Under the pieces are notes generated by a model that saw nothing but the letters and a program-made list of their open reading frames with translations, ran no database searches and was not told the origin of the DNA. From contig NZ_JABJUQ010000007.1 in the NCBI RefSeq assembly GCF_013155385.1, forward strand, positions 2,524,001-2,588,000: DNA of 64,000 bases. Reading direction: 5' to 3'. Within the stretch, counting starts at the first letter, position 1, and each line of letters opens with the position of its first letter. A program made the translations under genes and the position numbers. Positions 1-64,000 of the stretch are shown piece by piece. The stretch comes from Bacillus sp. WMMC1349 (GTDB lineage: Bacteria; Bacillota; Bacilli; Bacillales; Bacillaceae).

Positions 1-48
1 AAGCCAAGCTATTTGCTCAAAAAATCCCCATCCGGCAAATGATGAGGA

Positions 49-1704
49 TTATACAGATTCTTTTTTAATGCCATCACTGTCTGGTTTTTCTGAAGGGGGA
101 TTTACTAGAGATAAGTCTAACACTTCTTCCAACGTTTTAACCGGAATGATGTGAATCCCTTTCATTTGTTTTAAGATCGATTGAACATTTTCATTTGGAA
201 TGATGACCGTTTTAGCACCTGCCAGTTTGGCTGCTTTAATTTTCGGGATCACACCACCGATCGGTTTCACTTGTCCGTGCAGGCTGATCTCTCCTGTCAT
301 TGCAACTGTGTGGTCGATAGGAATTTTATGGATCGCTGAAAAAATACCGACTGCCATTGCAATTCCTGCTGATGGACCATCAACAGGTATCCCGCCTGGA
401 AAGTTGATATGAATATCATAATCAGATGCTTTAACACCCATTGTTCTTAAAACAGTCATAACATTTTCAAGTGAACCCTTTGCCATGCTTTTTCGACGAA
501 TCGATTTTGTCTGGTTGCCAATATTCTCTTCCTCTGCAATCCCGGTAATATTGATCGACCCTTTATCAAGCGCCTGATTAACAGTCACTTCAATTTCAAG
601 CAAAGCACCGCTGTTTGGACCATGAACAGCCAGACCATTAACAATACCGATCTGTGGTTTTCTTCCGATTTTTTGTTCGTACTTCGGGGTGAGTTGACTG
701 GAATGGATAACCCATTCAATATCCTCAATAGTTACTTGTTCACGTTCTTCAGTCAGAGCCATTCCGGCAGCGATTTGCATCATATTAACGACTTCGCGTC
801 CATTTCTTGCGTAATTTGTCAGAAGGTTGAGACCTTCATCTGTAACAAGTTTATTTATTTTTTCTGCTGCTTTTTTCGCAACTATTTTCAATTCAGGTTT
901 TTCAAGATCCCTGAAAAACACTTCAAGACATCTGGAGCGAATTGCAGGCGGAATTTCTTCAGGCATTCTTGTTGTTGCACCAATTAATCTAAAATCCGCT
1001 GGTAATCCATTCTGGAAAATATCATGAATGTGTTTTGGAATTTGGGTGTTTTCCTCACTATAATAAGCGCTTTCTAAAAATACTTTTCGGTCTTCAAGAA
1101 CCTTTAGCATTTTATTCATTTGAATCGGATGAAGTTCACCGATTTCATCGATAAATAACACACCCCCATGCGCATGTGTGACAGCACCCTGTTTTGGCTG
1201 AGGAATACCTGCCTGACCCATTGCTCCAGCTCCTTGATAAATCGGATCATGAACTGACCCAATCAACGGATCAGCGATACCCCTTTCATCAAAACGCGCT
1301 GTTGTCGCATCAAGTTCCACAAATACAGAGCCTTCTTGAAACGGTGAACACCGATTTTTTTTCGCTTCTTCCAAAACAAGCCGCGCAGCTGCAGTTTTTC
1401 CCACTCCAGGGGGACCATATACGATGACATGCTGGGGATTAGGGCCGCAAAGAGCGGCTTTTAGTGCTTTGATTCCATCTTCTTGTCCGACAATGTCTTG
1501 AAAATTTGTCGGTCTTACTTTTTCTGATAAAGGTTCTGATAAATGAATGGCTCTCATCTTTCTGAGCTGTTCCATCTCTTTTCTGGACTCTCTATCTATC
1601 GAGACCTTTTGTGTTCGTTGGTTTTTAAGCAAATTCCAAAAATATAAACCGATGATAATGCCAAAAAATAATTGTACAAAAAGTGCAATACTAGTCCAAC
1701 TCAA
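49..1704 (-). CDS. lonB: ATP-dependent Lon-like protease LonB
   Basis: Membrane-anchored AAA+ serine protease of the LonB type, about 551 residues. It has one N-terminal membrane segment (residues about 5-25), a Walker A motif GPPGVGKT near 97-104, Walker B LFIDEIGE, and a C-terminal Lon protease domain with the catalytic serine in DGPSAG near 445 and the partner lysine in IPKIKAAK near 488. I chose the TTG start at 1704: GGGAGGG sits 7 bases upstream, and the protein then begins SWTSIALF as in B. subtilis LonB. An ATG 33 bases further upstream would add a leader absent from the family. Known role in B. subtilis: forespore protease. It lies next to clpX as expected; the usual lonA neighbour would be off the left edge. 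Confidence 0.95.
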   Translation of the reverse strand: MSWTSIALFVQLFFGIIIGLYFWNLLKNQRTQKVSIDRESRKEMEQLRKMRAIHLSEPLSEKVRPTNFQDIVGQEDGIKALKAALCGPNPQHVIVYGPPGVGKTAAARLVLEEAKKNRCSPFQEGSVFVELDATTARFDERGIADPLIGSVHDPIYQGAGAMGQAGIPQPKQGAVTHAHGGVLFIDEIGELHPIQMNKMLKVLEDRKVFLESAYYSEENTQIPKHIHDIFQNGLPADFRLIGATTRMPEEIPPAIRSRCLEVFFRDLEKPELKIVAKKAAEKINKLVTDEGLNLLTNYARNGREVVNMMQIAAGMALTEEREQVTIEDIEWVIHSSQLTPKYEQKIGRKPQIGIVNGLAVHGPNSGALLEIEVTVNQALDKGSINITGIAEEENIGNQTKSIRRKSMAKGSLENVMTVLRTMGVKASDYDIHINFPGGIPVDGPSAGIAMAVGIFSAIHKIPIDHTVAMTGEISLHGQVKPIGGVIPKIKAAKLAGAKTVIIPNENVQSILKQMKGIHIIPVKTLEEVLDLSLVNPPSEKPDSDGIKKESV

Positions 1705-1752
1705 ACTCTGGTCCCTCCCTGAAATGGTTTCGTTCATAATCGTCTGTCAAAT

Positions 1753-1781
1753 AGTATTTCCTGATCAAGAAGGGAATAAAC
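1753..1781 (-). promoter_or_regulatory. candidate sigma-F promoter of lonB
   Basis: On the minus strand GTTTA is followed after 15 bases by GGAAATACT, which fits the sigma-F -10 pattern GGnnAnAnT completely and the -35 GYATA at four of five positions. It lies about 50-75 bases before the chosen lonB start. lonB is known to be under sigma-F in B. subtilis; the exact promoter here is inference from the match. Confidence 0.5.
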
Positions 1782-2000
1782 GTTTAGCCGAGATAATTTT
1801 GTTATAATTTACAGTTCTGTTTTTCACTTTGACATTATACGGGAACGGACTAACTATAACCTTTATTCGGTTAGATGATGTTTCATTCAGCCATTACTAT
1901 TTGCTAAGAAACACGTTGAAATATACAAAAAGTTGAAGTAAGACGTGTTCGGCCATATTGTATTGTGATACGACATTAGCCTGGCTCTTTTTGAAACAAT

Positions 2001-2043
2001 AAAAAAGCAAGCGGAGAAACACGACTTATGTTTCTTCACTTGC
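2001..2043 (-). terminator. intrinsic terminator of clpX
   Basis: Imperfect hairpin pairing GCAAGtGaAGAAACA with TGTTTCTcCgCTTGC on the minus strand, followed by CTTTTTTATT. It lies about 30 bases after the clpX stop. Confidence 0.85.
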
Positions 2044-2071
2044 TTTCATTTTTATTGGACAGTCCTAAGAC

Positions 2072-3337
2072 TTAAGCAGATGTTTTTTTATTTTTTTTTA
2101 CGACAGTACCATCTTTTAATACAAGACGGGGTGGTTCACCTTCAGTAACCGTTTCACCCGTGATGACACATTTTTCAATATCGTCGCGTGACGGTAGATC
2201 AAACATGACATCAAGCATGATTCCTTCAATAATAGAACGAAGTCCACGCGCTCCTGTTTTGCGTTCAATTGCTTTTTTAGCAATTTCTGTAAGTGCATCA
2301 TCTTCAAACACAAGTTCCACATTATCCAATTCAAGCATTTTCGAATACTGTTTCACAAGGGCATTTTTCGGTTTTGTCAAAATGTCAACCAATGCTTCTT
2401 CATCAAGTGGCTCAAGACTAGCGATAATCGGAAGTCTGCCAATGAATTCCGGAATCAGTCCGAAACGAAGTAAATCTTCAGGAAGGACTTTGGAAAGAAG
2501 TGTTTCTTTTTCCAGTGCTTCATGTTTGTTATCAGAGCCGAAGCCAATCACTTTCTGACCGAGACGACGTTTAATGATTTGCTCAATCCCGTCAAAAGCT
2601 CCACCACAAATAAAGAGAATGTTGGTTGTGTCGATTTGGATAAATTCTTGATGCGGGTGCTTTCTTCCACCTTGAGGAGGAACGCTAGCAACTGTGCCTT
2701 CAAGAATTTTAAGCAGTGCCTGTTGGACACCTTCTCCTGAGACATCACGAGTAATTGATGGGTTCTCTGATTTTCTTGCGACTTTATCAATTTCATCGAT
2801 GTATATAATTCCTTTTTCGGCTTTTTCCACATCATAGTCTGCTGCTTGAATAAGCTTAAGCAAAATATTTTCCACATCTTCACCGACATAGCCTGCCTCT
2901 GTAAGAGAAGTAGCATCAGCAATCGCAAACGGTACATTTAAGATGCGAGCTAACGTTTGCGCAAGAAGTGTTTTACCACTCCCTGTCGGACCGATCATCG
3001 AAATATTACTTTTTGACAGTTCGACATCATCGACCTTACTGTTGGAATTAATCCGTTTATAATGGTTGTAGACAGCTACAGCCAGAGATTTTTTCGCCTG
3101 ATCTTGACCGATTACATATTCATCAAGAATTTCACGAATTTCCTTTGGTTTAGGGACATCTTTAAATTCTACTTCCTCTTCTGAACCCAGTTCTTCCTCA
3201 ACGATTTCTGTGCAAAGTTCAATGCACTCATCACATATATATACACCAGGTCCGGCGACAAGCTTACGTACCTGTTCCTGTGTTTTTCCACAAAACGAGC
3301 ATTTTAATTGTCCTTTTTCCTCGTTGAATTTAAACAT
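2072..3337 (-). CDS. clpX: ATP-dependent Clp protease ATP-binding subunit ClpX
   Basis: Unfoldase of the ClpXP protease, 421 residues, normal length. The N-terminal zinc-binding domain has cysteines at 13, 16, 35 and 38. Walker A GPTGSGKT is at 116-123, the GYVG pore loop near 150, Walker B IIYIDEID near 180, the IGF tripeptide that docks on ClpP in the loop near 270, and sensor 2 GARGLRSI near 365. The start has AAGGGGTGA upstream. It is separated from tig by about 250 bases with a terminator between, so it is probably transcribed on its own. Selects and unfolds substrates in the cytoplasm. Confidence 0.98.
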
Positions 3338-3536
3338 TCTTTCACCCCTTATATCCTTGTCATTGGTGTTTCTCAGTCAGAGAAACATCTCTTGTAAAGC
3401 TTCGTTCGATTATGTATCTGCATTTTACCATACTTTTTGTGATTCTGGACCGCTTCCGCTCATATTCAATATGTATGTTGATCAGCTCGACATTATCTAT
3501 CTTTCCCAAAGAAAAGGCGATAAGTCAAAATTGTAT

Positions 3537-3571
3537 AAAACAAGGCACGAAACATTCGCGCCCTTGTTTTA
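3537..3571 (-). terminator. intrinsic terminator of tig
   Basis: Hairpin AAAACAAGG...CCTTGTTTT just after the tig stop on the minus strand, with a T-containing tail. The stem is near-symmetric, so it could act in both directions. Confidence 0.8.
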
Positions 3572-3594
3572 TTATGATTATTTCACGAAACAGA

Positions 3595-4869
3595 TTAACG
3601 GTTTTCTACAAGGAAATCAATGGCTTTGCGAACTTTCAAGTCCTCTTTCATTCCATCTGTAGATCCGATCGCTTGCTTAATATTTTCAACAGGCATTTGA
3701 TAAGCCTCAGCTAATTTAGAAACTTCCTCTTCAACTTCTTCATCTGTCACTTGAAGATTTTCAGCTTTTGCAATGGCTTCAAGAGTCAAATTCGATTTAA
3801 CGCGTTTTTCAGCGTCTTCTTTCATCTGCTCTTTCAGCGCATCTTCATCTTGGCCTGAGAATTGGAAGTATAGCTCTAAATTCATACCTTGCATTTGTAG
3901 ACGCTGTTCGAACTCTTTCATCATGCGGTCAAGCTCTGTTTGAATCATCACCTGAGGAATACTGACTTCAGCATTTTCAGCAGCTTTCATGATTAGTTCT
4001 TCGCGAAATTTTGCATCCGCTTCATTCTCTTTTGTTTCTTCAAGACGTTTTTTCGTTTTTTCAGTTAGTTCAGAAAGTGTTTCAACTTCTTCATCAACAT
4101 CTTTTGCAAACTCGTCATCAAGATCAGGAAGCTCTTTTGTTTTAATTTCGTGAATTTTCACTTTGAAAACAGCAGGTTTACCTGCTAAGTCTTCCGCATG
4201 GTATTCCTCTGGGAATGTCACTTCAACTTCTTTTTCAGCACCGGCTTCAAGTCCGGCAAGCTGCTCTTCAAAACCTGGAATGAAAGAACCTGAACCGATT
4301 TCAAGAGAATAGTTTTCTGCTTTACCGCCTTCAAACGGTTCGTTGTCAACAAAGCCTTCGAAGTCAAGGACAACAGTATCGCCTTCTTCTGTTTTACCGT
4401 CTTCTTTGACAACAAGTTCTGCTTGACGCTCTTGAAGAGACTTAAGTTCATTTTGAACATCTTCATCGGTTACGGCTGTATCGTCTTTTTCAATACCGAG
4501 TCCTTTGTATTCACCAAGTTTCACTTCTGGTTTAACTGTGACTTTTGCAGTAAAAATCAAGTTTTCGCCCTTTTCGATTTTTTCAACATCGATCTCCGGA
4601 CGGTCAACAGGTTCGATACCCGCTTCTTCAATCGCTTTCGGATATTCGACTGGAAGTAAGATATCCAAAGCATCCTGATAAAGTGCTTCAACACCAAAAC
4701 GCTGTTCAAACAGACCGCGCGGCACTTTTCCTTTACGGAATCCAGGGATGGATACTTTTTTCACTACTTTTTTAAATGCATCATCAAGCGCTTTATTAAA
4801 GGTTTCAGCAGTTACCTCAACCGTTAAAACGCCTTCGTTTCCTTCTTGTTTTTCCCATTTTACTGACAT
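3595..4869 (-). CDS. tig: trigger factor (ribosome-associated peptidyl-prolyl isomerase)
   Basis: Trigger factor, 424 residues. The N-terminal ribosome-binding domain carries the signature GFRKGKVP near residues 43-50. The FKBP-type isomerase domain lies at about 160-245 ([20 protein letters not shown]). The helical C-terminal chaperone domain ends in the typical LVENR. It binds nascent chains at the ribosome exit. Gene order tig-clpX is the conserved Bacillus one. A clear RBS (GGAGGGAAACAC) precedes the ATG. Confidence 0.98.
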
Positions 4870-5081
4870 GTGTTTCCCTCCAAAATCTATTCAGGTTGTG
4901 TCGGTTTTCCATTTTAAAACAAGCTAACGGCTACGTCCAAAGAAAGCTCTTCAGTTTTTGCACTTCCTAAACAGCCATCATTATGTACAAGTCTATAATG
5001 AAACTATAGCTGCAAACGGAACCATCCGTTTTTGCAAATACAACCACTATATTATAACATAATGCTTTCTGCTTTCAACAT

Positions 5082-6083
5082 TTACAAATAAGAAAATTCT
5101 TCTATGTTCTTTATCGTTGCACACGCTTCTTCAAGAAGATGATCATCAAATGAATAAAGTATGCGGAGTTCATCTTTTTCAATATCAATACCGTGCATTT
5201 CATAACCGACTTTGTGCAAAGCAGCAGCCCAAAGCTGGTCATCTGAAAATTTGGGTTGAAAAGGGTATAACACATATAGGTGTCTGCGCCATAACCCTTC
5301 AACAGCTTGATAAAGCGAAGGGTTTTCATTCCCTAGCGTGTCATCCAGCACATTGAGAACATTCTTTAATACCGGCACCATGTCCGGTTGAACCGCTTTA
5401 TTCGGGTGGATCGTCATCATTTCGCCAAATTTTGTGACCGATACCGGTTTTCCATAGTCTGATTCCGCAAGTAATTGCAAAATCATCGTTTTTACAACGG
5501 GATGACCATTTTGGTTTTGTAAAATCGTTTTTAATAAACCGATGAATTTTGTTATGTTACGATCCTTTAACGTGTGAACTAGCTTAACCTGTTCCTCCGT
5601 ATTGTTTAACAAACTCTCCTGAAATTGTCCCTCCAATGGTTCTTCTGTCATATCCTCGATATCAGGAGCCTCTGTCATCTTGCGGCTGAATTCAAGCAGT
5701 TTATAAAATTGTTCTGCACTTTCAGGAGGTAGTTTGTTTTCTTGGAGCACAGCTTCGAGCGTTTCTTTTACTTTTCCATATTGTCTCAACTGAATTAAAA
5801 TCGTCATATACACTTGCAAAACTGTAAAATAGTGGCCATGACCTTCCTTTAACATTTTTTCACAAATTCCTCTAGCTTGTTCTAACTCACCGATTTCCAG
5901 GAAGCAGATAGCCATTCCTAAATATAGATCTGATTCATCATTGTCATAGTTTTTGGCCTCAGAAAACAGCTGTAGCGCCTCATGATATTTTTTTTCCTTA
6001 AGGGCAAACATTCCTTTATGGACTAACCGCTCCTTTACATTAGGAAACGGGATGATCTTTGAGTTTTTCTTGTCATGCTTCAT
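5082..6083 (-). CDS. ysoA: tetratricopeptide-repeat protein YsoA
   Basis: Cytoplasmic protein of 333 residues built from helical pairs. A TPR-like unit at about 20-85 (ALKEKKYHEALQLFSEAK, then LYLGMAICFLEIGELEQA) shows the A/G/Y spacing of the motif. Position between tig and leuD is that of B. subtilis ysoA, which has a similar length. No enzymatic motif is visible; its function is unknown to me, and TPR proteins usually act as binding scaffolds. It has no obvious operon partner. Confidence 0.88.
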   Translation of the reverse strand: MKHDKKNSKIIPFPNVKERLVHKGMFALKEKKYHEALQLFSEAKNYDNDESDLYLGMAICFLEIGELEQARGICEKMLKEGHGHYFTVLQVYMTILIQLRQYGKVKETLEAVLQENKLPPESAEQFYKLLEFSRKMTEAPDIEDMTEEPLEGQFQESLLNNTEEQVKLVHTLKDRNITKFIGLLKTILQNQNGHPVVKTMILQLLAESDYGKPVSVTKFGEMMTIHPNKAVQPDMVPVLKNVLNVLDDTLGNENPSLYQAVEGLWRRHLYVLYPFQPKFSDDQLWAAALHKVGYEMHGIDIEKDELRILYSFDDHLLEEACATIKNIEEFSYL

Positions 6084-6192
6084 TCCTTAGTTCCTTTCAG
6101 GCACTTTATTTTTATCAAGTGTAACAACCTGAGCCGCCAAAAACAAGGAAACTAAGGTTGGCTCTTTTTTAAGTCCTTTGCGCTCTCTCTAG

Positions 6193-6226
6193 AAAAAAAG
6201 CTTCCGAAAAATATCGGAAAGCTTTT
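6193..6226 (-). terminator. terminator of the ilv-leu operon
   Basis: Strong hairpin AAAGCTTTCCGA...TCGGAAGCTTT on the minus strand followed by TTTTTTC, directly after leuD. It marks the end of the ilvBHC-leuABCD transcript. Confidence 0.9.
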
Positions 6227-6228
6227 GT

Positions 6229-6828
6229 TTAAACTTGAAGCCAGGTGCTTCGCTGATTTTCAAACTGTTCAATTTCATCTTCGAGCAGTAATGTTAATGA
6301 AATTTCATCATAGCCATTCATCAGCATTTCTCGCCAATGCTGGTCAACTTCAAATGGAGTCTGTTTTCCGTTATCATCTGTCAGCATTTGTTCTTGGAGA
6401 TCAACTGTCAGTAAACAAGACTGATGCTCATATTGCTCTAAAAACCCTTTCCATATTTCATATGGCAAACGAATGGGCAGCATCCCATTTTTAAAGCAAT
6501 TTTGATGAAAAATATCAGCAAAAGACGGGGCAATGATTATTTTAAAACCGTAATCGCCCAATGCCCATGGTGCATGCTCTCTTGAAGAACCACAACCAAA
6601 GTTTTCACCTGCAATTAAAATGGAGGCTTCTTCATATTCAGGTTGATTAAGTTCAAACTTAGGATTGGGTTTACCATCTTCTAAATACCTCCAATCAAAG
6701 AAAGCAAAACGCCCATATCCTGTCCTTTCAATCCGTTTTAAAAATTGTTTAGGAATGATTTGATCTGTGTCTACATTAATTCTATTTAATACAGCCACTT
6801 TTCCAGTATGTTTTATTAAAGGCTCCAT
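6229..6828 (-). CDS. leuD: 3-isopropylmalate dehydratase small subunit
   Basis: Small subunit (199 residues) of isopropylmalate isomerase, the swivel domain that pairs with LeuC to convert 2- to 3-isopropylmalate. Signature segments are visible: NVDTDQIIPKQFL near 20 and GENFGCGSSREHAPWAL near 75-90, which binds substrate. It is the last gene of the leu operon, 12 bases after leuC. Confidence 0.97.
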   Translation of the reverse strand: MEPLIKHTGKVAVLNRINVDTDQIIPKQFLKRIERTGYGRFAFFDWRYLEDGKPNPKFELNQPEYEEASILIAGENFGCGSSREHAPWALGDYGFKIIIAPSFADIFHQNCFKNGMLPIRLPYEIWKGFLEQYEHQSCLLTVDLQEQMLTDDNGKQTPFEVDQHWREMLMNGYDEISLTLLLEDEIEQFENQRSTWLQV

Positions 6829-6840
6829 GTATACACTTCC

Positions 6841-8259
6841 TTATACAACTGTTTTCTCGCAACCATATTTTCTAACATCAACAAAGTGTCCGTGAATGGC
6901 TGCCAGTGCAGCCATTGCCGGACTGACAAGATGGGTTCTGGCGCCTTTTCCTTGTCTGCCTTCAAAATTCCGGTTGGAAGTAGAAGCACAGCGCTCACCT
7001 TCAGGGACAACATCGTTATTCATACTCAAGCACATGCTGCATCCCGATTCTCTCCATTCAAAACCGGCCGCTTGGAAAATCTCATGAAGTCCTTCTTTTT
7101 CAGCCTGAAGTTTGATGCTTTGCGAGCCGGGGACAATCATTGCCCTGACACCGTCAGCTACCTGTTGACCTTTTATCATTTCTGCCGCCTGCCTGAGATC
7201 TGTCATCCGTGAATTTGTACATGACCCGATAAAAACATGTTGAATTTTGATATCTTCCATTTTTTCGTATGGTTTAAGACCCATATATTTATAGGCATGC
7301 AATGCTTCTTTTTTGTCATCCTCACTGTCAAATGCTTCAGGACCTGGAATCACTTCACTTATTGGTAATACCATTCCCGGATTAATACCCCATGTGACCA
7401 TTGGGGCAATCTCATCTCCATCTAAAACAATGATCCGATCATAAATAGCTCCGGGGTCAGTACGCAAACCTTTCCATTCTGCGACAGCTTTATCAAATTC
7501 CCTGCCTTTCGGAGCATATTTTTTTGATTTCACATACTCAAAGGTGATATCATCAGGTGCAATGAGTCCGGCCCTTGCCCCAGCTTCAATTGACATATTG
7601 CAAACTGTCATCCGTTCATCCATTGACATGTTTCGAAACACTTCACCGGTATATTCAATAATATATCCTGCACCAAATTTAACCCCATATTTCCCAATAA
7701 TAGCAAGAATCACATCTTTTGCTGTTACACCTTTTTGCAGTTTACCATCAACACGAATTTCAAGTGTTTTCGGTTTTTGCTGCCAAAGCGTCTGGGTTGA
7801 GAGAACGTGTTCGACCTCACTTGTTCCAATTCCGAAAGAGAGCGCACCGAATGCTCCGTGTGTTGATGTATGACTATCACCACAGACAATCGTTTTTCCC
7901 GGAAGTGTTAAACCAAGTTCAGGTCCAATGACATGAACGATTCCCTGATCAACACTTGCCAAATCCGCCAGCCGGATACCAAACTCTGCACAGTTTCGTT
8001 CAAGTGCACCAATCTGACGTTTGGCGATTTCATCTTTGATCTCATAACGATTTACAGTTGGAATATTATGATCCATCGTCGCAAACGTACAATCAGGTCT
8101 CCTGACTTTTCTCCCTTTTTGCCTTAATCCTTCAAATGCTTGAGGTGAAGTGACCTCATGTATCAAATGCAGATCAATATATAAAAGATCTGGTTTTCCT
8201 TCTCCTTTTTTGACAACATGCTGATCCCAAATTTTTTCGATGATCGTTCGCGGCTTCAT
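6841..8259 (-). CDS. leuC: 3-isopropylmalate dehydratase large subunit
   Basis: Catalytic iron-sulfur subunit of isopropylmalate isomerase, about 472 residues. Cluster cysteines lie in GSCTNSR and in SGCSMC; the [12 protein letters not shown] segment is typical of the aconitase family. I chose the ATG at 8259 (protein begins [15 protein letters not shown]) because AAAGGAGGAAAG lies just before it; longer in-frame starts overlap leuB and lack an RBS. It follows leuB by 13 bases. Confidence 0.97.
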
Positions 8260-8272
8260 CGGCTTTCCTCCT

Positions 8273-9385
8273 TTAAACATATGCGGACATGATATTAGAA
8301 ATCGCATGATCATCTGCCAATGCGGCTTTTACTGCTTCTGTCATCGACTTCGTACTACAATCAGTCGCACCTTTTGCTAAATCCTTCGTCCGTTTGCCTG
8401 ATTGCAACACTTGATCAACTGCCTGCTCCACGGCTTGCGCCTCTGCTTCAAGTCCGAATGATGTGCGGAGCATCATAGCTGCCGATAAAATCGCAGCCAG
8501 TGGGTTTGCGATATTTTGTCCTGCAATATCAGGTGCTGATCCATGTATTGGTTCATATAAATGAAGCCCTGAACTTGATAAGCTTGCTGAAGGAAGCATT
8601 CCAAGCGAACCTGTTAGCATAGATGCTTCATCACTCAAAATATCACCGAACATATTTTCAGTGACGATAATATCAAATTGAGCTGGCGCCTGAATGAGCT
8701 GCATTGCCGCATTGTCAACAAGCATATGATGAAGTTCGACATTTGGAAACTCATCTGCAATTTCTTCGGCAGTTTTTCGCCAAAGTTTGCTAGATTCAAG
8801 GACATTCGCTTTATCAACCGATGTTACTTTTCCTTTACGAGCTTGCGCCATACGAAAGGCTTCCCTGATGACTCTTTCCATCTCCGTTTTTTTATAAAAC
8901 AGTGTATCAACAACTTCCTGACTGCCATTTTGATTGACATATTGCTTACTCGGCTTTCCGAAATATAAGCCACCTGTTAGTTCTCGAACAATCACAAAGT
9001 CAACACCTTCGATATACTCCTTTTTTAATGGTGAGGCACTAGCAAGGCTTTCAAACACTTTAACTGGTCTCAAGTTCGCAAAAAGATCGAGCTGTTTGCG
9101 AATGCTTAACAATCCTTTTTCAGGTCTTAATTCAGAAGGATGTTGATCCCATTTAGGCCCACCTACCGCTCCGAGTAAAATGGCGTCCGCAGCTTTACAG
9201 GTGTTAACTGTTTCTTTAGGAAGCGGCACACCAGCCTCATCAAGTGCTGCTCCACCAATTAGCCCATATTCAAACTCAAATTGATGCTGATAATGTTCAG
9301 CAACACTTTTCAGGACATCTACAGCAGCCTCCAATACTTCAGGACCAATTCCATCACCGGGCAAAAGCACAATTTGTTTTTTCAA
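8273..9385 (-). CDS. leuB: 3-isopropylmalate dehydrogenase
   Basis: NAD-dependent decarboxylating dehydrogenase of leucine synthesis, about 370 residues. GDGIGPEV at the N-terminus, the substrate-binding region RPVKVFESL near 105, and the signature [19 protein letters not shown] near 250 are all present. The start is a TTG at 9385 ([11 protein letters not shown]): AAAGGAG lies 9 bases upstream, whereas an earlier TTG would sit only 2 bases from it. Cytoplasmic, third gene of the leu block. Confidence 0.96.
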
Positions 9386-9410
9386 TTGAAACAAACTCCT
9401 TTCTTCTTCA

Positions 9411-12520
<3,110 letters not shown>

Positions 12521-12524
<4 letters not shown>

Positions 12525-14245
12525 GGTTTCACCCCCACCATTTCGTGTAATCCTTTTCCGGGCGCAACCATTGGAAATACTTTTTCAGCTTGTGTGACAT
12601 GAACATCGATGACCATCGGTTCATTTGCTGTCAAAGCAGTTTTCAACTTTTCTTCCGCTTCTTCTTCAGATGTAATTCGAACGCCTTTGATGCCGTAAGC
12701 TTCTGACAGCTTGATAAAATCCGGCTGAGACGTAAATTTAGAATGTGAATAACGTTCATCATAAAAGATTTCTTGCCATTGCCGGACCATCCCAAGACAA
12801 TTGTTATTTAAAATGACCACTTTGATCGGAAGTTTCAAATCATAGATGACTGATAACTCCTGTAATGTCATTTGAAAGCCTCCGTCCCCAAGTACAGCAA
12901 CAACTGTTGCATTTTGATCTGCCAGCTGTGCTCCGATCGCCGCCGGAAGACCAAATCCCATTGTGCCAAGCCCTCCTGATGTCACCCATCTGTTTGCTTT
13001 TTTAAATGGATAGAATTGTGCCGTCCACATCTGATGCTGGCCGACATCCGTTACTAAAATCGCTTCACCTTTTGTATAACGGTGAATGTACTCGATTAGT
13101 CTCTGTGGTTTAAAACTAGCCTCTCCACTTTCTTCATACCAAAGCGGATATTCGTTTTTCCAACTGGCAAGCTGGGCTTTCCATTCATCAGAATCACTAG
13201 GCTTTCCATTTTGTTTCAGCAGCTCTGTTAAAACAAGTTTGCTATCGCCAACAACCGGAATATGGGTATGAACATTTTTGCCGATCTCAGCCGGATCAAT
13301 ATCGATATGGGCGACTTTCGCATATTTTGCGAAATGCTGCAAATTCCCAGTCACCCGATCATCAAAACGAGCGCCAATACTAATCAATAAATCACTTTCG
13401 TACAAAGCCATGTTAGCAGCATAAGTTCCATGCATTCCTGCCATTCCGAGAAAAAGCGGATGGTCTGCCGGAAAACCGCCAAGCCCTAAAAGTGTATGAG
13501 TTACTGGAATTTGCTGCTGTTCAACATAATTTTTTAATTCTTCTGACGCTTTCCCATGCAAGACACCTGCTCCAGCCAAAATAACCGGTTTTTTGGCTCC
13601 GCTTACCGCCTCAACTAGTTTTCTGATTTGCAAATAATTCGGTTCTTTCGTCGGTTGATAGCCTGGCAGATCAATATCTTGTTCATAGCTAAACTCACCT
13701 TCTAAGACTGCAATATCTTTAGGAATATCGATTAAAACAGGACCCGGCCTTCCCGTCGTCGCAATGTGAAAGGCTTCTTTAATGATGCGCGGAAGGTCTT
13801 CAGTATTTCGAACCTGGTAACTATGTTTTGTAATCGGCATTGTGATCCCAAGAACATCTGCTTCTTGAAAAGCATCAGATCCGATAACAGAAGTTGCTAC
13901 TTGACCAGTGAAAACGACTAATGGCAATGAATCAATCATTGCATCAGCAAGACCTGTCACAAGATTAGTCGCACCAGGACCTGAAGTTGCAATGACAACC
14001 CCCGGTTTCCCAGAAATTCTCGCATATCCTTCTGCTGCATGAATCGCCCCTTGTTCATGACGTGTCAGCACATGAAATAACTCAGATTCGTACAGTTTGT
14101 CATAAATCGTCAACACTGCCCCGCCCGGATACCCATAGATGACTTCAACCTTTTCTTTTTTTAAAGCTTCAATCAGCATTGACGCCCCTGCCATTGTTTG
14201 TGTACATTGGGCATTTTCTGCATCCAACTGTACATTCGTTCCCAT
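12521..14245 (-). CDS. ilvB: acetolactate synthase large (catalytic) subunit
   Basis: Thiamine-diphosphate enzyme of 574 residues. The N-terminal TPP domain has YGYPGGAVL and the catalytic glutamate in [12 protein letters not shown] near 60; the central FAD-binding domain follows; the C-terminal [12 protein letters not shown] near 450 binds Mg-TPP. It carries out the first common step of branched-chain amino acid synthesis. First gene after the T-box leader. Confidence 0.98.
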
Positions 14246-14310
14246 TTACCTTCCTCCTCATCACTGCAAGTTATTAGTAATATGCGATGTCCAAGCATGC
14301 TTTTATAGCT

Positions 14311-14376
14311 AAAAAAACCTTCTCACCCACAATTGACACTGCTTTTCATCATCACAGGTCAAAAGGGGCGAAAAGG
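14311..14376 (-). terminator. T-box regulated attenuator terminator
   Basis: Eleven-pair stem: CCTTTTCGCCC (14366-14376) with GGGTGAGAAGG (14318-14328), one G-T pair at each of two positions, followed by seven T (14311-14317). It shares bases with the antiterminator, as expected for transcription attenuation. Confidence 0.88.
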
Positions 14377-14620
14377 CTTTTCTTTCCGCGGTACCACCCT
14401 TGTTCACGGCTTTTCAGCCGTCTCTTGGATAAAAATTATCCGAGTGATAACGAGTAAACTTATTCACGCTCACCCGGCCAACCCTACTAAACATGAAAAT
14501 CGTTCAGGCTGACACTCAGAGGGGAGTTCACTGCGAAGTCCATCACCGGTTTCCAGCATTCCCGGCTCTCTGCGGATGGAATATTTCGCTGCTACTTATC
14601 CTCTTCTACGTTTGTCTTTA
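14311..14620 (-). promoter_or_regulatory. leucine-specific T-box riboswitch leader of ilvB
   Basis: A T-box leader precedes ilvB. The conserved T-box core AGGGTGGTACCGCGG is at 14386-14402 (minus strand). A CTC codon at 14524-14526 follows GTGAA on the 3' side of stem I, the expected specifier position, and reads leucine (CUC is also the known specifier of the B. subtilis ilv-leu leader). Two exclusive structures can be drawn. In the antiterminator, AAGGG and GCG of the T-box pair with CGCCCCTT. In the terminator, that segment (CCTTTTCGCCC) pairs with GGGTGAGAAGG. Uncharged tRNA-Leu would favour read-through. A leader promoter is not obvious; it must lie near or within the 3' end of ilvE. Confidence 0.93.
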
Positions 14621-14621
14621 T

Positions 14622-15536
14622 TTAACTGACATTTAAACTTTGATCTTTAAAGTTTACTTTTTCTCCGTCACGTACAACACGCTCACGAAACTTTTCAAGC
14701 ATCTTATTTGTATGCAGACCCGGCTTACCATCTCCAATTTTCCTTCCGTCTACTTTAACAACTGCAATCACTTCAGCAGCTGTTCCGGTTAAAAACACTT
14801 CTTCAGCTGTATAAACATCATGACGGGTAAACGGCTCTTCACTCACTTCGTAGCCAACCTCTTTCGCCATCTCAATGATGGCATTGCGGGTAATGCCTTC
14901 AAGTGCTCCGATATATCCAGGTGGTGTTAACAGTTTCCCGTTTTTATAAATAAATACATTATCAGCTGAACCCTCAGCCACATAGCCTTGGTCATTTAAC
15001 ATCAGCGCTTCGCTGACCCCCGCTATCTGTGCTTCAATCCGGACAAGAATATTATTTAAGTAGTTTAAGGATTTGACTTTTGGGCTTAAAACATCCGGCC
15101 GATTCCGTCTTGTTGGAACTGTTACAATTTCAATTCCTGTTTCATACAAATGTTTTGGGAATATTGCTAATGGTTCGACAATTATGATGACACTTGGTTT
15201 TTGACAGTTTCTTGGATCAAGTCCAAGATCTCCTACTCCTCGAGAAACAACCAAACGAATATAAGCATTATTTAGCCCATTTTTCTCGACTGTTCTAAGA
15301 ACATGTTCTGTCAGCTCTTCCTTTTGGTATGGAATATCAAGCATAATTGACCTTGCCGAATCATAAAGTCGATCCATATGTTCTTTCATTTTAAAAATAT
15401 TACCGCTGTAGACTCTGATCCCTTCAAACACCCCGTCTCCATACAAAAACCCATGATCATAGACTGATATTTTGGCATCTTCTTTTTTAACCAGTACATC
15501 ATTTAAAAAAATCCACCGGTCTTTCTGGTCCCCCAT
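14622..15536 (-). CDS. ilvE: branched-chain amino acid aminotransferase (class IV)
   Basis: Fold-type IV PLP aminotransferase of about 304 residues. The Schiff-base lysine is in SPKVKSLNYLN (about residue 155). LYDSARSIMLDIPY, EGSADNVF and GTAAEVIAV are class IV signatures. It transaminates the keto acids of valine, leucine and isoleucine. It lies directly upstream of the ilv-leu T-box leader on the same strand; B. subtilis has its aminotransferases elsewhere. A GTG at 15548 is an alternative start adding four residues; neither start has an ideally spaced RBS. Confidence 0.93.
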   Translation of the reverse strand: MGDQKDRWIFLNDVLVKKEDAKISVYDHGFLYGDGVFEGIRVYSGNIFKMKEHMDRLYDSARSIMLDIPYQKEELTEHVLRTVEKNGLNNAYIRLVVSRGVGDLGLDPRNCQKPSVIIIVEPLAIFPKHLYETGIEIVTVPTRRNRPDVLSPKVKSLNYLNNILVRIEAQIAGVSEALMLNDQGYVAEGSADNVFIYKNGKLLTPPGYIGALEGITRNAIIEMAKEVGYEVSEEPFTRHDVYTAEEVFLTGTAAEVIAVVKVDGRKIGDGKPGLHTNKMLEKFRERVVRDGEKVNFKDQSLNVS

Positions 15537-15548
15537 GCCATTTAGCAC

Positions 15549-15908
15549 ACCTTTCCGTTTTAAATAGTCACTAAAATCATGATGCAGGAACCCGTTTATC
15601 CCACGATCATTTACCGGGAAAAATGATTTGTTCTTTTGTTTGAACTCATATTACGCCCCTTTACAAGCAGTGTCAACCAGATTTTTTAAAATTATTTGAT
15701 AATTTAGATTTATTAATAAATTTGAATCCGCTTTCATTATTGGTAATAAAGGAAATTCAACGAAAAAAAATATTTCTCCATATTTATTAAGAATACAGGA
15801 ATTGAATTGACATTTATACAATTTTGTCAGTTTTTATGACAAACAAACAATTTAAAGTTATTTTCCATATCATGTTACATAACAAAAGTTTTGAGGTAGG
15901 TGAATATC
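15549..15908. other. AT-rich intergenic region between ilvE and a divergent small gene
   Basis: About 360 bases without a gene. A TTGACA at 15807-15812 on the plus strand points toward the small gene at 15909, but I see no convincing -10 at the right distance. A promoter for ilvE must also lie here; none stands out. Confidence 0.4.
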
Positions 15909-16130
15909 ATGAATCAGGACATCAATCAACACTTGTCTGAATCTCGTCAATACTCAGATGACTCAGCTCCATATGTTTACAATCCCAGTCTTCACCCAGG
16001 CAGCATGTTGTATTTTCCATACGGTGCTGTTTTTCAAACTCCCATTATTGGGGTATTTCTTCCCGGTAGTGTGCCCTATTACGCAACACCTAGTTTTGTC
16101 GGAACTTTTGGTGTACATCGGTTCTTGTAA
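15909..16130 (+). CDS. small Pro/Tyr-rich protein of unknown function
   Basis: 73-residue protein rich in Pro, Tyr, Ser and Phe (SAPYVYNPSLHPGSMLYFPYG), with no signal peptide or clear membrane helix. I chose the ATG at 15909 because GAGGTAGGTG ends 8 bases upstream; an in-frame ATG at 15900 overlaps that site. It ends in a bidirectional terminator shared with the glutamine-rich gene. Composition and position beside spore-type genes suggest a spore-surface protein, but that is inference only. Confidence 0.6.
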   Translation: MNQDINQHLSESRQYSDDSAPYVYNPSLHPGSMLYFPYGAVFQTPIIGVFLPGSVPYYATPSFVGTFGVHRFL

Positions 16131-16159
16131 AAAAAAGAGCCGTGTACGGCCCTTTTTTC
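16130..16159. terminator. bidirectional terminator between convergent genes
   Basis: Symmetric hairpin AAAAAAGaGCCGT/ACGGCcCTTTTTT, with A and T runs on both sides, between convergent genes ending at 16130 and 16168. Confidence 0.9.
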
Positions 16160-16167
16160 TCTCATCA

Positions 16168-16650
16168 TTATTGTAGAGGCTGCTGAAATTGTTGGTTTTG
16201 CTGGTTTTGCTGGTTTTGTTGGTTTTGTTGTTGACCCGTTTGACCTTGCTGACCAAATGATTGTTGAGCTTGGTGAAGAGCATGGCTCATTTGGTTCATT
16301 GCCATATTTGTTTGAATCCCTTGAACCGCTTGATTTAATTGTTGAATAGCTTGTTGAATGCACTGGAGAACTTGTTGATCTGTTTGCTGCATTTGTTGTT
16401 GAGATTGTGAACTAAATTGTTGGATTTGCTGCTTTAATTGATTAAACCCTTGACCATTTTGTTGAGATTGTCTATTTTGCCCTGACTGTTGTGAACCTAA
16501 TTGTGAAACGATATTTTCAAGCTGAGCAAGTTGTTGTTGAATATTTCCAAATTCTTGAGCTAGCTCTGTATCTGTTATCACTTTACCAAGCATTTGTGTA
16601 TGCTTTTGTTTTTGCTTCTGTTGATTTTGTTGTTGCGTATTTTTTGTCAT
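16168..16650 (-). CDS. glutamine-rich, coiled-coil, spore-coat-like protein
   Basis: 160 residues, roughly one third glutamine. A Lys/Gln tail (1-20) leads into a conventional helical stretch MLGKVITDTELAQEFGNI and LAQLENIVSQL, then coiled-coil-like Q-rich repeats and a C-terminal QQNQQN run. One cysteine near 115. RBS AAGGAGG precedes the ATG. The position just upstream of the ilv operon is that of the small spore gene ysnD in B. subtilis; I suspect a relationship but cannot confirm it. The Q/N-rich tail could polymerise or form coat or amyloid-like structures (inference). Confidence 0.7.
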   Translation of the reverse strand: MTKNTQQQNQQKQKQKHTQMLGKVITDTELAQEFGNIQQQLAQLENIVSQLGSQQSGQNRQSQQNGQGFNQLKQQIQQFSSQSQQQMQQTDQQVLQCIQQAIQQLNQAVQGIQTNMAMNQMSHALHQAQQSFGQQGQTGQQQNQQNQQNQQNQQFQQPLQ

Positions 16651-17080
16651 AAAAAATCCTCCTTAAAATTGTTCACACCCTTTATCATTTTCATTAATGT
16701 TAAAAAGATAATAGGCAATTTAAGGAATACACTTTAGAATGGTAATCATGTCCATGTTAAAAAAAAGCGAAAAAGCATAATCTTTATTGTGAGAGCAGAT
16801 TTGATTTTTGATTAGGATTTCATGTCGGCAATGACTAGACTCAAAAATCATCTTTTTTTTAAATGGAAAATGAATAATATGATGGTTGATGCGATAAACT
16901 TATTATCTCAGCCATTTGTGAATAATGACCATAACATATATATGAATAAACATTCTGAACCAGCTAGGAATAAGAAGCCGAGCTTTTAGGACCTTATCTG
17001 AAAGTTTCCCCCATTTTCTCCATCGCACTATATGAATGAAGCTGTTCTCAAAAGAAAGTTGACTCATTTTCTATAATATC
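16651..17080. other. intergenic, no gene seen
   Basis: About 430 bases of AT-rich DNA between the glutamine-rich gene and the ctaA remnant. I see only short broken reading frames. It marks the start of the accessory region. Confidence 0.4.
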
Positions 17081-17418
17081 GTTGTTTATACAGGAGCCTA
17101 TGCACGCCACACAAACTCAAGTCGCTTGTCCAGACTTTCCGCTCTGCAACAGACTAAATAGCGGTATTCCAGCTCAGTTTCACGAATGGACCCAGATGGG
17201 TCACAGAATCGCTGTCACCCTGAGTGTGATCACTACCCTTCATGCCGTGAGACATTACCAAGAAGAGAATGTAGTGGGGCTGGATCATTTCCCTAATCTT
17301 GATTGTTCTTCAAGTAGTTTCAGGAATTCTCGTTATTTTGACTAGATTAGATCTGGGATTTGCACTAGCCTATGCTTATTTATGTCTTGTCTATTTGGGA
17401 TTCTCAGTTATTTCTTAA
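17081..17418 (+). pseudogene. ctaA: heme A synthase (CtaA/Cox15) fragment, frameshifted
   Basis: Broken 3' part of a heme A synthase. Segments in three frames match the family: VVYTGAYARHT, then VACPDFPLCN and GIPAQFHEWTQMGHRIA (the periplasmic loop Cys and the heme-ligand His motif), then LQVVSGILVILTRLDLGFA near the C-terminal membrane helices. At least two frameshifts separate them and the N-terminal half is missing, so it cannot make an active enzyme. A functional copy is presumably elsewhere in the genome. Confidence 0.7.
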
Positions 17419-17475
17419 TTATTGATGGTCCATTATCGACAATAGATTCTGACTTAGACATTGCAATAGGAGCTG

Positions 17476-17612
17476 TCTAAAAAGTCCTTTTTTACATAAT
17501 CCGGGGGGATTTGCGAGACTCCTGCGGGAACAGCGAGCCAGGCTGGCGGATCACCCGCGAAAAGCGAGCAAATTCCCTAATTTTTATTCATCCACACTAC
17601 TTTCAGGACACC
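17476..17612 (+). repeat. dispersed repeat, copy 1
   Basis: About 135 bases running from CTAAAAAGTCC through GCGAGACTCCTGCGGGAA to AGCGAGCAAATTCCC. The same elements recur, degenerate, at 28900-29011 (plus) and 52930-53085 (minus). GC-rich core in an AT-rich setting, with internal inverted repeats; all copies lie in accessory DNA. Confidence 0.7.
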
Positions 17613-17795
17613 TTAGATTTCACGCGGCACTACGGGATTAACCGGTAGTATAAGTCCATTTGTGATGCGAGAAATAGATCTCTGCATCACTTACTTTCCT
17701 GTGTACCGTATGCCCGGTCAATTTATCAAAAATAAGAATAAAATTGCATGAGTGAACAAGACGAGACCTGTTTTTACCCATTTCTTTGTAAATTT

Positions 17796-18400
17796 GAACT
17801 ACCCCCACTTATCGACCTTGCGGTTTGATTGAAGTGGGAGATTCTTGGGAACAGAGCGTACTTGTTGACGTATTTCTTTGCCAACAGAGGTTTCTCTTAT
17901 TGACCAAGCTATCCCCGTAGATTCCTATGGTTCTATATTTAAGCCAAAACTTCTTGACCAAAACATTTCTTTCCACAGCTTTTTTCTAACCTGCGGAAAA
18001 CCTTTTTTGATTAATTGTGAACTAGCACTTTTATAAGCATTAATGAACTTTGATAATTCAGTGTTAGGATGTGTTTTGAACAGGATGTGAACATGGTCTT
18101 TATCATAATTCCACTCAACTAGAGAGATATTGTATTTCTCACCTAGCTTTACAAACATATCCTTAGCATAGTCAGATACTTTGTCATCAAAGACTTCTCT
18201 ACGATATTGATAGTACATTGAGAATACTGAATGATTATTACTGTCTAATTTCATTGTAACATCAGCCTTTATCTTATATAAGACTGGTAAACAAAATAGC
18301 CTTTAGGCTATCGCCGAACCGACATTCATCTCCTACCTATCGTTTGGCTTCGCCCTTCACACGACTGAGGTGGGAGTCTTCTGTCGGAAAACGATAAAAT
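17796..18400 (-). mobile_element. internally deleted IS200/IS605-family element
   Basis: Both ends appear present. On the left is a right-end-like stem region with GTGGGGGTAGTTC; on the right is an upstream end containing the hairpin ATAGCCT-TT-AGGCTAT near 18298. Between them only the first part of tnpA survives, joined directly to the last codons of what looks like tnpB. Such internally deleted copies can be moved only by a TnpA supplied elsewhere. Boundaries are approximate. Confidence 0.6.
17925..18254 (-). pseudogene. tnpA: truncated IS200/IS605 TnpA (Y1 HUH transposase)
   Basis: 109 residues. The HUH motif is intact (DHVHILF near 53-59) and KFINAYKSASSQLIKK is typical of TnpA. The protein stops being TnpA-like at FWSRSF, just before the helix carrying the catalytic tyrosine, and continues as GLNIEP, which looks like a tnpB tail. 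It should therefore be inactive. Family members are about 130-155 residues. Confidence 0.8.
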
Positions 18401-18552
18401 TCAAACCCTTTCAAATCCATTTTTACTCAATATTTATGAAATTTTGGATTAAAAATATTATCTCTATCCCTTCCCGCTCCAGTATAATAATATTTAAAAA
18501 CGCGCACATCACTGCAAAATACATGCACTGTGGAATTTGCTGCAATTAGGAA

Positions 18553-18966
18553 GTGGGACATTTGATTACTTATCGCGGTCCGATCGAAAGACCGATCGTA
18601 AATCCTAGTGATGAATTTGTAAGAAATATTATCTTTAAGAAAACCGAAGATTATTGGAAGCAAGGAAGTGGGGATTCAAGCTTTGAAATAGAAGGGTGTG
18701 ATGAATCGTTTATTCTGTTTTATGATGAACCATATGGTTTTTTTATCATGAGGCACCCTGACTATTTAGTTCCATTAAATAAAAGTATTGAAATAAAAAC
18801 AGTGGAACATTTCGTTGGAGGAGAAGCAATGCATGTTCCGTCCTGTAGTTATCTAAATAGAGATTTAGCATACAAAGTAATAAAAGAGTTTATGGCAACT
18901 AAGACAATCCCTTCTTTCATAGAATGGACAGATTTATATGAGATAGATTTTGACCATGGGTTTTAA
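18553..18966 (+). CDS. Imm1-like immunity protein
   Basis: 137-residue cytoplasmic protein. The segment EHFVGGEAMHVPSCSYLN followed by AYKVIKEFMATKTIPSFIEW resembles the Imm1 group of polymorphic-toxin immunity proteins, which end in a similar G/E-P-S-C and W motif. No toxin gene is adjacent, so this is probably an orphan immunity gene. A start at 18562 (TTG) is possible. Family call is from memory of the motif and is moderate. Confidence 0.55.
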   Translation: MGHLITYRGPIERPIVNPSDEFVRNIIFKKTEDYWKQGSGDSSFEIEGCDESFILFYDEPYGFFIMRHPDYLVPLNKSIEIKTVEHFVGGEAMHVPSCSYLNRDLAYKVIKEFMATKTIPSFIEWTDLYEIDFDHGF

Positions 18967-19560
18967 AAAAATGAGGAACGGAAAATCAAGTGAGAAGGTC
19001 ACCCGACAACTTACAAAAAAAACGAACACAACTCTGGTAATGCTCTATTAAGAAAAATAGAAGAAAGATAAGATGATGAAAACTTTTTTGTACTTAAAAA
19101 CATTTGAGCAATGTATACCCTATAGAGATAGAGGAAGATTCGTTAATATAGATCGTTTACTATAGGTGTTGGATACTACTCAGCCTTCACGCATGATTGT
19201 TTATATCTGTTTGCTCAGTTAGAGGTAAATATGAAAAATCATGAGGAAAGAAAAGATCTTTTCGGAATTTATAGGAAATTGTTGAAACAGTTGATTTAGA
19301 AATTGATAATGAATCGTAGTATAATTTTTCGCATACACATCTTGATTTTTATAGAGTTGGCAAACACGCACTCAAAAAAGAAGAGGGCATATAAAAGCTC
19401 ATATCGCTTTATATCATGTAATTTTAAAACAATCATTAAATACTATCTCATAATCAAGATCATTAACCGGTTGCTCTCTTATACACCAACTCAGTTTTCC
19501 TTTGTTTTGAAAATACTTTGTCTACTAGATTTTTAAATCCTATAGCTTAAAAGATTGATT
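18967..19560. other. degraded intergenic region
   Basis: About 590 bases without an intact gene. A plus-strand open stretch at 19171-19299 encodes 43 residues (FTHDCLYLFAQLEVN...) without a start or RBS and looks like the tail of a lost gene. The rest shows only short AT-rich frames. Confidence 0.4.
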
Positions 19561-20073
19561 TCACCAATAAGTAATAGCATAAAATATTTCTTTTGGGTTT
19601 GGATCGTGTTCCAAGTATCCTCCATAACGAGAAACAAGAAAACCATAGCTAAAATCTTGACCAACAACCCATAGATCATTATTATTGATTAATCCCCATA
19701 ATAAACCAAAGTTCTTTATGACCCATTTTCCGTCAACAAGGAAAAATGGACTGTTGTCATCTATCTCCAAAAGCAAATAAACTTGTTTCTCTTCAATATC
19801 TATTCCATCTATAAACTGAATGACCTCTTGTTCCCAACTAAATTCCTTTCTGAAATCACTATACCTAGTTACAAAGTCCCCTTTATGTAAATCAAAGTTC
19901 CATTTTTCGTGAACTTTATTTAAAATCTTTTCTCGTTCAGGTGATATAATAACCTCACTTTTGTTAATAACAGTTGCCAATTTTTTCGGCAGCAAATCCA
20001 TCAATTTGATTTTAAGACTTTTTTGTTTGTTTATTTTTAGTTTTTGTTTTAAAAGTTTTTGTCGGTCAATCAT
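19561..20073 (-). CDS. possible immunity protein, family not recognised
   Basis: 170 residues: a Lys-rich helical N-terminus (1-40), then a compact alpha/beta-looking domain with LLEIDDNSPFFLVDGKW, LWVVGQDFSYGFLVSRYGG and a final FYAITYW. No signal peptide or membrane segment. The aromatic, acidic C-terminal domain and the surroundings suggest an LXG-toxin immunity protein of the YxxD kind, but I cannot assign a family. It stands alone. Confidence 0.55.
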   Translation of the reverse strand: MIDRQKLLKQKLKINKQKSLKIKLMDLLPKKLATVINKSEVIISPEREKILNKVHEKWNFDLHKGDFVTRYSDFRKEFSWEQEVIQFIDGIDIEEKQVYLLLEIDDNSPFFLVDGKWVIKNFGLLWGLINNNDLWVVGQDFSYGFLVSRYGGYLEHDPNPKEIFYAITYW

Positions 20074-20339
20074 TATCTTACCCCTAGCTGATTCTACTTT
20101 TTATCAGATATATTAATTATTCTATCAATGAGAAAGAAGGAATGTCTAGGAGAGGTTCGAAACATGATGAAATGAAGGTTCACTAAACACATTTCTTCAA
20201 AGAAACATAAAGTGTTTAAGTGTTTAAACACCCATGATGAGGGTGTTATCAAAACTTTAAGGACAATACATAATTGATACGTCTACTATATATTGCCCTT
20301 TTACTAATATATAATTCATGTAAACTCACTCAAGATAAG

Positions 20340-20783
20340 TTAACTTCCAATATAAACACTTTCACATGTTCCAGGTTTTGGTTCATAATAACAATGATTT
20401 TTAAATTGACCAGTTAAAGGTTGACCATACCATGTTGGAGGACAAGGACGATACGGATTAAAATACCAAAGAGCAAATTTCCCCGGGTGTTGTCTCCAAT
20501 AATCTAAATTCTGTTTTGCTAATTTTTTTTCAACAGATCGCGCTCTTTGATAAAATACATTACCTTTTTGAACAGCTTCAAAAGAATAATTTCCTCCTTG
20601 CACTTGATAAATGACTTGTGGAACTGTTCTTAAGTCTTTAAAGTCTAAACAATTTGCTTTAAGACGATTAACAATAACATTGCCAACATATAACATCCCT
20701 AATTTTCCTTCACCTTCGGCCTCCGCTCTCATCATCCTTGCCATTAAGTCAACGTCCGAACTTCGATAGGCTGCTCTTGGCAT
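20340..20783 (-). CDS. CwlJ-like germination-specific cell wall hydrolase
   Basis: 147 residues forming a single Hydrolase_2 (SleB/CwlJ catalytic) domain. SSDVDLMARMMRAEAEGEG places the catalytic glutamate near residue 22; VGNVIVNRL, YQVQGGNYSFEAV and FALWYFNP are family motifs. No signal peptide, as in B. subtilis CwlJ (142 residues). CwlJ acts on spore cortex peptidoglycan during germination and is held in the spore coat. This is probably an additional paralog, since it lies in accessory DNA. RBS GGGGGTGG precedes the ATG. Confidence 0.88.
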   Translation of the reverse strand: MPRAAYRSSDVDLMARMMRAEAEGEGKLGMLYVGNVIVNRLKANCLDFKDLRTVPQVIYQVQGGNYSFEAVQKGNVFYQRARSVEKKLAKQNLDYWRQHPGKFALWYFNPYRPCPPTWYGQPLTGQFKNHCYYEPKPGTCESVYIGS

Positions 20784-20800
20784 TTTTCCACCCCCTACAC

Positions 20801-20808
20801 ATAGTATG
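20801..20808 (-). promoter_or_regulatory. possible sigma-E -10 element of the cwlJ-like gene
   Basis: CATACTAT on the minus strand, 18-25 bases upstream of the start codon, resembles the sigma-E -10 consensus CATACAnT. The -35 region is weak. cwlJ is under sigma-E in B. subtilis, which makes the match plausible. Confidence 0.35.
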
Positions 20809-21325
20809 AAAAAAAATGATGTTCATGTCATCGTTTATTTCAGTTTTAAGTACGGTTCTAAATACTCTTATAAAAGACCATAAAGTCCTTTAATTGTTTA
20901 CTTTCTTTTAGAGGTTGGTGGCTTTACATCTTGGGGGTAGGAGCTTTTCCTAATTGCTTTCGGTGCCGTAAATTGAATAGAGCAAAAAACTAAACCCCAG
21001 TCAAAGATTGCATTTTTTCTTTTTCTAACCTTTTATCTAGTTTGCTATTACCTAGACCTTGTTAACTACGTGGTTCATTTTAAATATTCTCCGCCATGAG
21101 GATCTATAGGGTTTTGTAATGCCTATAATAATTTCATTACTCCATTTATTTCGGCTTTAATCCCATTAAACATGAATATATTATGTTTTATCATGTAATG
21201 AAAATTAGTTCGTGTTGTGTTGCACCATCATTCCCCTTATCCAATATATGATTAATTAACTCGATAGTTCATTATTTTTGACGCTCCTATATTTCAACAG
21301 GTATTCTGTCTGTAGAGGTGATAAT
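20809..21325. other. intergenic, no gene seen
   Basis: About 500 bases between the divergent cwlJ-like and FMN reductase genes. AT-rich and without convincing coding frames. A promoter for the reductase should lie near 21270-21310 but is not clear. Confidence 0.35.
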
Positions 21326-21871
21326 ATGAGCAGACAAAAAAAGATAGTAGCAATTTCAGGAAGCATTCGAACAGGTTCATCTAACACTAACATATTAAAG
21401 GCTTTAGCAACCTTTATTCCTGAAGATATTGAATATACGATTTATAACGGTATAAAAGAGCTTCCCCATTTCAATCCAGATGTCGATCAAATGAACCCGC
21501 CAGCTGTCGTTAAAGATTTTCGAAATTTGCTAAATGAGTCACATGCACTTATTATTTGTACACCAGAATATGCAAAAAGTGTACCAGCAGTCTTGAAAAA
21601 TTCACTAGAATGGCTTGTTTCTTCAGCCGAACTTTATAAAAAACCCGTAGCTGTTATCACAGCTTCTCCATCAATAACGGGAGGAGACAAAGCACATGAG
21701 TCTTTACTGCTTACATTAGGTATGCTTGATGCTACAATTGTTAAATCTGGATCGCTATTAGTTCCAACTGTACGAACAAAATTCAATGACGATGCTACAG
21801 TAACTGATGAATCTACTAAACAAGCACTTATTGCTTTAATTAGTAGTATAGTTGATGAAATACATCATTGA
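21326..21871 (+). CDS. NADPH-dependent FMN reductase family protein
   Basis: 181-residue flavodoxin-like protein. GSIRTGSSNTNILKAL at the N-terminus is the FMN phosphate-binding loop; TPEYAKSVPAVLKNSLEWL is the family signature. Likely a quinone, azo or chromate reductase; the substrate cannot be told. I chose ATG 21326 because GAGGTGAT lies 6 bases upstream; a longer frame has no RBS. Monocistronic with its own terminator. Confidence 0.9.
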   Translation: MSRQKKIVAISGSIRTGSSNTNILKALATFIPEDIEYTIYNGIKELPHFNPDVDQMNPPAVVKDFRNLLNESHALIICTPEYAKSVPAVLKNSLEWLVSSAELYKKPVAVITASPSITGGDKAHESLLLTLGMLDATIVKSGSLLVPTVRTKFNDDATVTDESTKQALIALISSIVDEIHH

Positions 21872-21885
21872 TTTGTGTGTTAATT

Positions 21886-21912
21886 GAAGGGCCTTAATAA
21901 AGGCTTTTTTTT
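21886..21912 (+). terminator. terminator of the FMN reductase gene
   Basis: Short hairpin GCCTTAATAAAGGC followed by eight T, 20 bases after the stop. Confidence 0.85.
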
Positions 21913-22037
21913 GTTACTTTGAAAAAGTTTAATACTAAATTTGTGTCTAATATATGAAATTCAATTTTATGGAAAGGATACTTATTTGTTCCATAGAATT
22001 CTTTTAATATATCAAAATTTAAAGGAGGAAGTTAACG

Positions 22038-22481
22038 ATGATTAAAAAACTTGGATTACTACTGGTATTAACAACAGGTATGTTACTGTCAGGAGCTGTT
22101 GGAGCATCGGCTGAAACAACTCATACCTCAAAAGCTGAATCGATTAGCCCCATCAAAGTTCACCCGCAAGGTATGGCCCATACTAGATATGAAAAAAGAG
22201 GAGACAATTACTACTTCAAAATCTTAGCTTTGCAATCTCCATTTAATCTAAACTATTATCTACGAGTTGCTTGGACAAATGACAACAAAGAACCAAACAG
22301 CTATAATACTATTACTTATGTGGCTGCGACTGCAACCGGAAACTCATATGATGTAGTATCCAATGGAGTAAGCACTTCAGTAGTAGAACATTATTTAACC
22401 TCTGGAAAAGATAAAGTTTACGGTTGGGCTAAAGCTAAAAACGGAAAATGGTATTCAGCAGGTGCCCTTCCTTTTAAATAA
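22038..22481 (+). CDS. secreted protein of unknown function
   Basis: 147 residues with a clear Sec signal peptide (KK, hydrophobic 5-22, cleavage after ASA near 27). The mature part of about 120 residues is Tyr/Asn/Ser/Thr-rich with no cysteine, likely beta-rich (YYLRVAWTNDN, KVYGWAKAKNGKWYSAG). RBS AAAGGAGG is strong. It is flanked downstream by a perfect hairpin. I do not recognise a family; a small secreted stress or competition protein is possible. Confidence 0.8.
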   Translation: MIKKLGLLLVLTTGMLLSGAVGASAETTHTSKAESISPIKVHPQGMAHTRYEKRGDNYYFKILALQSPFNLNYYLRVAWTNDNKEPNSYNTITYVAATATGNSYDVVSNGVSTSVVEHYLTSGKDKVYGWAKAKNGKWYSAGALPFK

Positions 22482-22509
22482 TTTATAGTTGAGTTTCCGC
22501 TGATTATAC

Positions 22510-22558
22510 TTTGTAAGGTGGGAAATGGGTATCGACCTCTCCATCCCACCTTACAAAG
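22510..22558. terminator. long perfect hairpin after the secreted protein gene
   Basis: Fourteen-base perfect stem CTTTGTAAGGTGGG/CCCACCTTACAAAG with a 21-base spacer. It lacks a T run on the plus strand, so it may be an RNA-stabilising or weak terminator structure. Confidence 0.6.
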
Positions 22559-22602
22559 AAAAACTACCCGGAAATCCCACAATCAGAATATTGTAATTTA
22601 GG

Positions 22603-22635
22603 AGCGACGCTGCAAATAAGGGAGTCGCTTTTTTT
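22603..22635 (+). terminator. intrinsic terminator
   Basis: AGCGAC...GTCGCT stem followed by seven T, about 120 bases after the secreted-protein gene; a second terminator in the same direction. Confidence 0.75.
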
Positions 22636-22735
22636 GCGGTTGGAAATAATAAATTGTCCATTTTTTTGAAAAATAAAATGATTAGGCTGTGGTATAAACG
22701 CCTAAACATAAAAGGCAAACCCACATATCTAGATC

Positions 22736-23050
22736 ATGTACCGAAAAAAACCCAAGAAAAATTTGATGTACTACGATGATTATGATGGTTACTCTGTTAA
22801 TTATTCTCGTGTTTTTGAGGGTTTAGTCGGTCAATTCCATTCTCTTCCTGTTAATTTAACATTACCAAATGGTCGTGTGCTTCCTGCCTGTACACGAGTG
22901 TTTATACACAGGGTAGGATATACTCAAGCTGGTCAAGAATTAGTTACAATAGTATTTCCATTTGAAGTTGGCGGTAACTGCATAAGCGGTTCTGCTGTAG
23001 TTTCGGCTACTCAACTTGGAGTTGGCGGCGGAATCCAAACATTTAGATAA
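22736..23050 (+). CDS. small protein of unknown function
   Basis: 104 residues, basic/Tyr-rich N-terminus, then a beta-rich segment (FHSLPVNLTLPNGRVLPAC, TQLGVGGGIQTFR). No signal peptide or membrane helix. The RBS is poor at both the ATG 22736 and the next in-frame ATG (22766), so the start is uncertain. The base composition looks coding. No family recognised; a spore-surface protein is a guess. Confidence 0.5.
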   Translation: MYRKKPKKNLMYYDDYDGYSVNYSRVFEGLVGQFHSLPVNLTLPNGRVLPACTRVFIHRVGYTQAGQELVTIVFPFEVGGNCISGSAVVSATQLGVGGGIQTFR

Positions 23051-23242
23051 GTTGTTATTTTCATTATGTTTTTAAGTGTTAATGTTATTTTATTAGGGGT
23101 TGGCAAGTCTGGTAAATGCAAAAAATCAAGCGAGTGGGGATAAATCTAAGTAAGTCTTATTGCACTTATCTTCATTTAATGAAACAAATTCAATTTGTTT
23201 CCAAAACATATGTTTAAACCGCTATGTTGTGAACAATGGAAG

Positions 23243-23316
23243 AAGCCTCATGACCTTGTTCATCAATGGGTTTGAGGCTTATCTGCTATGACAACCCAAG
23301 GAGAGATTCGAACTCC
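23243..23316. repeat. degenerate tRNA-Arg attachment repeat (island junction)
   Basis: CCCAAGGAGAGATTCGAACT at 23295-23314 nearly repeats the 3' end of tRNA-Arg at 46360-46378 (one extra A), and the upstream hairpin with GGTTTGAGGCTT also matches the terminator beside that tRNA (46307-46349). Both copies have the same orientation, hairpin then att. This looks like an old junction between tandem integrated elements. Degenerate, so probably no longer functional. Confidence 0.65.
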
Positions 23317-23383
23317 ATCGACTTTTAAAACACCGATCACATTAACCGGGTACCTCTGTTTTTTAGCTATTAATGTATTTAAG

Positions 23384-24616
23384 TTAGAAACATAACGGCA
23401 ACTCTTCTAAAGCTCTCATCAGAAAAGTCCCCTTCCATTTCATCACTTCCTTCTCACCTTTAAATCTAATATTGGGGAAACGCTGCAATAATGTAGAAAT
23501 AGCAATCTTTGCTTCCAAACGGGCAAGTTGTGCGCCAAGACAAAAGTGACTACCGTGACCAAAGGCGATATGACGATTGTTCTTTCTTTCAATATCAAAA
23601 TGATCAGCATTCGAGAATATCTTTTCATCACGATTAGCAGATGCTAATGAAATGATCACCAAGTCTTTTCTTTTTATTTCTTGCCCATGTAATATAAACG
23701 ATTCAGCTGCCCAACGCATAGTTGTTAATTCGACAGGACTATGAAATCGCAATGCTTCTTCTATGGCAGAATCAATTAAGTCTGGGTGTTGACGGAGCTT
23801 TTGTAATTGACCCGGGTGACAGAGAAGTGCAAAAGTCATATTGGTAATTAAGTTAACGGTTGTTTCATGCCCTGCAACGATAAGGAGCATAATTGTCGAG
23901 AATAACTCTTCTATGCTTAATTTTGTTCCTTCGCTTTCCGCTTGGATAAGTGAACTGATTAAATCTTCAGCAGGTTGATTCCTTTTTTTATGAACTAAAA
24001 ATTTCAGATACTCTGCAAATTCATCTATTTTTTCATTGTTTACTTCTAAGCTTTCTGGAGTGTTGGAAAAATCAATAATAGCCTGTGACCAAACCCTGAA
24101 CTTTTGTTGATCTTCAAGCGGAATACCAAGCATTTCACTGATCACAATAATCGGTAAAGGAAAAGCGAAATCATCTACAATGTTTATGGAATGTTTGTAC
24201 TCTACTTTATCTAATAAAGTATTAGCGATTTGTTGGATTCTATCTTCAAGCTGTAAAATGACGCGAGGAGTAAATGCTTTCTGGACAAGGGACCGCAAAC
24301 GGCTGTGATCAGGGGGATCTGAGTTCAACATATGTTTTGTTAAAGGTTCCTCATTTTCTAAAAAAACAGGACGTTTTTCATTTTCAGTTAACACATTTTC
24401 AACATTTTTCTTTAATCTTGCATCCTTTAATAGATATATTGCATCATCATATCTCGTGATAAGCCAACCGTCACCCAAATCTCCCAAAGATATCGGATAA
24501 ACAGGATAAGCTGAACGTAACTCTTTGTAAAAATTATAGGCTTCGTTTTTAAATTCTGTTGAAGACAATTGCATTTCTGACAATACACTGTAGCTCTTCA
24601 CACCTTTTAAAGTCAT
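23384..24616 (-). CDS. cytochrome P450 (CYP107-like)
   Basis: Soluble bacterial P450 of 410 residues. The oxygen-binding I-helix motif AGHETT, the ExxR motif in EEALRFHSP, and the heme loop FGHGSHFCLGAQLA with axial Cys359 are all present. No membrane anchor. RBS AAGGAGG. Substrate unknown; B. subtilis relatives hydroxylate fatty acids, steroids or antibiotic intermediates. There is no ferredoxin partner or biosynthetic cluster beside it. It is the first gene inside the tRNA-Arg island. Confidence 0.95.
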   Translation of the reverse strand: MTLKGVKSYSVLSEMQLSSTEFKNEAYNFYKELRSAYPVYPISLGDLGDGWLITRYDDAIYLLKDARLKKNVENVLTENEKRPVFLENEEPLTKHMLNSDPPDHSRLRSLVQKAFTPRVILQLEDRIQQIANTLLDKVEYKHSINIVDDFAFPLPIIVISEMLGIPLEDQQKFRVWSQAIIDFSNTPESLEVNNEKIDEFAEYLKFLVHKKRNQPAEDLISSLIQAESEGTKLSIEELFSTIMLLIVAGHETTVNLITNMTFALLCHPGQLQKLRQHPDLIDSAIEEALRFHSPVELTTMRWAAESFILHGQEIKRKDLVIISLASANRDEKIFSNADHFDIERKNNRHIAFGHGSHFCLGAQLARLEAKIAISTLLQRFPNIRFKGEKEVMKWKGTFLMRALEELPLCF

Positions 24617-24822
24617 AAACCAACCTCCTTCTCAACCTCAACATGGATATTGTCAATTAAACCCCACATTAACATTATAAACCATAACAAAGTGATTTAG
24701 GAAGATATGAAAAACACTTTTTGAAAATCGGAAAACCCGAAAATTATTCACATTAATTATCAGTATATTTATAATAGAATTGTAAAATAATTTATGACCC
24801 ATTTTCAAAAGGAGAACATTAA

Positions 24823-25182
24823 ATGGTAAAAGAAAAATTACATTCATATTGCTTGAACCTACTTGGAACAACACATGATTATCAAGAAGATTGGCAAGCG
24901 GATCGTTATCTAGTCGGCGGAAAGATGTTTGCATTAATAGGTACAGATTCTAAAAAAAAGCCGATCATAACTTTAAAATGCGAACCGAACTATGCCAAAG
25001 AATTGAGAGAGAATGATGAAGGAATTATTCCTGGCTACTATATGAATAAAACACACTGGAACTCTATTTACTTTGACTCGAATTTATCTAATGAATTATT
25101 AGAGCATCTTATTTTACATTCATATAACTTAGTATTTGAAAAATTAACAAAAAAAGTCCAAAAACAAATAATGTCGAAGTAG
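24823..25182 (+). CDS. MmcQ/YjbR family (DUF419-type) protein
   Basis: 119 residues. The family pattern is visible: F-A-L at MFALIGTD near 40, then HWNSIYFDSNLSNELLEHLILHSYNLVFEKL at the C-terminus, the DNA-binding CyaY-like fold of MmcQ/YjbR proteins. Cytoplasmic; molecular role not established. RBS AAAAGGAG. Stand-alone gene. Confidence 0.85.
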   Translation: MVKEKLHSYCLNLLGTTHDYQEDWQADRYLVGGKMFALIGTDSKKKPIITLKCEPNYAKELRENDEGIIPGYYMNKTHWNSIYFDSNLSNELLEHLILHSYNLVFEKLTKKVQKQIMSK

Positions 25183-25380
25183 TTATGAAGCTATAATAAA
25201 ATATGAACCAACCCGCTTTAAATAATGAGAGTGCCTGCCCTGTAGATACTCCCACCTTAACTGTTGTCGGCTTTGCTGTTCAATGATTTAAATCGTCATT
25301 CACTAATTTGTTAAGATTCCGAAACTATCAACCTAATTGATCCGTAAAATAACTAATACCTAAGCTGGAGGTTTAAAATC

Positions 25381-25566
25381 ATGTATGAATATAAATTTGT
25401 AAAAGTTGAACTTAGTAAATTGAACCGTAAACCCAAAGAAAATTACCAAGATATCATCACTAACCATGCGAAAGAGGGATGGCGATTGGTTCAAATATTC
25501 GCTCCAGCAACTTCTGGATATGGTGCTGCTTCACATTTTGAAATTATTTTTGAAAGACCTTTTTGA
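25381..25566 (+). CDS. DUF4177 family small protein
   Basis: 61 residues matching the DUF4177 pattern: [10 protein letters not shown] at the start, [14 protein letters not shown] in the middle and FEIIFERPF at the end. RBS CTGGAGG ten bases upstream. Function unknown; such proteins are common next to mobile-element genes. Confidence 0.8.
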
Positions 25567-25609
25567 ACTTCCCACTGTCAAGTAGCCAGTAGAAATAACG
25601 AAAAGCATT

Positions 25610-25653
25610 AAACGGTTTTATTCCTGTAATAGGTCTGAAACCGTTTCGTTTTT
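25610..25653 (+). terminator. terminator of the DUF4177 gene
   Basis: Stem AAACGGTTT/AAACCGTTT followed by CGTTTTTC, about 45 bases downstream of the stop. Confidence 0.8.
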
Positions 25654-26029
25654 CTTGTAGACGATGTAGTATACATGCTTCTTAAAGACCTCGCAAGGTT
25701 ACATCTCTGTGTCTCCGTTGTCAACTGGTGTGTGTTCTAAATTTTTCAATCCTTTCTTATATGTGGCTGAGGTGGTATGAAAGCTTTTCGTTTAGAGGGT
25801 GTGCATTTGCCGCTGTAGGTTCAAAGTTCTTTATTTTCTCTAATGACATGCCATTGGACTTAGATGTAGTATTCAACGAAGGTGGCTCTTATAAAATCGT
25901 ACACCGGACACTGCAATCCCCATATATTTGAAAAAACCAATGGAAACTACAGTTCTCACTAATCAATCATATCGATCTCACCAGATCTCATTCATATCTA
26001 TACCATAATCCCAAAGATACAATCTTCAA
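25654..26029. other. intergenic, possible gene remnant
   Basis: About 375 bases. A plus-strand open frame at 25728-25931 has no RBS or recognisable domain, and I do not count it as a gene. No repeat or RNA structure stands out. Confidence 0.35.
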
Positions 26030-26299
26030 TTATGGCATCGAACTTGTAATGAATTGAATAACGATAGTAACAAGAACTAAAAATATCATGAAACAACTTG
26101 AATACATTAACAGTTTGCCTACTAATTCTTCTTTACTTATTAATTTAGAGCAGATAAAACCTAAAATAATAGAAACCAGCCAAATGAGTATCCCTATTGT
26201 AGAAAATAAGTAAGCTGAATTTTTTACCCATAAAAATAAAATTACAGAATGAAATAGCATGATAAATAAATTGATATATTTCAAAATGACACGCCCCAC
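26030..26299 (-). CDS. small membrane protein
   Basis: 89 residues with three hydrophobic helices (about 8-27, 30-52, 64-85). GTG start, or a TTG five codons later; the RBS is weak. No family recognised. In this island such small membrane proteins are often bacteriocin or toxin immunity factors, but nothing here proves that. Confidence 0.5.
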   Translation of the reverse strand: MGRVILKYINLFIMLFHSVILFLWVKNSAYLFSTIGILIWLVSIILGFICSKLISKEELVGKLLMYSSCFMIFLVLVTIVIQFITSSMP

Positions 26300-26490
26300 A
26301 AACTTATTAACTTCGATTAGGAACCATTGCTTGCTTCCTTTTTTTACATGTAATTGTTATCATTTCATCTCAGATCTTTTTATCTGTATCACTTTAAATA
26401 GCAACAAACTCATGTGGATAAAAAGCTTTTTGAAGATAAGATTCAAACAGGTTTTTCTAATCATAATTTAACAAGATAAGGTGATATACA

Positions 26491-27007
26491 ATGTATTATT
26501 CTATAGATATTTTAAATAAAAGTAAAATAAATTACGACTGGAAAACAATATATATAGGTTTAGAGATTGGTATAATTGAGAATAGTGAGGTAACTAATTA
26601 TGCTGTTGAATTTTTATCTATTCATCAAGAATGTGATAATCCGTTAGTAATAGATCTTGCATGTGGACATCATGATGATATTGAGTATCAGACAACACTT
26701 AAGAATATATTAAAAGACTTATATGGTGAAAGCGTATTAATTGACTCTAGTAATTGGAAATACGAAAAAAGAAAATGGAGAATTGCTATTCTAGTCCATT
26801 TAAAAGAAATGCACCAAAATGAACCTAAAGAATTATTAAATAGAATTGCTATGGTTTATGCTGACTTTGGTTACCAAAGATATGGAAAGGTTTATTCATT
26901 ATATGCCTCCTAAAGATGGCTATAACTCATTGCTGTACTCTAAAGAAGAGAATATAGATAGACTACTTCGCTTTTTTAATGAGTTTCTAAATGATGAACA
27001 ACGATAA
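26491..27007 (+). pseudogene. DUF2247 family (immunity-like) gene with a 3' frameshift
   Basis: The first 130 or so residues (KINYDWKTIYIGLEIG, AMVYADFGY) match DUF2247, a family found next to LXG toxins. The frame then ends early at 26913, while the expected C-terminus (MERFIHYMPPKDGYN...FLNDEQR) continues in another frame to 27007. The shift lies near 26870-26885. Either a real mutation or a sequence error. RBS GGTGAT precedes the ATG. Confidence 0.7.
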
Positions 27008-27033
27008 TTTGACACTATCGTTTACTGTTTTTT
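27000..27033 (+). terminator. terminator after the DUF2247 gene
   Basis: AACGATA...TATCGTT hairpin followed by six T, overlapping the restored end of the DUF2247 reading frame, which supports that frame being the original one. Confidence 0.7.
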
Positions 27034-27463
27034 CCTTTATCAATTTTAATGCTGGTATTTTGCTGACTTTCAACTAAATAAATGAGAAGTTTAACTGTGT
27101 CAAAAAAACTCACATGATCGACTATCTTATCAAAAAAGCTTCAGATTAACTGATTGAATATATTGTTACACATTTATGGTGAAAAAGTAAAAGATAGATG
27201 AACAGGAATGAAATACCTGAATTACCTATCCCTTTCCTGTCCGCCAATTACCTCATATACCTTAAACAACACAACCGTTAGTTTCAACAACTTTCTTGAA
27301 ATTTGGATCCGTAATTGTTTAAAAAACTTCTAATCAATAAGAAATTTCCTTCATTATCAATCAACATAAAACATCTTTTAATATATGGAGTTCTCCCAAA
27401 ACTATCAAATATAAAAAAATATTTAAGAAGTACGAACTAATAATTTCTTACATTCCTGCATTA
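27034..27463. other. intergenic, no gene seen
   Basis: About 430 AT-rich bases without a coding signal. Confidence 0.35.
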
Positions 27464-28279
27464 TTACTTCTTCCATAACTCTTCTGTCTTAATCACTCTA
27501 TAATCTTTATTCTGAACCGTATATCTCATGGTAGGATTATTGGGATACGAAGCATTTCCACTGAAGCTCGTAATTTCTACGTTTTTATCATTTTTAATAA
27601 ATTGTTCATAGCTTCCACCAGCCCCACCGATATTTGTAAAGTGTAATGTTATTGTATCATTGGAAGTTCCTTCCTTGACTAAACTCCACAAATCTCTTCG
27701 ATAATTTTCCCATACAATTTCTTTTGAAACTTCATTATCAGAATTCTTAAAAGTGTTCTCCCAAAAGTTAATTGCTTCCTCCATGCTTCCCCATGCATTT
27801 TGTTGAAAAGTAAATTCAATAAGCTGTCCATCCGGTACCGTACCATCAGCTAAGTATTTGTTGTAAGCCTCACCTTCAACAGTTATGCCTTCAAGACTGC
27901 TGCCCTTTTCTTTTAACAACAAGGCATGTTTCTTGCCTTCATTATTTTTTATCGTCACAACAATATACCCATTGCGATCTTTATCTTCAGCGATCACATA
28001 AGAGAAATGATACACGTAATTCACTACTAATTGTCCTCTTTTAAAGTACCATGTGCTACTTACCCCATCCTCTTTCCCTGTTCCCGTCCAAACACCCTTG
28101 ACGTACTCACTCGCCTTTGACAATGTTGAACTTTCGGATTGTGATATCATTTCTCTCTCCTTTTCCATTTTTTGTTTGGTGCTTTCTGTGGAAGTTTTGG
28201 CAGATTCATCAGTCGTATTTCCGCATCCAGAAAGGACTGCCGCAAAAAGAAATACTAAACCAACTATCATATTTTTCAT
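27464..28279 (-). CDS. lipoprotein of unknown function
   Basis: 271 residues with a lipoprotein signal: hydrophobic 5-17, lipobox LSGC with the acylated Cys19. A charged Ser/Thr/Glu linker runs to about 58, then a beta-rich extracellular domain (GVWTGTGKEDG...WYFKRGQLVVNY). The pattern 'G-W-x-G' with strand repeats resembles lipocalin-like YusW or similar folds, but I cannot name the family. Anchored outside the membrane. No operon partner. Confidence 0.8.
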   Translation of the reverse strand: MKNMIVGLVFLFAAVLSGCGNTTDESAKTSTESTKQKMEKEREMISQSESSTLSKASEYVKGVWTGTGKEDGVSSTWYFKRGQLVVNYVYHFSYVIAEDKDRNGYIVVTIKNNEGKKHALLLKEKGSSLEGITVEGEAYNKYLADGTVPDGQLIEFTFQQNAWGSMEEAINFWENTFKNSDNEVSKEIVWENYRRDLWSLVKEGTSNDTITLHFTNIGGAGGSYEQFIKNDKNVEITSFSGNASYPNNPTMRYTVQNKDYRVIKTEELWKK

Positions 28280-28899
28280 TTTTATTAACTCCCTTTGCTG
28301 TATCTTTTAATGATTTGATCTATCAACTAATATTATATATCATGTTTTATACAATGTTTACCTAATCGTATAGTATTTAAAGAGCAGGTTGTCGGTTATG
28401 GGCCTATTTTTTCAAAACGCTAATCTATCTTAAATCATAACAATTTCGCTCCATTCGGGCATCTACATATGTAGTATTTGGATGAAGACTTGTTTAATCT
28501 TTTTCTAAACGTTTTTTCTTAAAAAAATTCATTAGTGTTCCATATTGAGATGTTTTTCGCGGGGAGCTCTCTTCTGACATCACTACTTGTATACTTGGAA
28601 AAGGAGCAAAGGCTTATATGGTACAGTAAAACACAAGAATGCGAGCTGTCACTGTGTAGAATATGTTTGGGTGTTAAATATCAGAGCGAACAAGTGGTCA
28701 AAATGAAACACATTATCAGGATAGATTCTCTACGTTCAAAATCGATTGATCTAGCACATTAAATAACTATTTATTTACCATTATTTAGAAGCGATCACAA
28801 CGAAGAACGAATGGTAACTATAGCTAATGCACAAATAAAAAATTTCTAAAGATGAAAAGAGCGGAGCATTGAAAATAACCTATTATGCTATACTAACCA
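28280..28899. other. intergenic, no convincing gene
   Basis: About 620 bases. A 75-codon open frame at 28535-28762 has no RBS and no recognisable domain, and I do not call it. Confidence 0.35.
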
Positions 28900-29011
28900 T
28901 ATGGAAATCAAAATGCGAGACTCCTGCAAGGAACGAGCTTCGAGGAGGCTCGGGAAATTGAGAAAATTCCCTCGATTTTCATTCATGTACACTACTACTT
29001 TCAGAACACCT
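28900..29011 (+). repeat. dispersed repeat, copy 2 (degenerate)
   Basis: Shares GCGAGACTCCTGC, the A/T-rich end AAAATTCCCTCGATTTTCAT and ACACTACTACTTTCAG with copy 1 at 17476-17612, in the same orientation. Its centre differs, carrying CGAGGAGGCTCGGG. Confidence 0.6.
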
Positions 29012-29057
29012 CTATCGTATGAGCATTTTGTTTACAGAGAAATAAAAATCTTGTAAA

Positions 29058-29576
29058 GTGAGGGATGCACTTGACCAGTTTTGTTCAAAATACTGTGAAG
29101 GGCTTAAAGAGTATAATAGATCGAAATGGGGCAATCAAGTGTCTTAGGGCTAGGGGAAAATTACAGAAAACCTTATTATATTCTCAGATAACGGAGCCTC
29201 CCAAAGTGACATACAAGCTTTTGAATCGCAACATCATATATCTTATATCAGTTTTTTAACTCTACATAATGGAGCCAGAATTTTCGATTTTCTTATAGAT
29301 GGAGAAAATATTGGTGGAGGACTCCATTTATTCAACCTAAAAGAAATTGACAATCAGCTAAAAGATGTCGAATTTTATAAAGATTTCAACGGGATTCCAA
29401 TTGGACATTTATTGGAAGAGTGCTACTTAATGATCGATAGGGACAGACTCAATGCTGGAGATCCCAACTACCTGTATTTACTTGAGGACGGCCTAGAGTA
29501 TGAGCCACTAAATTTGAATTTTGAGATATTTTTAGATCGGTATATTATGTGTCATGGGGAGCCATTTTGGGATTGA
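29058..29576 (+). pseudogene. SUKH (SMI1/KNR4) family immunity pseudogene
   Basis: The main frame from about 29185 encodes [33 protein letters not shown] and a final [15 protein letters not shown], the typical SUKH fold pattern. The N-terminal part (VRDALDQFCSKYCEGL...) is in another frame and ends at a stop, so at least one frameshift breaks the gene. SUKH proteins neutralise polymorphic nuclease toxins. Confidence 0.7.
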
Positions 29577-29897
29577 AAATACTACACAGCTGAAAATTAT
29601 TATCGGACATGATTTAGGCAGCGACTTTAGCGAACTGAACCTTAAATTAAACGATTTTCAAGGAAATTTTCCACCAATATGAAAGTTTCTTCAGCTGGAC
29701 TGAACGTTGCAGACAGCTTTATTAAGTTTTGCCATTCAACATTATATCAGCGTTCCAACGAAAATCCGCTAGTTGCAGCCAGAAACTGCAATCCAATCTC
29801 TTGTGCCAGTTAACCATCAAAAACTTTGATTCAAAACTAGTTTATGTTTTAAAAAACCTTGAAAGGCTATAAAGCCAATCAAGACCTCTAAACTTTT
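29577..29897. other. intergenic, degraded
   Basis: About 320 bases with short broken plus-strand frames only; probably a further decayed gene, not identifiable. Confidence 0.35.
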
Positions 29898-30353
29898 TCA
29901 AATGGCTAGTAAAATATTCACACCTATATTATTCACTAATAATTCGGATAGTGATGGTGCAATTTTTACTGCCTCTTTAATATCCAAATCTCCGAACCTG
30001 TTATAGTATATCCCAAAACCATCTTTACCCTGTAGATAGATTAATGCACCACCTCCTTCGTCATCACCAATTGCGAGGGAATTCGGAAGATATTTCTGCA
30101 CTTCATAAGCTTCATTCATTTCTATGCACCCAGCTGCTCCCCAAATACGAATATACATTTGTTCACTAACATTAAATTCAATCTCTGAAGCTAACTGAAT
30201 GATTTCTATATATTCTATAGGTACATCTATTGCTGAAAAATCTTGGAGAGCATTAATTTCTTCTTCTCTCGAAGGAGATTGTCTGGCCTCAATTGTGTAC
30301 ACACTACTGATTTTATTTAGTATATTTATTAATATCAATCCTTTCACCAACAT
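29898..30353 (-). CDS. SUKH-like immunity protein
   Basis: 151 residues. YLPNSLAIGDDEGGGALIYL, then GFGIYYNRFGDLDIKEAVKIAPSLSELL is the C-terminal pattern of the SUKH/SMI1-KNR4 superfamily. Cytoplasmic. No toxin gene adjoins, so it is another orphan immunity gene. The N-terminal start is uncertain; a TTG/GTG start or the later in-frame positions are possible. Confidence 0.7.
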   Translation of the reverse strand: MLVKGLILINILNKISSVYTIEARQSPSREEEINALQDFSAIDVPIEYIEIIQLASEIEFNVSEQMYIRIWGAAGCIEMNEAYEVQKYLPNSLAIGDDEGGGALIYLQGKDGFGIYYNRFGDLDIKEAVKIAPSLSELLVNNIGVNILLAI

Positions 30354-30549
30354 CGAATAATTGAGAACATCTTATATCGACAGTTTAAAGCTACTAAACC
30401 AAACAAGTTGTAGGTGTTGGGCGATGAAAATGGCTTTACAACGCTAGAAGGAGTGTTAAAAAAGTGAGTATAATAGACGATTTTGATCATGATTATATTG
30501 AATCTAGTAGATATCGGTAAAATATGTAATTAAAAGTTCTTCTCTCTCT

Positions 30550-31053
30550 TTATCGGTCATGAGATTTAGGAAAAATGCATTCCAATAAAAGAAAACATAA
30601 AGTTAATCCTAATGATAATATAAAGTTGTCACTACTTCCAATAGAACACATAATGCCAACTATATAAATAAATAAAAACTTAAATACAGAGGCAAATATA
30701 AATTTGAAAAAGTTGTCTCCTATTAGGTGTCTCCCAACAGCCACAAAAATGTTATCAATAGTAAAAGCATAAACAACCATACATACACTCATCATCACAA
30801 TCTGATTTAATCCTATTTTTAAATCAAAGAAGCTTCCAAGCACATTTGCTGATCCTGTTGCAAATAAGATGATCCCCATGATGATTGCAGTTGGAATTAG
30901 TGATAAAACCAAAGCTGCTATTATTGTAGATAATAAAAATTTTTCATTTGTATTTTTTTCTTCAGCTTCTTTCCTTTCTCCTCTGTATATAAAAATAAAA
31001 AAGACGACGAGAAACAAAGCATAAATTGCTAACGTCATAACAGGTAGATTCAA
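30550..31053 (-). CDS. multi-pass membrane protein of unknown function
   Basis: 167 residues with about five hydrophobic segments (7-24, 42-66, 80-100, 118-138, 143-160) and a short charged loop KNTNEKF. No catalytic motif. It lies among immunity genes, so membrane immunity is possible, but no toxin partner is visible. RBS GGGAGAG precedes the ATG. Confidence 0.65.
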   Translation of the reverse strand: MNLPVMTLAIYALFLVVFFIFIYRGERKEAEEKNTNEKFLLSTIIAALVLSLIPTAIIMGIILFATGSANVLGSFFDLKIGLNQIVMMSVCMVVYAFTIDNIFVAVGRHLIGDNFFKFIFASVFKFLFIYIVGIMCSIGSSDNFILSLGLTLCFLLLECIFPKSHDR

Positions 31054-31269
31054 TATACATCTCTCCCATTACCTATTAAAATATAATAAGCTGTCCGTAA
31101 ACAAAATTGGTGTTAATTCAATTACTATAAGAAATTCCAAAAAAGAAAACATATAAATCTAGACACTGGTTTATTTTGTGAATGTTTTATTTCATTACTT
31201 CTCTTGTTTAGAGGCTGCATCATAAACAATCCGTTTTAAATCTCTCCATATTTAGGTAAAGGTTTTTGA

Positions 31270-31965
31270 TTATTCATAGTAATAAGACTTAGTCCACTCA
31301 TATTCCTTACCGTTGTCGGTACACCATTTAACAAATCCATTAGATGATTCATTTTTAAATCCTATCCAATCATTCAATAAATTCTTATAATATGTTAGGT
31401 CATCGTATATACCCTTTTTATACTGCTCATTCACCATTCTATTATTAAGACTTTCAATTTTATCAATGAAATCCTTATCCTCTTCTATATCACCTAGATA
31501 TAAATCTTCTGAAATATGATGAAAGGAATACCAAAGATAATAGAAATATAAATCAATCAGCTCTAATATGGCTTTTTGTTCGCTATTTCCACCTTTTTCA
31601 ATTGCCAATTTTAAGTAATCTGCTTTTTGCTCAGTATTTAAAAAAAGACCGTACCATCTATATGGTCTTGAATCATTATGGTTTGAAATCATCCAATCAT
31701 CTAGTAGAGGTTTCAATATTTTCTCCTCTAACGGGTGTACAAGAACATGATGTATATTTTCAGAGATTTCAAATAGACCGAAAAGCCAAGATCCAAATTG
31801 TTGCTGTTCTTCTGTATTCCATTTATTTACTTCTTCGATAAATGAATTTAATGATTTAAAAGATTCTTTACGCAGTCCTTTTTCTTTTAATAGACAAAAA
31901 TTTTTAAATAACGGATACTCATTTAAGCGTTCACTTTCAATTATATTTATTAACACATTTTTCAA
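31270..31965 (-). CDS. Trp/Tyr-rich cytoplasmic protein, immunity-like
   Basis: 231 residues, acidic, helical, rich in W, Y, L (DLYFYYLWYSFHHISEDLYLG, CTDNGKEYEWTKSYYYE). No signal or membrane segment. The family is unknown to me; length, composition and context fit immunity proteins for contact toxins. RBS GGAGAA. Convergent or divergent neighbours are not in an operon with it. Confidence 0.6.
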   Translation of the reverse strand: MKNVLINIIESERLNEYPLFKNFCLLKEKGLRKESFKSLNSFIEEVNKWNTEEQQQFGSWLFGLFEISENIHHVLVHPLEEKILKPLLDDWMISNHNDSRPYRWYGLFLNTEQKADYLKLAIEKGGNSEQKAILELIDLYFYYLWYSFHHISEDLYLGDIEEDKDFIDKIESLNNRMVNEQYKKGIYDDLTYYKNLLNDWIGFKNESSNGFVKWCTDNGKEYEWTKSYYYE

Positions 31966-32554
31966 AATTCTCCACCCTCTTATCTTCCTTGAATCTTAAT
32001 CGTAAACACCTTGTCATGTTCAGCCTTAAAAGAGGAACTTTGTTATAAGTATATTTTTTTCGCCCGGTGTATTGAATTTTTAAATGTTGCTATTAATGCG
32101 ATGATTCGAAAAGCATACTTTATTGTATCAATCCAATTTGCAATCAATGTTAAATAAAAATTGATATCGTTCCCCATCCCTAGAAGTAAAACAGCAAACC
32201 ATTACTCCCTAGAACTCTGTTTTCCTTATAATAACATAAAAAAACAAAGCAATCTCTTACACTCGATCTTTTTGAAACCTTTCCATTACTTATCATATAG
32301 ATCATCTCTAAAACTGTCTTTTCTTTTAATGAACATTTTAACATCAAATTCATGTGTTTCTCTCTTTACCAGAATTGCGTTCTTGATACAGCCGAAATAC
32401 GAATATTTTCTCATTCCTTATATTCAAGGCCATCATCAGAAAAAATAACAGTTCTATACGACTATTCCAGTTTCTTTACTTCTTTCTTGTGATCAATCTG
32501 TATATTCCTTATTTGGAGTCTGATAAAGATTTCCTTGAAGGATAAAGAAGATTT
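31966..32554. other. intergenic, no gene seen
   Basis: About 590 AT-rich bases. A 95-codon open frame at 32161-32448 has no RBS and a composition unlike a protein; not called. Confidence 0.35.
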
Positions 32555-32782
32555 ACAGAAGCTAAGCTGAACAATGCACTAAACGCCTATAAAACGACGA
32601 AAGGCATGCAAGTCCTGAAAATGACGGAAATGGACACTTACGACCTTTACGCTTCAAACTACTTTAGGGAAACCTTCACAGGTAAAGATATGTTTAGTGA
32701 GAAAGTCTCAGCGAAAAAACAAACCCTCAATTTTATTGATGCTACATTAAGTGTGCTCGGAGCAAAACAGCAGCCAGGATAA
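32555..32782 (+). pseudogene. LXG toxin body fragment (pre-toxin region)
   Basis: 75 codons encode LNNALNAYKTTKGMQVLKM and NYFRETFTGKDMFSEKVS, ending in a stop. This is the conserved stretch between the LXG body and the toxin tail in Bacillus LXG proteins. Both the N-terminal part and the toxin tail are missing. The plus-strand orientation is the same as the orphan toxin tail at 33157. Confidence 0.6.
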
Positions 32783-33156
32783 AAACTGTAGCCAAACCAA
32801 GTCAGAGCAGGATCCATCTCATCTGATGTGAGTCTGTAATCGGGGGATAGCGTGATGTCAATCGGCATGTTTTTCGTCATCTTCTTCGTTAATTTTTTAT
32901 AAAACCGTAGCAATTCGTTCGCTTACGCTCACTCTTGCAGATGTTATTAATCGTGATATATATCTTTTAATAAAGAATATCCGCGCGAATGTATATGAGC
33001 GCTATTATTTAATGAGTATAGATAATGAATATAGTAAATGAGTATAGTTCGTCTATCGTTTGAGTAAGGGACGGGTTCACCTCATAAACCCCTGGATTCA
33101 TTTTCAAATTCATTCGGTATCGGAAGTAGCACGTACAAGTTCGATAATTGCCCTCT
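32783..33156. other. junction region with a mobile-element gene remnant
   Basis: About 370 bases. On the minus strand 32800-32890 encodes MTKNMPIDITLSPDYRLTSDEM without a proper end; it resembles a small conserved gene of conjugative elements or plasmids that I cannot name. The remainder holds no gene. Confidence 0.35.
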
Positions 33157-33474
33157 TTCTTTACTCCTTCTTTCACTAAAGCGGGAGAACAATATTTAAA
33201 CAAAAAATTAAAAGGTAATGGTCATAAAATACATAAAGCAAAATATGGAAAAAGAGTTGTTGATGTGTATGTTATAAAAACAAATTGGGCACATGAATCC
33301 AAAGTAAGTTATGCAACAAAAACAAAATTCATAAAAAAACAAATAGATAAAGATGTTTGGCTAAAGAGAGTTGACGGCGTTGAATGGCACTTTTTTAAAA
33401 GCGCTAAAACCGGTAAAATAGGAGCAAGTAAACCAATTCTAAATTATTTGAAAAAGAATAAAATACATAAATAA
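33157..33474 (+). pseudogene. orphan LXG-type toxin tail
   Basis: About 105 residues, basic, no start codon of its own with an RBS. Segments FTKAGEQYLNKKLKGNGHKI, TKFIKKQIDKDVWLKRVDGV and EWHFFKSAKTGKIGASKPIL resemble the C-terminal toxin domain of Bacillus LXG/polymorphic toxins. It lacks the secretion N-terminus and is followed 19 bases later by a gene in the immunity position. Likely a displaced tail that could recombine with a full-length toxin gene. Confidence 0.6.
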
Positions 33475-33493
33475 CTTCCTAGGAGGTAAGTAA

Positions 33494-34111
33494 ATGGATT
33501 ATCCTTTGACAGCACCACCATTTAAAATGAAAGACTTTGAAGAGATGACAAAAAAAGAGGCAAATGAATTCTTTGATTGGTTCATTGAGGAAATCCCATC
33601 TCGAATTGAGGTTTTGAAGGAGCAAACAGAACATAAGATTAAGCTAGATTATTCCAAAGAATCTCTCATTGACTTGTTTACTTGGTACTTATCTCAAATT
33701 ACAGTTTATGAGCTGTCTGAAGAAGAAATTCAAGCGAACCTAGACGATTTATGTCAATACCCTGATTTTGTTTACGAATCTGAAAAAGAACGTTTATTGA
33801 AAAATCCAGTAGAGCTGAAAAAAGAAAACTATACGTTAGCAATGGATATCGCTATATATTATGGAGAGGTCATTATAAAAAATTTTCCACAAATTCAATG
33901 GACATTCTTCACGAAACCTAAGTCACAGTCTGATCTAAATGAACCAATTCTTTGTTTTGAAGAAAAAGGAGAAGATAACTGGTTCGAAAGAAATCCGAGA
34001 AGCTTAATGAAAATTCTCATTCAAGAAATCAAAAGAAATGAGGCAACAAACACATCTTTGTACGAAACTTTTTTAATGGATGCTGAAGATATTCTTGGTG
34101 AAAATGAGTAG
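33494..34111 (+). CDS. cognate immunity protein of the orphan toxin tail
   Basis: 205 residues, acidic, cytoplasmic, largely helical (DFEEMTKKEANEFFDWFIEE; TYLAMDIAIYYGE-like segment near 115-130). RBS TAGGAGGTAAG. The distance of 19 bases to the toxin tail and the same strand fit a toxin-immunity pair. The family is not recognised with certainty. Intact frame, so it may still protect against sister cells' toxin. Confidence 0.7.
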   Translation: MDYPLTAPPFKMKDFEEMTKKEANEFFDWFIEEIPSRIEVLKEQTEHKIKLDYSKESLIDLFTWYLSQITVYELSEEEIQANLDDLCQYPDFVYESEKERLLKNPVELKKENYTLAMDIAIYYGEVIIKNFPQIQWTFFTKPKSQSDLNEPILCFEEKGEDNWFERNPRSLMKILIQEIKRNEATNTSLYETFLMDAEDILGENE

Positions 34112-34214
34112 TTTGAAAGAGTGATCCCAAATTGGGGTTACTGTTTTTTGTTGTCTTTTAGAAGTATCTTACAAGAAAATAGAATACGATGGTTCATTCG
34201 CAATTTTAGACGCT

Positions 34215-34594
34215 TCAGCCGTTGTCTCCGTAAGTTCTGGCACGTTCCTCCCGCGTGGTCATTGTCGACTGGTCAATCGGCAAAATGACAATAATATTGG
34301 CGCCGTGACCGCCGTTAATCTTCCGTGTTGTTGCGATCTTTTTGATAATCGAGAGTGATGCGAGTTTGTTTACAACACGCCGAGCAGTTTTGACGGACTT
34401 TCCGATGAGCTTCGCTAGAGTGTCCGCTTTTAGATGCGCTGCTCCAGCGAACTTGACCGCATAACGAGCAATCGTTTTGAGTGTTAAGCGATCAGTGTCA
34501 TTAAGTTCGTATGTATTGCGTTGATATTTTCGTAGACAGCCGTGTTGAGTTCAACCGTTGAGTCGAACGTTTGGTGTTCCGATAAATAATGCAT
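34215..34594 (-). pseudogene. helix-turn-helix protein of a plasmid/phage-like element, frameshifted
   Basis: Starts MHYLSEHQTFDSTVELNTAVYE, then shifts frame near 34515 and continues ELNDTDRLTLKTIARYAVKF, KADTLAKLIGKSVKTARRVV, ending TYGDNG. The second part is a winged-helix/HTH pattern seen in Bacillus plasmid or phage replication and control genes. GC-rich codon use unlike the neighbouring immunity genes. Confidence 0.55.
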
Positions 34595-34680
34595 ATCGAT
34601 TCCGCCTACCGTAATTCACGTTTAACGTAATTACAATTACACTAAACGAATTGCCATTTACGGTTTTCGTAATTTTTTCT

Positions 34681-34700
34681 TTATCGTATACTACGGTTAT
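34681..34700. promoter_or_regulatory. candidate operator upstream of a small Xre-type gene
   Basis: TTATCGTATACTACGGTTAT lies 25 bases before the start of the 34725 gene. Read on either strand it resembles the operators upstream of the xre gene at 36341 (TATAACGTATATACGGTAT), sharing the CGTATA-TACGGT core. Confidence 0.45.
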
Positions 34701-34724
34701 AAAAAGTCGAAAGGGGGGACACGA

Positions 34725-34928
34725 ATACGTCTTCGTCTAAAAGAGTTGCTCGAGGAGCACGGATACGAACAGAAAGATATCGCAGAGGAATTACAGTTAT
34801 CGATGCGAGCAGTAAGTGAATTATGCTCAGGTAAAACGAAGAGATACCCGAAGGAAACACTTGAGAAGATTATTGATAAATTTAATATCACTGATATGAA
34901 TGAATTATTTGAAGTTCGAAAAGAGTAG
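34725..34928 (+). CDS. small Xre-family regulator with apparent ATA start
   Basis: 67 residues if started at ATA 34725: IRLRLKELLEEHGYEQKDIAEELQLS then MRAVSELCSGKTKRYPKETL, a compact Cro/CI helix-turn-helix. No ATG, GTG or TTG lies at the right place; AAGGGGGG is 6 bases before the ATA, and the sister gene at 36341 begins MIVKLKLAELL, aligning its start region with this codon. A TTG seven codons later would cut the first helix. So this is either a rare ATA start or a mutated ATG. Confidence 0.6.
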   Translation: MRLRLKELLEEHGYEQKDIAEELQLSMRAVSELCSGKTKRYPKETLEKIIDKFNITDMNELFEVRKE

Positions 34929-34976
34929 AAGTTTTAAAAAAGGCCATGTTTTAAATAGATATGGAGGATATATGTA

Positions 34977-35687
34977 ATGATAAGACATAATTTAAAGATA
35001 GAAAATATTCCAGCAATTTTGTGGGGGGACACATCAGATAAGTTATTTATAGTTGTGCATGGTAATATGTCAAATAAGGCAGATGAATCGATTATTGTAT
35101 TTGCAGAAGAAGCAACAGCAGTAGGTTATCAAGTTCTTAGTTTTGATTTGCCTCAACATGGTGAACGTAAAGATGATACTTATCTTTGTAAAGTTCAAAA
35201 CTGTGTTCAAGACCTTAATAAAATTATGACATATGCAAAATCGTTATCAAATAATATAAGCATTTTTGCTTGTAGCATGGGAGCATATTTCAGCCTATTA
35301 GAATATTGTCATGAGCCATTGAATCAGTGTTTGTTTCTCTCTCCTGTGGTAAATATGGAACGTATAATAAATAATATGATGACATGGTTTAACGTAAGTG
35401 AAAGTAGACTAAAAATAGAGAAAGAAATTTCCACACCTATTGGACAAACTCTCTATTGGGATTACTACTGTTATGTGAAAGAACATCCTATTATTGCTTG
35501 GAATAATCCGACTTCAATTCTCTATGGTTCAGGAGATAACCTGTGTGAGTTTGACATTGTATCTGAATTTGCTAAACGTTTTAAATGTGATTTGCAAGTA
35601 ATAGAGAATGGAGAACATTATTTCCATACTCAGGAACAATTGCAATATCTCAGACAATGGCTAAAAAACCATATATACGTTAAATGA
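34977..35687 (+). CDS. alpha/beta hydrolase
   Basis: 236 residues of the alpha/beta-hydrolase fold. FIVVHGNMSNKAD near 30 forms the oxyanion region, SFDLPQHGER near 65 follows strand 4, the nucleophile serine lies in ACSMGAY near 100 (the first Gly of GxSxG is Ala), the acid is probably in YGSGDNLCE near 185 and the histidine in GEHYFH near 215. No signal peptide. Substrate unknown; S9-like or DUF1749-like esterases are possible. RBS TGGAGG. Confidence 0.88.
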   Translation: MIRHNLKIENIPAILWGDTSDKLFIVVHGNMSNKADESIIVFAEEATAVGYQVLSFDLPQHGERKDDTYLCKVQNCVQDLNKIMTYAKSLSNNISIFACSMGAYFSLLEYCHEPLNQCLFLSPVVNMERIINNMMTWFNVSESRLKIEKEISTPIGQTLYWDYYCYVKEHPIIAWNNPTSILYGSGDNLCEFDIVSEFAKRFKCDLQVIENGEHYFHTQEQLQYLRQWLKNHIYVK

Positions 35688-36113
35688 TAATAGAAAATGG
35701 TTTAATAGAAAACAAATGGCTTTCCACTCCGTCGCTTACGCTCCTACGTGTCCACGGATATTATTAAGACCTTTATCGCGATACAATTATTTATACAATA
35801 TTCATGCTTGCGTTTCTCGGGACGGAGTGAAACGTAGTTCCCGCTAGTCTTCGACTTCAGAAGACTAAGAAGTGATCACGGACTAAAAATCGCTGTATCC
35901 CTTGTGACTGTGAGCGCCAACCCTATTTTTTATTGTACGAAGAAAGTCGTGTTTTTTGCCGATTTGTACGAATAAGATCGCATTCATTCTCAATTATGTT
36001 TTCATAATTGAGAATATAGCGTTAATTCATCGATCCTTTTCTGACTTTTTACGTATTATTATTCATAAAAAACGTATATTTATTCATTGTTAGAACGAAG
36101 AAACAGACGCTAA
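35688..36113. other. non-coding region with strong inverted repeat
   Basis: About 425 bases. A perfect 13-base inverted repeat, ATTCTCAATTATG / CATAATTGAGAAT with a 4-base loop, is at 35986-36015, about 100 bases after the end of the xre gene. It has no T run. It could be a single-strand origin, a protein site or a weak terminator. No gene is seen. Confidence 0.45.
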
Positions 36114-36341
36114 TTATTCGTCAGCGTCTTTAACTAAATCGATAAGCTCCCGGATATCAGTTATATTTAACGCGGTTGCAATCCGCCCAAGATGATCGAG
36201 TTGTACCCGTTCTCTATGGCCGCGATACATTTCGCTAATAGCAGACGGTCGTATTCCGGTTAGCTCCGCTAGTTCCTTCTGCGTCATATTTTTTCTATCT
36301 AGCAGCTCGGCTAGTTTTAACTTAACGATCATTGTCTGCAC
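36114..36341 (-). CDS. Xre-family transcriptional repressor
   Basis: 75 residues, single Cro/CI helix-turn-helix: MTQKELAELTGIRPSAISEMYRG at about 19-41. It may start at the second Met (IVKLKLAELLDRKN). It is divergent from a small early operon at 36447 with a shared promoter region, the classical repressor arrangement of integrative elements and prophages. RBS GGGAGGTG. Confidence 0.88.
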   Translation of the reverse strand: MQTMIVKLKLAELLDRKNMTQKELAELTGIRPSAISEMYRGHRERVQLDHLGRIATALNITDIRELIDLVKDADE

Positions 36342-36356
36342 CTCCCTTCTATTATT

Positions 36357-36417
36357 ATAACGTAAAAACGATATTTCTCCAAATAACCTATTGACGTTAT
36401 AACGTATATACGGTATA
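36357..36417. promoter_or_regulatory. repeated operator in the xre divergent promoter region
   Basis: Two direct copies of TATAACGTAnAnACGnTAT at 36357-36375 and 36398-36416, about 41 bases apart (four helical turns). The second contains the palindrome CGTATATACG and lies in the spacer of the rightward promoter; ACGTTATAACGT at 36394-36405 is also a perfect palindrome. Likely binding sites of the Xre repressor. Confidence 0.6.
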
Positions 36418-36419
36418 AT
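36391..36419 (+). promoter_or_regulatory. sigma-A promoter of the early operon
   Basis: TTGACG, 17-base spacer, TATAAT, 27 bases before a perfect RBS and TTG start. The operator repeats overlap it, so the Xre repressor probably shuts it off. Confidence 0.8.
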
Positions 36420-36446
36420 ATAATTAACGAAAGGAGGTGAACGTAA

Positions 36447-36593
36447 TTGATTGACATAGTCATGAAGCTTTCGGCAATCACCGCATCTCGGCTCGTTATT
36501 ATCAAGATCTCCCTTGAACTACGAAAGATGCGAAAAGAAACCGAAAGCAAAGAGCGACGGCTTCCGACCAAGAAACACTGTCGCCGCACATAA
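36447..36593 (+). CDS. small basic protein, first gene of the early operon
   Basis: 48 residues from a TTG start with AAAGGAGGTGA 6 bases upstream: IDIVMKLSAITASRLV then a Lys/Arg/Glu-rich tail. One possible membrane-type helix and a very basic C-terminus. It is in the position of early control genes of integrative elements (such as excisionases), but I recognise no family. Followed by a hairpin AGGGGC...GCCCCT. Confidence 0.65.
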   Translation: MIDIVMKLSAITASRLVIIKISLELRKMRKETESKERRLPTKKHCRRT

Positions 36594-36635
36594 CCAAGAG
36601 GGGCACAAGCCCCTTGTCAATCAATTATAACACGA

Positions 36636-36797
36636 ATGAAACGAATTCATACAACGGAAATTTTGTTAGTCGTCATCATGCTCGTCTGGATTGCGAATAT
36701 GAACTTCGGCCGGCTGTCCGTTCTGGACTACGTCGGCCTCGGTACAACGCTTGTTTTAGGCGTACTTCTATTTTTAAAATCGAGGGGGAAACGATAA
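36636..36797 (+). CDS. small membrane protein of the early operon
   Basis: 53 residues, two hydrophobic helices: ILLVVIMLVWIANMNFG (8-24) and VGLGTTLVLGVLLFL (32-46), with a basic end. Its stop overlaps the next gene's ATG (TAATG). No family recognised; typical of small integrative-element genes. Confidence 0.6.
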   Translation: MKRIHTTEILLVVIMLVWIANMNFGRLSVLDYVGLGTTLVLGVLLFLKSRGKR

Positions 36798-36988
36798 TGA
36801 GGCTTTATATTAAACGTTTGTGGTCCGGTACACCAACGCTAACGCCGCAGCAGACAGAGCATATACTCGATATCTATGAGCGCCCGTTCACACCATTCGA
36901 AGACGGAGGGCGAGCATATCGGATCGGCTTTAATACGGCACTTACTTGTTTCGGCTATTTAATTGCGGATAAAGACACTGAATCTTAA
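36797..36988 (+). CDS. small protein of the early operon
   Basis: 63 residues: RLYIKRLWSGTPTLTPQQTE, DIYERPFTPFEDGG, GFNTALTCFGYLIADKD. GAGGGGGAAACG is the RBS and the ATG overlaps the preceding stop. No known domain; probable cargo or control gene of the decayed conjugative-type element. Confidence 0.65.
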   Translation: MRLYIKRLWSGTPTLTPQQTEHILDIYERPFTPFEDGGRAYRIGFNTALTCFGYLIADKDTES

Positions 36989-37317
36989 ACGAAATCAGAC
37001 GTTTTTCAGCCGCCGATACCTAGTATATCGTAGCAGGATTCCGGCGGCTCCTACGCTTTAATTTCGTGTGAAAAATGAGGATCAACAAAATCAGATCGAC
37101 AATGTACAGGTCGGCTAAAATTTAAATAATTCAGAGCAGTCCTCTATACAAGGGTATGGCGATGTCTCATCTGAATATAAATAGGATCAACAATAAAAGG
37201 CAGTTTTGTTTGAATCTTGACATTGATAACTGCTTGTTTTTATGCAAAAATTGGTTTTAATTGCACCACCAATGATATAATTGGAATTGGGAAAGCTTTA
37301 AGAAAGGAGAGGTTATT
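36989..37317. other. intergenic with two hairpins
   Basis: A GCCGCCG...CGGCGGC inverted repeat at about 37009-37049 and a terminator-like hairpin GCAGTT...AACTGC with a T-rich tail at 37200-37241. The first could end the early operon or be a replication or transfer structure. No gene seen. Confidence 0.45.
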
Positions 37318-37461
37318 TTGAAGAAGATTATTGACAATAGAGGGGAAGAGCATGAGTGGAAGCTTATACTTGCAACAATTTGTTCTTTTATTACTTTTAA
37401 AAAAATCCCGAAACTGGAACGATATAAAAACAAATTAAAAGGTACATTTACACCTTATTAG
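37318..37461 (+). CDS. 47-residue peptide of unknown function
   Basis: TTG start with AAAGGAGAGG upstream. Begins KKIIDNRGEEHEWKLILATI, continues CSFITFKKIPKLERYKNKL and ends TFTPY. One hydrophobic stretch and a basic C-terminus, one cysteine. No signal peptide. Could be a leaderless peptide, a toxin of a small system, or the start of a truncated gene. Confidence 0.5.
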   Translation: MKKIIDNRGEEHEWKLILATICSFITFKKIPKLERYKNKLKGTFTPY

Positions 37462-37481
37462 AAAATGGAACTGTTCGAAAT

Positions 37482-37573
37482 AATAACTCAACTGCTGATA
37501 TTTCAGCGTTTGTTAAACGCAAAAAGGGTGTTCAATAGTCAAAAATTGACTTACTGGACAGTCCCGTTTTTTT
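37482..37573 (+). repeat. repeat B, copy 1: tail of a lost coding element
   Basis: Homologous, in opposite orientation, to 51926-52015. Both contain TTTGTTAAACG, ATAGTCAAAAAT and ACTGGACAG or a close variant, and both translate to ADISAFVKRKKGV / VDISPFVKREQGI. The coding similarity suggests the 3' tail of a formerly shared mobile-element gene, here ending early with TAG. Confidence 0.55.
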
Positions 37574-37882
37574 TTATTTACAAATTAAATCTGAAATCAT
37601 TTTCGGGCCACTTTTTCCATATCGAGAACAATAAGCACTTATCCCCTTATCTTTTAAAAAATTTGCTAATTCAGCTCTACCTAAGTTAAATAATGCTCTT
37701 ATTGCAAGACCTATAAGAATTGCGGGAAGAGCATTAGGAGTGACTTCATACTCACCATCCGTAACAATAATCTCTTGTTTTACAGCCGCACTATCCATTT
37801 CAGTACTTGCACTAGATGTTATTGGGGACAGAACTAAAAGCATTACAATTAGCGCCAGCAAAAATTTGGTTATTCTAACCAT
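37574..37882 (-). CDS. small secreted protein, candidate peptide bacteriocin
   Basis: 102 residues. Signal peptide with hydrophobic 5-19 and cleavage after SSA near 25. The mature part of about 75 residues has a hydrophobic helix ALPAILIGLAIRALFNLG and ends with two cysteines (AYCSRYGKSGPKMISDLIC), able to form a disulfide loop. RBS AAGGAGGG. Size, amphipathic core and terminal Cys pair suggest a secreted antimicrobial or signalling peptide precursor; no family recognised and no immunity gene adjoins. Confidence 0.7.
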   Translation of the reverse strand: MVRITKFLLALIVMLLVLSPITSSASTEMDSAAVKQEIIVTDGEYEVTPNALPAILIGLAIRALFNLGRAELANFLKDKGISAYCSRYGKSGPKMISDLICK

Positions 37883-38079
37883 CTAAATCCCTCCTTATTT
37901 TATGACACACTTAATATAATTCTTCCTTTTTTGACAAGTACCTTTTTTTGTGTAAATTTAGTGGTTATTTGGATTATAAATACACTCGATAAAGTTATTC
38001 CTAAACTTTGGTATTACCAAATTATTAATTTAATGTAAACGTAGTAAGAAAGGTACAATTGGAAAAAGGATTCCCCATC

Positions 38080-38109
38080 AAAAAAGCCCTTCTCATTAGA
38101 GTTGGGCTT
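38080..38109 (-). terminator. terminator of the HTH gene at 38109
   Basis: AAGCCC...GGGCTT stem followed by TTTTTTG on the minus strand, overlapping the stop codon region of the excisionase-like gene. Confidence 0.8.
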
Positions 38110-38339
38110 CATTGATCATATGGCCGGTATTTTTTCCGACCGGCTTCTAATTCTTTTTTCTGTGCTTCCACATGCCTCAAGAGAAATAAAGCCACAGAAC
38201 CGATCTTCTTTACAGGCTTCAGCTTATCGGAAGTCACTAAAGCACTTAAACGCTGCCTTGTGACTCCGAGTAATTCACAAACTTCAACCGAAGTCAAAAC
38301 TTCTTCTTGAATAAACTTAATTTTTTCGTTTTCTGTCAT
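38109..38339 (-). CDS. helix-turn-helix (MerR/excisionase-like) protein
   Basis: 76 residues. LTSVEVCELLGVTRQRLSAL is a winged-helix/MerR-type HTH as in excisionase-family DNA-binding proteins; a basic tail (EAGRKKYRPYDQ) follows. RBS is within the preceding broken gene (GGAGCGAGAAGAG). Possibly the former excision or control factor of the island. Confidence 0.75.
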   Translation of the reverse strand: MTENEKIKFIQEEVLTSVEVCELLGVTRQRLSALVTSDKLKPVKKIGSVALFLLRHVEAQKKELEAGRKKYRPYDQ

Positions 38340-38605
38340 GTCTCTTCTCGCTCCAAATCATAATTAAGCCTTTTAGTAATATGACGATTACAGCCAGATA
38401 TAAAATGATGCTTGTGATCATACCAAAAGTTCCGGCTTTTTGTTTCGCCTTCGTCTTAGGCCCGTAAATATCATCCGCAGCTAGTCTATGCATAAGCTGG
38501 AACCGTCTAACCGCATCTTTTGTTTTAGGACCATAATAACCATCAATCCAGTTATTCTTCGCTCCTTTGTGCTGCCAGTGCTACTTGAATCTGCCGGACA
38601 GCTAC
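38317..38605 (-). pseudogene. peptidoglycan-binding domain gene fragment
   Basis: WIDGYYGPKTKDAVRRFQLM and IYGPKTKAKQKA are the two-repeat signature of the PG_binding_1 domain, followed by a membrane helix (MITSIILYLAVIVILLKGL). The upstream IQVALAA part is in a broken frame. A C-terminal remnant of an amidase or endolysin, probably from a phage or conjugative element; its end overlaps the HTH gene start. Confidence 0.65.
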
Positions 38606-38620
38606 CCCTTTTCGTCCCAA

Positions 38621-38769
38621 TCACGACCTCTTCACGTTAAACAGTGCAAGCAACGTCTTATCCGGCACCTTCGCCTGTCGATAAAACACGTTAGGATTAA
38701 ACGTAAATCTCTCCGGCTCACTACCGACCTTAATGCGTGCAACAACGAATTCTCTATCGAATTTCAACA
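38621..38769 (-). pseudogene. mobile-element gene fragment
   Basis: 48 codons starting MLKFDREFVVARIKVGSEPE and ending NVKRS. It overlaps, in another frame, the end of the LXG remnant at 38754, marking a recombination junction. Resembles a conserved small gene of Bacillus plasmids/ICEs; no function known to me. Confidence 0.4.
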
Positions 38770-39134
38770 TTTTGTAAGTTGTTGAATGTTGCGGTTGTTT
38801 TATAGGCAGTTAGTGCTTTGTCTGCGGTTGAGATAGCTTTTCCGGCTTTATATGCACCATATACGCCCTTCGCTCCTTTAGCGGCACGCCCAGCCCACCC
38901 GACAACTGGAATAAATCCAGCTGCGGCGCGTTGCCCGGCTGTCAGCTTTTCACCTGTAACCGGATCAACGCCGTCCTTCGCTCTCTTATAATCATAATAC
39001 CCACTGGCTTCCCCGACAAATGTTTTTGTTCCATCCAAGGCTTTTCGTTGATCGGCTCTTTCAATTAAAGTACTGGCTTCAAAGACTTTAGCTGAACTGT
39101 CTAACTCATTGTTTTTCTTTTTCTTGTCTGCCAT
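38754..39134 (-). pseudogene. internally deleted LXG toxin gene
   Basis: About 126 residues. It starts MADKKKKNNELDSSAKVFEA, almost identical to the start of the intact toxin at 61476, then after about 35 residues jumps in frame to the pre-toxin region (DPVTGEKLTAGQRAAAGFIP, AYKAGKAISTADKALTAYK), and ends at a junction with unrelated sequence. The helical secretion body and the toxin tail are both lost, as are the two small partner genes. No RBS remains. Confidence 0.65.
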
Positions 39135-39183
39135 CACATTAAAAAGCACTAATGAATGCAAGGAAAGCGATAAAGGAATTTAA

Positions 39184-39519
39184 TTATTTAGAACCCACGC
39201 AAGCCAAACGCTCCAAGTGCCGATAAAGCATGGTTAAGACTTTGCTGTTTTTGTTCAGCAGAAACTTTATTCCCAAACACATCTCGGCTCGCCCAAGCGT
39301 ATCTGGCGTTACTTCAATCGCAGCTGCCAGTTCCTTTTTATTAAACCATCGAATACGTTTCGGATTGTTCTCGAATGGATTCGCACACAAAGCGTTTGTT
39401 TCGTAATGGACGAACGGTAGCATTCGATAAATCAGACCGATGTCTGTCGCTTTGACTTCGCCGCGTAAACCTTTACTGAGTTCTGACTTCCCGCAGTATT
39501 TAAACACCCCAATCTGCAT
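39184..39519 (-). pseudogene. 5'-truncated HTH protein of a plasmid/ICE-like element
   Basis: The open frame begins upstream of the first Met (GQAEIVDSWIALAD precedes MQIGVFKYCGK) and is cut at a stop near 39560, so the N-terminus is missing. Segments TDIGLIYRMLPFVHYETNAL and NKKELAAAIEVTPDTLGRAE suggest a replication- or conjugation-control protein with an HTH; the C-terminus also looks frayed (LYRHLERLACVG). Confidence 0.5.
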
Positions 39520-39627
39520 ATCAGCTAGTGCGATCCAACTGTCTACAATCTCAGCCTGTCCTCTAAAAAACTACTTTGGCTTATTAGAAAGCCATTGCAA
39601 TTAAATTATTAAATAGGAGGAAAATGT

Positions 39628-40116
39628 ATGAAGAATAAAAAGAAAATTGTTTCAGTTGTTCTGAGCGCTACACTTCTTACTTCTTTCTTTGGAACATCAG
39701 GTGCATTAGCATCTGGGAAGACAATGCCAGATAGACCCGTTCCTGTAAAAACGGTTGTTCATAAGAAAATGCAATACCCCATTGTTGCTCAAACTCAAAC
39801 TATTCCTGTGAGAAATGTACCTATAAAAACAATTGCTAATGTCAATGGGAAGTTCCAGACCCAAGGAGCGGTTTCATGGACTTATAGAATTGTGAAAAAT
39901 GCTTTGAGACATGGTGGATGGCTTCTTTCTCAGGTATTAAGACCTTTATCTCCGAGAGTTGCCGCATGGGTTAGGAAAAATTCTGCGAAAATTGCTAAAA
40001 TAATGGACAAGGGTGAGAAATGGTCTGAAAATCAATTTTATAGAGCATTCAGAGCAATGGGTGCTCCACCTGATATTGCAAGGGCGTTAGCAAAATTCAT
40101 CATTTCATTACTTTAA
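39628..40116 (+). CDS. secreted protein with cationic helical tail, candidate bacteriocin
   Basis: 162 residues. Signal peptide (KNKKK, hydrophobic 8-25, cleavage after ALA near 30). A Pro/Val/Thr-rich propeptide-like stretch (about 31-75) is followed by a C-terminal region of about 80 residues that is basic, Trp-containing and amphipathic (NALRHGGWLLSQVLRPLSPR, AAWVRKNSAKIAKIM). No cysteines. RBS TAGGAGG. Followed by a membrane-protein gene in the immunity position. The layout resembles SdpC-type processed toxins, but no family match is claimed. Confidence 0.72.
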   Translation: MKNKKKIVSVVLSATLLTSFFGTSGALASGKTMPDRPVPVKTVVHKKMQYPIVAQTQTIPVRNVPIKTIANVNGKFQTQGAVSWTYRIVKNALRHGGWLLSQVLRPLSPRVAAWVRKNSAKIAKIMDKGEKWSENQFYRAFRAMGAPPDIARALAKFIISLL

Positions 40117-40131
40117 TAAGATTAAAATTTT

Positions 40132-40168
40132 AAGAGAGTGCTATTGAGTATTCTTCTCATGGCACTCT
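40132..40168 (+). terminator. hairpin between candidate bacteriocin and its partner gene
   Basis: AGAGTGC...GCACTCT with a TTTCT tail. It may reduce read-through so that the toxin is made in excess of the membrane protein, or be an RNA processing site. Confidence 0.55.
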
Positions 40169-40186
40169 TTCTAGTGGAGGTTAAGC

Positions 40187-40744
40187 ATGACTATCTTTAC
40201 AGTTTTATCACTCTCTATATTGTTTTGTTTAGTTGTTGCGTGTCTAATTTTTATGATACTCATAAAGAAAGAAATTATAGACAATCCCCCCAATGCAATA
40301 GCTCCCATAATATTGATTTCACTCATAGGGTTTTGTCTATTTCTTGCTATATTTATACCAAGCTTCATTATTTATTTCGTATCACTAGGAGTCAACCGTT
40401 TTATAGGTGATTATGTTCTTTATAACACTCGATCTGAATTATACATATTTTCTTTGATAACAAGCATGTTAGCATTTGTTTATATGATCATTTTTATGTT
40501 CGTTGTTAAAGGTCTTTCAATCCTTCTAAAACTGTCTAAATGGTTGGAATATATATTAGAATTTATGTTTGCTTGGATTGCGGTATATGTCTCCATAAAA
40601 TATGTAACAAATAGCGATTTTAGCAACGTGTCTATATTTCAAGAGGGAGAACTTCTTCTGTCCTTCTTTATTACATTTTTATTCTCAGGGTGTGATATTC
40701 TTTTTTCTAGTCTAGATGATATATCAAAAGAAAAGTCAGGATAG
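40187..40744 (+). CDS. membrane protein, candidate immunity to the secreted peptide
   Basis: 185 residues with five or six hydrophobic helices (about 3-26, 38-67, 88-110, 120-138, 150-172) and few charged residues. RBS GGAGG, 70 bases after the secreted-peptide gene. The size and topology resemble YrvL-like or bacteriocin-immunity membrane proteins. It ends in a strong terminator, so the two genes form a closed unit. Confidence 0.68.
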   Translation: MTIFTVLSLSILFCLVVACLIFMILIKKEIIDNPPNAIAPIILISLIGFCLFLAIFIPSFIIYFVSLGVNRFIGDYVLYNTRSELYIFSLITSMLAFVYMIIFMFVVKGLSILLKLSKWLEYILEFMFAWIAVYVSIKYVTNSDFSNVSIFQEGELLLSFFITFLFSGCDILFSSLDDISKEKSG

Positions 40745-40766
40745 ACACAGTCTTTAGACTGTGTCT
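40743..40766 (+). terminator. terminator of the candidate bacteriocin unit
   Basis: AGACACAGTCT-TT-AGACTGTGTCT perfect stem followed by TGTT, overlapping the stop of the membrane-protein gene. Confidence 0.8.
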
Positions 40767-40839
40767 TGTTAAAGAAGGAAGATCATTGATTAAGTGCTAG
40801 TTCTCCACTTCCTCGAACCAAAATCACCCTACTTGTAAA

Positions 40840-40866
40840 TAATAAAACACCCAAAACAAGTTGGGT
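40840..40866 (-). terminator. terminator of the SUKH cassette
   Basis: ACCCAA...TTGGGT stem followed by GTTTTATT on the minus strand, just after the small acidic gene. Confidence 0.7.
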
Positions 40867-40877
40867 ACCTCGGCTAA

Positions 40878-41048
40878 TTAATCATTTAGTGAATCATCAT
40901 CTAACCAAACAGAAACAATTCCATCATCTTCATCAGTTTCTGAATCCTCCTTAATAAACAAACTTTGAATAAAGTCATTAAATGTATTGGCTATTAAAAA
41001 GGTATCTTTAATTCCGTTTGTTAGTTTTAGTTTGAAATACCTTTTCAT
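40878..41048 (-). CDS. small acidic protein in a toxin-immunity cassette
   Basis: 56 residues: KRYFKLKLTNGIKDTFLIAN, FNDFIQSLFIKED and an acidic Asp-rich end (SETDEDDG...DDDSLND). RBS CTGGAGAAG. It follows the SUKH immunity gene on the same strand by about 145 bases. Unknown family; might be an accessory immunity protein. Confidence 0.6.
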   Translation of the reverse strand: MKRYFKLKLTNGIKDTFLIANTFNDFIQSLFIKEDSETDEDDGIVSVWLDDDSLND

Positions 41049-41193
41049 GTTCTTCTCCAGTTTTCTTTGTAAACCATATCGGATTATTTATAAATAAGTA
41101 TAGAGAGTGTCACCTTGAAGATCTTTCGGAAATTCTGTCTAGCACCCAACTTGCTTTGAAGTATCGGTTAGAAAAATACGCTTTATATATGAT

Positions 41194-41622
41194 TTAATCT
41201 TCTTCCCAATTGTCTATTGCTTCTTGAAAACTATCTTTCAAATATTCATTAAAACTATCAAATCTTTTAACTTCTTTTTTACTTGTATCATCCCACCTTA
41301 TGACATTATGACCATCTTCAGTATCAAGACAGTAAACAAACTCATCCACATTTTCAATGACTAAGTATTTTTTAGGTAAACCAAATCTTCTAAACCGTTC
41401 TGTCTCATCTACTACGGAAGCATATCCATCCTTTTCCACGCCTAAAACATCAACTCCACAAATCCCACCAGACCCAAATGTTTTAACAAATTCCTTATAC
41501 TCACAAGGGAATTTACACCTCAACTTCCTTTCAGATAAACTAATCTCTTCATTTGTCACATTTCCAAAAAAATCTCCTTTTTCTTCATATGCATTTATCA
41601 TTTTTAAAATTTGATTATCCAT
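41194..41622 (-). CDS. SUKH (SMI1/KNR4) family immunity protein
   Basis: 142 residues with the SUKH pattern: ISLSERKLRCKFPCEYKEFV near 28-47, GSGGICG, then FVYCLDTEDG near 93 and SFNEYLKDSFQ near the end. Located 12 bases after a truncated LHH nuclease toxin tail on the same strand, so it is very probably that toxin's cognate immunity protein. RBS AGGTGG. Confidence 0.85.
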   Translation of the reverse strand: MDNQILKMINAYEEKGDFFGNVTNEEISLSERKLRCKFPCEYKEFVKTFGSGGICGVDVLGVEKDGYASVVDETERFRRFGLPKKYLVIENVDEFVYCLDTEDGHNVIRWDDTSKKEVKRFDSFNEYLKDSFQEAIDNWEED

Positions 41623-41634
41623 GTAATTGCCACC

Positions 41635-41952
41635 TCAATCTAAATTTTTTGATCTCCAAATCCAATATTTTTTTCTAAAATTATTGTATTGTTTATCTAA
41701 TATTTCATCGTTTCTAAAGCTGTCTCCATCTTCTATAAACCCATGTAAAATCTTTTTGTATTCATCGTGTGTAGTGGCTACAATTTCAACCATATTTCCC
41801 GATTCCTTTTGAATTAAATGATGAAGTTCAATTTGCGACTCTATTCCGTTTTTGTCAACTGCAAAAGGTGCCCGACCTTTTGCTTTAGGCGTTTTGGGCG
41901 TATAAGACCAATCTACATCGTTTTTCTGATAAACTGATGTTAGTCTAATAAT
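41635..41952 (-). pseudogene. LHH-type nuclease toxin tail cut by an IS3 element
   Basis: About 105 codons without a start. KGRAPFAVDKNGIESQIELH followed by HLIQKES carries the Leu-His-His motif of the HNH/Endo VII superfamily toxins (LHH family), with NDVDWSYTP upstream as usual before the domain. The rest of the toxin is cut off exactly where the IS begins at 41953 and is not found on the other side, so the insertion was followed by deletion or rearrangement. Confidence 0.75.
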
Positions 41953-42010
41953 TGGACACAGAGAATAGAGATTTTTATACTGAAACTAATAATTTTTAGG
42001 AGTGTCCAAA

Positions 42011-42301
42011 ATGAACGGAAAAAGATACGATAAAGACTTTAAAATCTATGCTGTTAAGATGGTTGTGGAAGATGGAAGAAAGGTAGCTGAAGTTGCACGA
42101 GAGCTAGATTTAGTTCATCAAACTTTGCATAAGTGGGTGGATAAGTATAAGGAAGAGCAGGAGGATGCCTTTGTAGGAAGTGGGAATCTTAATCCCAAGG
42201 ATCAAGCTAATTATGAAAAGGATAAACGTATTCGTGACTTGGAAGAGGAGGTTTCCATTTTAAAAAAGGCTATGGGCATCTTCGCAAAAAACCAGAAGTA
42301 A
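42011..42301 (+). CDS. IS3-family transposase OrfA
   Basis: 96 residues: an HTH (GRKVAEVARELDLVHQTLHK, residues about 22-41) and a leucine-zipper-like helix (DLEEEVSILKKAMG). The ATG at 42011 is chosen because TTTTTAGGAG lies upstream. A -1 slip at AAAAAAG near its end continues into OrfB to give the fused transposase. Confidence 0.92.
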   Translation: MNGKRYDKDFKIYAVKMVVEDGRKVAEVARELDLVHQTLHKWVDKYKEEQEDAFVGSGNLNPKDQANYEKDKRIRDLEEEVSILKKAMGIFAKNQK

Positions 42302-42348
42302 TTTATGACTTCATCGAAAAACACCGACACGAGTTCCGTGTAGCGAAG

Positions 42349-43161
42349 ATGTGCGAAGTATTAGGTGTTTGGAAAAGTGGTTATTATGACTGGAGGAATC
42401 GAGATAAGAGTGAGCAGAAAAAGCGTAGAGAAAAGCTAACAGCCGAAGTGAAGCGTGTTTATATGGAGTCCAAGAGAAGGTATGGTAGCCCTAAAATCAC
42501 TGAACAATTAAAACAAGAGGGTTGGGATGTATCTCAAAAGACTGTTACTCGTATCATGAGCGAGAATGACTTGCGGTCTAAAACGGTGAAAAAGTACAAG
42601 GCGACGACAAATTCTAAGCATTCTTATCCTATTTATCCGAATGTATTGAAGCAAAACTTCCACGTAGACAAGCCTGGAGCTGTTTGGGTTGGTGATATAA
42701 CCTATGTATGGACAAGAGAAGGTTGGTTGTATTTAGCTACGATCATGGACTTATTTTCAAGGAGAATCATCGGTTGGGAAATGAGTAGACGTATGACGAA
42801 GGAATTGACCATTACAGCTTTGAAACGGGCGATAAACCAGCAGCCACCACAGAAAGGGCTTATTCACCATTCCGATCGAGGTAGTCAATACGCAGCGTAT
42901 GACTATCAAGCAGTTCTAAGAGACTATAAGATTACGACAAGTATGAGCAGAAAAGGTAACTGTTACGATAATGCGTGTATTGAATCTTTTCACAGTGTGA
43001 TCAAGAAGGAGCTCATATTCCATCAGAAGTATCAAACACGAGCAGAAGCAAAAAGAAGCATATTTGCCTATATCATGACCTTTTACAACTACAAACGTAT
43101 TCATTCATCTATTGGTTATTTATCACCGATAGCTTATGAGAAAAAGTATGCGCAAAAGTGA
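42349..43161 (+). CDS. IS3-family transposase OrfB (DDE integrase core)
   Basis: 270 residues from the first Met; the real product is probably the OrfA-B fusion, whose frame is open from about 42260. HTH_21 (YMESKRRYGSPKITEQLKQE) precedes an rve core with D in VWVGDITYV, D in HHSDRGSQYA and E in NACIESFHS. YNYKRIHSSIGYLSP is the typical C-terminal motif. Confidence 0.95.
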   Translation: MCEVLGVWKSGYYDWRNRDKSEQKKRREKLTAEVKRVYMESKRRYGSPKITEQLKQEGWDVSQKTVTRIMSENDLRSKTVKKYKATTNSKHSYPIYPNVLKQNFHVDKPGAVWVGDITYVWTREGWLYLATIMDLFSRRIIGWEMSRRMTKELTITALKRAINQQPPQKGLIHHSDRGSQYAAYDYQAVLRDYKITTSMSRKGNCYDNACIESFHSVIKKELIFHQKYQTRAEAKRSIFAYIMTFYNYKRIHSSIGYLSPIAYEKKYAQK

Positions 43162-43310
43162 ATGCAACTGATAGAGTAGAAGTTTAGTTACCTCTTAATA
43201 GAAGGAATGGGAGAATGCCGTTCCTTCTATTAAGAGGACAGCAAGCGAAGCGCGGTAGCCTTGACAATAATTTAATATTTTAAGTGTCCAATATCTTGAC
43301 ATAGGTCCAA

Positions 43311-43880
43311 ATGTCTAAAGAGCAGAAGAAAACATTTGACGAAGTTTTACAAGAACAGGTAAAGATATATGGAGTGGAAGGTGAAGAGAAAGAGGTATTT
43401 GAACAAGGACTTATAGATTTTTTTGATAAGGACTCAGAAACTTACAATGATTTAAATGCTTCTCAGAAAAATTTAGAAGAAGCTGTTGAAGAGGAAGCTA
43501 ACAAATCTGCATTTGGAAAGAGTATATTATCTTACTCTTTTGGTATGAAAAAAGCAAATGCATTTAATCTTAAAGGAAAAGTAAAAATCGGTGTTAAATT
43601 CGCTGGTGCACTATTGAACATTGCTATTGGTGTCGCTATAGGTGGTGGGGTTAGTGCAATCCAATCATTTATTATTAATAAAGGAAAGAAGGAAGCACAG
43701 AAAATATTTACCAAAACAGTGACGAGCCGTTTAAAAGCTTGGGGTGCTAAAAAGCTAGCATTTGTTATAGGCACTGCCGTACTTATTGCATTAGATTATT
43801 TAAATGTTGGTGGACAAATTGCTAAACAGATTGACAAGAGAGACAGAAAACCTAATAATGGTTGGATAGAAATCTATTAA
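43311..43880 (+). CDS. protein with a Gly/Ala-rich hydrophobic core, unknown function
   Basis: 189 residues. Acidic, helical N-terminal half (1-65), then two hydrophobic helices (FAGALLNIAIGVAIGGGVSA near 100-120; AFVIGTAVLIALDYLNVGG near 155-175) separated by a Lys-rich loop. No signal peptide. It starts 20 bases after the IS3 end without an RBS, so the original N-terminus may be lost. The paired membrane gene downstream suggests a toxin-like or bacteriocin-like pair; this is inference. Confidence 0.6.
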   Translation: MSKEQKKTFDEVLQEQVKIYGVEGEEKEVFEQGLIDFFDKDSETYNDLNASQKNLEEAVEEEANKSAFGKSILSYSFGMKKANAFNLKGKVKIGVKFAGALLNIAIGVAIGGGVSAIQSFIINKGKKEAQKIFTKTVTSRLKAWGAKKLAFVIGTAVLIALDYLNVGGQIAKQIDKRDRKPNNGWIEIY

Positions 43881-43892
43881 AGGTGCTGGATC

Positions 43893-44075
43893 ATGAAAAA
43901 ACTTTTAAAGTTTATCACGATAATGACTATAGGACCGATTTTTCTTTATTATTATAATATGTTTATGCCTAAAAATTTTCTATATTTTGTTGTAGGCATT
44001 CCTATTGTTTTTCTAGGTTATGAATTGATTTCAAAGCTCTTTGATTTCAAAAAAGATAAAAGTGATGACCGATAA
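43893..44075 (+). CDS. small membrane protein, possible immunity partner
   Basis: 60 residues, two hydrophobic helices (LLKFITIMTIGPIFLYYYN, FLYFVVGIPIVFLGYELI) and a charged end FKKDKSDDR. It starts 12 bases after the preceding gene with AAGGTGCTGG upstream, so it is co-transcribed. The position and size fit small bacteriocin-immunity proteins. Confidence 0.65.
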   Translation: MKKLLKFITIMTIGPIFLYYYNMFMPKNFLYFVVGIPIVFLGYELISKLFDFKKDKSDDR

Positions 44076-44126
44076 TTTCTTAGAAATTCGATTGATTTTA
44101 AAAAGAATCACAACTAATTTTAAGGA

Positions 44127-45245
44127 GGCTGGGACATAACTAGCTTCAAATAGTGAGAAGGTGAATTTGAGCGTACTCAAATTCACCTTTCTCTATTCTT
44201 GCGTGCATATTTTTCTATTGTCTTCGTTGTTGGCAGCGAATTTTCTTAAATTCACTGCCATTAACGCGAGGCCCATTTCGGTTTCTACCTTCGATTTTCC
44301 TCGTACAGAAAATCGAGTAAAATGCAAACTAGCCTTCAAAAATCCAAAAACTGGTTCCATATCGATTTTGCGTTTTCGATAGATGGCTCTCGTTTTCTCT
44401 TCTGAAAGCTTCACTCTTACATATTCTTTTTGCTATTTCCATTTTTCATTTACCATTAGTTTTCGATTATTGCCCTTTCTTGCTTTTGTACATGATAAAC
44501 GGAAGGGGCATCCCAAACAGTCTTCACACTCGTAGATTTTGAAATTCCGTTGGAAGCCTGTACGGTCACTGCGGCAGAATGATATTGAAATTCAAGACGT
44601 TTCTGATTTGGACAAGTATATGTATCTGTCTCCTCATCATACTGCCAGTTATCGGGATTAAATTTGTTTTGTTTATACTTTTTCTTTTGTTCCTTCAAAT
44701 ACATGTTATACGTAATAAGTGCTTCTCGATTTCTGTTCGCAAGGATATCATGAAAATTTTGTTCACTACCATAACCTGCATCTGCAACAAGGTGTTTCGG
44801 TAACTCGAAATAATGCTGTTCGATCTCATCTAGAAATGGAATTAACGTACGTGTATCTGTTGGGTTTGAAAATAAACTATAGGCAAGCGAGTATTGACCT
44901 TCCGTTGCGATTTGTACATTGTAACCAGCTTTCAATTGTCCATTTTGCATATAATCATCTTTCATTCTCATAAATGTTGCATCTGGATCTGTTTTTGAAT
45001 AGCTATTACGTGTACCAAAGATTTCAAAGTCTTGTTGGTATTTCTGTTTTCGCAAAACTAAATCAGTCAGCTGTTTACGGACTTGTTTTGGGTACTTGCG
45101 TTCACTTCTTAAGACTTTTCGTTCTGTAGTGTCTGATGATGCTTCAATTTCTTGACCATACTTAGTTACGACATCATCCACTTTTTGAACCAATTGAGTG
45201 AGTTCTTCCAATGATAACTGTTCATCGTCTTCACGTTCAATTTTA
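44127..45245 (-). mobile_element. IS1182-family element, 5' part missing
   Basis: The downstream end is kept (GGCTGGGACATAAC at 44127-44140, and a hairpin AAAGGTGAATTTGAG... at 44157-44190). The upstream third, with the start of the transposase and its terminal repeat, is missing where it meets the integrase gene near 45245. A deletion has therefore removed both the IS start and the integrase start. Confidence 0.75.
44193..45211 (-). pseudogene. IS1182-family transposase, truncated and frameshifted
   Basis: The middle part (44456-45211) has FEIFGTRNSYSKTDPDATFM, GYNVQIATEGQYSLAY and LVADAGYGSEQN, the DDE core around the second catalytic Asp. A frameshift or stop near 44456 separates it from the C-terminal part (44193-44414: RKIDMEPVFGFLKASLHFTR). 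The N-terminal domain is missing. Not functional. Confidence 0.85.
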
Positions 45246-45248
45246 GGT

Positions 45249-46238
45249 ATGATGCAATGGCTGGATAAATATGCGAATGACTCAGACTCACTTAGCCATG
45301 ATACTCGTCGAGATTACATTCAAGTTATGGAAACCCGTGTCCTTCCAAAGTATGGACACATGAAATTATTTGAAATTAAAACGATTCATATTCTCGATTA
45401 CCTTAGTGACCTAAAAAAACCAGAAGGGGCCCGATTAGATGGAAAGTCTGGTTCCCTTTCAACATCTAGAATATCTAATTGTTATAAAGCCTTTAATAAT
45501 GTATTGCAACGGGCAGTTGAATGGAAATTTATAAAAGAAAATCCAGCTGCCGCAGTTGTCCCTCCCAAAGTCAAAAGTAAAAAAACTGACGTTTATTCCA
45601 AAGATGAGATTGCTTATATATTTAAACGGCTAAATGATTATTCTTTTATATGGCAAGTCATGATCCCTCTTGCATTCGTCACAGGGGCTCGTGAAGGTGA
45701 ATTAGCAGCTTTAGAGGAGAGACACATTAATTTAGAAAAACCGTCCATATATATTGAACAGGCTATTGTAGAAGTGAAAGGAAAAGGTGTTGTTATTGCC
45801 TCAACTAAAAATGAACGAACACGGCATATTTCAATACCAAAAGACGTAGCCACTTTACTTAAAAAATTAATTCACATCAGGAAACAAGAGAAATTTCAAG
45901 CAGGCTCACAGTGGGAATGGGGAGATCATTTATTTCTTTTCGGAAATGAAGTTGGCAAACCAATTCGCCCAGATTCAATTAGCCAGTGGTGGAGACGTTT
46001 CACTCAAAAAAAGAAAATTACGCATATTCGATTTCATTCTCTTAGACATAGCTCTGCTACTCATTTGATAAATGAAGGAGTACATGCAAAAGTAATCCAA
46101 GAAAGATTAGGGCATACAAAGATGGACACCACGATGTCGATATATGCTCATGTAATAGAAGAGGCTGACCAAAAATCAGCCAAACATTTTGACGATTTTT
46201 TCAAAAGCCAAACAGCGGGTGGAAACTCAAAAAATTAA
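45249..46238 (+). pseudogene. int: tyrosine integrase of the tRNA-Arg island, N-terminus missing
   Basis: About 330 residues from the first Met. It begins in the core-binding domain (QWLDKYANDSDSLSHDTRRD) and keeps the catalytic domain: Arg in TGAREGEL, HSLRHSSATHL, and the nucleophile Tyr in TTMSIYAHV. The N-terminal arm-binding domain is replaced by the IS1182 remnant and there is no proper RBS, so the island probably cannot excise by itself. It reads toward tRNA-Arg, as usual for tRNA-targeting integrases. Confidence 0.85.
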
Positions 46239-46306
46239 ATCCGCTCCCAATTCGCTCCCAAAACTCATATTTAAGCCAAAAAACGAACAGAATCTCAATA
46301 AAATAT

Positions 46307-46349
46307 AAAAGCCCCAAACCCTTGTCTGTCAAGTGGTTTGAGGCTTTTA
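46307..46349 (+). terminator. terminator after the integrase
   Basis: AAAGCCcCAAACC...GGTTTGAGGCTTTTA hairpin, followed 7 bases later by the tRNA gene end. A degenerate copy with its att remnant is at 23243-23316. Confidence 0.85.
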
Positions 46350-46356
46350 TGCTTTA

Positions 46357-46430
<74 letters not shown>

Positions 46431-46519
46431 ATGATGTTTATTTTTCAAATATCAGCGACAAGATTTATTATATGCGCTTTGGTCCATAAAGTCAATAAGT
46501 TTTTTCATTTTTTTAGGAT

Positions 46520-46542
46520 GAGGAAGAAAAAAATTCTTCCTC
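46520..46542 (-). terminator. terminator of the rph-rdgB-ysnB operon
   Basis: GAGGAAGAA/TTCTTCCTC hairpin at the ysnB stop codon, with a T-rich tail (CCTAAAAAAATG) beyond it on the minus strand. The T run is short, so the call is moderate. Confidence 0.6.
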
Positions 46543-47062
46543 ATGAATTTGGTGACATTTCGTAATGGTTTGTTAAGCTTTCTATTTCATGTCCGTCTAA
46601 GTTATAAAAGCGGACTGTTGCTTGAGCATTGTCAATACTTAGTATAGCATAGGTTTTGTCTTTTCGCACTCGCGGCAGGCGGATACTGCCGGGATTGATC
46701 AGCAGTTTTCCGTCCATCAGCTCGCTACCTGCGATATGGGAATGGCCGAAACAGATGATATCGGCTCCTAGTTCATTAGCTCTGTAATAAACATTTAAAA
46801 GTGATTGCTTAATGCCATACAGATGTCCATGTGTAAAAAAGAGCTTTCTTGACCCGACTTGAATCATCATTTCATCTTTAAAATCTGCATAAAAATCGCA
46901 GTTCCCTTTTACTGTATGGTATGGAGCGAGTGCTGGGTGAGCTGGGTCAAGCTCTGAATCTCCACAATGGATTTTCATGTCTGTATCCTTTTCATGCCGT
47001 TTAGCGATCGTTTGTAATTCACCTTCTAGACCGTGGCTGTCACTCACAATCAGAACCTTCAT
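46541..47062 (-). CDS. ysnB: metallophosphoesterase (YfcE family)
   Basis: 173-residue calcineurin-like phosphodiesterase of the YfcE/MJ0936 type. Metal ligands are in SDSHG (8-12), CGDSE near 33, GNCDFY near 54, and the GHSHIAG motif near 118. Overlaps the rdgB stop by four bases (ATGA). Gene order rph-rdgB(ysnA)-ysnB is that of B. subtilis. Cytoplasmic; natural substrate not established. Confidence 0.94.
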   Translation of the reverse strand: MKVLIVSDSHGLEGELQTIAKRHEKDTDMKIHCGDSELDPAHPALAPYHTVKGNCDFYADFKDEMMIQVGSRKLFFTHGHLYGIKQSLLNVYYRANELGADIICFGHSHIAGSELMDGKLLINPGSIRLPRVRKDKTYAILSIDNAQATVRFYNLDGHEIESLTNHYEMSPNS

Positions 47063-47658
47063 TTTGGTTCCTCCTGATCCAATAATATAGATAGTTTTTC
47101 TAACGCATCTGCTCTATGGCTAATTTTATTTTTCTCCTCGTTTGAAAGCTGTGCCATTGTTTGATCTTTATCTTTGACAAGGAAGATCGGATCATAACCA
47201 AAACCGTTTGCTCCTTTTGGTGCTTCGGTGATATATCCTTCAACAACACCTTCAGTCGTTTTCGTTTTTTGACCCGGGACACTTAAGGCAAGCGCACATC
47301 TAAACCTTGCTGAACGGTCTTCTTTTATTGTCCCTTCAAGTTCCTTCAAGACTTTATTTAAGTTTGCAAGATCATTTTTTTCTTCACCTGCATAACGGGC
47401 AGAAAAAATCCCTGGACGACCGCCAAGATAATCAACTGACAGACCTGAATCATCAGCAATCACCATCTTGCCTGTCGCTTTTGAAATTTTTTCTGCTTTT
47501 ATAATTGCATTTTCTTCAAAAGTCTGTCCGGTTTCTTCAATATTTTCTGTATAACCGATATCTGATAAAGATTTGACATCATAGCCCCTCGGTGTAAGGA
47601 TTGCTTTAAATTCTTTAACTTTCCCTTCATTCTTTGTGGCAATGATCACTTCTTTCAT
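47059..47658 (-). CDS. rdgB: RdgB/HAM1 family non-canonical purine NTP pyrophosphatase
   Basis: 199 residues (ysnA in B. subtilis). Hydrolyses ITP, dITP and XTP to monophosphates, keeping deaminated purines out of DNA and RNA. TKNEGKVKEF near 7-16 binds phosphate, DDSGL near 69 holds the catalytic acid, and SHRADAL near 180 is the C-terminal signature. Second gene of an operon with rph. Confidence 0.96.
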   Translation of the reverse strand: MKEVIIATKNEGKVKEFKAILTPRGYDVKSLSDIGYTENIEETGQTFEENAIIKAEKISKATGKMVIADDSGLSVDYLGGRPGIFSARYAGEEKNDLANLNKVLKELEGTIKEDRSARFRCALALSVPGQKTKTTEGVVEGYITEAPKGANGFGYDPIFLVKDKDQTMAQLSNEEKNKISHRADALEKLSILLDQEEPK

Positions 47659-47683
47659 TTTTCTATCAAACCTTTCTCACATT

Positions 47684-48424
47684 TTATTGTTGAATGTCAG
47701 CCACTAAATCTCCAAGAACTTCTTTTTGTTTTTCAATCAGCTCCATGATTCCTTTTTCAGCCAGAACTAAAAGCCCATTCAGTTCATTTTTTGAAAAAGT
47801 CGCTTCTTCCCCTGTTCCTTGAAGCTCGACAAAACGCCCTTCTCCAGTCATGACCACATTCATATCAACCTCTGCACTTGAATCTTCCTGATAATTCAAA
47901 TCCAACATTAATCCTTGCTCTTGATCAATTCCAACTGAAGTTGCAGCTAGAAAATCCGTGATCGGCATCTGTTTTAATGTACCGTTTTTAACAAGCCTTC
48001 CAACAGCCAAAGTCATTGCGGTAAATGCACCAGTGATCGAAGCAGTTCTCGTTCCACCATCCGCCTGAATGACATCACAATCGATCCAAATCGTTCGCTC
48101 TCCTAGTTTTTCTAAATCTACTACTGCTCGTAAAGCTCGTCCAATTAGCCTTTGAATTTCCATCGTTCGACCAGAAATTTTTCCCTTTGACGATTCTCTA
48201 ATTGTTCTCTGATTTGTTGCGCGAGGTAACATACTGTATTCTGCTGTAACCCAGCCCTTCCCTTCCCCTCGCAAAAAAGGCGGAACTCGATCTTCTATAG
48301 ATGCATTGCATATCACTTTAGTTCCGCCAACTGTGATGAGTACCGATCCTTCGGGATGTGTGATAAAATCGAGCTCCATTGTTACAGGACGCAATTCGTT
48401 ATCTTCTCTTCCATCATATCTCAT
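47684..48424 (-). CDS. rph: ribonuclease PH
   Basis: 246 residues. Phosphorolytic 3'-5' exoribonuclease that trims tRNA 3' ends. [19 protein letters not shown] at the start, [19 protein letters not shown] near 85-105 and [20 protein letters not shown] near 115-135 are RNase PH signatures. RBS GCGGAGG. Conserved gerM-rph order. Confidence 0.97.
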
Positions 48425-48469
48425 AGTTAACCTCCGCTTATATGTACATCACTTTCAAACTGAATAAAG

Positions 48470-48499
48470 AAAGAGGCAGCACTAAACGCTTACCTCTTT
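48470..48499 (-). terminator. terminator after gerM
   Basis: AAAGAGG...CCTCTTT stem followed by CTTT on the minus strand, with a longer T run on the plus strand. Lies between gerM and rph. Confidence 0.65.
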
Positions 48500-48525
48500 T
48501 TTTATAGTATATCAAAAATTCCTTA

Positions 48526-49623
48526 TTAAAAACTACCTGTGTTAACTTGACTCGGTCTTGAAACAGGCTTTGAAAGTTTTTCGCCTTTTTCATTTACAAG
48601 ATCGTTCTTCCCATTTATCGTAACAGACACTTTTTTAATATCTGGTAACTCTGTTAATGTTAAAACAATACTGTTTAGCACCTCATCTGAGATCACTTTT
48701 TTCTCTCCATCTGCACTTCCGTAGATTGCCTTATTAAAGTCCAATGTTACATGCCCATCTTCAAGTGTCGGTTCGTTATTCAGTCTTACATTTTTTTGAA
48801 AATCAGACAGCAAACCGCTTTTTTTGCTTGGTCCATCTGTCAGTTCTTTAATTGCTGCTGTTACTTGATCAGGTTCTTCTGATCGTTTTGTCACAGGTAC
48901 ATAATACGGTCCTTCATCAGACTCAGCCAAATAATAAACAGTCACAGGGTGTGTAGCCGTCATATCAGCTACAGCAGACATTTCTAGATTAATACCGTCT
49001 TTCCGACTGAGATCTGCTGAAATCGGTGTACCATTGACCGGCATTTCTTTTAACTCATGGCCGTTCATACGAAGTTTTATTTTATCAATCGAATTAAATT
49101 GTGTTAGCGTCCATGTGATAGACTGCATAATTTTCTCTTCGTCTTCTGCCTTATAATTTTTAAATTCATTGGAGAAATCAGCAACTGCTGTCCCGTCTTC
49201 TTTGATGTCAACGTTTACTGTTGTGTCCGCCGGTAAAACCGCTCTAAATCCATTAGGAAGAATGTTTGAAACAGGTCCTCCATCAACGAGATATTCGAGT
49301 GCCTGTTTTGCCGTCCCTTCCTGTTTTGGAAGTGGAAGTGTCTGCGGTGTGACATAACCGTTTTTATCAATCAAGTAAAGTTCTCTCATCACTGTGTCAT
49401 TCATTTTATCTTCACTGGTCTTTTTATCGTTTTGATTGTTTGGTTTTTCTTCTTTCCTTTCCAACTGTTGATCTTGATTCTTATCCTCTTTTACATATGT
49501 GATATCCTGCGGCGGATCGATTTCCTCCGAGGCTTTGTCTGACTGGAATAACCCGCACCCAGAAAGAAGTAGCGCGGAAGCCAAGACAGTAACCGCGATT
49601 CCTTTCATTCCTTTTTTCAGCAT
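48526..49623 (-). CDS. gerM: spore germination and sporulation lipoprotein GerM
   Basis: 365-residue lipoprotein: signal helix 8-20, lipobox LLSGC with Cys23. A charged linker is followed by two GerMN domains (about 95-195 and 225-340; LPLPKQEGTAKQALEYLVDG and YYVPVTKRSEEPDQVTAAIK are the repeat starts). GerM works with the SpoIIIA-SpoIIQ channel during engulfment in B. subtilis. RBS AGGAGGGGAAAG. Order gerM-rph-rdgB-ysnB is conserved. Confidence 0.96.
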   Translation of the reverse strand: MLKKGMKGIAVTVLASALLLSGCGLFQSDKASEEIDPPQDITYVKEDKNQDQQLERKEEKPNNQNDKKTSEDKMNDTVMRELYLIDKNGYVTPQTLPLPKQEGTAKQALEYLVDGGPVSNILPNGFRAVLPADTTVNVDIKEDGTAVADFSNEFKNYKAEDEEKIMQSITWTLTQFNSIDKIKLRMNGHELKEMPVNGTPISADLSRKDGINLEMSAVADMTATHPVTVYYLAESDEGPYYVPVTKRSEEPDQVTAAIKELTDGPSKKSGLLSDFQKNVRLNNEPTLEDGHVTLDFNKAIYGSADGEKKVISDEVLNSIVLTLTELPDIKKVSVTINGKNDLVNEKGEKLSKPVSRPSQVNTGSF

Positions 49624-49713
49624 GCTTTCCCCTCCTAAGACAGTTTGTACTGCTATGTATACGAGCCTATTTATTGAATTAGACCCGTTTTTCTTAAATT
49701 CATTGGACTTAGG

Positions 49714-50454
49714 TTACTTGCCTTTAGGAGGTAAAGTAATAGCCGGTGAACCATTTCCATTATAATCTGGAACTTCACCAGGGATAAATAAATCACCTAC
49801 TTTAATGTTTGATACGATAGACGTATCTTCAGTCAAAGAAGGAATCGCCACTTGAATTTCAACATTAATGCGCACAAATATTTCTAAATAAGTATTGTTA
49901 ATCCCGGTACTCGTTAGTTTTGTCTTTAATTCTGGTTCAACACTTCCGAGAAGAGTCATGTTAATAGGCATTTTAGGACCAAGATTTGCAAATAAGGCAT
50001 TTTGGGTTGCTGCACCTAAAGGAATATAATAAATAACGGATTTGTTATTTTTCGTTAAAGCATTCTTAGATCCTTTCATTTGGTTTGTTTTGACCCCAAG
50101 ATTGTTTTGAATTCCTGTTGTCAATTCTGTTAGAAGTTTATTATAAATTGATGGATTGAAACTATAAGTCGGTTTATTTTTATCACCACTTTCATGTATA
50201 ATGATTAACTTATTAATATCAATATCCTTTGCATGGTGATGGATCGCTTCATTAACAGCTTCTGTTGCTGTATCTTTCACTTCATGTTTAGCAACACTCA
50301 TGATAATCGGTTCGATAATAGCAGACACCAGCCAAAGAGAGCAAAGATTTATGATTAAAAAAATAACACAGGTTGCTAAGAATAGATGTTTAGGAGAGAC
50401 AGGTCCCCTATGCTTTAACTTTAACCTTGGCCGATACCTCTTTCGTAAAACCAC
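49714..50454 (-). CDS. yunB: sporulation protein YunB
   Basis: 246 residues. Basic N-terminus, one membrane helix (FLATCVIFLIINLCSLWLVS, about 26-45), then an extracytoplasmic YunB domain with YYIPLGAATQNALFANLGPK and LEIFVRINVEIQVAIPSLTE. YunB is a sporulation protein in B. subtilis, where it maps elsewhere; here it follows gerM by 90 bases on the same strand. It may be a second copy or a relocated gene. RBS GGGGGGAG. Confidence 0.88.
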   Translation of the reverse strand: MVLRKRYRPRLKLKHRGPVSPKHLFLATCVIFLIINLCSLWLVSAIIEPIIMSVAKHEVKDTATEAVNEAIHHHAKDIDINKLIIIHESGDKNKPTYSFNPSIYNKLLTELTTGIQNNLGVKTNQMKGSKNALTKNNKSVIYYIPLGAATQNALFANLGPKMPINMTLLGSVEPELKTKLTSTGINNTYLEIFVRINVEIQVAIPSLTEDTSIVSNIKVGDLFIPGEVPDYNGNGSPAITLPPKGK

Positions 50455-50741
50455 TGCTCTCCCCCCTCTTACTTATCACTATGCGAGTCCTCTTTTAAGT
50501 TTGCCAGTTGTTTTAATTTACAAATCAACTTTCTAATAAGTAAGTCAGAAAAATTTAATGACAAACCAAAATATTGAAGGAAAGAAGAGAGTGTACTACC
50601 AGAGGGATTTCAACAAAACTGTGAAGTGCCATTAGAGTCGTTAAATGGATATTTTATCCAAAAAGTAATTAAAACTTTTCTAAAAGAGCGTATTCGGTTA
50701 AAGTCATATGAGATCGATAGTCAGAGTTTGCAAGTGAAATT
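50455..50741. other. intergenic with a gene tail
   Basis: About 290 bases. A plus-strand open stretch at about 50616-50744 (EVPLESLNGYFIQKV...) lacks a start and is probably the end of a lost gene. Confidence 0.35.
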
Positions 50742-51416
50742 TTAGTCTTGTGAAAAAATTATTTTGAAAAGCTTCTCATTGTCATGAGAGAATATCATTG
50801 CCAATTCCACTTCATCTAAAACAGCTCCCCACCTAAACAAAATATCTCCATCTTTACAAAGCTGAGATACTAAATTTTCTAAATCGAAGGTATTATTTTT
50901 GTTTTTGAAGGTTATTTCAAATAGCTGGCTTATTTTTTGTTCCTCCATTATATTTTCTTTTTCAGTAGCAAATATGAGGCTCCGGTTTGGGAACTGATCA
51001 ATTATTTTTAAAACAATATCTAAATGTTCAATCTTAAATTGGGCCAAGCTAGAGTAAAATGATACTCCATCTAAATCAATTTCTACTTCAGGTCCTTTAT
51101 TTAAGTAAGTTGTGTTCCATTTACAATCAATGAGCTTCCAAACCTTTTTATATTTTTCAATTCTAGAATTTTCATTTTCAATCTCTATATTGATAAAAAA
51201 ATAAAAATTATACTTTTTTAAATCTATATCATGAAATATTTTACGAATGCCTGTAGTGCACTGTTTTAAAAAAGTTTCTTTAGCATGTTCATCTTCTAGC
51301 AATTGAGATGCATTCATACTAAAAACAGCAATTTTTTGAGTTTCTTTTATTTTTTCTTTCTTAAACCATTTAAAATAATTAAAAATATCTTTTTGTTTTT
51401 CATACCATATCCTCAT
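50742..51416 (-). CDS. protein of unknown function
   Basis: 224 residues, cytoplasmic, Lys/Glu/Phe/Asn-rich, alpha/beta-looking (YNFYFFINIEIENENSRIEK; FYSSLAQFKIEHLDIVLKII; ILFRWGAVLDEVELAMIFSH). No known motif. AT-rich codon use and accessory location between gerM/yunB and racE. Could be an immunity or abortive-type protein, but no partner is seen. RBS GAGGTAACCT. Confidence 0.55.
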   Translation of the reverse strand: MRIWYEKQKDIFNYFKWFKKEKIKETQKIAVFSMNASQLLEDEHAKETFLKQCTTGIRKIFHDIDLKKYNFYFFINIEIENENSRIEKYKKVWKLIDCKWNTTYLNKGPEVEIDLDGVSFYSSLAQFKIEHLDIVLKIIDQFPNRSLIFATEKENIMEEQKISQLFEITFKNKNNTFDLENLVSQLCKDGDILFRWGAVLDEVELAMIFSHDNEKLFKIIFSQD

Positions 51417-51636
51417 AGGTTACCTCTCACTGTATAATGAATCATCATGATTTCATTAAAATGAACATCCTTAAATGAACTCTTCCATGATAACGGACAA
51501 TCTTGTCAATATCAATCTCCTCTCAGTAACCAGAATGACTCCAAGATGTTATACTTTTTTCAAGGGCGGGAAACTATGTATTTGATTCGATTCTCTAATT
51601 TTTGGTGTGTAATTTTTAAAAAGGAGTGAATATAAA

Positions 51637-51852
51637 GTGGTTGTTGAATTAAATAAATATATTAATGAACGAATTAAAAAACTAACAGCTTGCAAATTAG
51701 AAACACTCAAATTATTAAAAGTTACGGTCAAAACAGAAGAAAAGTTAAATTTAGATGCGGAAAAAGATTTGCTGGACAAAAAGATGAAGTATTATATCGC
51801 AACTGGTGCATTGGCAGAGTTGGAAGAACTGAAGAGAGTATTAAACGGTTAG
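51637..51852 (+). CDS. small helical protein
   Basis: 71 residues from a GTG start with AAAAGGAGTG 9 bases upstream. Entirely helical and charged (ERIKKLTACKLETLKLLKVT; DLLDKKMKYYIATGALAELE). No membrane or signal segment. Unknown function. Confidence 0.6.
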   Translation: MVVELNKYINERIKKLTACKLETLKLLKVTVKTEEKLNLDAEKDLLDKKMKYYIATGALAELEELKRVLNG

Positions 51853-51925
51853 AAGTTTTCTGTTTGTAGATGAGGGGGTTAGCTTTAATTTTGGGCAACT
51901 TCTATAAGTTTTGGGATCAGATATG

Positions 51926-52015
51926 AGAAAAGGGCTGTCCAGCAAGTCGATTTTTGACTATGGATGCCCTGTTCACGTTTAACAAATGGTGATATATCAA
52001 CAATCTTGAATTATT
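51926..52015 (-). repeat. repeat B, copy 2
   Basis: Minus-strand homolog of 37482-37573 (roughly three quarters of bases shared). Translates on the minus strand to VDISPFVKREQGI followed by HSQKSTCWTALF. Probably the tail of an old mobile-element gene. Confidence 0.55.
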
Positions 52016-52041
52016 GCTCTTTTCGGACAGCTCCTTTTCAT

Positions 52042-52824
52042 TTAGCGTTCACAAGCGTATTGATCATGATCGCGATCAAATTTAGACTGGTAGGCAGGAT
52101 GAGAACGAGGTACACCATTTGGATATTTCTTTCTTAATTCAGTGCAATTTTTAAAAACTTGGGAGGCAACGCCTTTTTTAGGAGCACTCTGTTTTGGAGT
52201 TGGCTTAGACTTTTTAACTTTTTTAGATGCACCAACAACGCATCCTTTAAATCCTTTATTAGTCACATAACGAGAATTACGCCAGATTCCAATCTTTTTG
52301 TTTTTAGCAATACTCTCAACTTTTTTGTATTGTTTAACATATTTTGTATTTGGCGGATACACATAAGCTACTCTGGCAAGCCCAGCTTTCAGTAGATTTT
52401 CTTGAACGGACCTTCCGTCGACATATACATAGGCTAGCAATCTTCCATATTTGTCAGTACGACTTCCTTTATCGAATTCCAATTGAAGTTTACCTTTGCT
52501 GACTAGTTCTCTATTCTTTTTTGAAGCGTCTTTCCCATATGGCTGAACACATGTATTAGGCTTTTTTGTTTCTGGAGTATCAACCAATAAATAGCGAACT
52601 GTTTTTTCTTTACCCTTGTATTTAACTTTAATCGTATCTCCATCGACAGCATGAACAAGTGTGACAGAGACACGTTTTGCGCTATGATCTTTTCCTTGTT
52701 TTTTCTTTGTTTTAGTTACTTTTTGAGCTGCAAGAACTTTTTTCTCCCCTTGATCCTTAAAAGTACAACCTGCTATTGAAAAACTTAATATTAACGCAAT
52801 GCTTGCCAAAATCCACTTCTTCAA
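52042..52824 (-). CDS. thermonuclease-family lipoprotein with excalibur domain
   Basis: 260 residues. Lipoprotein signal with lipobox IAGC (Cys19). SNase domain at about 50-180: HAVDGDTIKVKYKGKEKTVR, LLVDTPETKKP, DKYGRLLAYVYVDG and the catalytic Asp/Arg/Glu positions are recognisable. A Lys/Pro linker leads to an excalibur calcium-binding motif (DRDHDQYACE) at the very C-terminus. A surface-anchored, calcium-dependent nuclease, like B. subtilis YncB with an added C-terminal motif. Confidence 0.9.
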   Translation of the reverse strand: MKKWILASIALILSFSIAGCTFKDQGEKKVLAAQKVTKTKKKQGKDHSAKRVSVTLVHAVDGDTIKVKYKGKEKTVRYLLVDTPETKKPNTCVQPYGKDASKKNRELVSKGKLQLEFDKGSRTDKYGRLLAYVYVDGRSVQENLLKAGLARVAYVYPPNTKYVKQYKKVESIAKNKKIGIWRNSRYVTNKGFKGCVVGASKKVKKSKPTPKQSAPKKGVASQVFKNCTELRKKYPNGVPRSHPAYQSKFDRDHDQYACER

Positions 52825-52929
52825 TTTAAACTCCTCCTATTCTTCAAACATATATATAATCGACTAAAAAAAACAAAATTTCAAGGGGAAAATACAATTT
52901 TACGAGAACCAAGCTATAATTGTGCATAA

Positions 52930-53085
52930 ATGAAAATAATGAAAATCGGGAAATTTGCTCGCCTTCCGCGGGCGATCCGTGAACCTCCTTGCTCTTGCGG
53001 GGATCGCCTGGGTAGCTGTTTCCCGCAGAAGTCTCGTAATGCCTCTGATTCATGTTGATAAAGGACTTTTTAGACTGTTTTTATA
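52930..53085 (-). repeat. dispersed repeat, copy 3
   Basis: Minus-strand copy of the repeat at 17476-17612: CTAAAAAGTCCTTTAT, GAGACTTCTGCGGGAA, GGATCGCCCGCGG, GCGAGCAAATTTCCCG in the same order. About 150 bases, GC-rich, with internal inverted repeats. Confidence 0.7.
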
Positions 53086-53779
53086 ATTGTTGTCGAAATA
53101 CCTTATCATTACATAACACTAAAATTTTGCACAACAAAAAACCTACCGATTTTCAGGTATCGTAGTTCTAAACCAGTTACGAATAGGTTGATGCTGTTTC
53201 TTAGTTATAGGTTATATTGTATGAAATAAGGTGAAAAGCCACTTTCAAGAATTTATTCATACAAGCGATAGACGCAACTAATAATCGACTAAGTAATTGC
53301 CATCTAAACCCGCTAAGTCATCTCGGTTTGAATCATATCATGAAGTTGTTTATGATTTCCCTTATAGAGTTTGATGAGAACTTCATGATTTGAGAAAGGA
53401 TCTTAAACGATCAAAAAGCGTTACAAATGAGATTCCAACAAATCAACGAAAGAAACCAGTTCCTCATCCCTGATTGATCCTGTAAAAGACATTTTTACTC
53501 AGTGGCAATCAGATGATTAAGCCGCTCGGCTCAGACGGGAAGTTCGTCTTTCTAAACCTCAATTTATCTCAGTAAAGTGTGCGACCTTCTATCATGGCCT
53601 ATTCAAACCAACATTCATATCGTAAACGAGAAAAACTGATACACTAAAACGTCGAAGAAAAAAGCTTACGGACTCTATGTACATAGATAAAGTTAAGGAA
53701 ATAGGGATTATAGATTTCGGTAAAAATGATGAACCAGATCAATTGAACAGAAAAAAAGATAAGAGGGAAAACCCCCTTA
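53086..53779. other. degraded intergenic region
   Basis: About 690 bases with only short, stop-interrupted frames on both strands. I cannot recognise what the sequence derives from. Confidence 0.35.
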
Positions 53780-53999
53780 TCAATCACAATGTTCATAACG
53801 TCCGTACCAGTCTCCATTCCAGAACTCAATACCTTTTAAGTACCATGTTTTTCCGTTATGATTATACGTACTGGGGATTTCATTTCTTGAAGAATACGGT
53901 CCTACTTTAAGCTTCACATGCTGTTGACTTTATTGTATCAGATTGAATGTTTGAACTAGCAGCAGAAGTAGAAAATGTAGGAAACTTTTTCAATTTCAT
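53780..53999 (-). pseudogene. small secreted peptide gene (LCI-like), frameshifted
   Basis: The 3' part encodes HVKLKVGPYSSRNEIPS and NGKTWYLKGIEFWNGDWYGR, ending in EHCD; the W-Y/G-Y pattern resembles the LCI antimicrobial peptide fold. The 5' part (MKLKKFPTFSTSAASSN) is in a different frame with the junction near 53905-53915. No full signal peptide is seen. Probably a decayed antimicrobial peptide gene. Confidence 0.45.
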
Positions 54000-54131
54000 T
54001 TTCAACACCCTTATTTAGATTTAATATACTTACTTGAATTCTCAATTTCAAAATAACCCTTGTTAATATTTAAATAAGCAAACCGTCTTGAACCTACAAC
54101 CATTACGCGGTTTGTGTTTGGTGTCTGTTTT

Positions 54132-55298
54132 TTAATTAATCAAAGTTTTATTTAAATAGAAAGAATACCTGATAAAAATAAGTGCGATTGCTACGAATAA
54201 TCCAGCAATCCAACTCAAATTTAATATATTAATATATTGAATAATGATTCCACCTAACGCAGATCCCAACATCATTCCAACATTCATTAATGCAGTATTA
54301 AAACTTAGTACCGTTTCAGACGATTGCGGTTTTAATGAAATTAAATAAAATTGCTTTGCTGGTGTTGTTGTCCAAGTCGCTGCTCCCCAAAATGCCAGTG
54401 TGATAAATACCCCTTCTGTTGAGTACTGTGTAAATGTTAGTACAAACAAAGAAATGATATGAATACATAAACTAAGTGATATCGTTCGATTTGGTCCCCA
54501 CTTGTCTACTGCATATCCCCCAAAACGTGAACCAATAAAAGCAAAAGTGCCTAAAACAAATAAAGCAATACTCGTCATCTCTATGGAAAAACCGGCAGCG
54601 TTACTTAACAACGGGGAGATATAAGCAAATACCATCGTGTAACCTAATATCCAAAAAATTGTAGTTGTTAATCCAGTAATAACTCTACTATCTTTGATCA
54701 TTTGAAGCTGTTGCTTAAACGGCAGGGGCTGATTTCCTTTAATACAAGGTAATATTTTATAAAGTGTTACTAAAAGAGGACCCGTACTGAGAGCAATGAT
54801 AAGAAAAATGTAATGCCAATCTAAATAACCGGCTAAAAATGTCCCGATCGGCACTCCAAGTACTAATGAGACAGTAAACCCAGTAATAACGGTTGCCATG
54901 GCACTGCCTTTTTTTTCTGGGGTTGCAATTCGAGCAGCGTAATTGGTTGCAACTACAATATATAATCCTCCACTCATCGCCATGATGACCCTAGATAACA
55001 TGAGAAGTACAAGATTGCAACTAAAAAATGCAATCAGGTTACCGACAATAAATGAAAAGATTGCATATAAAAGTACTTTTTTACGATCAAACTTAGAAGT
55101 TAACATAACCAATACTAATGCCCCTATAGCATAAGATAAAGAATAAATTGTGATTAACTGACCAGCGATTGAAATAGAAACATCTAAATCAACAGAAATC
55201 AGTTCCAAAATTCCCGAAACAACAAACTCTGCTGTTCCTGTCACAAAAGCTCCTACAGCTAAAAGTATGATGGTTAGCTGATTTATATTGCTTTTCAT
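54132..55298 (-). CDS. MFS exporter (DHA1 family)
   Basis: About 388 residues with 12 predicted membrane helices. Motif A between helices 2 and 3 (MLTSKFDRKKVLL), and motif C-like VITGFTVSLVLGVPIGTFLA in helix 5 are typical of 12-TM drug/sugar proton antiporters (YdhP/AraJ-like). I chose the ATG at 55298, because AAGGAGC lies 7 bases upstream inside the longer frame. Divergent from a LysR gene 100 bases away, which probably controls it. Substrate unknown. Confidence 0.92.
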   Translation of the reverse strand: MKSNINQLTIILLAVGAFVTGTAEFVVSGILELISVDLDVSISIAGQLITIYSLSYAIGALVLVMLTSKFDRKKVLLYAIFSFIVGNLIAFFSCNLVLLMLSRVIMAMSGGLYIVVATNYAARIATPEKKGSAMATVITGFTVSLVLGVPIGTFLAGYLDWHYIFLIIALSTGPLLVTLYKILPCIKGNQPLPFKQQLQMIKDSRVITGLTTTIFWILGYTMVFAYISPLLSNAAGFSIEMTSIALFVLGTFAFIGSRFGGYAVDKWGPNRTISLSLCIHIISLFVLTFTQYSTEGVFITLAFWGAATWTTTPAKQFYLISLKPQSSETVLSFNTALMNVGMMLGSALGGIIIQYINILNLSWIAGLFVAIALIFIRYSFYLNKTLIN

Positions 55299-55385
55299 TT
55301 TGTACAGCTCCTTCATAATTGAAATGTTGTTATTATTTTAAGTCTCGTGTTAACATAAGTAAAATTGATATTTTTAATGAAAGGT

Positions 55386-55401
55386 ATGAGTAATTACTCA
55401 T
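55386..55401. promoter_or_regulatory. perfect 16-base palindrome at the lysR start
   Basis: ATGAGTAATTACTCAT, a perfect palindrome whose last two bases are the first two of the LysR start codon. It lies in the MFS-lysR divergent region. The only SD-like AAAGG is 16 bases from the ATG, so the palindrome occupies the normal RBS position. Likely operator for autoregulation. Confidence 0.5.
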
Positions 55402-56269
55402 GAGTATTGTTCGATTCGAAATCATTGCAAAAGTAGTAGAGTTAGGAAGCTTTACAGAAACTGCCGAAAAGTTAAATATGACGCAATCAGCAGTGAGTCA
55501 TGCTGTTGCCAGTCTAGAATCCGAATGGGGTGTTTCCCTATTAATTCGTGATCGTAAAAAAGGGATAAAGCTTACTGAGATTGGGCAAAAAATCCTTCCG
55601 CATATAAGAGAAGTATTGAAAAGAATTGAAATAATCAACCAAGAAATTGGGTTAGCGACAAACTTAGAAACCGGGATTATTCGAGTTGGCACTTTTGCGA
55701 GCGCTTCTTCCTGCTTATTGCCTAGATTGCTTGCAAAATTTCAGAAAAAACATCCTAAAATAGAATTTAAGTTTTATGAAGGGACATATGAAGAGATTAC
55801 AGAATGGTTACAATCTGGAATAATAGATATTGGTTTTGTGGTAAAAGGAAAATCAAATCCATATTTTGAGCTTGTTCCTCTCATAAAAGACAACATGGTG
55901 GTAGCTTTTCATCCAGAACACAGATTTCGCTCAACAGACATGGTGAACATGGATGATTTAATAGAAGAGCCATTTATTATGCCAACAGGGATGTACCAAT
56001 CATATGTAGAAGAAATATTCGAGGAAGCGCATATTAAGCCATCTACTCGCTTTGAAGTACACGATTGTACAACAATCGCTAATATGGTGCAAGAAGGGCT
56101 TGGCATTACCATCGGACCAGAATTATTTTTAAAGACTCAACAAAATATAAAGGTCAGTAAACTAAATATTAAAAACTGCCGTGAAGTCTCACTTGCCTGT
56201 CATTCTATTGCAAATGCCTCCCCTGCTGTAAAGGAATTTCTTATTGTTGCAAAAGAAGTTTTTGACTAA
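55400..56269 (+). CDS. LysR-family transcriptional regulator
   Basis: 289 residues. N-terminal winged HTH (GSFTETAEKLNMTQSAVSHA at about 17-36) followed by the LysR substrate-binding domain (IIRVGTFASASSCLLPRLLA from about 92). Divergently transcribed from the MFS exporter gene, the usual layout when a LysR protein controls the neighbouring transporter. The RBS is weak. Confidence 0.95.
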   Translation: MSIVRFEIIAKVVELGSFTETAEKLNMTQSAVSHAVASLESEWGVSLLIRDRKKGIKLTEIGQKILPHIREVLKRIEIINQEIGLATNLETGIIRVGTFASASSCLLPRLLAKFQKKHPKIEFKFYEGTYEEITEWLQSGIIDIGFVVKGKSNPYFELVPLIKDNMVVAFHPEHRFRSTDMVNMDDLIEEPFIMPTGMYQSYVEEIFEEAHIKPSTRFEVHDCTTIANMVQEGLGITIGPELFLKTQQNIKVSKLNIKNCREVSLACHSIANASPAVKEFLIVAKEVFD

Positions 56270-56576
56270 GGATCAAAATAAAACTGATTAACCATGGATT
56301 GCTAAAATACTTATCTGTTTCCATTTGTAGGCAGAAAACCAAATTAATTGATTTAAGTTACTGGAACAGGAAAGCGAAATTTAATAATTGTATAGATGAA
56401 TTTTTAGCGACCAGATATCAATTCAACTATCCAACAGCTTGATAGTCAATGCAGTTTTGTAAATGACACTCTACATAGTAGCAGATTCAGGTGTCAATAT
56501 AGAAGTGGGTGATTGGTACTATATATGTGATAATATGAAAAAAGATAGCAGATCACTTCGTTAAGACGCTATACAA
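56270..56576. other. intergenic, no gene seen
   Basis: About 305 bases with short broken frames between lysR and the racE terminator. It marks the right edge of the accessory segment inserted between gerM and racE. Confidence 0.35.
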
Positions 56577-56611
56577 ATAAGAGTTTGCCGTTTATCGACA
56601 AACTCTTATTA
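56577..56611 (-). terminator. terminator of racE
   Basis: AATAAGAGTTTG...CAAACTCTTATT stem on the minus strand overlapping the racE stop codon, tail TTTGTAT. Confidence 0.8.
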
Positions 56612-57427
56612 TTTCACAAACGTTTCTTGAAGAGAAATACTTTCTACATTTTTCACTTCATAACCAAGCCAATCGTTTGCTATTTTTTTAAATCGATCGC
56701 GATCTCCAGTAGTAAAAAATTGGTGTTCACTACAAAATGGGGATTGATTTAATAAACCCTTGTAAGACAAAATCGTACTGACCTCTCTAGCAGTCTCATC
56801 TCCAGATGAAATGATATTAACGCGTTCACCCATATAGCGCTGAATCGGATCTTTTAAAATCGGGTAATGCGTACATCCAAGAATCAGTGTATCAATTGAA
56901 GAATCTCTGAGTGGATACAATGAAGATCTGACAATCTCATCAGCTGTTTCATCTAAAAATTTTCCACTTTCGACAAACGGCACAAACATTGGACAAGCTA
57001 GATTTTCGACAGTTAGATTGCCATTTAGTGACAACAGTGCCGCTTCATATGCTCCACTTTTTATTGTATTTTCTGTTCCTATAACACCGATCCGCTGGTT
57101 TTCTGTTACTTTTATCGCTGTTCTGGCACCTGGTTGAATCACGCCGACAACAGGAATATGAACTTCGGAAGTGATTTTTTCTAAAGCTATAGCAGTTGCA
57201 GTATTACAAGCAATCACAAGCATTTTAATATGGTAATGCTTTAATAAGTAATGGGTTAGTTCCCTTGTATATTGGAGCACTTCCTCTTTTGGACGCGGTC
57301 CATAAGGACATCGTTTCGTGTCTCCGATGTAAATAATATGTTCTTTTGGCAGCTGTCTCATTATTTCTTTTGCAACAGTTAAGCCGCCAACTCCTGAATC
57401 AATAACTCCTATCGGTTGATCCAACAA
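56609..57427 (-). CDS. racE: glutamate racemase
   Basis: 272 residues. Supplies D-glutamate for peptidoglycan. [12 protein letters not shown] at the N-terminus; the two catalytic cysteines lie in ACNTATA (near 74) and LGCTHYP (near 185). Starts 7 bases after the ysmB stop, so the two genes are co-transcribed, as in B. subtilis. Confidence 0.97.
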
Positions 57428-57434
57428 AATCGCC

Positions 57435-57878
57435 TCATTTTCTATTCATTTCCTGCTGAAGTTTGATTAACATTTTTTCAAAAAGCATGATTTCTTCCTC
57501 AGAAAAAGTTGTTAGCATGTTTTCCAAATAATCTTGCCGTTTTTGAATCACCTCTTGAATAATCCGTTCGCCTTCTGACAAAAGGTGAATCCGGACGACC
57601 CGTCTGTCAGTCGGATCTTTCACCCGCTCAACAAGGTTATTTTTCTCCATACGGTCAATTAAATCTGTTGTAGTACTGCATGCTAAATACATTTTCTGAG
57701 ATAATTCACCAATTGTCATATCGCCGTATTCATAAAGCCATTGCAAACCGACGAACTGAGGTGGGGTAATTGTATATTGGGTAAGAATTTCTCTTCCTTT
57801 TTGTTTAATAATACCCGAAATGTGTCGAAGTGATTTTTCAATATCTGCAATGTGGTTCAAAGAAGCTTTCGAATTCAT
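57435..57878 (-). CDS. ysmB: MarR-family transcriptional regulator YsmB
   Basis: 147 residues. Winged-HTH of MarR type: [20 protein letters not shown] and the wing [19 protein letters not shown] chose the ATG at 57878 ([15 protein letters not shown]) because GAGGTAGTGAAA lies immediately upstream; an ATG 33 bases earlier would place that site inside the gene. Upstream of racE as in B. subtilis. Ligand and targets unknown. Confidence 0.93.
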
Positions 57879-57995
57879 TTTCACTACCTCGCTCAACCTC
57901 GTTGTTTTCAAAACACTTTAGTCTATTTTCCTTCTTTTCCACAGAAATTGCAAGACTTCAACTTGAATATACACGTTCATTTCATAAAATAAATA

Positions 57996-58030
57996 ACCGG
58001 TTCCCTTCTTTTCAAAGAAGGAATACCGGT
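57996..58030 (-). terminator. terminator of gerE
   Basis: ACCGGTATTCCTTCTTT/AAAGAAGGGAACCGGT near-perfect hairpin with a TTATTTATTTTAT tail, 5 bases after the gerE stop. Confidence 0.88.
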
Positions 58031-58035
58031 ACAAT

Positions 58036-58120
58036 TTAGAGCTCTAGCTCACCCATTCGAAGAAGCTCAACAACAGCTTGCGAACGGCCTTTCACACCCA
58101 ATTTTTGCATAGCATTCCGT
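58036..58120 (-). pseudogene. gerE: 3' fragment of gerE, interrupted by a recombinase element
   Basis: Encodes the last 27 or so residues of GerE: RNAMQKLGVKGRSQAVVELL then RMGELEL and stop. Family GerE is 74 residues; about the first 47, including most of the DNA-binding helix-turn-helix, are missing. Upstream of codon Ile/Arg the sequence no longer fits GerE and runs into the end of a serine recombinase gene. The 5' part is not in the window and should lie at the far end of the element. GerE is a LuxR-type regulator acting with sigma-K in the mother cell. The gene can work only if the element is removed. Confidence 0.88.
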
Positions 58121-58128
58121 ATGCATAC
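58119..58128. other. putative att core at the gerE break
   Basis: GTATGCATAC is a perfect 10-base palindrome exactly where gerE homology stops, 28 bases before the recombinase stop codon. Large serine recombinases cut at a central dinucleotide in imperfectly dyad sites, so this is a candidate crossover point. The partner site is outside the window. Confidence 0.45.
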
Positions 58129-58155
58129 CTGTGGCAAACCGAAGGATGAACAAGC

Positions 58156-59679
58156 TCATTTGAAGTTGTAGAAAAAGTCAACTGTTCCATCTTTATGTAT
58201 AACCAATTTATCAATTAAAACTGTAAATACATTGTATAAGTCCTGCTCCGTATTTTTCAGCTGTTCAAATGCATGTTGTATATTTGAAATATCAATGCTC
58301 TTCTCTTCTTCTCGTTCAAGCAGAAATAGATCATCATTCAATTTTTGAATTTGGTCTTCAAGTTCTTTCCGCTTTAATTGGAATTCCTCTTTAGATATGA
58401 GCGCATCTTCAAGATATAATTCAATTAAACGCTTTTTCTTCTCTTCAGCATTTTGAATTTCATATGTCATCAGCTTAATCTTTCTCTTTTTACGCTCTCC
58501 AAAATCATTTTTAAAATTTAATTTGAATGTTTTCCCTTTGGCATTCAGTTTTTTGATGACCATGGCACGAAAATCCTTATATTGTATCGGTGCATGGTTG
58601 ATACAGAGATCTTTCCCTCCGCGGCGGTATGCGCTACATTTCAAATAGTTAAATTCTGATTTTTCACCATTCTGCTTGTATTTATATGAAGGAAGAACAA
58701 CCATCTTAGACCCGCATTCTCCACAGACCATTTTCCCTCGAAGCTCATTCCGAGGAGAAAAACTTCTTTTAGCTAATCGCCGTTTTCGATTATTAGCCTT
58801 TTCAAACTCTTCTTCTGATATAATTTTTGGACACCATTCTTTATAAATGGTCCATTTTTCTTTAGGATTCCTCATGAATTTTTTCCGTCCGCCACTTTTA
58901 ACCGTTGTATATCGATTTGCAACGAAAACCCCGCAGTAAATCGGATTTTTTAAAATACGTTGAACAGTGGTCAATTGCCATTTATCAGATATTTGCGGCT
59001 TCACGATGTTACCAAGGCCCAACTCTTCATTTAATTTATATACAATTCTCTTATGTCCGTAGCCATGATGATTGTAAAGAGAAAAAATAAGACGTATAAC
59101 ATCTGCTTCTTCTTCATCGATGACAAGATGTTTACCTTCTTTTTTAAAACCAAAAGGAATCCTTCCCGAATGTTCTCCCCTTCTGGCCTTTGCTGCTAGG
59201 GACGCACTGGCTGCAACTGATACAGTTTGTGGATATTGAGCTGCAAACATTGAAAACATTTCAAATTTCCATGAATTCTTTCCTTCTGTTAAACTATCAT
59301 ATCCTTCTTCAAGTGTTACCACTCTTACACCATGAGCAAGAAGAACTTCACGTATTTCTAGGGCATCTTTCAAATCACGAGCCAAACGGCTAACAGACTT
59401 AAATATCACCATTTTTAACTTGTGATTTTTGGCTTTCTCTAAAATGAGCTGCATCGCTTTTCGATCAAGTAACACAGTTCCACTTATCCCGTCATCTAGC
59501 TGAATCGCTTCATCTTTCCATTCATAATTGTTTTGTTCAATCCAGTGGTGACAAATATCAATCTGGTTTTCTTTCGATGAAATTTGCTCATCTTTATCTG
59601 TAGATACACGTACATAAACAGCGTAAGGATAGTCATCAAATTTAATAAGCTCCTGTGTGTCTTTCTCTTCGAAGATCAT
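58156..59679 (-). CDS. large serine recombinase
   Basis: 507 residues. Resolvase catalytic domain about 18-165 with nucleophile Ser26 in VYVRVSTDKDEQ and the helper arginines in SVSRLARDLKDA; Recombinase domain about 190-300 (GRIPFGFKKEGKHL...IVYKLNEELGL...ILKNPIYCGVF); zinc ribbon with four Cys (CGECGSK ... CSAYRRGGKDLC) about 320-360; a coiled coil at 400-465. Same overall type as SpoIVCA and SprA, which excise skin and SPbeta. Its stop lies 36 bases from the gerE break. RBS AAAGGGGCG. Confidence 0.95.
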   Translation of the reverse strand: MIFEEKDTQELIKFDDYPYAVYVRVSTDKDEQISSKENQIDICHHWIEQNNYEWKDEAIQLDDGISGTVLLDRKAMQLILEKAKNHKLKMVIFKSVSRLARDLKDALEIREVLLAHGVRVVTLEEGYDSLTEGKNSWKFEMFSMFAAQYPQTVSVAASASLAAKARRGEHSGRIPFGFKKEGKHLVIDEEEADVIRLIFSLYNHHGYGHKRIVYKLNEELGLGNIVKPQISDKWQLTTVQRILKNPIYCGVFVANRYTTVKSGGRKKFMRNPKEKWTIYKEWCPKIISEEEFEKANNRKRRLAKRSFSPRNELRGKMVCGECGSKMVVLPSYKYKQNGEKSEFNYLKCSAYRRGGKDLCINHAPIQYKDFRAMVIKKLNAKGKTFKLNFKNDFGERKKRKIKLMTYEIQNAEEKKKRLIELYLEDALISKEEFQLKRKELEDQIQKLNDDLFLLEREEEKSIDISNIQHAFEQLKNTEQDLYNVFTVLIDKLVIHKDGTVDFFYNFK

Positions 59680-59715
59680 ACGCTCGCCCCTTTTAGCAAA
59701 TGGTACATGATAAGG

Positions 59716-59750
59716 AAATTATATCATAATAGGTGGTGGATTCCCAGCCA
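59716..59750 (-). promoter_or_regulatory. possible sigma-A promoter of the recombinase gene
   Basis: TTGGCT, 17-base spacer, TATGAT on the minus strand, about 40-70 bases before the start codon. I see no good sporulation sigma-E or sigma-K promoter, so developmental control, if any, may act through a separate directionality factor. Confidence 0.4.
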
Positions 59751-59855
59751 AAAGACAAACAAGCGTTCTTGTTTACTTTAGGGTATGACACGCCTTTATT
59801 CCTAGATAGAAACTATGTCTTGTGACATTAAAGACTGCACCATCAGGAAACAGAA

Positions 59856-59885
59856 AAAGCAGATCTTTTAAAGACCTGCTTTTTG
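59856..59885. terminator. terminator between the recombinase promoter and a small gene
   Basis: AGCAGatCTTT/AAAGacCTGCT stem with A and T runs on both sides; bidirectional in form. It ends the 38-residue gene on the minus strand. Confidence 0.8.
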
Positions 59886-59903
59886 GTAACTAATTAGTTA
59901 ATA

Positions 59904-60020
59904 TCATTTTGAATCATTTTTTTCTGATTTGTCTAAGAAAAAAGAAAACCACATTATACTTATCAACCCAGCTATTCCGAGAATTCCAGCCACTATATAA
60001 GCCCACATTGGTATGTCCAC
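59904..60020 (-). CDS. 38-residue single-span membrane protein
   Basis: GTG start with GGGAGGAAAAG upstream. DIPMWAYIVAGILGIAGLIS forms a membrane helix that continues IMWFSFFL; the tail DKSEKNDSK is charged. It lies just upstream of the recombinase gene on the same strand, with its own terminator. Such small membrane proteins occur in prophages; function unknown. It is not an obvious directionality factor. Confidence 0.6.
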   Translation of the reverse strand: MDIPMWAYIVAGILGIAGLISIMWFSFFLDKSEKNDSK

Positions 60021-60091
60021 TGCTTTTCCTCCCTAATGGATAACAAAGTAGATATGTAACTAACGCTAGAATGAAAGCTTACGAAGTTCTG

Positions 60092-60119
60092 TTGATCACG
60101 AGGAATGATATGGTAAAAT
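60092..60119 (+). promoter_or_regulatory. sigma-A promoter of the type I-like toxin
   Basis: TTGATC, 16-base spacer, TAAAAT. Predicted transcript start near 60126, giving a leader of about 65 bases with the hairpin at 60164-60184. Confidence 0.6.
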
Positions 60120-60163
60120 ATTCTTTGTATATAAAGTTCGGCTCCCTCAAGGGTGGTCTGGCT

Positions 60164-60184
60164 CACTCCCTATGAAAGGGGGTG
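60164..60184 (+). promoter_or_regulatory. hairpin sequestering the toxin ribosome-binding site
   Basis: CACTCCC pairs with GGGGGTG across a 7-base loop; the second arm is the Shine-Dalgarno AAAGGGGGTGA. This would keep translation low, as in known Bacillus type I toxin mRNAs. Confidence 0.65.
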
Positions 60185-60190
60185 AAGCTC

Positions 60191-60277
60191 ATGATGTCGA
60201 CCTTTCAAAGTATATCTTTGATGTTATTGTTCGGGATGTTTATCCTGGCATTGTTGACATACATTAAAAAGAAGTAG
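60191..60277 (+). CDS. type I toxin-like membrane peptide (holin-like toxin)
   Basis: 28 residues: MMSTFQSISLMLLFGMFILA then LLTYIKKK. One membrane helix ending in a Lys cluster; the MSTFQ-x-SLM start is the mark of the Bacillus 'putative holin-like toxin' group related to YonT/BsrE peptides. It may start at either of two adjacent ATGs. Too short for usual gene callers. An antisense antitoxin RNA would be expected from the minus strand to the right. Confidence 0.8.
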   Translation: MMSTFQSISLMLLFGMFILALLTYIKKK

Positions 60278-60320
60278 ACCTCCCCTTGAGCCGCCATACT
60301 TTTAGGGAGGTCAGAAAGTT
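60277..60320 (+). terminator. terminator of the toxin mRNA
   Basis: GACCTCCC...GGGAGGTC stem, followed by a T-rich stretch (AGAAAGTTTTCTT). In type I modules this 3' region is where the antitoxin RNA overlaps. Confidence 0.75.
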
Positions 60321-60757
60321 TTCTTGATCTGGAGCCAGCCCCTTTTGGGCCAGCTTTGTATACACTGACTCGACTGCTACCAACAGCCGGGTCTTTTTTA
60401 GTTTATGCAATTTCTTTAGAATTTATCCTTACCTTTATAATAAGTCAAGAAACAATTTTTTGCAATGAGATAGCGCCAAAACCAGCTTTTCAAGTTAGTG
60501 ATCCCCCCTCTCTTCTCGTCAGGGTGTCTGCAAAGGTCTTTAGAACTGTTATCTTAAGGTTAACTTTGAATCCAAGAAGACACCCACTAATAACTGAGTC
60601 TATTTAACTATTTAAAAGCAGAACATTAGTTCTTTTTTTGACCAAAAAGAGCCTTACGGTCTATTTCAGTTAGATTGTTTTTATTCTATTATTGAGAGTG
60701 CGGGAAAATGCAGGGATAAAACTGCAATTCATCCTTTTTAGTATTGAGGTGAAACAA
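60321..60757. other. intergenic, likely antitoxin RNA region
   Basis: About 435 bases between the toxin and the LXG operon. A GCCAGCCCC/GGGCCAGC-type hairpin at 60334-60356 could belong to a minus-strand antitoxin RNA overlapping the toxin mRNA end. An 83-codon frame at 60356-60607 has no RBS and is not called. The LXG operon promoter is not evident. Confidence 0.4.
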
Positions 60758-61198
60758 ATGAGTAATAAAAGTACAGTAGATAACTTTCACAGTAAGCTTA
60801 CCCAGCTGAATAATGATATTGATGAACAAATTAGAAAATTAAGAGCAGCAAAAAAAAAAATTCAGCAAGAACATGAAGAAGGTATTGTCGAAATTAGGCA
60901 GATTTTGAACCCACATCTTGATGAGCACTGGACTGGAGAGTTCGGTAGGAGCTTTGATAAAGAGCGAGATGAAGCCCATACATCAATGCATGATATCGTA
61001 AATGAAGAGTACTTAGAGTATATAGAAGATATCGAGAGTGAAATTTTCAAATTGCAACTAACGAAAGGACATCTTGCAAAAGCAGCAATAGATATACGTG
61101 GGGCAGAATATTTATTAGGACTAGGAGAAAAAGCAGTTGATGAGCTGAACAATAAAATAAGCTCAATTAAAAATAAATGGAGTGAGTGGTTTTCATGA
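60758..61198 (+). CDS. YwqH-like (DUF5082) LXG partner protein
   Basis: 146 residues, entirely helical with heptad patterns (DIDEQIRKLRAAKKKIQQEH; LGEKAVDELNNKISSIKNKW). The WTGEF element near 55 is WXG-like. First gene of a ywqH-ywqI-ywqJ type operon; its product is thought to help target or chaperone the LXG toxin to the type VII (Yuk/ESX) secretion system. RBS GAGGTGAAAC. Start set at ATG 60758. Confidence 0.85.
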   Translation: MSNKSTVDNFHSKLTQLNNDIDEQIRKLRAAKKKIQQEHEEGIVEIRQILNPHLDEHWTGEFGRSFDKERDEAHTSMHDIVNEEYLEYIEDIESEIFKLQLTKGHLAKAAIDIRGAEYLLGLGEKAVDELNNKISSIKNKWSEWFS

Positions 61199-61455
61199 CA
61201 ACTATTAAACTGAGACATGACATTGTCAACAAAAGTCTGAATAATGTAATGCGAGAATTAGATACCTTGGAGTTGGCAAAGCTAGGCTTTTTGGGCAAAA
61301 ATAAATCATCCTTCACGACAAAGTACCACAGCCGAGAGAAAGCCATCCATAAAATGATTGGCGAATACAAAAAAGCGGTTGAAAAGAATGTCAAGGATGT
61401 GAAAGGCAATGTCGATTTATTGAAAGAACAGGACAAGGCGATTGCCAGAAAATAA
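61195..61455 (+). CDS. YwqI-like (DUF5344) LXG partner protein
   Basis: 86 residues, helical: TTIKLRHDIVNKSLNNVMRE and KAIHKMIGEYKKAVEKNVKD. ATG overlaps the previous stop (ATGA), so translation is coupled. Size and order match the second small helical partner of LXG toxins, which forms a complex with the LXG domain. RBS GGAGTGAG. Confidence 0.85.
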   Translation: MTTIKLRHDIVNKSLNNVMRELDTLELAKLGFLGKNKSSFTTKYHSREKAIHKMIGEYKKAVEKNVKDVKGNVDLLKEQDKAIARK

Positions 61456-61475
61456 ATTGGGGAAAGGGAAATTCG

Positions 61476-63758
61476 ATGGCCAAAGATAAAAAAAATAAAA
61501 ATAAAGATAAAGCTAACGAGTTGGACAGTTCCGCTAAAGTCTTTGAGGCAAGCACTGTAATTGAAACAGCCGATGTACGAAAAAAGCAATATGGTGTTCT
61601 TGAAGATCAGCTGAAGAATCTAAAAATAGCTTTTCTCGAAGTGGTCAATTTAGGTGATAGCTTCACAGGAAAAGGCGCAAACAATATTAAAGACTTCTTT
61701 AGTGCGCAGGCTGAGGTTGTTGACAGTTGGTTAATTCTCGTAAAATCACAGATTGCTTTTTTTAACGGAATTGAGAGTATAATTGAAAAACATAAACTAT
61801 CTGATTCATACATAGAAATGTCTTTTTTAAATTCAGAGCTGAACAATGCAAACACAAAATCGCTCGAAATTGTCGCGAATCTGCACAATAATATGGCTAA
61901 GATTATATCCGATGTAAAGGATAACGTTGACCTACGCTTGTGGACACCAGATGATTTCTCAAACAAAATGGCAACAGCGCAAGTCACGCGATTAAATGCT
62001 ATGAATGCTGTAGATGAGCTTGATAAATCTCTGATATCTGAATATACTCTTTTAGAAATGGAAGACATCAGTATACTCGAAAAATATACAGCATTGATTC
62101 AATCAACAAGTAATGGAAAAAGTGCCTCTCCCATGTATTTTGATAAGAAAGCTTTTCACAATAATAAGTTTTATAAAAATTCACGAGAAATTGATAAGCA
62201 GGGAACTGAATATATCAAAGCAAAGAAACAGATAGAAGAAGCAGAAAAACAACAGGAACAAAGAATAAAAGAGCTAAAGGAAAAACTTGATGATATCCTA
62301 ATTAGTGATGATGAATATCTGAAGATTGCAGAAGAGATTGGAACTGAGAATCTTACAAAAGAGCAAAACCAACGCTATGCTTCACTTAAATTCAAAAAAA
62401 TGGAGCAAGAGAAGACCCTCGATGGGCGCATCCAAAGAGGCATCGAGCAAGGTACGAAAGAAGTATTCCTCGATACAGCGAAAGGAATTCGCGATACTAT
62501 AGAACATCCAATAGAGACGTTAGAGGGCATTTTCTACACAATTCAACATCCTAAAGAAACGTTAGAAGCTGTGGGGCACGAGATTAAAGAATCCTTCGTG
62601 AGAGACGTCATCAATGGTGATGCAGAAAGCAGGGCAAAATGGTTTACCTATGGTGTTGGAACAGTCGCGTTATCCGCTGCCGGAACAAAAGGAGCTGACA
62701 AAGTAGGTAAGTTAGCACAGGCTGGAAAGCTTGGCAAGACTGCATCTAAATTATATAAAGTCTCTAAAAAAATAGAACACAAGTCGCTTAAAGTTCAGAA
62801 AAAAGCTCTTGAAAAAAGTGTAAAATACTTCGAGAAATCTAAGCAAAAATTTGCTGCAAAATTAAAAGGGCTACAATTAAAAAAACCACTTGAATCAAAA
62901 TTGCAGTTTGCGGGAATTTCTGTGACAGATGCTGCTGATGAAGGTAACCTCTCTCATAAAATGTCGAATTCTAAGTCAGACCATTCGTCACAAAAAATTG
63001 AGAAGAATAAAGAAGCAACCAAAAGCACTGGAAAAGTTACCGAAAAACACGAAGACAAGAATGTTCAAAAAGGCAAGCACGGTGACGGAGATCCCAAAAC
63101 TCCGCATCAATCAAAATCAAAACCACATGAGTCAGTTCACAAGGTGGAAAAGCCTCACGAATCTAATAAAGATGCTGGAACCGTTTCTGGGAAGCATCCT
63201 CATGAGTCTTCTAAGCCGAAGAAGCATGAGCCAGGGGGAGATGCTGACAATGGAAGTAAGGGTACGGGTGATGCAGGGACACCTCCTCGATATGGTGAAA
63301 GAAAAATATCAGATGAAGAGCGTGAATTTTATAGGAGATTAACTCCAGATGATAAAGCAAGAGATAAGGTAAATGAAGGTCTAGATGAATCAGCATTACC
63401 AATACCAGATCCTGTTCTTCCTGGAAAAGAAATGACGAAACGGTTTGAGCCTGATCATATTGTAGCTTATGATAAAATAATCCATATGGATGGCTTTGAT
63501 ACGCTGACAGATAAACAAAAGCGCGAGGTTATAAATAATTTAGACAACTTTGAAGGTCTAAGCAGAGCTGCTAATGGTTCAAAGCAAGATAAGACTTACG
63601 AAGAATGGACTCACTATAAAAAAGGTAAGCCTGGAGAAATTGAAGTCAATCCTGAGTTTAGAAAGAGAATGATTAAAAAAGAAAAAGAGATGGAACGAAT
63701 ATTACAAAAGCAAATCGATGATTTTAATAAACAAAACTTAGATAAAGGAGATGGTTAA
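61476..63758 (+). CDS. LXG-domain polymorphic toxin with HNH-type nuclease tail
   Basis: 760 residues. N-terminal LXG domain about 15-220 (VFEASTVIETADVRKKQYGV; GANNIKDFFSAQAEVVDSWL), a helical middle with coiled coil (225-330), a hydrophobic/basic pre-toxin part (about 340-480; WFTYGVGTVALSAAG), a His/Lys/Pro/Glu-rich linker with repeated PHES units (about 495-610), and a C-terminal nuclease domain with PDHIVAYDKI (Asp660, His661), paired Asn near 690 and ANGSKQDKTYEEW near 700. Probably a DNase delivered by the type VII system to competitors. Followed with no gap by its immunity gene. Confidence 0.92.
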   Translation: MAKDKKNKNKDKANELDSSAKVFEASTVIETADVRKKQYGVLEDQLKNLKIAFLEVVNLGDSFTGKGANNIKDFFSAQAEVVDSWLILVKSQIAFFNGIESIIEKHKLSDSYIEMSFLNSELNNANTKSLEIVANLHNNMAKIISDVKDNVDLRLWTPDDFSNKMATAQVTRLNAMNAVDELDKSLISEYTLLEMEDISILEKYTALIQSTSNGKSASPMYFDKKAFHNNKFYKNSREIDKQGTEYIKAKKQIEEAEKQQEQRIKELKEKLDDILISDDEYLKIAEEIGTENLTKEQNQRYASLKFKKMEQEKTLDGRIQRGIEQGTKEVFLDTAKGIRDTIEHPIETLEGIFYTIQHPKETLEAVGHEIKESFVRDVINGDAESRAKWFTYGVGTVALSAAGTKGADKVGKLAQAGKLGKTASKLYKVSKKIEHKSLKVQKKALEKSVKYFEKSKQKFAAKLKGLQLKKPLESKLQFAGISVTDAADEGNLSHKMSNSKSDHSSQKIEKNKEATKSTGKVTEKHEDKNVQKGKHGDGDPKTPHQSKSKPHESVHKVEKPHESNKDAGTVSGKHPHESSKPKKHEPGGDADNGSKGTGDAGTPPRYGERKISDEEREFYRRLTPDDKARDKVNEGLDESALPIPDPVLPGKEMTKRFEPDHIVAYDKIIHMDGFDTLTDKQKREVINNLDNFEGLSRAANGSKQDKTYEEWTHYKKGKPGEIEVNPEFRKRMIKKEKEMERILQKQIDDFNKQNLDKGDG

Positions 63759-64000
63759 ATGGAACAAAAGATTGATTATCTAAGAAAATTTAACAAAAGT
63801 GCTCGCATAATTTCAAAGGATGAAGTTGATGACATTGCAGACTTAATTCCTAATTCTTGGCTTGGACTTTTTAAGGAGGATAATGTAAATAATAGAATTA
63901 ATATGCTATTGGGAATCTGGAGAAAGTATGTAGAAAAAGAATTAAGCACTACAATAAACTATTTGACTAATAATCTTGAAAATATTGAATTGCTTGAGAT
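63759..64000 (+). CDS. immunity protein for the LXG toxin (partial, runs off the window)
   Basis: First 80 or so residues: EQKIDYLRKFNKSARIISKD, VDDIADLIPNSWLGLFKEDN, then WRKYVEKELSTTINYL. ATG directly follows the toxin stop (TAAATG), RBS ATAAAGGAG inside the toxin end. Acidic and helical, as expected for a nuclease-neutralising protein. Family not recognised; C-terminus not seen. Confidence 0.8.
   Translation, partial: MEQKIDYLRKFNKSARIISKDEVDDIADLIPNSWLGLFKEDNVNNRINMLLGIWRKYVEKELSTTINYLTNNLENIELLE

What the first reader, a model, noticed from the sequence alone, without database searches (positions are those of the whole stretch)
58036..59750. gerE split by a serine-recombinase element: probable sporulation-controlled gene reassembly
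Seen: only the last 27 or so codons of gerE remain beside ysmB/racE, with its own terminator, and the break lies inside the helix-turn-helix. A large serine recombinase ends 36 bases away and its element runs beyond the window. Known: sigK (skin/SpoIVCA) and spsM (SPbeta/SprA) are interrupted in the same way and rebuilt in the mother cell by excision. Inference: gerE in this strain is inactive in growing cells and is restored in the mother cell by this recombinase. The cell line that excises does not inherit, so the element is never lost. The cargo (a LXG toxin and a type I-like toxin) adds an unusual competitive load to a developmental switch.
Basis: partly seen in the sequence, partly recalled or inferred. 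Interest (0 to 1): 0.92.

Follow-up and report, generated by a model that had tools for sequence, protein, structure and literature searches.

The report
Prophage remnant splitting sporulation gene gerE
A 16.7-kb phage remnant cuts a bacterial spore-coat control gene in two exactly in frame and carries its own cutting enzyme and probable on-switch, so the gene is most likely put together again only in the cell that builds the spore; the same trick in the same gene is already known from Bacillus cereus.

Summary
The missing gerE 5' half (codons 1-48) lies 16.7 kb away in the same contig and strand, in register with the 3' half in the window (codons 49-74); no other gerE was found in the genome. 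Between them lies a defective prophage: serine recombinase, holins, endolysin, LXG cluster, no head or tail gene among the proteins scanned. The crossover is at AA, gerE nt 145-146, the centre of a dyad formed by the element's ends. Recombinases 48-98% identical go with gerE broken at this point in 11 of 44 genus genomes and 12 of 397 Bacillales genomes (overlapping sets; G014 also has an intact copy). Relatives occur as free circles. All 12 also match a 41-52-residue protein family, the likely excision factor; a mother-cell-type CATA -10 precedes it in 11 of 17 elements read (AATA here). Excision in this strain was not observed. The kind is known: gin in B. cereus gerE (Abe 2017), whose discussion mentions a gerE prophage in B. 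glycinifermentans with an integrase 52% identical to GirC. New here: this member, the family's breadth, the candidate factor and its promoter.

The parts
58036..58116 (-). gerE 3' half: codons 49-74 and stop; no start of its own
58113..58116 (-). AATG at the recombination point; crossover placed at AA (58115-58116, gerE nt 145-146)
58117..58140 (-). Recombinase-end arm of the attachment site; matches the inverted arm at the other end of the element (just inside L012 17363) at 18 of 24 positions, 0 of 10,000 shuffles as good
58156..59679 (-). Large serine recombinase, 507 aa, intact; element integrase/excisionase
   Evidence: best match by E-value among solved structures is the SPbeta integrase YokA/SprA, with 3g13 next to it
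59718..59726 (-). Extended -10 (TGA-TATAAT) before the recombinase, conserved in the 9 upstream regions aligned (TATACT in one; G014 and G026 not in that alignment): probably a housekeeping sigma-A promoter
   Evidence: inference
60191..60277 (+). 28-aa holin-like toxin peptide (Pfam Hol_Tox 9e-12), cargo
60692..61198 (+). YwqH-like small protein of the LXG cluster (below the Pfam cut-off), cargo
61186..61455 (+). DUF5344 small protein of the LXG cluster, cargo
61476..63758 (+). LXG-domain toxin, 760 aa (Pfam LXG 3e-36), cargo
63759..64000 (+). Start of a 236-aa gene (weak SMI1/KNR4, below cut-off), likely immunity protein; runs on to L012 6969
58117..64000 (.). Part of the 16,747-bp element inside the window. 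Outside it (L012 position = window position minus 57500): endolysin, holin, XhlA, YqaH-like gene, 46-aa candidate excision factor at L012 15175-15312 (-), other arm, and gerE 5' half at L012 17364-17507 (-)

Best explanation
The element is a defective prophage that uses gerE as its attachment site and works as a gene-intervening element. In growing cells and in the forespore it stays integrated, so gerE is two useless pieces. The recombinase is made from a sigma-A type promoter and by itself can only integrate. In the mother cell the RNA polymerase of sporulation (sigma-E/sigma-K type) switches on the 46-residue protein near the other end of the element. This acts as recombination directionality factor: recombinase plus factor exchange the two ends at AA (nt 145-146), release a 16.7-kb circle and leave a 74-codon gerE behind the promoter that stays with the 5' half. 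The mother cell dies, so the inherited chromosome keeps the element. Shown in sequence: halves in register, no other gerE, dyad and crossover point, intact recombinase under purifying selection, the small gene accompanying the recombinase, free circles of relatives. Inferred: that the small protein is the factor, its sigma dependence, mother-cell timing, and excision in this strain.
For: 5' half in the same contig and strand, in register, no other gerE. In G300 AA is flanked by mismatches between the two junctions, which places the crossover there. Element ends form a dyad centred on AA. Recombinase G000 v G006 (B. changyiensis contig): pS 0.138, pN 0.009; 411 bases of host ysmB 0.18 and 0.0; outermost element ends 96.1% and 95.3% identical, host flanks 96.3% and 95.3%, as expected of an inherited insertion. 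gerE halves of G000 v intact gerE L016 (codons 2-48, 51-74): 16 synonymous, 0 nonsynonymous. Relatives: 11 of 44 genus and 12 of 397 order genomes (sets overlap) carry the recombinase at 48% or more, each with gerE broken at this point (G014 also has an intact copy, G424 judged from contig ends). G014's contigs hold both junctions and an unbroken gerE. Free circles with the joined attachment site: five viral contigs (one of them apparently G424's own C801) and the circular 40,956-bp B. altitudinis record NZ_CP124832.1. Small protein matched in 12 of 12 recombinase genomes and 4 of 385 others, P=7e-20, and present in the 4.1-5.3-kb elements G052, G097, G273. CATANNNT 24-27 bases before its start in 11 of 17 elements; 6 of 9 lineages v at most 3 of 9 in 2000 shuffles; 3 of 156 control ORFs. 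Precedents: gin/GirC+GirX (PMC5595907), SPbeta/SprA+SprB (PMC4191935).
Against: No reads, RNA or culture data from this strain. The small gene's -10 in the window genome is AATACATT, one base off the CATACANT recalled for sigma-E; no -35 was recognised; the motif was chosen after seeing the upstream blocks. The Fisher test treats related genomes as independent. G388's small gene reads through a stop. Four genomes have the small protein without this recombinase. Mixed assemblies may reflect phage induction or mixed strains and say nothing on timing. The small protein has no detectable similarity to SprB, GirX was not held, and its predicted fold is low-confidence (pLDDT 70, pTM 0.31). Substitutions between split and intact gerE largely predate the insertion; only G000 v G006 speaks for the time after it. 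Distant viral relatives at 42-45% (L181, L187, L188, L189, L196) run on without gerE in the 400 bases tested, so the gerE specificity does not extend to all relatives. Nothing here shows that this host needs GerE.
Confidence: 0.82

Rival explanations
1. Ordinary prophage biology: excision follows DNA damage or spontaneous induction in growing cells; gerE is only a convenient attachment site and sporulation has no special role.
For: A full-length relative (G021) has portal, head, tape-measure, terminase and lysis genes; free circles of relatives occur in viral contigs and in a B. altitudinis assembly.
Against: No head or tail gene among the 20 proteins of this element scanned with PHROGs, yet its recombinase is under strong purifying selection; the block before the small gene resembles mother-cell promoters; members of 4.1-5.3 kb still hold recombinase and small gene (their other frames were not annotated).
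Confidence: 0.1
2. Dead insertion: gerE was destroyed, the element no longer moves, and the strain makes GerE-less spores.
For: The element has lost most phage genes; gerE can be lost: in G013 its first 50 codons run into racE and no 3' half was found.
Against: Intact recombinase with pN/pS about 0.07 between two split species; no nonsynonymous change in either half of G000 against L016 or L013; both attachment arms kept.
Confidence: 0.05
3. Reversible population switch: a fraction of growing cells carries the circle free and gerE whole, and re-integration restores the split.
For: G014 shows both forms; G424's gerE contigs end at the core while its phage contig holds the joined site; a B. altitudinis element was assembled as a plasmid.
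Against: Those elements are about 41-42 kb, phage-sized; a remnant should be lost when free. In the window genome the element is integrated in a 4.03-Mb contig; a free form was not searched for.
Confidence: 0.05

Closest known systems
gin element in gerE of Bacillus cereus ATCC10987 (GirC/GirX), PMC5595907
   Same: Same gene split in its helix-turn-helix; serine recombinase plus a 42-aa factor; cleavage predicted by the authors at the same diadenine; rejoining during sporulation shown there.
   Different: gin: 28.6 kb, three serine recombinases, no phage genes, 9-bp common stretch nt 138-146. Here: 16.7 kb, one recombinase seen, lysis genes of a phage, common stretch nt 145-155. GirC and GirX sequences were not held for comparison.
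Prophage in gerE of Bacillus glycinifermentans BGLY (LT603683), mentioned in the discussion of PMC5595907
   Same: Prophage at gerE; integrase 52% identical to GirC according to the paper.
   Different: Rearrangement not tested there; not examined here by name (whether G007, recombinase 84% identical, is that species or a relative was not established).
SPbeta prophage in spsM (SprA/SprB), PMC4191935
   Same: Phage integrase at one end with a predicted sigma-A promoter, small factor near the other end with a mother-cell promoter of poor -35 and a start site 20 nt before the gene; a remnant still excises in sporulation.
   Different: Other gene; recombinase about 24% identical over 434 aa; small protein without detectable similarity to SprB.
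skin element in sigK (SpoIVCA)
   Same: Same logic of prophage remnant and mother-cell gene; the element carries a YqaH-like gene, a name recalled from skin.
   Different: Other gene and site; SpoIVCA not compared here.

Membership tests
Sporulation gene-intervening elements (general kind) | Host sporulation gene split into two in-frame halves with an element between them | tested here: met
Sporulation gene-intervening elements (general kind) | Element encodes its own site-specific recombinase and has short common cores with inverted arms | tested here: met
Sporulation gene-intervening elements (general kind) | Excision in the mother cell during sporulation | not testable with these tools
   No culture, read or RNA data
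Sporulation gene-intervening elements (general kind) | Sporulation-controlled directionality factor | tested here: inconclusive
   Conserved small gene matched in 12 of 12 recombinase genomes; CATA -10 in 11 of 17 elements, AATA variant here
gin element of B. cereus | Inserted in gerE with 9-bp common stretch CATCTCAAA (nt 138-146) | tested here: not met
   Common stretch here is AATGCTATGCA, nt 145-155; the AA dinucleotide is shared
gin element of B. cereus | Three serine recombinases | tested here: not met
   The only frames over 310 aa in the element are one recombinase and the LXG protein
gin element of B. cereus | No phage-related genes | tested here: not met
   Holin, XhlA, endolysin
gin element of B. 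cereus | GirC/GirX homologues | not tested
   GirC and GirX sequences not held; 52% of GirC to a gerE-prophage integrase is the paper's figure
SPbeta-type intervening prophage (SprA/SprB) | Insertion in spsM with SprA/SprB homologues | tested here: not met
   Inserted in gerE; SprA about 24% over 434 aa, no detectable similarity to SprB

The most novel reading that the evidence does not exclude
A portable developmental switch: one phage-born recombinase lineage and a 41-52-residue directionality factor with a built-in mother-cell promoter have made gerE, at one fixed dinucleotide, a recurrent docking site across Bacillales, from 37-50-kb prophages down to 4.1-5.3-kb elements. A second recombinase clade (about 30% identical) breaks gerE at or next to the same dinucleotide. 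Phage and host thus repeatedly arrive at a gene that is broken in the germline and rebuilt only in the dying cell.
Probability: 0.6. Interest if true: 0.68.

Novelty: new member of a known kind. Interest (0 to 1): 0.5.

Why it matters
It moves gerE interruption from one studied B. cereus element (and one prophage mentioned in passing) to a family seen in 12 of 397 sampled Bacillales genomes, and names a testable two-gene module. The smallest members suggest how little DNA a sporulation-controlled rearrangement needs. Splits may also hide gerE from annotation: such genomes can look gerE-less although they probably are not.

Tried and rejected
Assembly artefact: rejected, the same junctions recur in ten other genus genomes and in viral contigs. 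Second intact gerE: none found. Mother-cell promoter before the recombinase itself: the conserved element there is a sigma-A-like extended -10; control was sought at the small gene instead. The element as a known phage: no megablast match of 58120-64000 in 50,697 phage records; nearest recombinase 56% (Caldibacillus phage CBP1). Small protein in solved structures: one match, E=1.9, not meaningful. Anti-phage genes: 0 of 8 proteins of the element given to PADLOC matched. The second recombinase clade as the same family: rejected on 30-33% identity and because the gerE family proper forms its own branch (99/99; SprA is a long branch and the fork of the second clade itself is weak, 85/76). A looser -10 pattern, also made after seeing the sequences, gave 7 of 9 lineages, up to 4 of 9 in shuffles, 7 of 156 controls. 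L173 looked like a circle from its position but gave no comparable dyad (12/24) and was not counted. No host tree was made; equal divergence of element ends and host flanks is the only evidence for inheritance, and the next 800 bases of the element are less alike (87.9%). Nine genomes of one genus (g87) with weak gerE scores were taken as diverged but whole after checking one of the nine, G202; the 16 of 397 without a match were not examined.

Full report
1. The observation. The window is G000:C7:2524001-2588000. On its minus strand 58036-58116 encodes the last 26 GerE codons and the stop. A search of the whole genome with GerE gave 11 matches at E<=10: a 5' half (residues 1-55 matched, 91%, E=1.9e-27) at C7:2598843-2599007, the 3' half in the window, and nine stretches inside longer open frames of 212-394 residues. 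No other gerE was found. The halves share strand and contig; the 5' half runs in frame to nt 144 and the 3' half starts in frame at nt 145, so the register is right (48+26 codons). Core to core the element is 16,747 bp. The halves were not joined; this is arithmetic on coordinates.

2. The junctions. Read on the gerE strand, the 5' half runs into AATGCTATGCA-TGACTGTAGCAAACC and the 3' half is preceded by GGTTTGCCACAGGTATGCATACGG-AATG. The two element arms match as an inverted repeat at 18 of 24 positions around AA = gerE nt 145-146 (0 of 10,000 shuffles as good); the host half-sites match at 8 of 24. In G300 the AA is flanked by mismatches between the two junctions, which places the crossover there. 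Abe et al. predict cleavage of gin at the diadenine at the end of CATCTCAAA, nt 138-146, hence the same two bases (PMC5595907; parts 1-4 of 6 of the text read).

3. The element. Besides the recombinase (Pfam Resolvase, Recombinase and zinc-ribbon domains; PHROG integrase 5e-104) it holds an endolysin, an SPP1-type holin, XhlA, a weak DNA-binding match, a short IrrE-like peptidase at the Pfam cut-off, a YqaH-like gene, several phage families of unknown function, a B_lectin-like protein (below the Pfam cut-off), an LXG toxin with two small partners and a weak SMI1/KNR4 neighbour, and a 28-residue holin-like toxin. No head, tail, portal or large terminase protein appeared as best match among the 20 proteins scanned with PHROGs. 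It is a defective prophage. A full-length relative, G021 (36.6 kb between its halves), has portal, head, tape-measure, large terminase and endolysin genes (10 of its ORFs scanned).

4. Relatives in the genus. Of 44 genus genomes including the window's, 33 have a full gerE (one of these, G014, also a 5' fragment), 10 have two halves, and one (G013) has only the 5' part, fused to racE. The recombinase occurs at 55% identity or more in 11 of 44: the 10 split genomes and G014; a twelfth match, G022, is only 31% identical and its gerE is whole. All 10 are broken at the same nucleotide with the recombinase next to the 3' half. In G014 one contig ends in gerE at nt 148, the two ends of a 41-kb phage contig each carry 20 bp of gerE, and a third contig has gerE unbroken: the sequenced DNA held both forms. 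G006 is Bacillus changyiensis by its contig: recombinase 98% identical, outermost element ends 96.1% and 95.3%, host flanks 96.3% and 95.3%, the 800 bases inside the recombinase end 87.9%, the middle largely without match. Recombinase pS 0.138 and pN 0.009; ysmB of the host (411 bases) 0.18 and 0.0. This fits an old insertion inherited by both species while the recombinase was kept working.

5. Relatives in the order. In 397 Bacillales genomes of at least 95% completeness 381 have a gerE match at 1e-17 (the list of matches was cut, so splits were picked by best score); 12 have the recombinase at E<=1e-70, 48-100% identical. Ten of these show two gerE halves, G014 both forms, and in G424 the gerE contigs end at the core while its phage contig carries the joined site. 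Four further genomes (G124, G134, G182, G358) are split by recombinases 30-33% identical by tblastn, outside the branch that unites the family above (99/99; SprA is a long branch there). So at least 16 of 397 have a broken gerE. In an earlier draw of 299 genomes, 10 had the recombinase; one of them, G099, had a full gerE and also a contig with recombinase and 3' half; it is listed as 6% contaminated and is outside the 397. In G388 the recombinase is inverted with respect to gerE and lies at the 5' half; G424 appears alike from its joined site. In G303 the 3' half lies 2.8 kb behind the recombinase.

6. Free circles. A scan of viral contigs with the recombinase profile gave 53 loci, of which 43 were read past the recombinase; the other ten are contigs whose tails were printed. 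Many end at the recombinase stop. Eleven were flagged as running into gerE-3' (L159, L160, L162-L165, L168, L175, L194, L195, L197); L169 shows a diverged gerE-3' by eye. Against a universal rule, L181, L187, L188, L189 and L196 (42-45% identical) run on without gerE in the 400 bases tested; their site is unknown. Five carry the joined attachment site with a dyad of 19-21 of 24 around AA or, for inverted members, TT: L161, L170 (same contig as L035), L172, L176, L178 (42,060 bp, same length and recombinase place as G424's C801). L173 did not qualify. The 'plasmid' NZ_CP124832.1 of B. altitudinis, 40,956 bp circular, carries the recombinase (55%) and its record starts exactly at the dyad centre: in all likelihood an excised element.

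7. The candidate directionality factor. At L012 15175-15312 (-), about 2.1 kb from the far end, lies a 46-residue gene. Homologues (41-52 residues; invariant M, G, A, P, Y in alignment A1) were found in all 17 elements whose relevant part was held; in the held stretches of G388 and G424 the motif scan found none, but the later profile search matched both. By that search 16 of 397 genomes have it: all 12 with the recombinase (G388's copy reads through a stop) and 4 of 385 without, one of these weak (Fisher 7e-20; relatedness not corrected). In the elements of 4.1-5.3 kb it remains, in G052 and G097 directly before the recombinase. Before it lies a conserved block, GTCC...TGCATANNNT, with CATANNNT 24-27 bases before the start in 11 of 17; the five nearest the window have AATACA(T/C)T and G300 CATACACA. 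Over 9 lineages 6 hit, against at most 3 in 2000 simple shuffles; 3 of 156 control ORFs hit. The motif was chosen after seeing the blocks; sigma-E (CATACANT) and sigma-K (CATANNNTA) consensus sequences are recalled. In SPbeta the integrase has a predicted sigma-A promoter and sprB a mother-cell promoter with a poor -35 and a start site 20 nt before the gene (PMC4191935, passages); the anatomy here is alike. The small protein has no detectable similarity to SprB. An AlphaFold model is of low confidence, with one helix.

8. Selection on gerE. In the window genome the two halves (codons 2-48, 51-74) differ from the intact L016 by 16 synonymous and 0 nonsynonymous changes; over the ten split genomes the sums against L016 are 144:1 (5' halves) and 94:7 (3' halves; path-averaged counts); two intact genes (L013, L016) compare as 30:1. 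Most of this predates the insertion, so it shows absence of decay rather than selection after the split.

9. Reading and limits. Gene-intervening element with programmed excision is the best reading. Steps seen in sequence: split, register, arms, recombinase, small gene, circles of relatives. Steps inferred: factor function, sigma factor, mother-cell timing, excision here. The kind is in print for this very gene. Of the papers listed by searches with gerE, prophage, phage, intervening or gin terms (open-licence library only; one search gave none), only PMC5595907 presents itself as a study of split gerE; the B. glycinifermentans prophage is named in its discussion. PMC10747680, PMC6957869 and PMC10745906 were seen in listings only. 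Hence interest 0.5, not 0.92.

Noticed in passing
L051 (G013:C1:3218500-3221500): gerE codons 1-50 run straight into racE as one 332-residue open frame; no 3' half was found. Looks like a natural loss of gerE by deletion, in a genome without the recombinase.
   Followed up: partly
L100, L101, L103, L104 and L107, L109, L110, L111 (G124, G134, G182, G358): A second serine recombinase clade, 30-33% identical, also splits gerE at or beside the same dinucleotide.
   Followed up: partly
NZ_CP124832.1 (L201, L202): A circular 'plasmid' of Bacillus altitudinis looks like the excised gerE phage; a gene annotated as AimR-family receptor lies beside the attachment site.
   Followed up: partly
L126, L127 (G388, G424): In one genus (g24) the recombinase is inverted relative to gerE; in G388 it lies next to the 5' half.
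   Followed up: partly
L141, L142, L145 (G101, G183, G207): The small protein family occurs without the gerE recombinase in three genomes (a fourth, G261, is weak); no homologous recombinase within the 1.5-kb flanks held, so it may serve other integrases.
   Followed up: partly
G000:C1:39775-39924 and C7:505186-505335: Two contigs of the window's assembly give matches of the same score and identity; with 5.56% contamination listed, C1 may be redundant or foreign.
   Followed up: no
window about 59902-60030 (-): Short open frame between recombinase and toxin, read by eye as a small membrane peptide; not tested.
   Followed up: no
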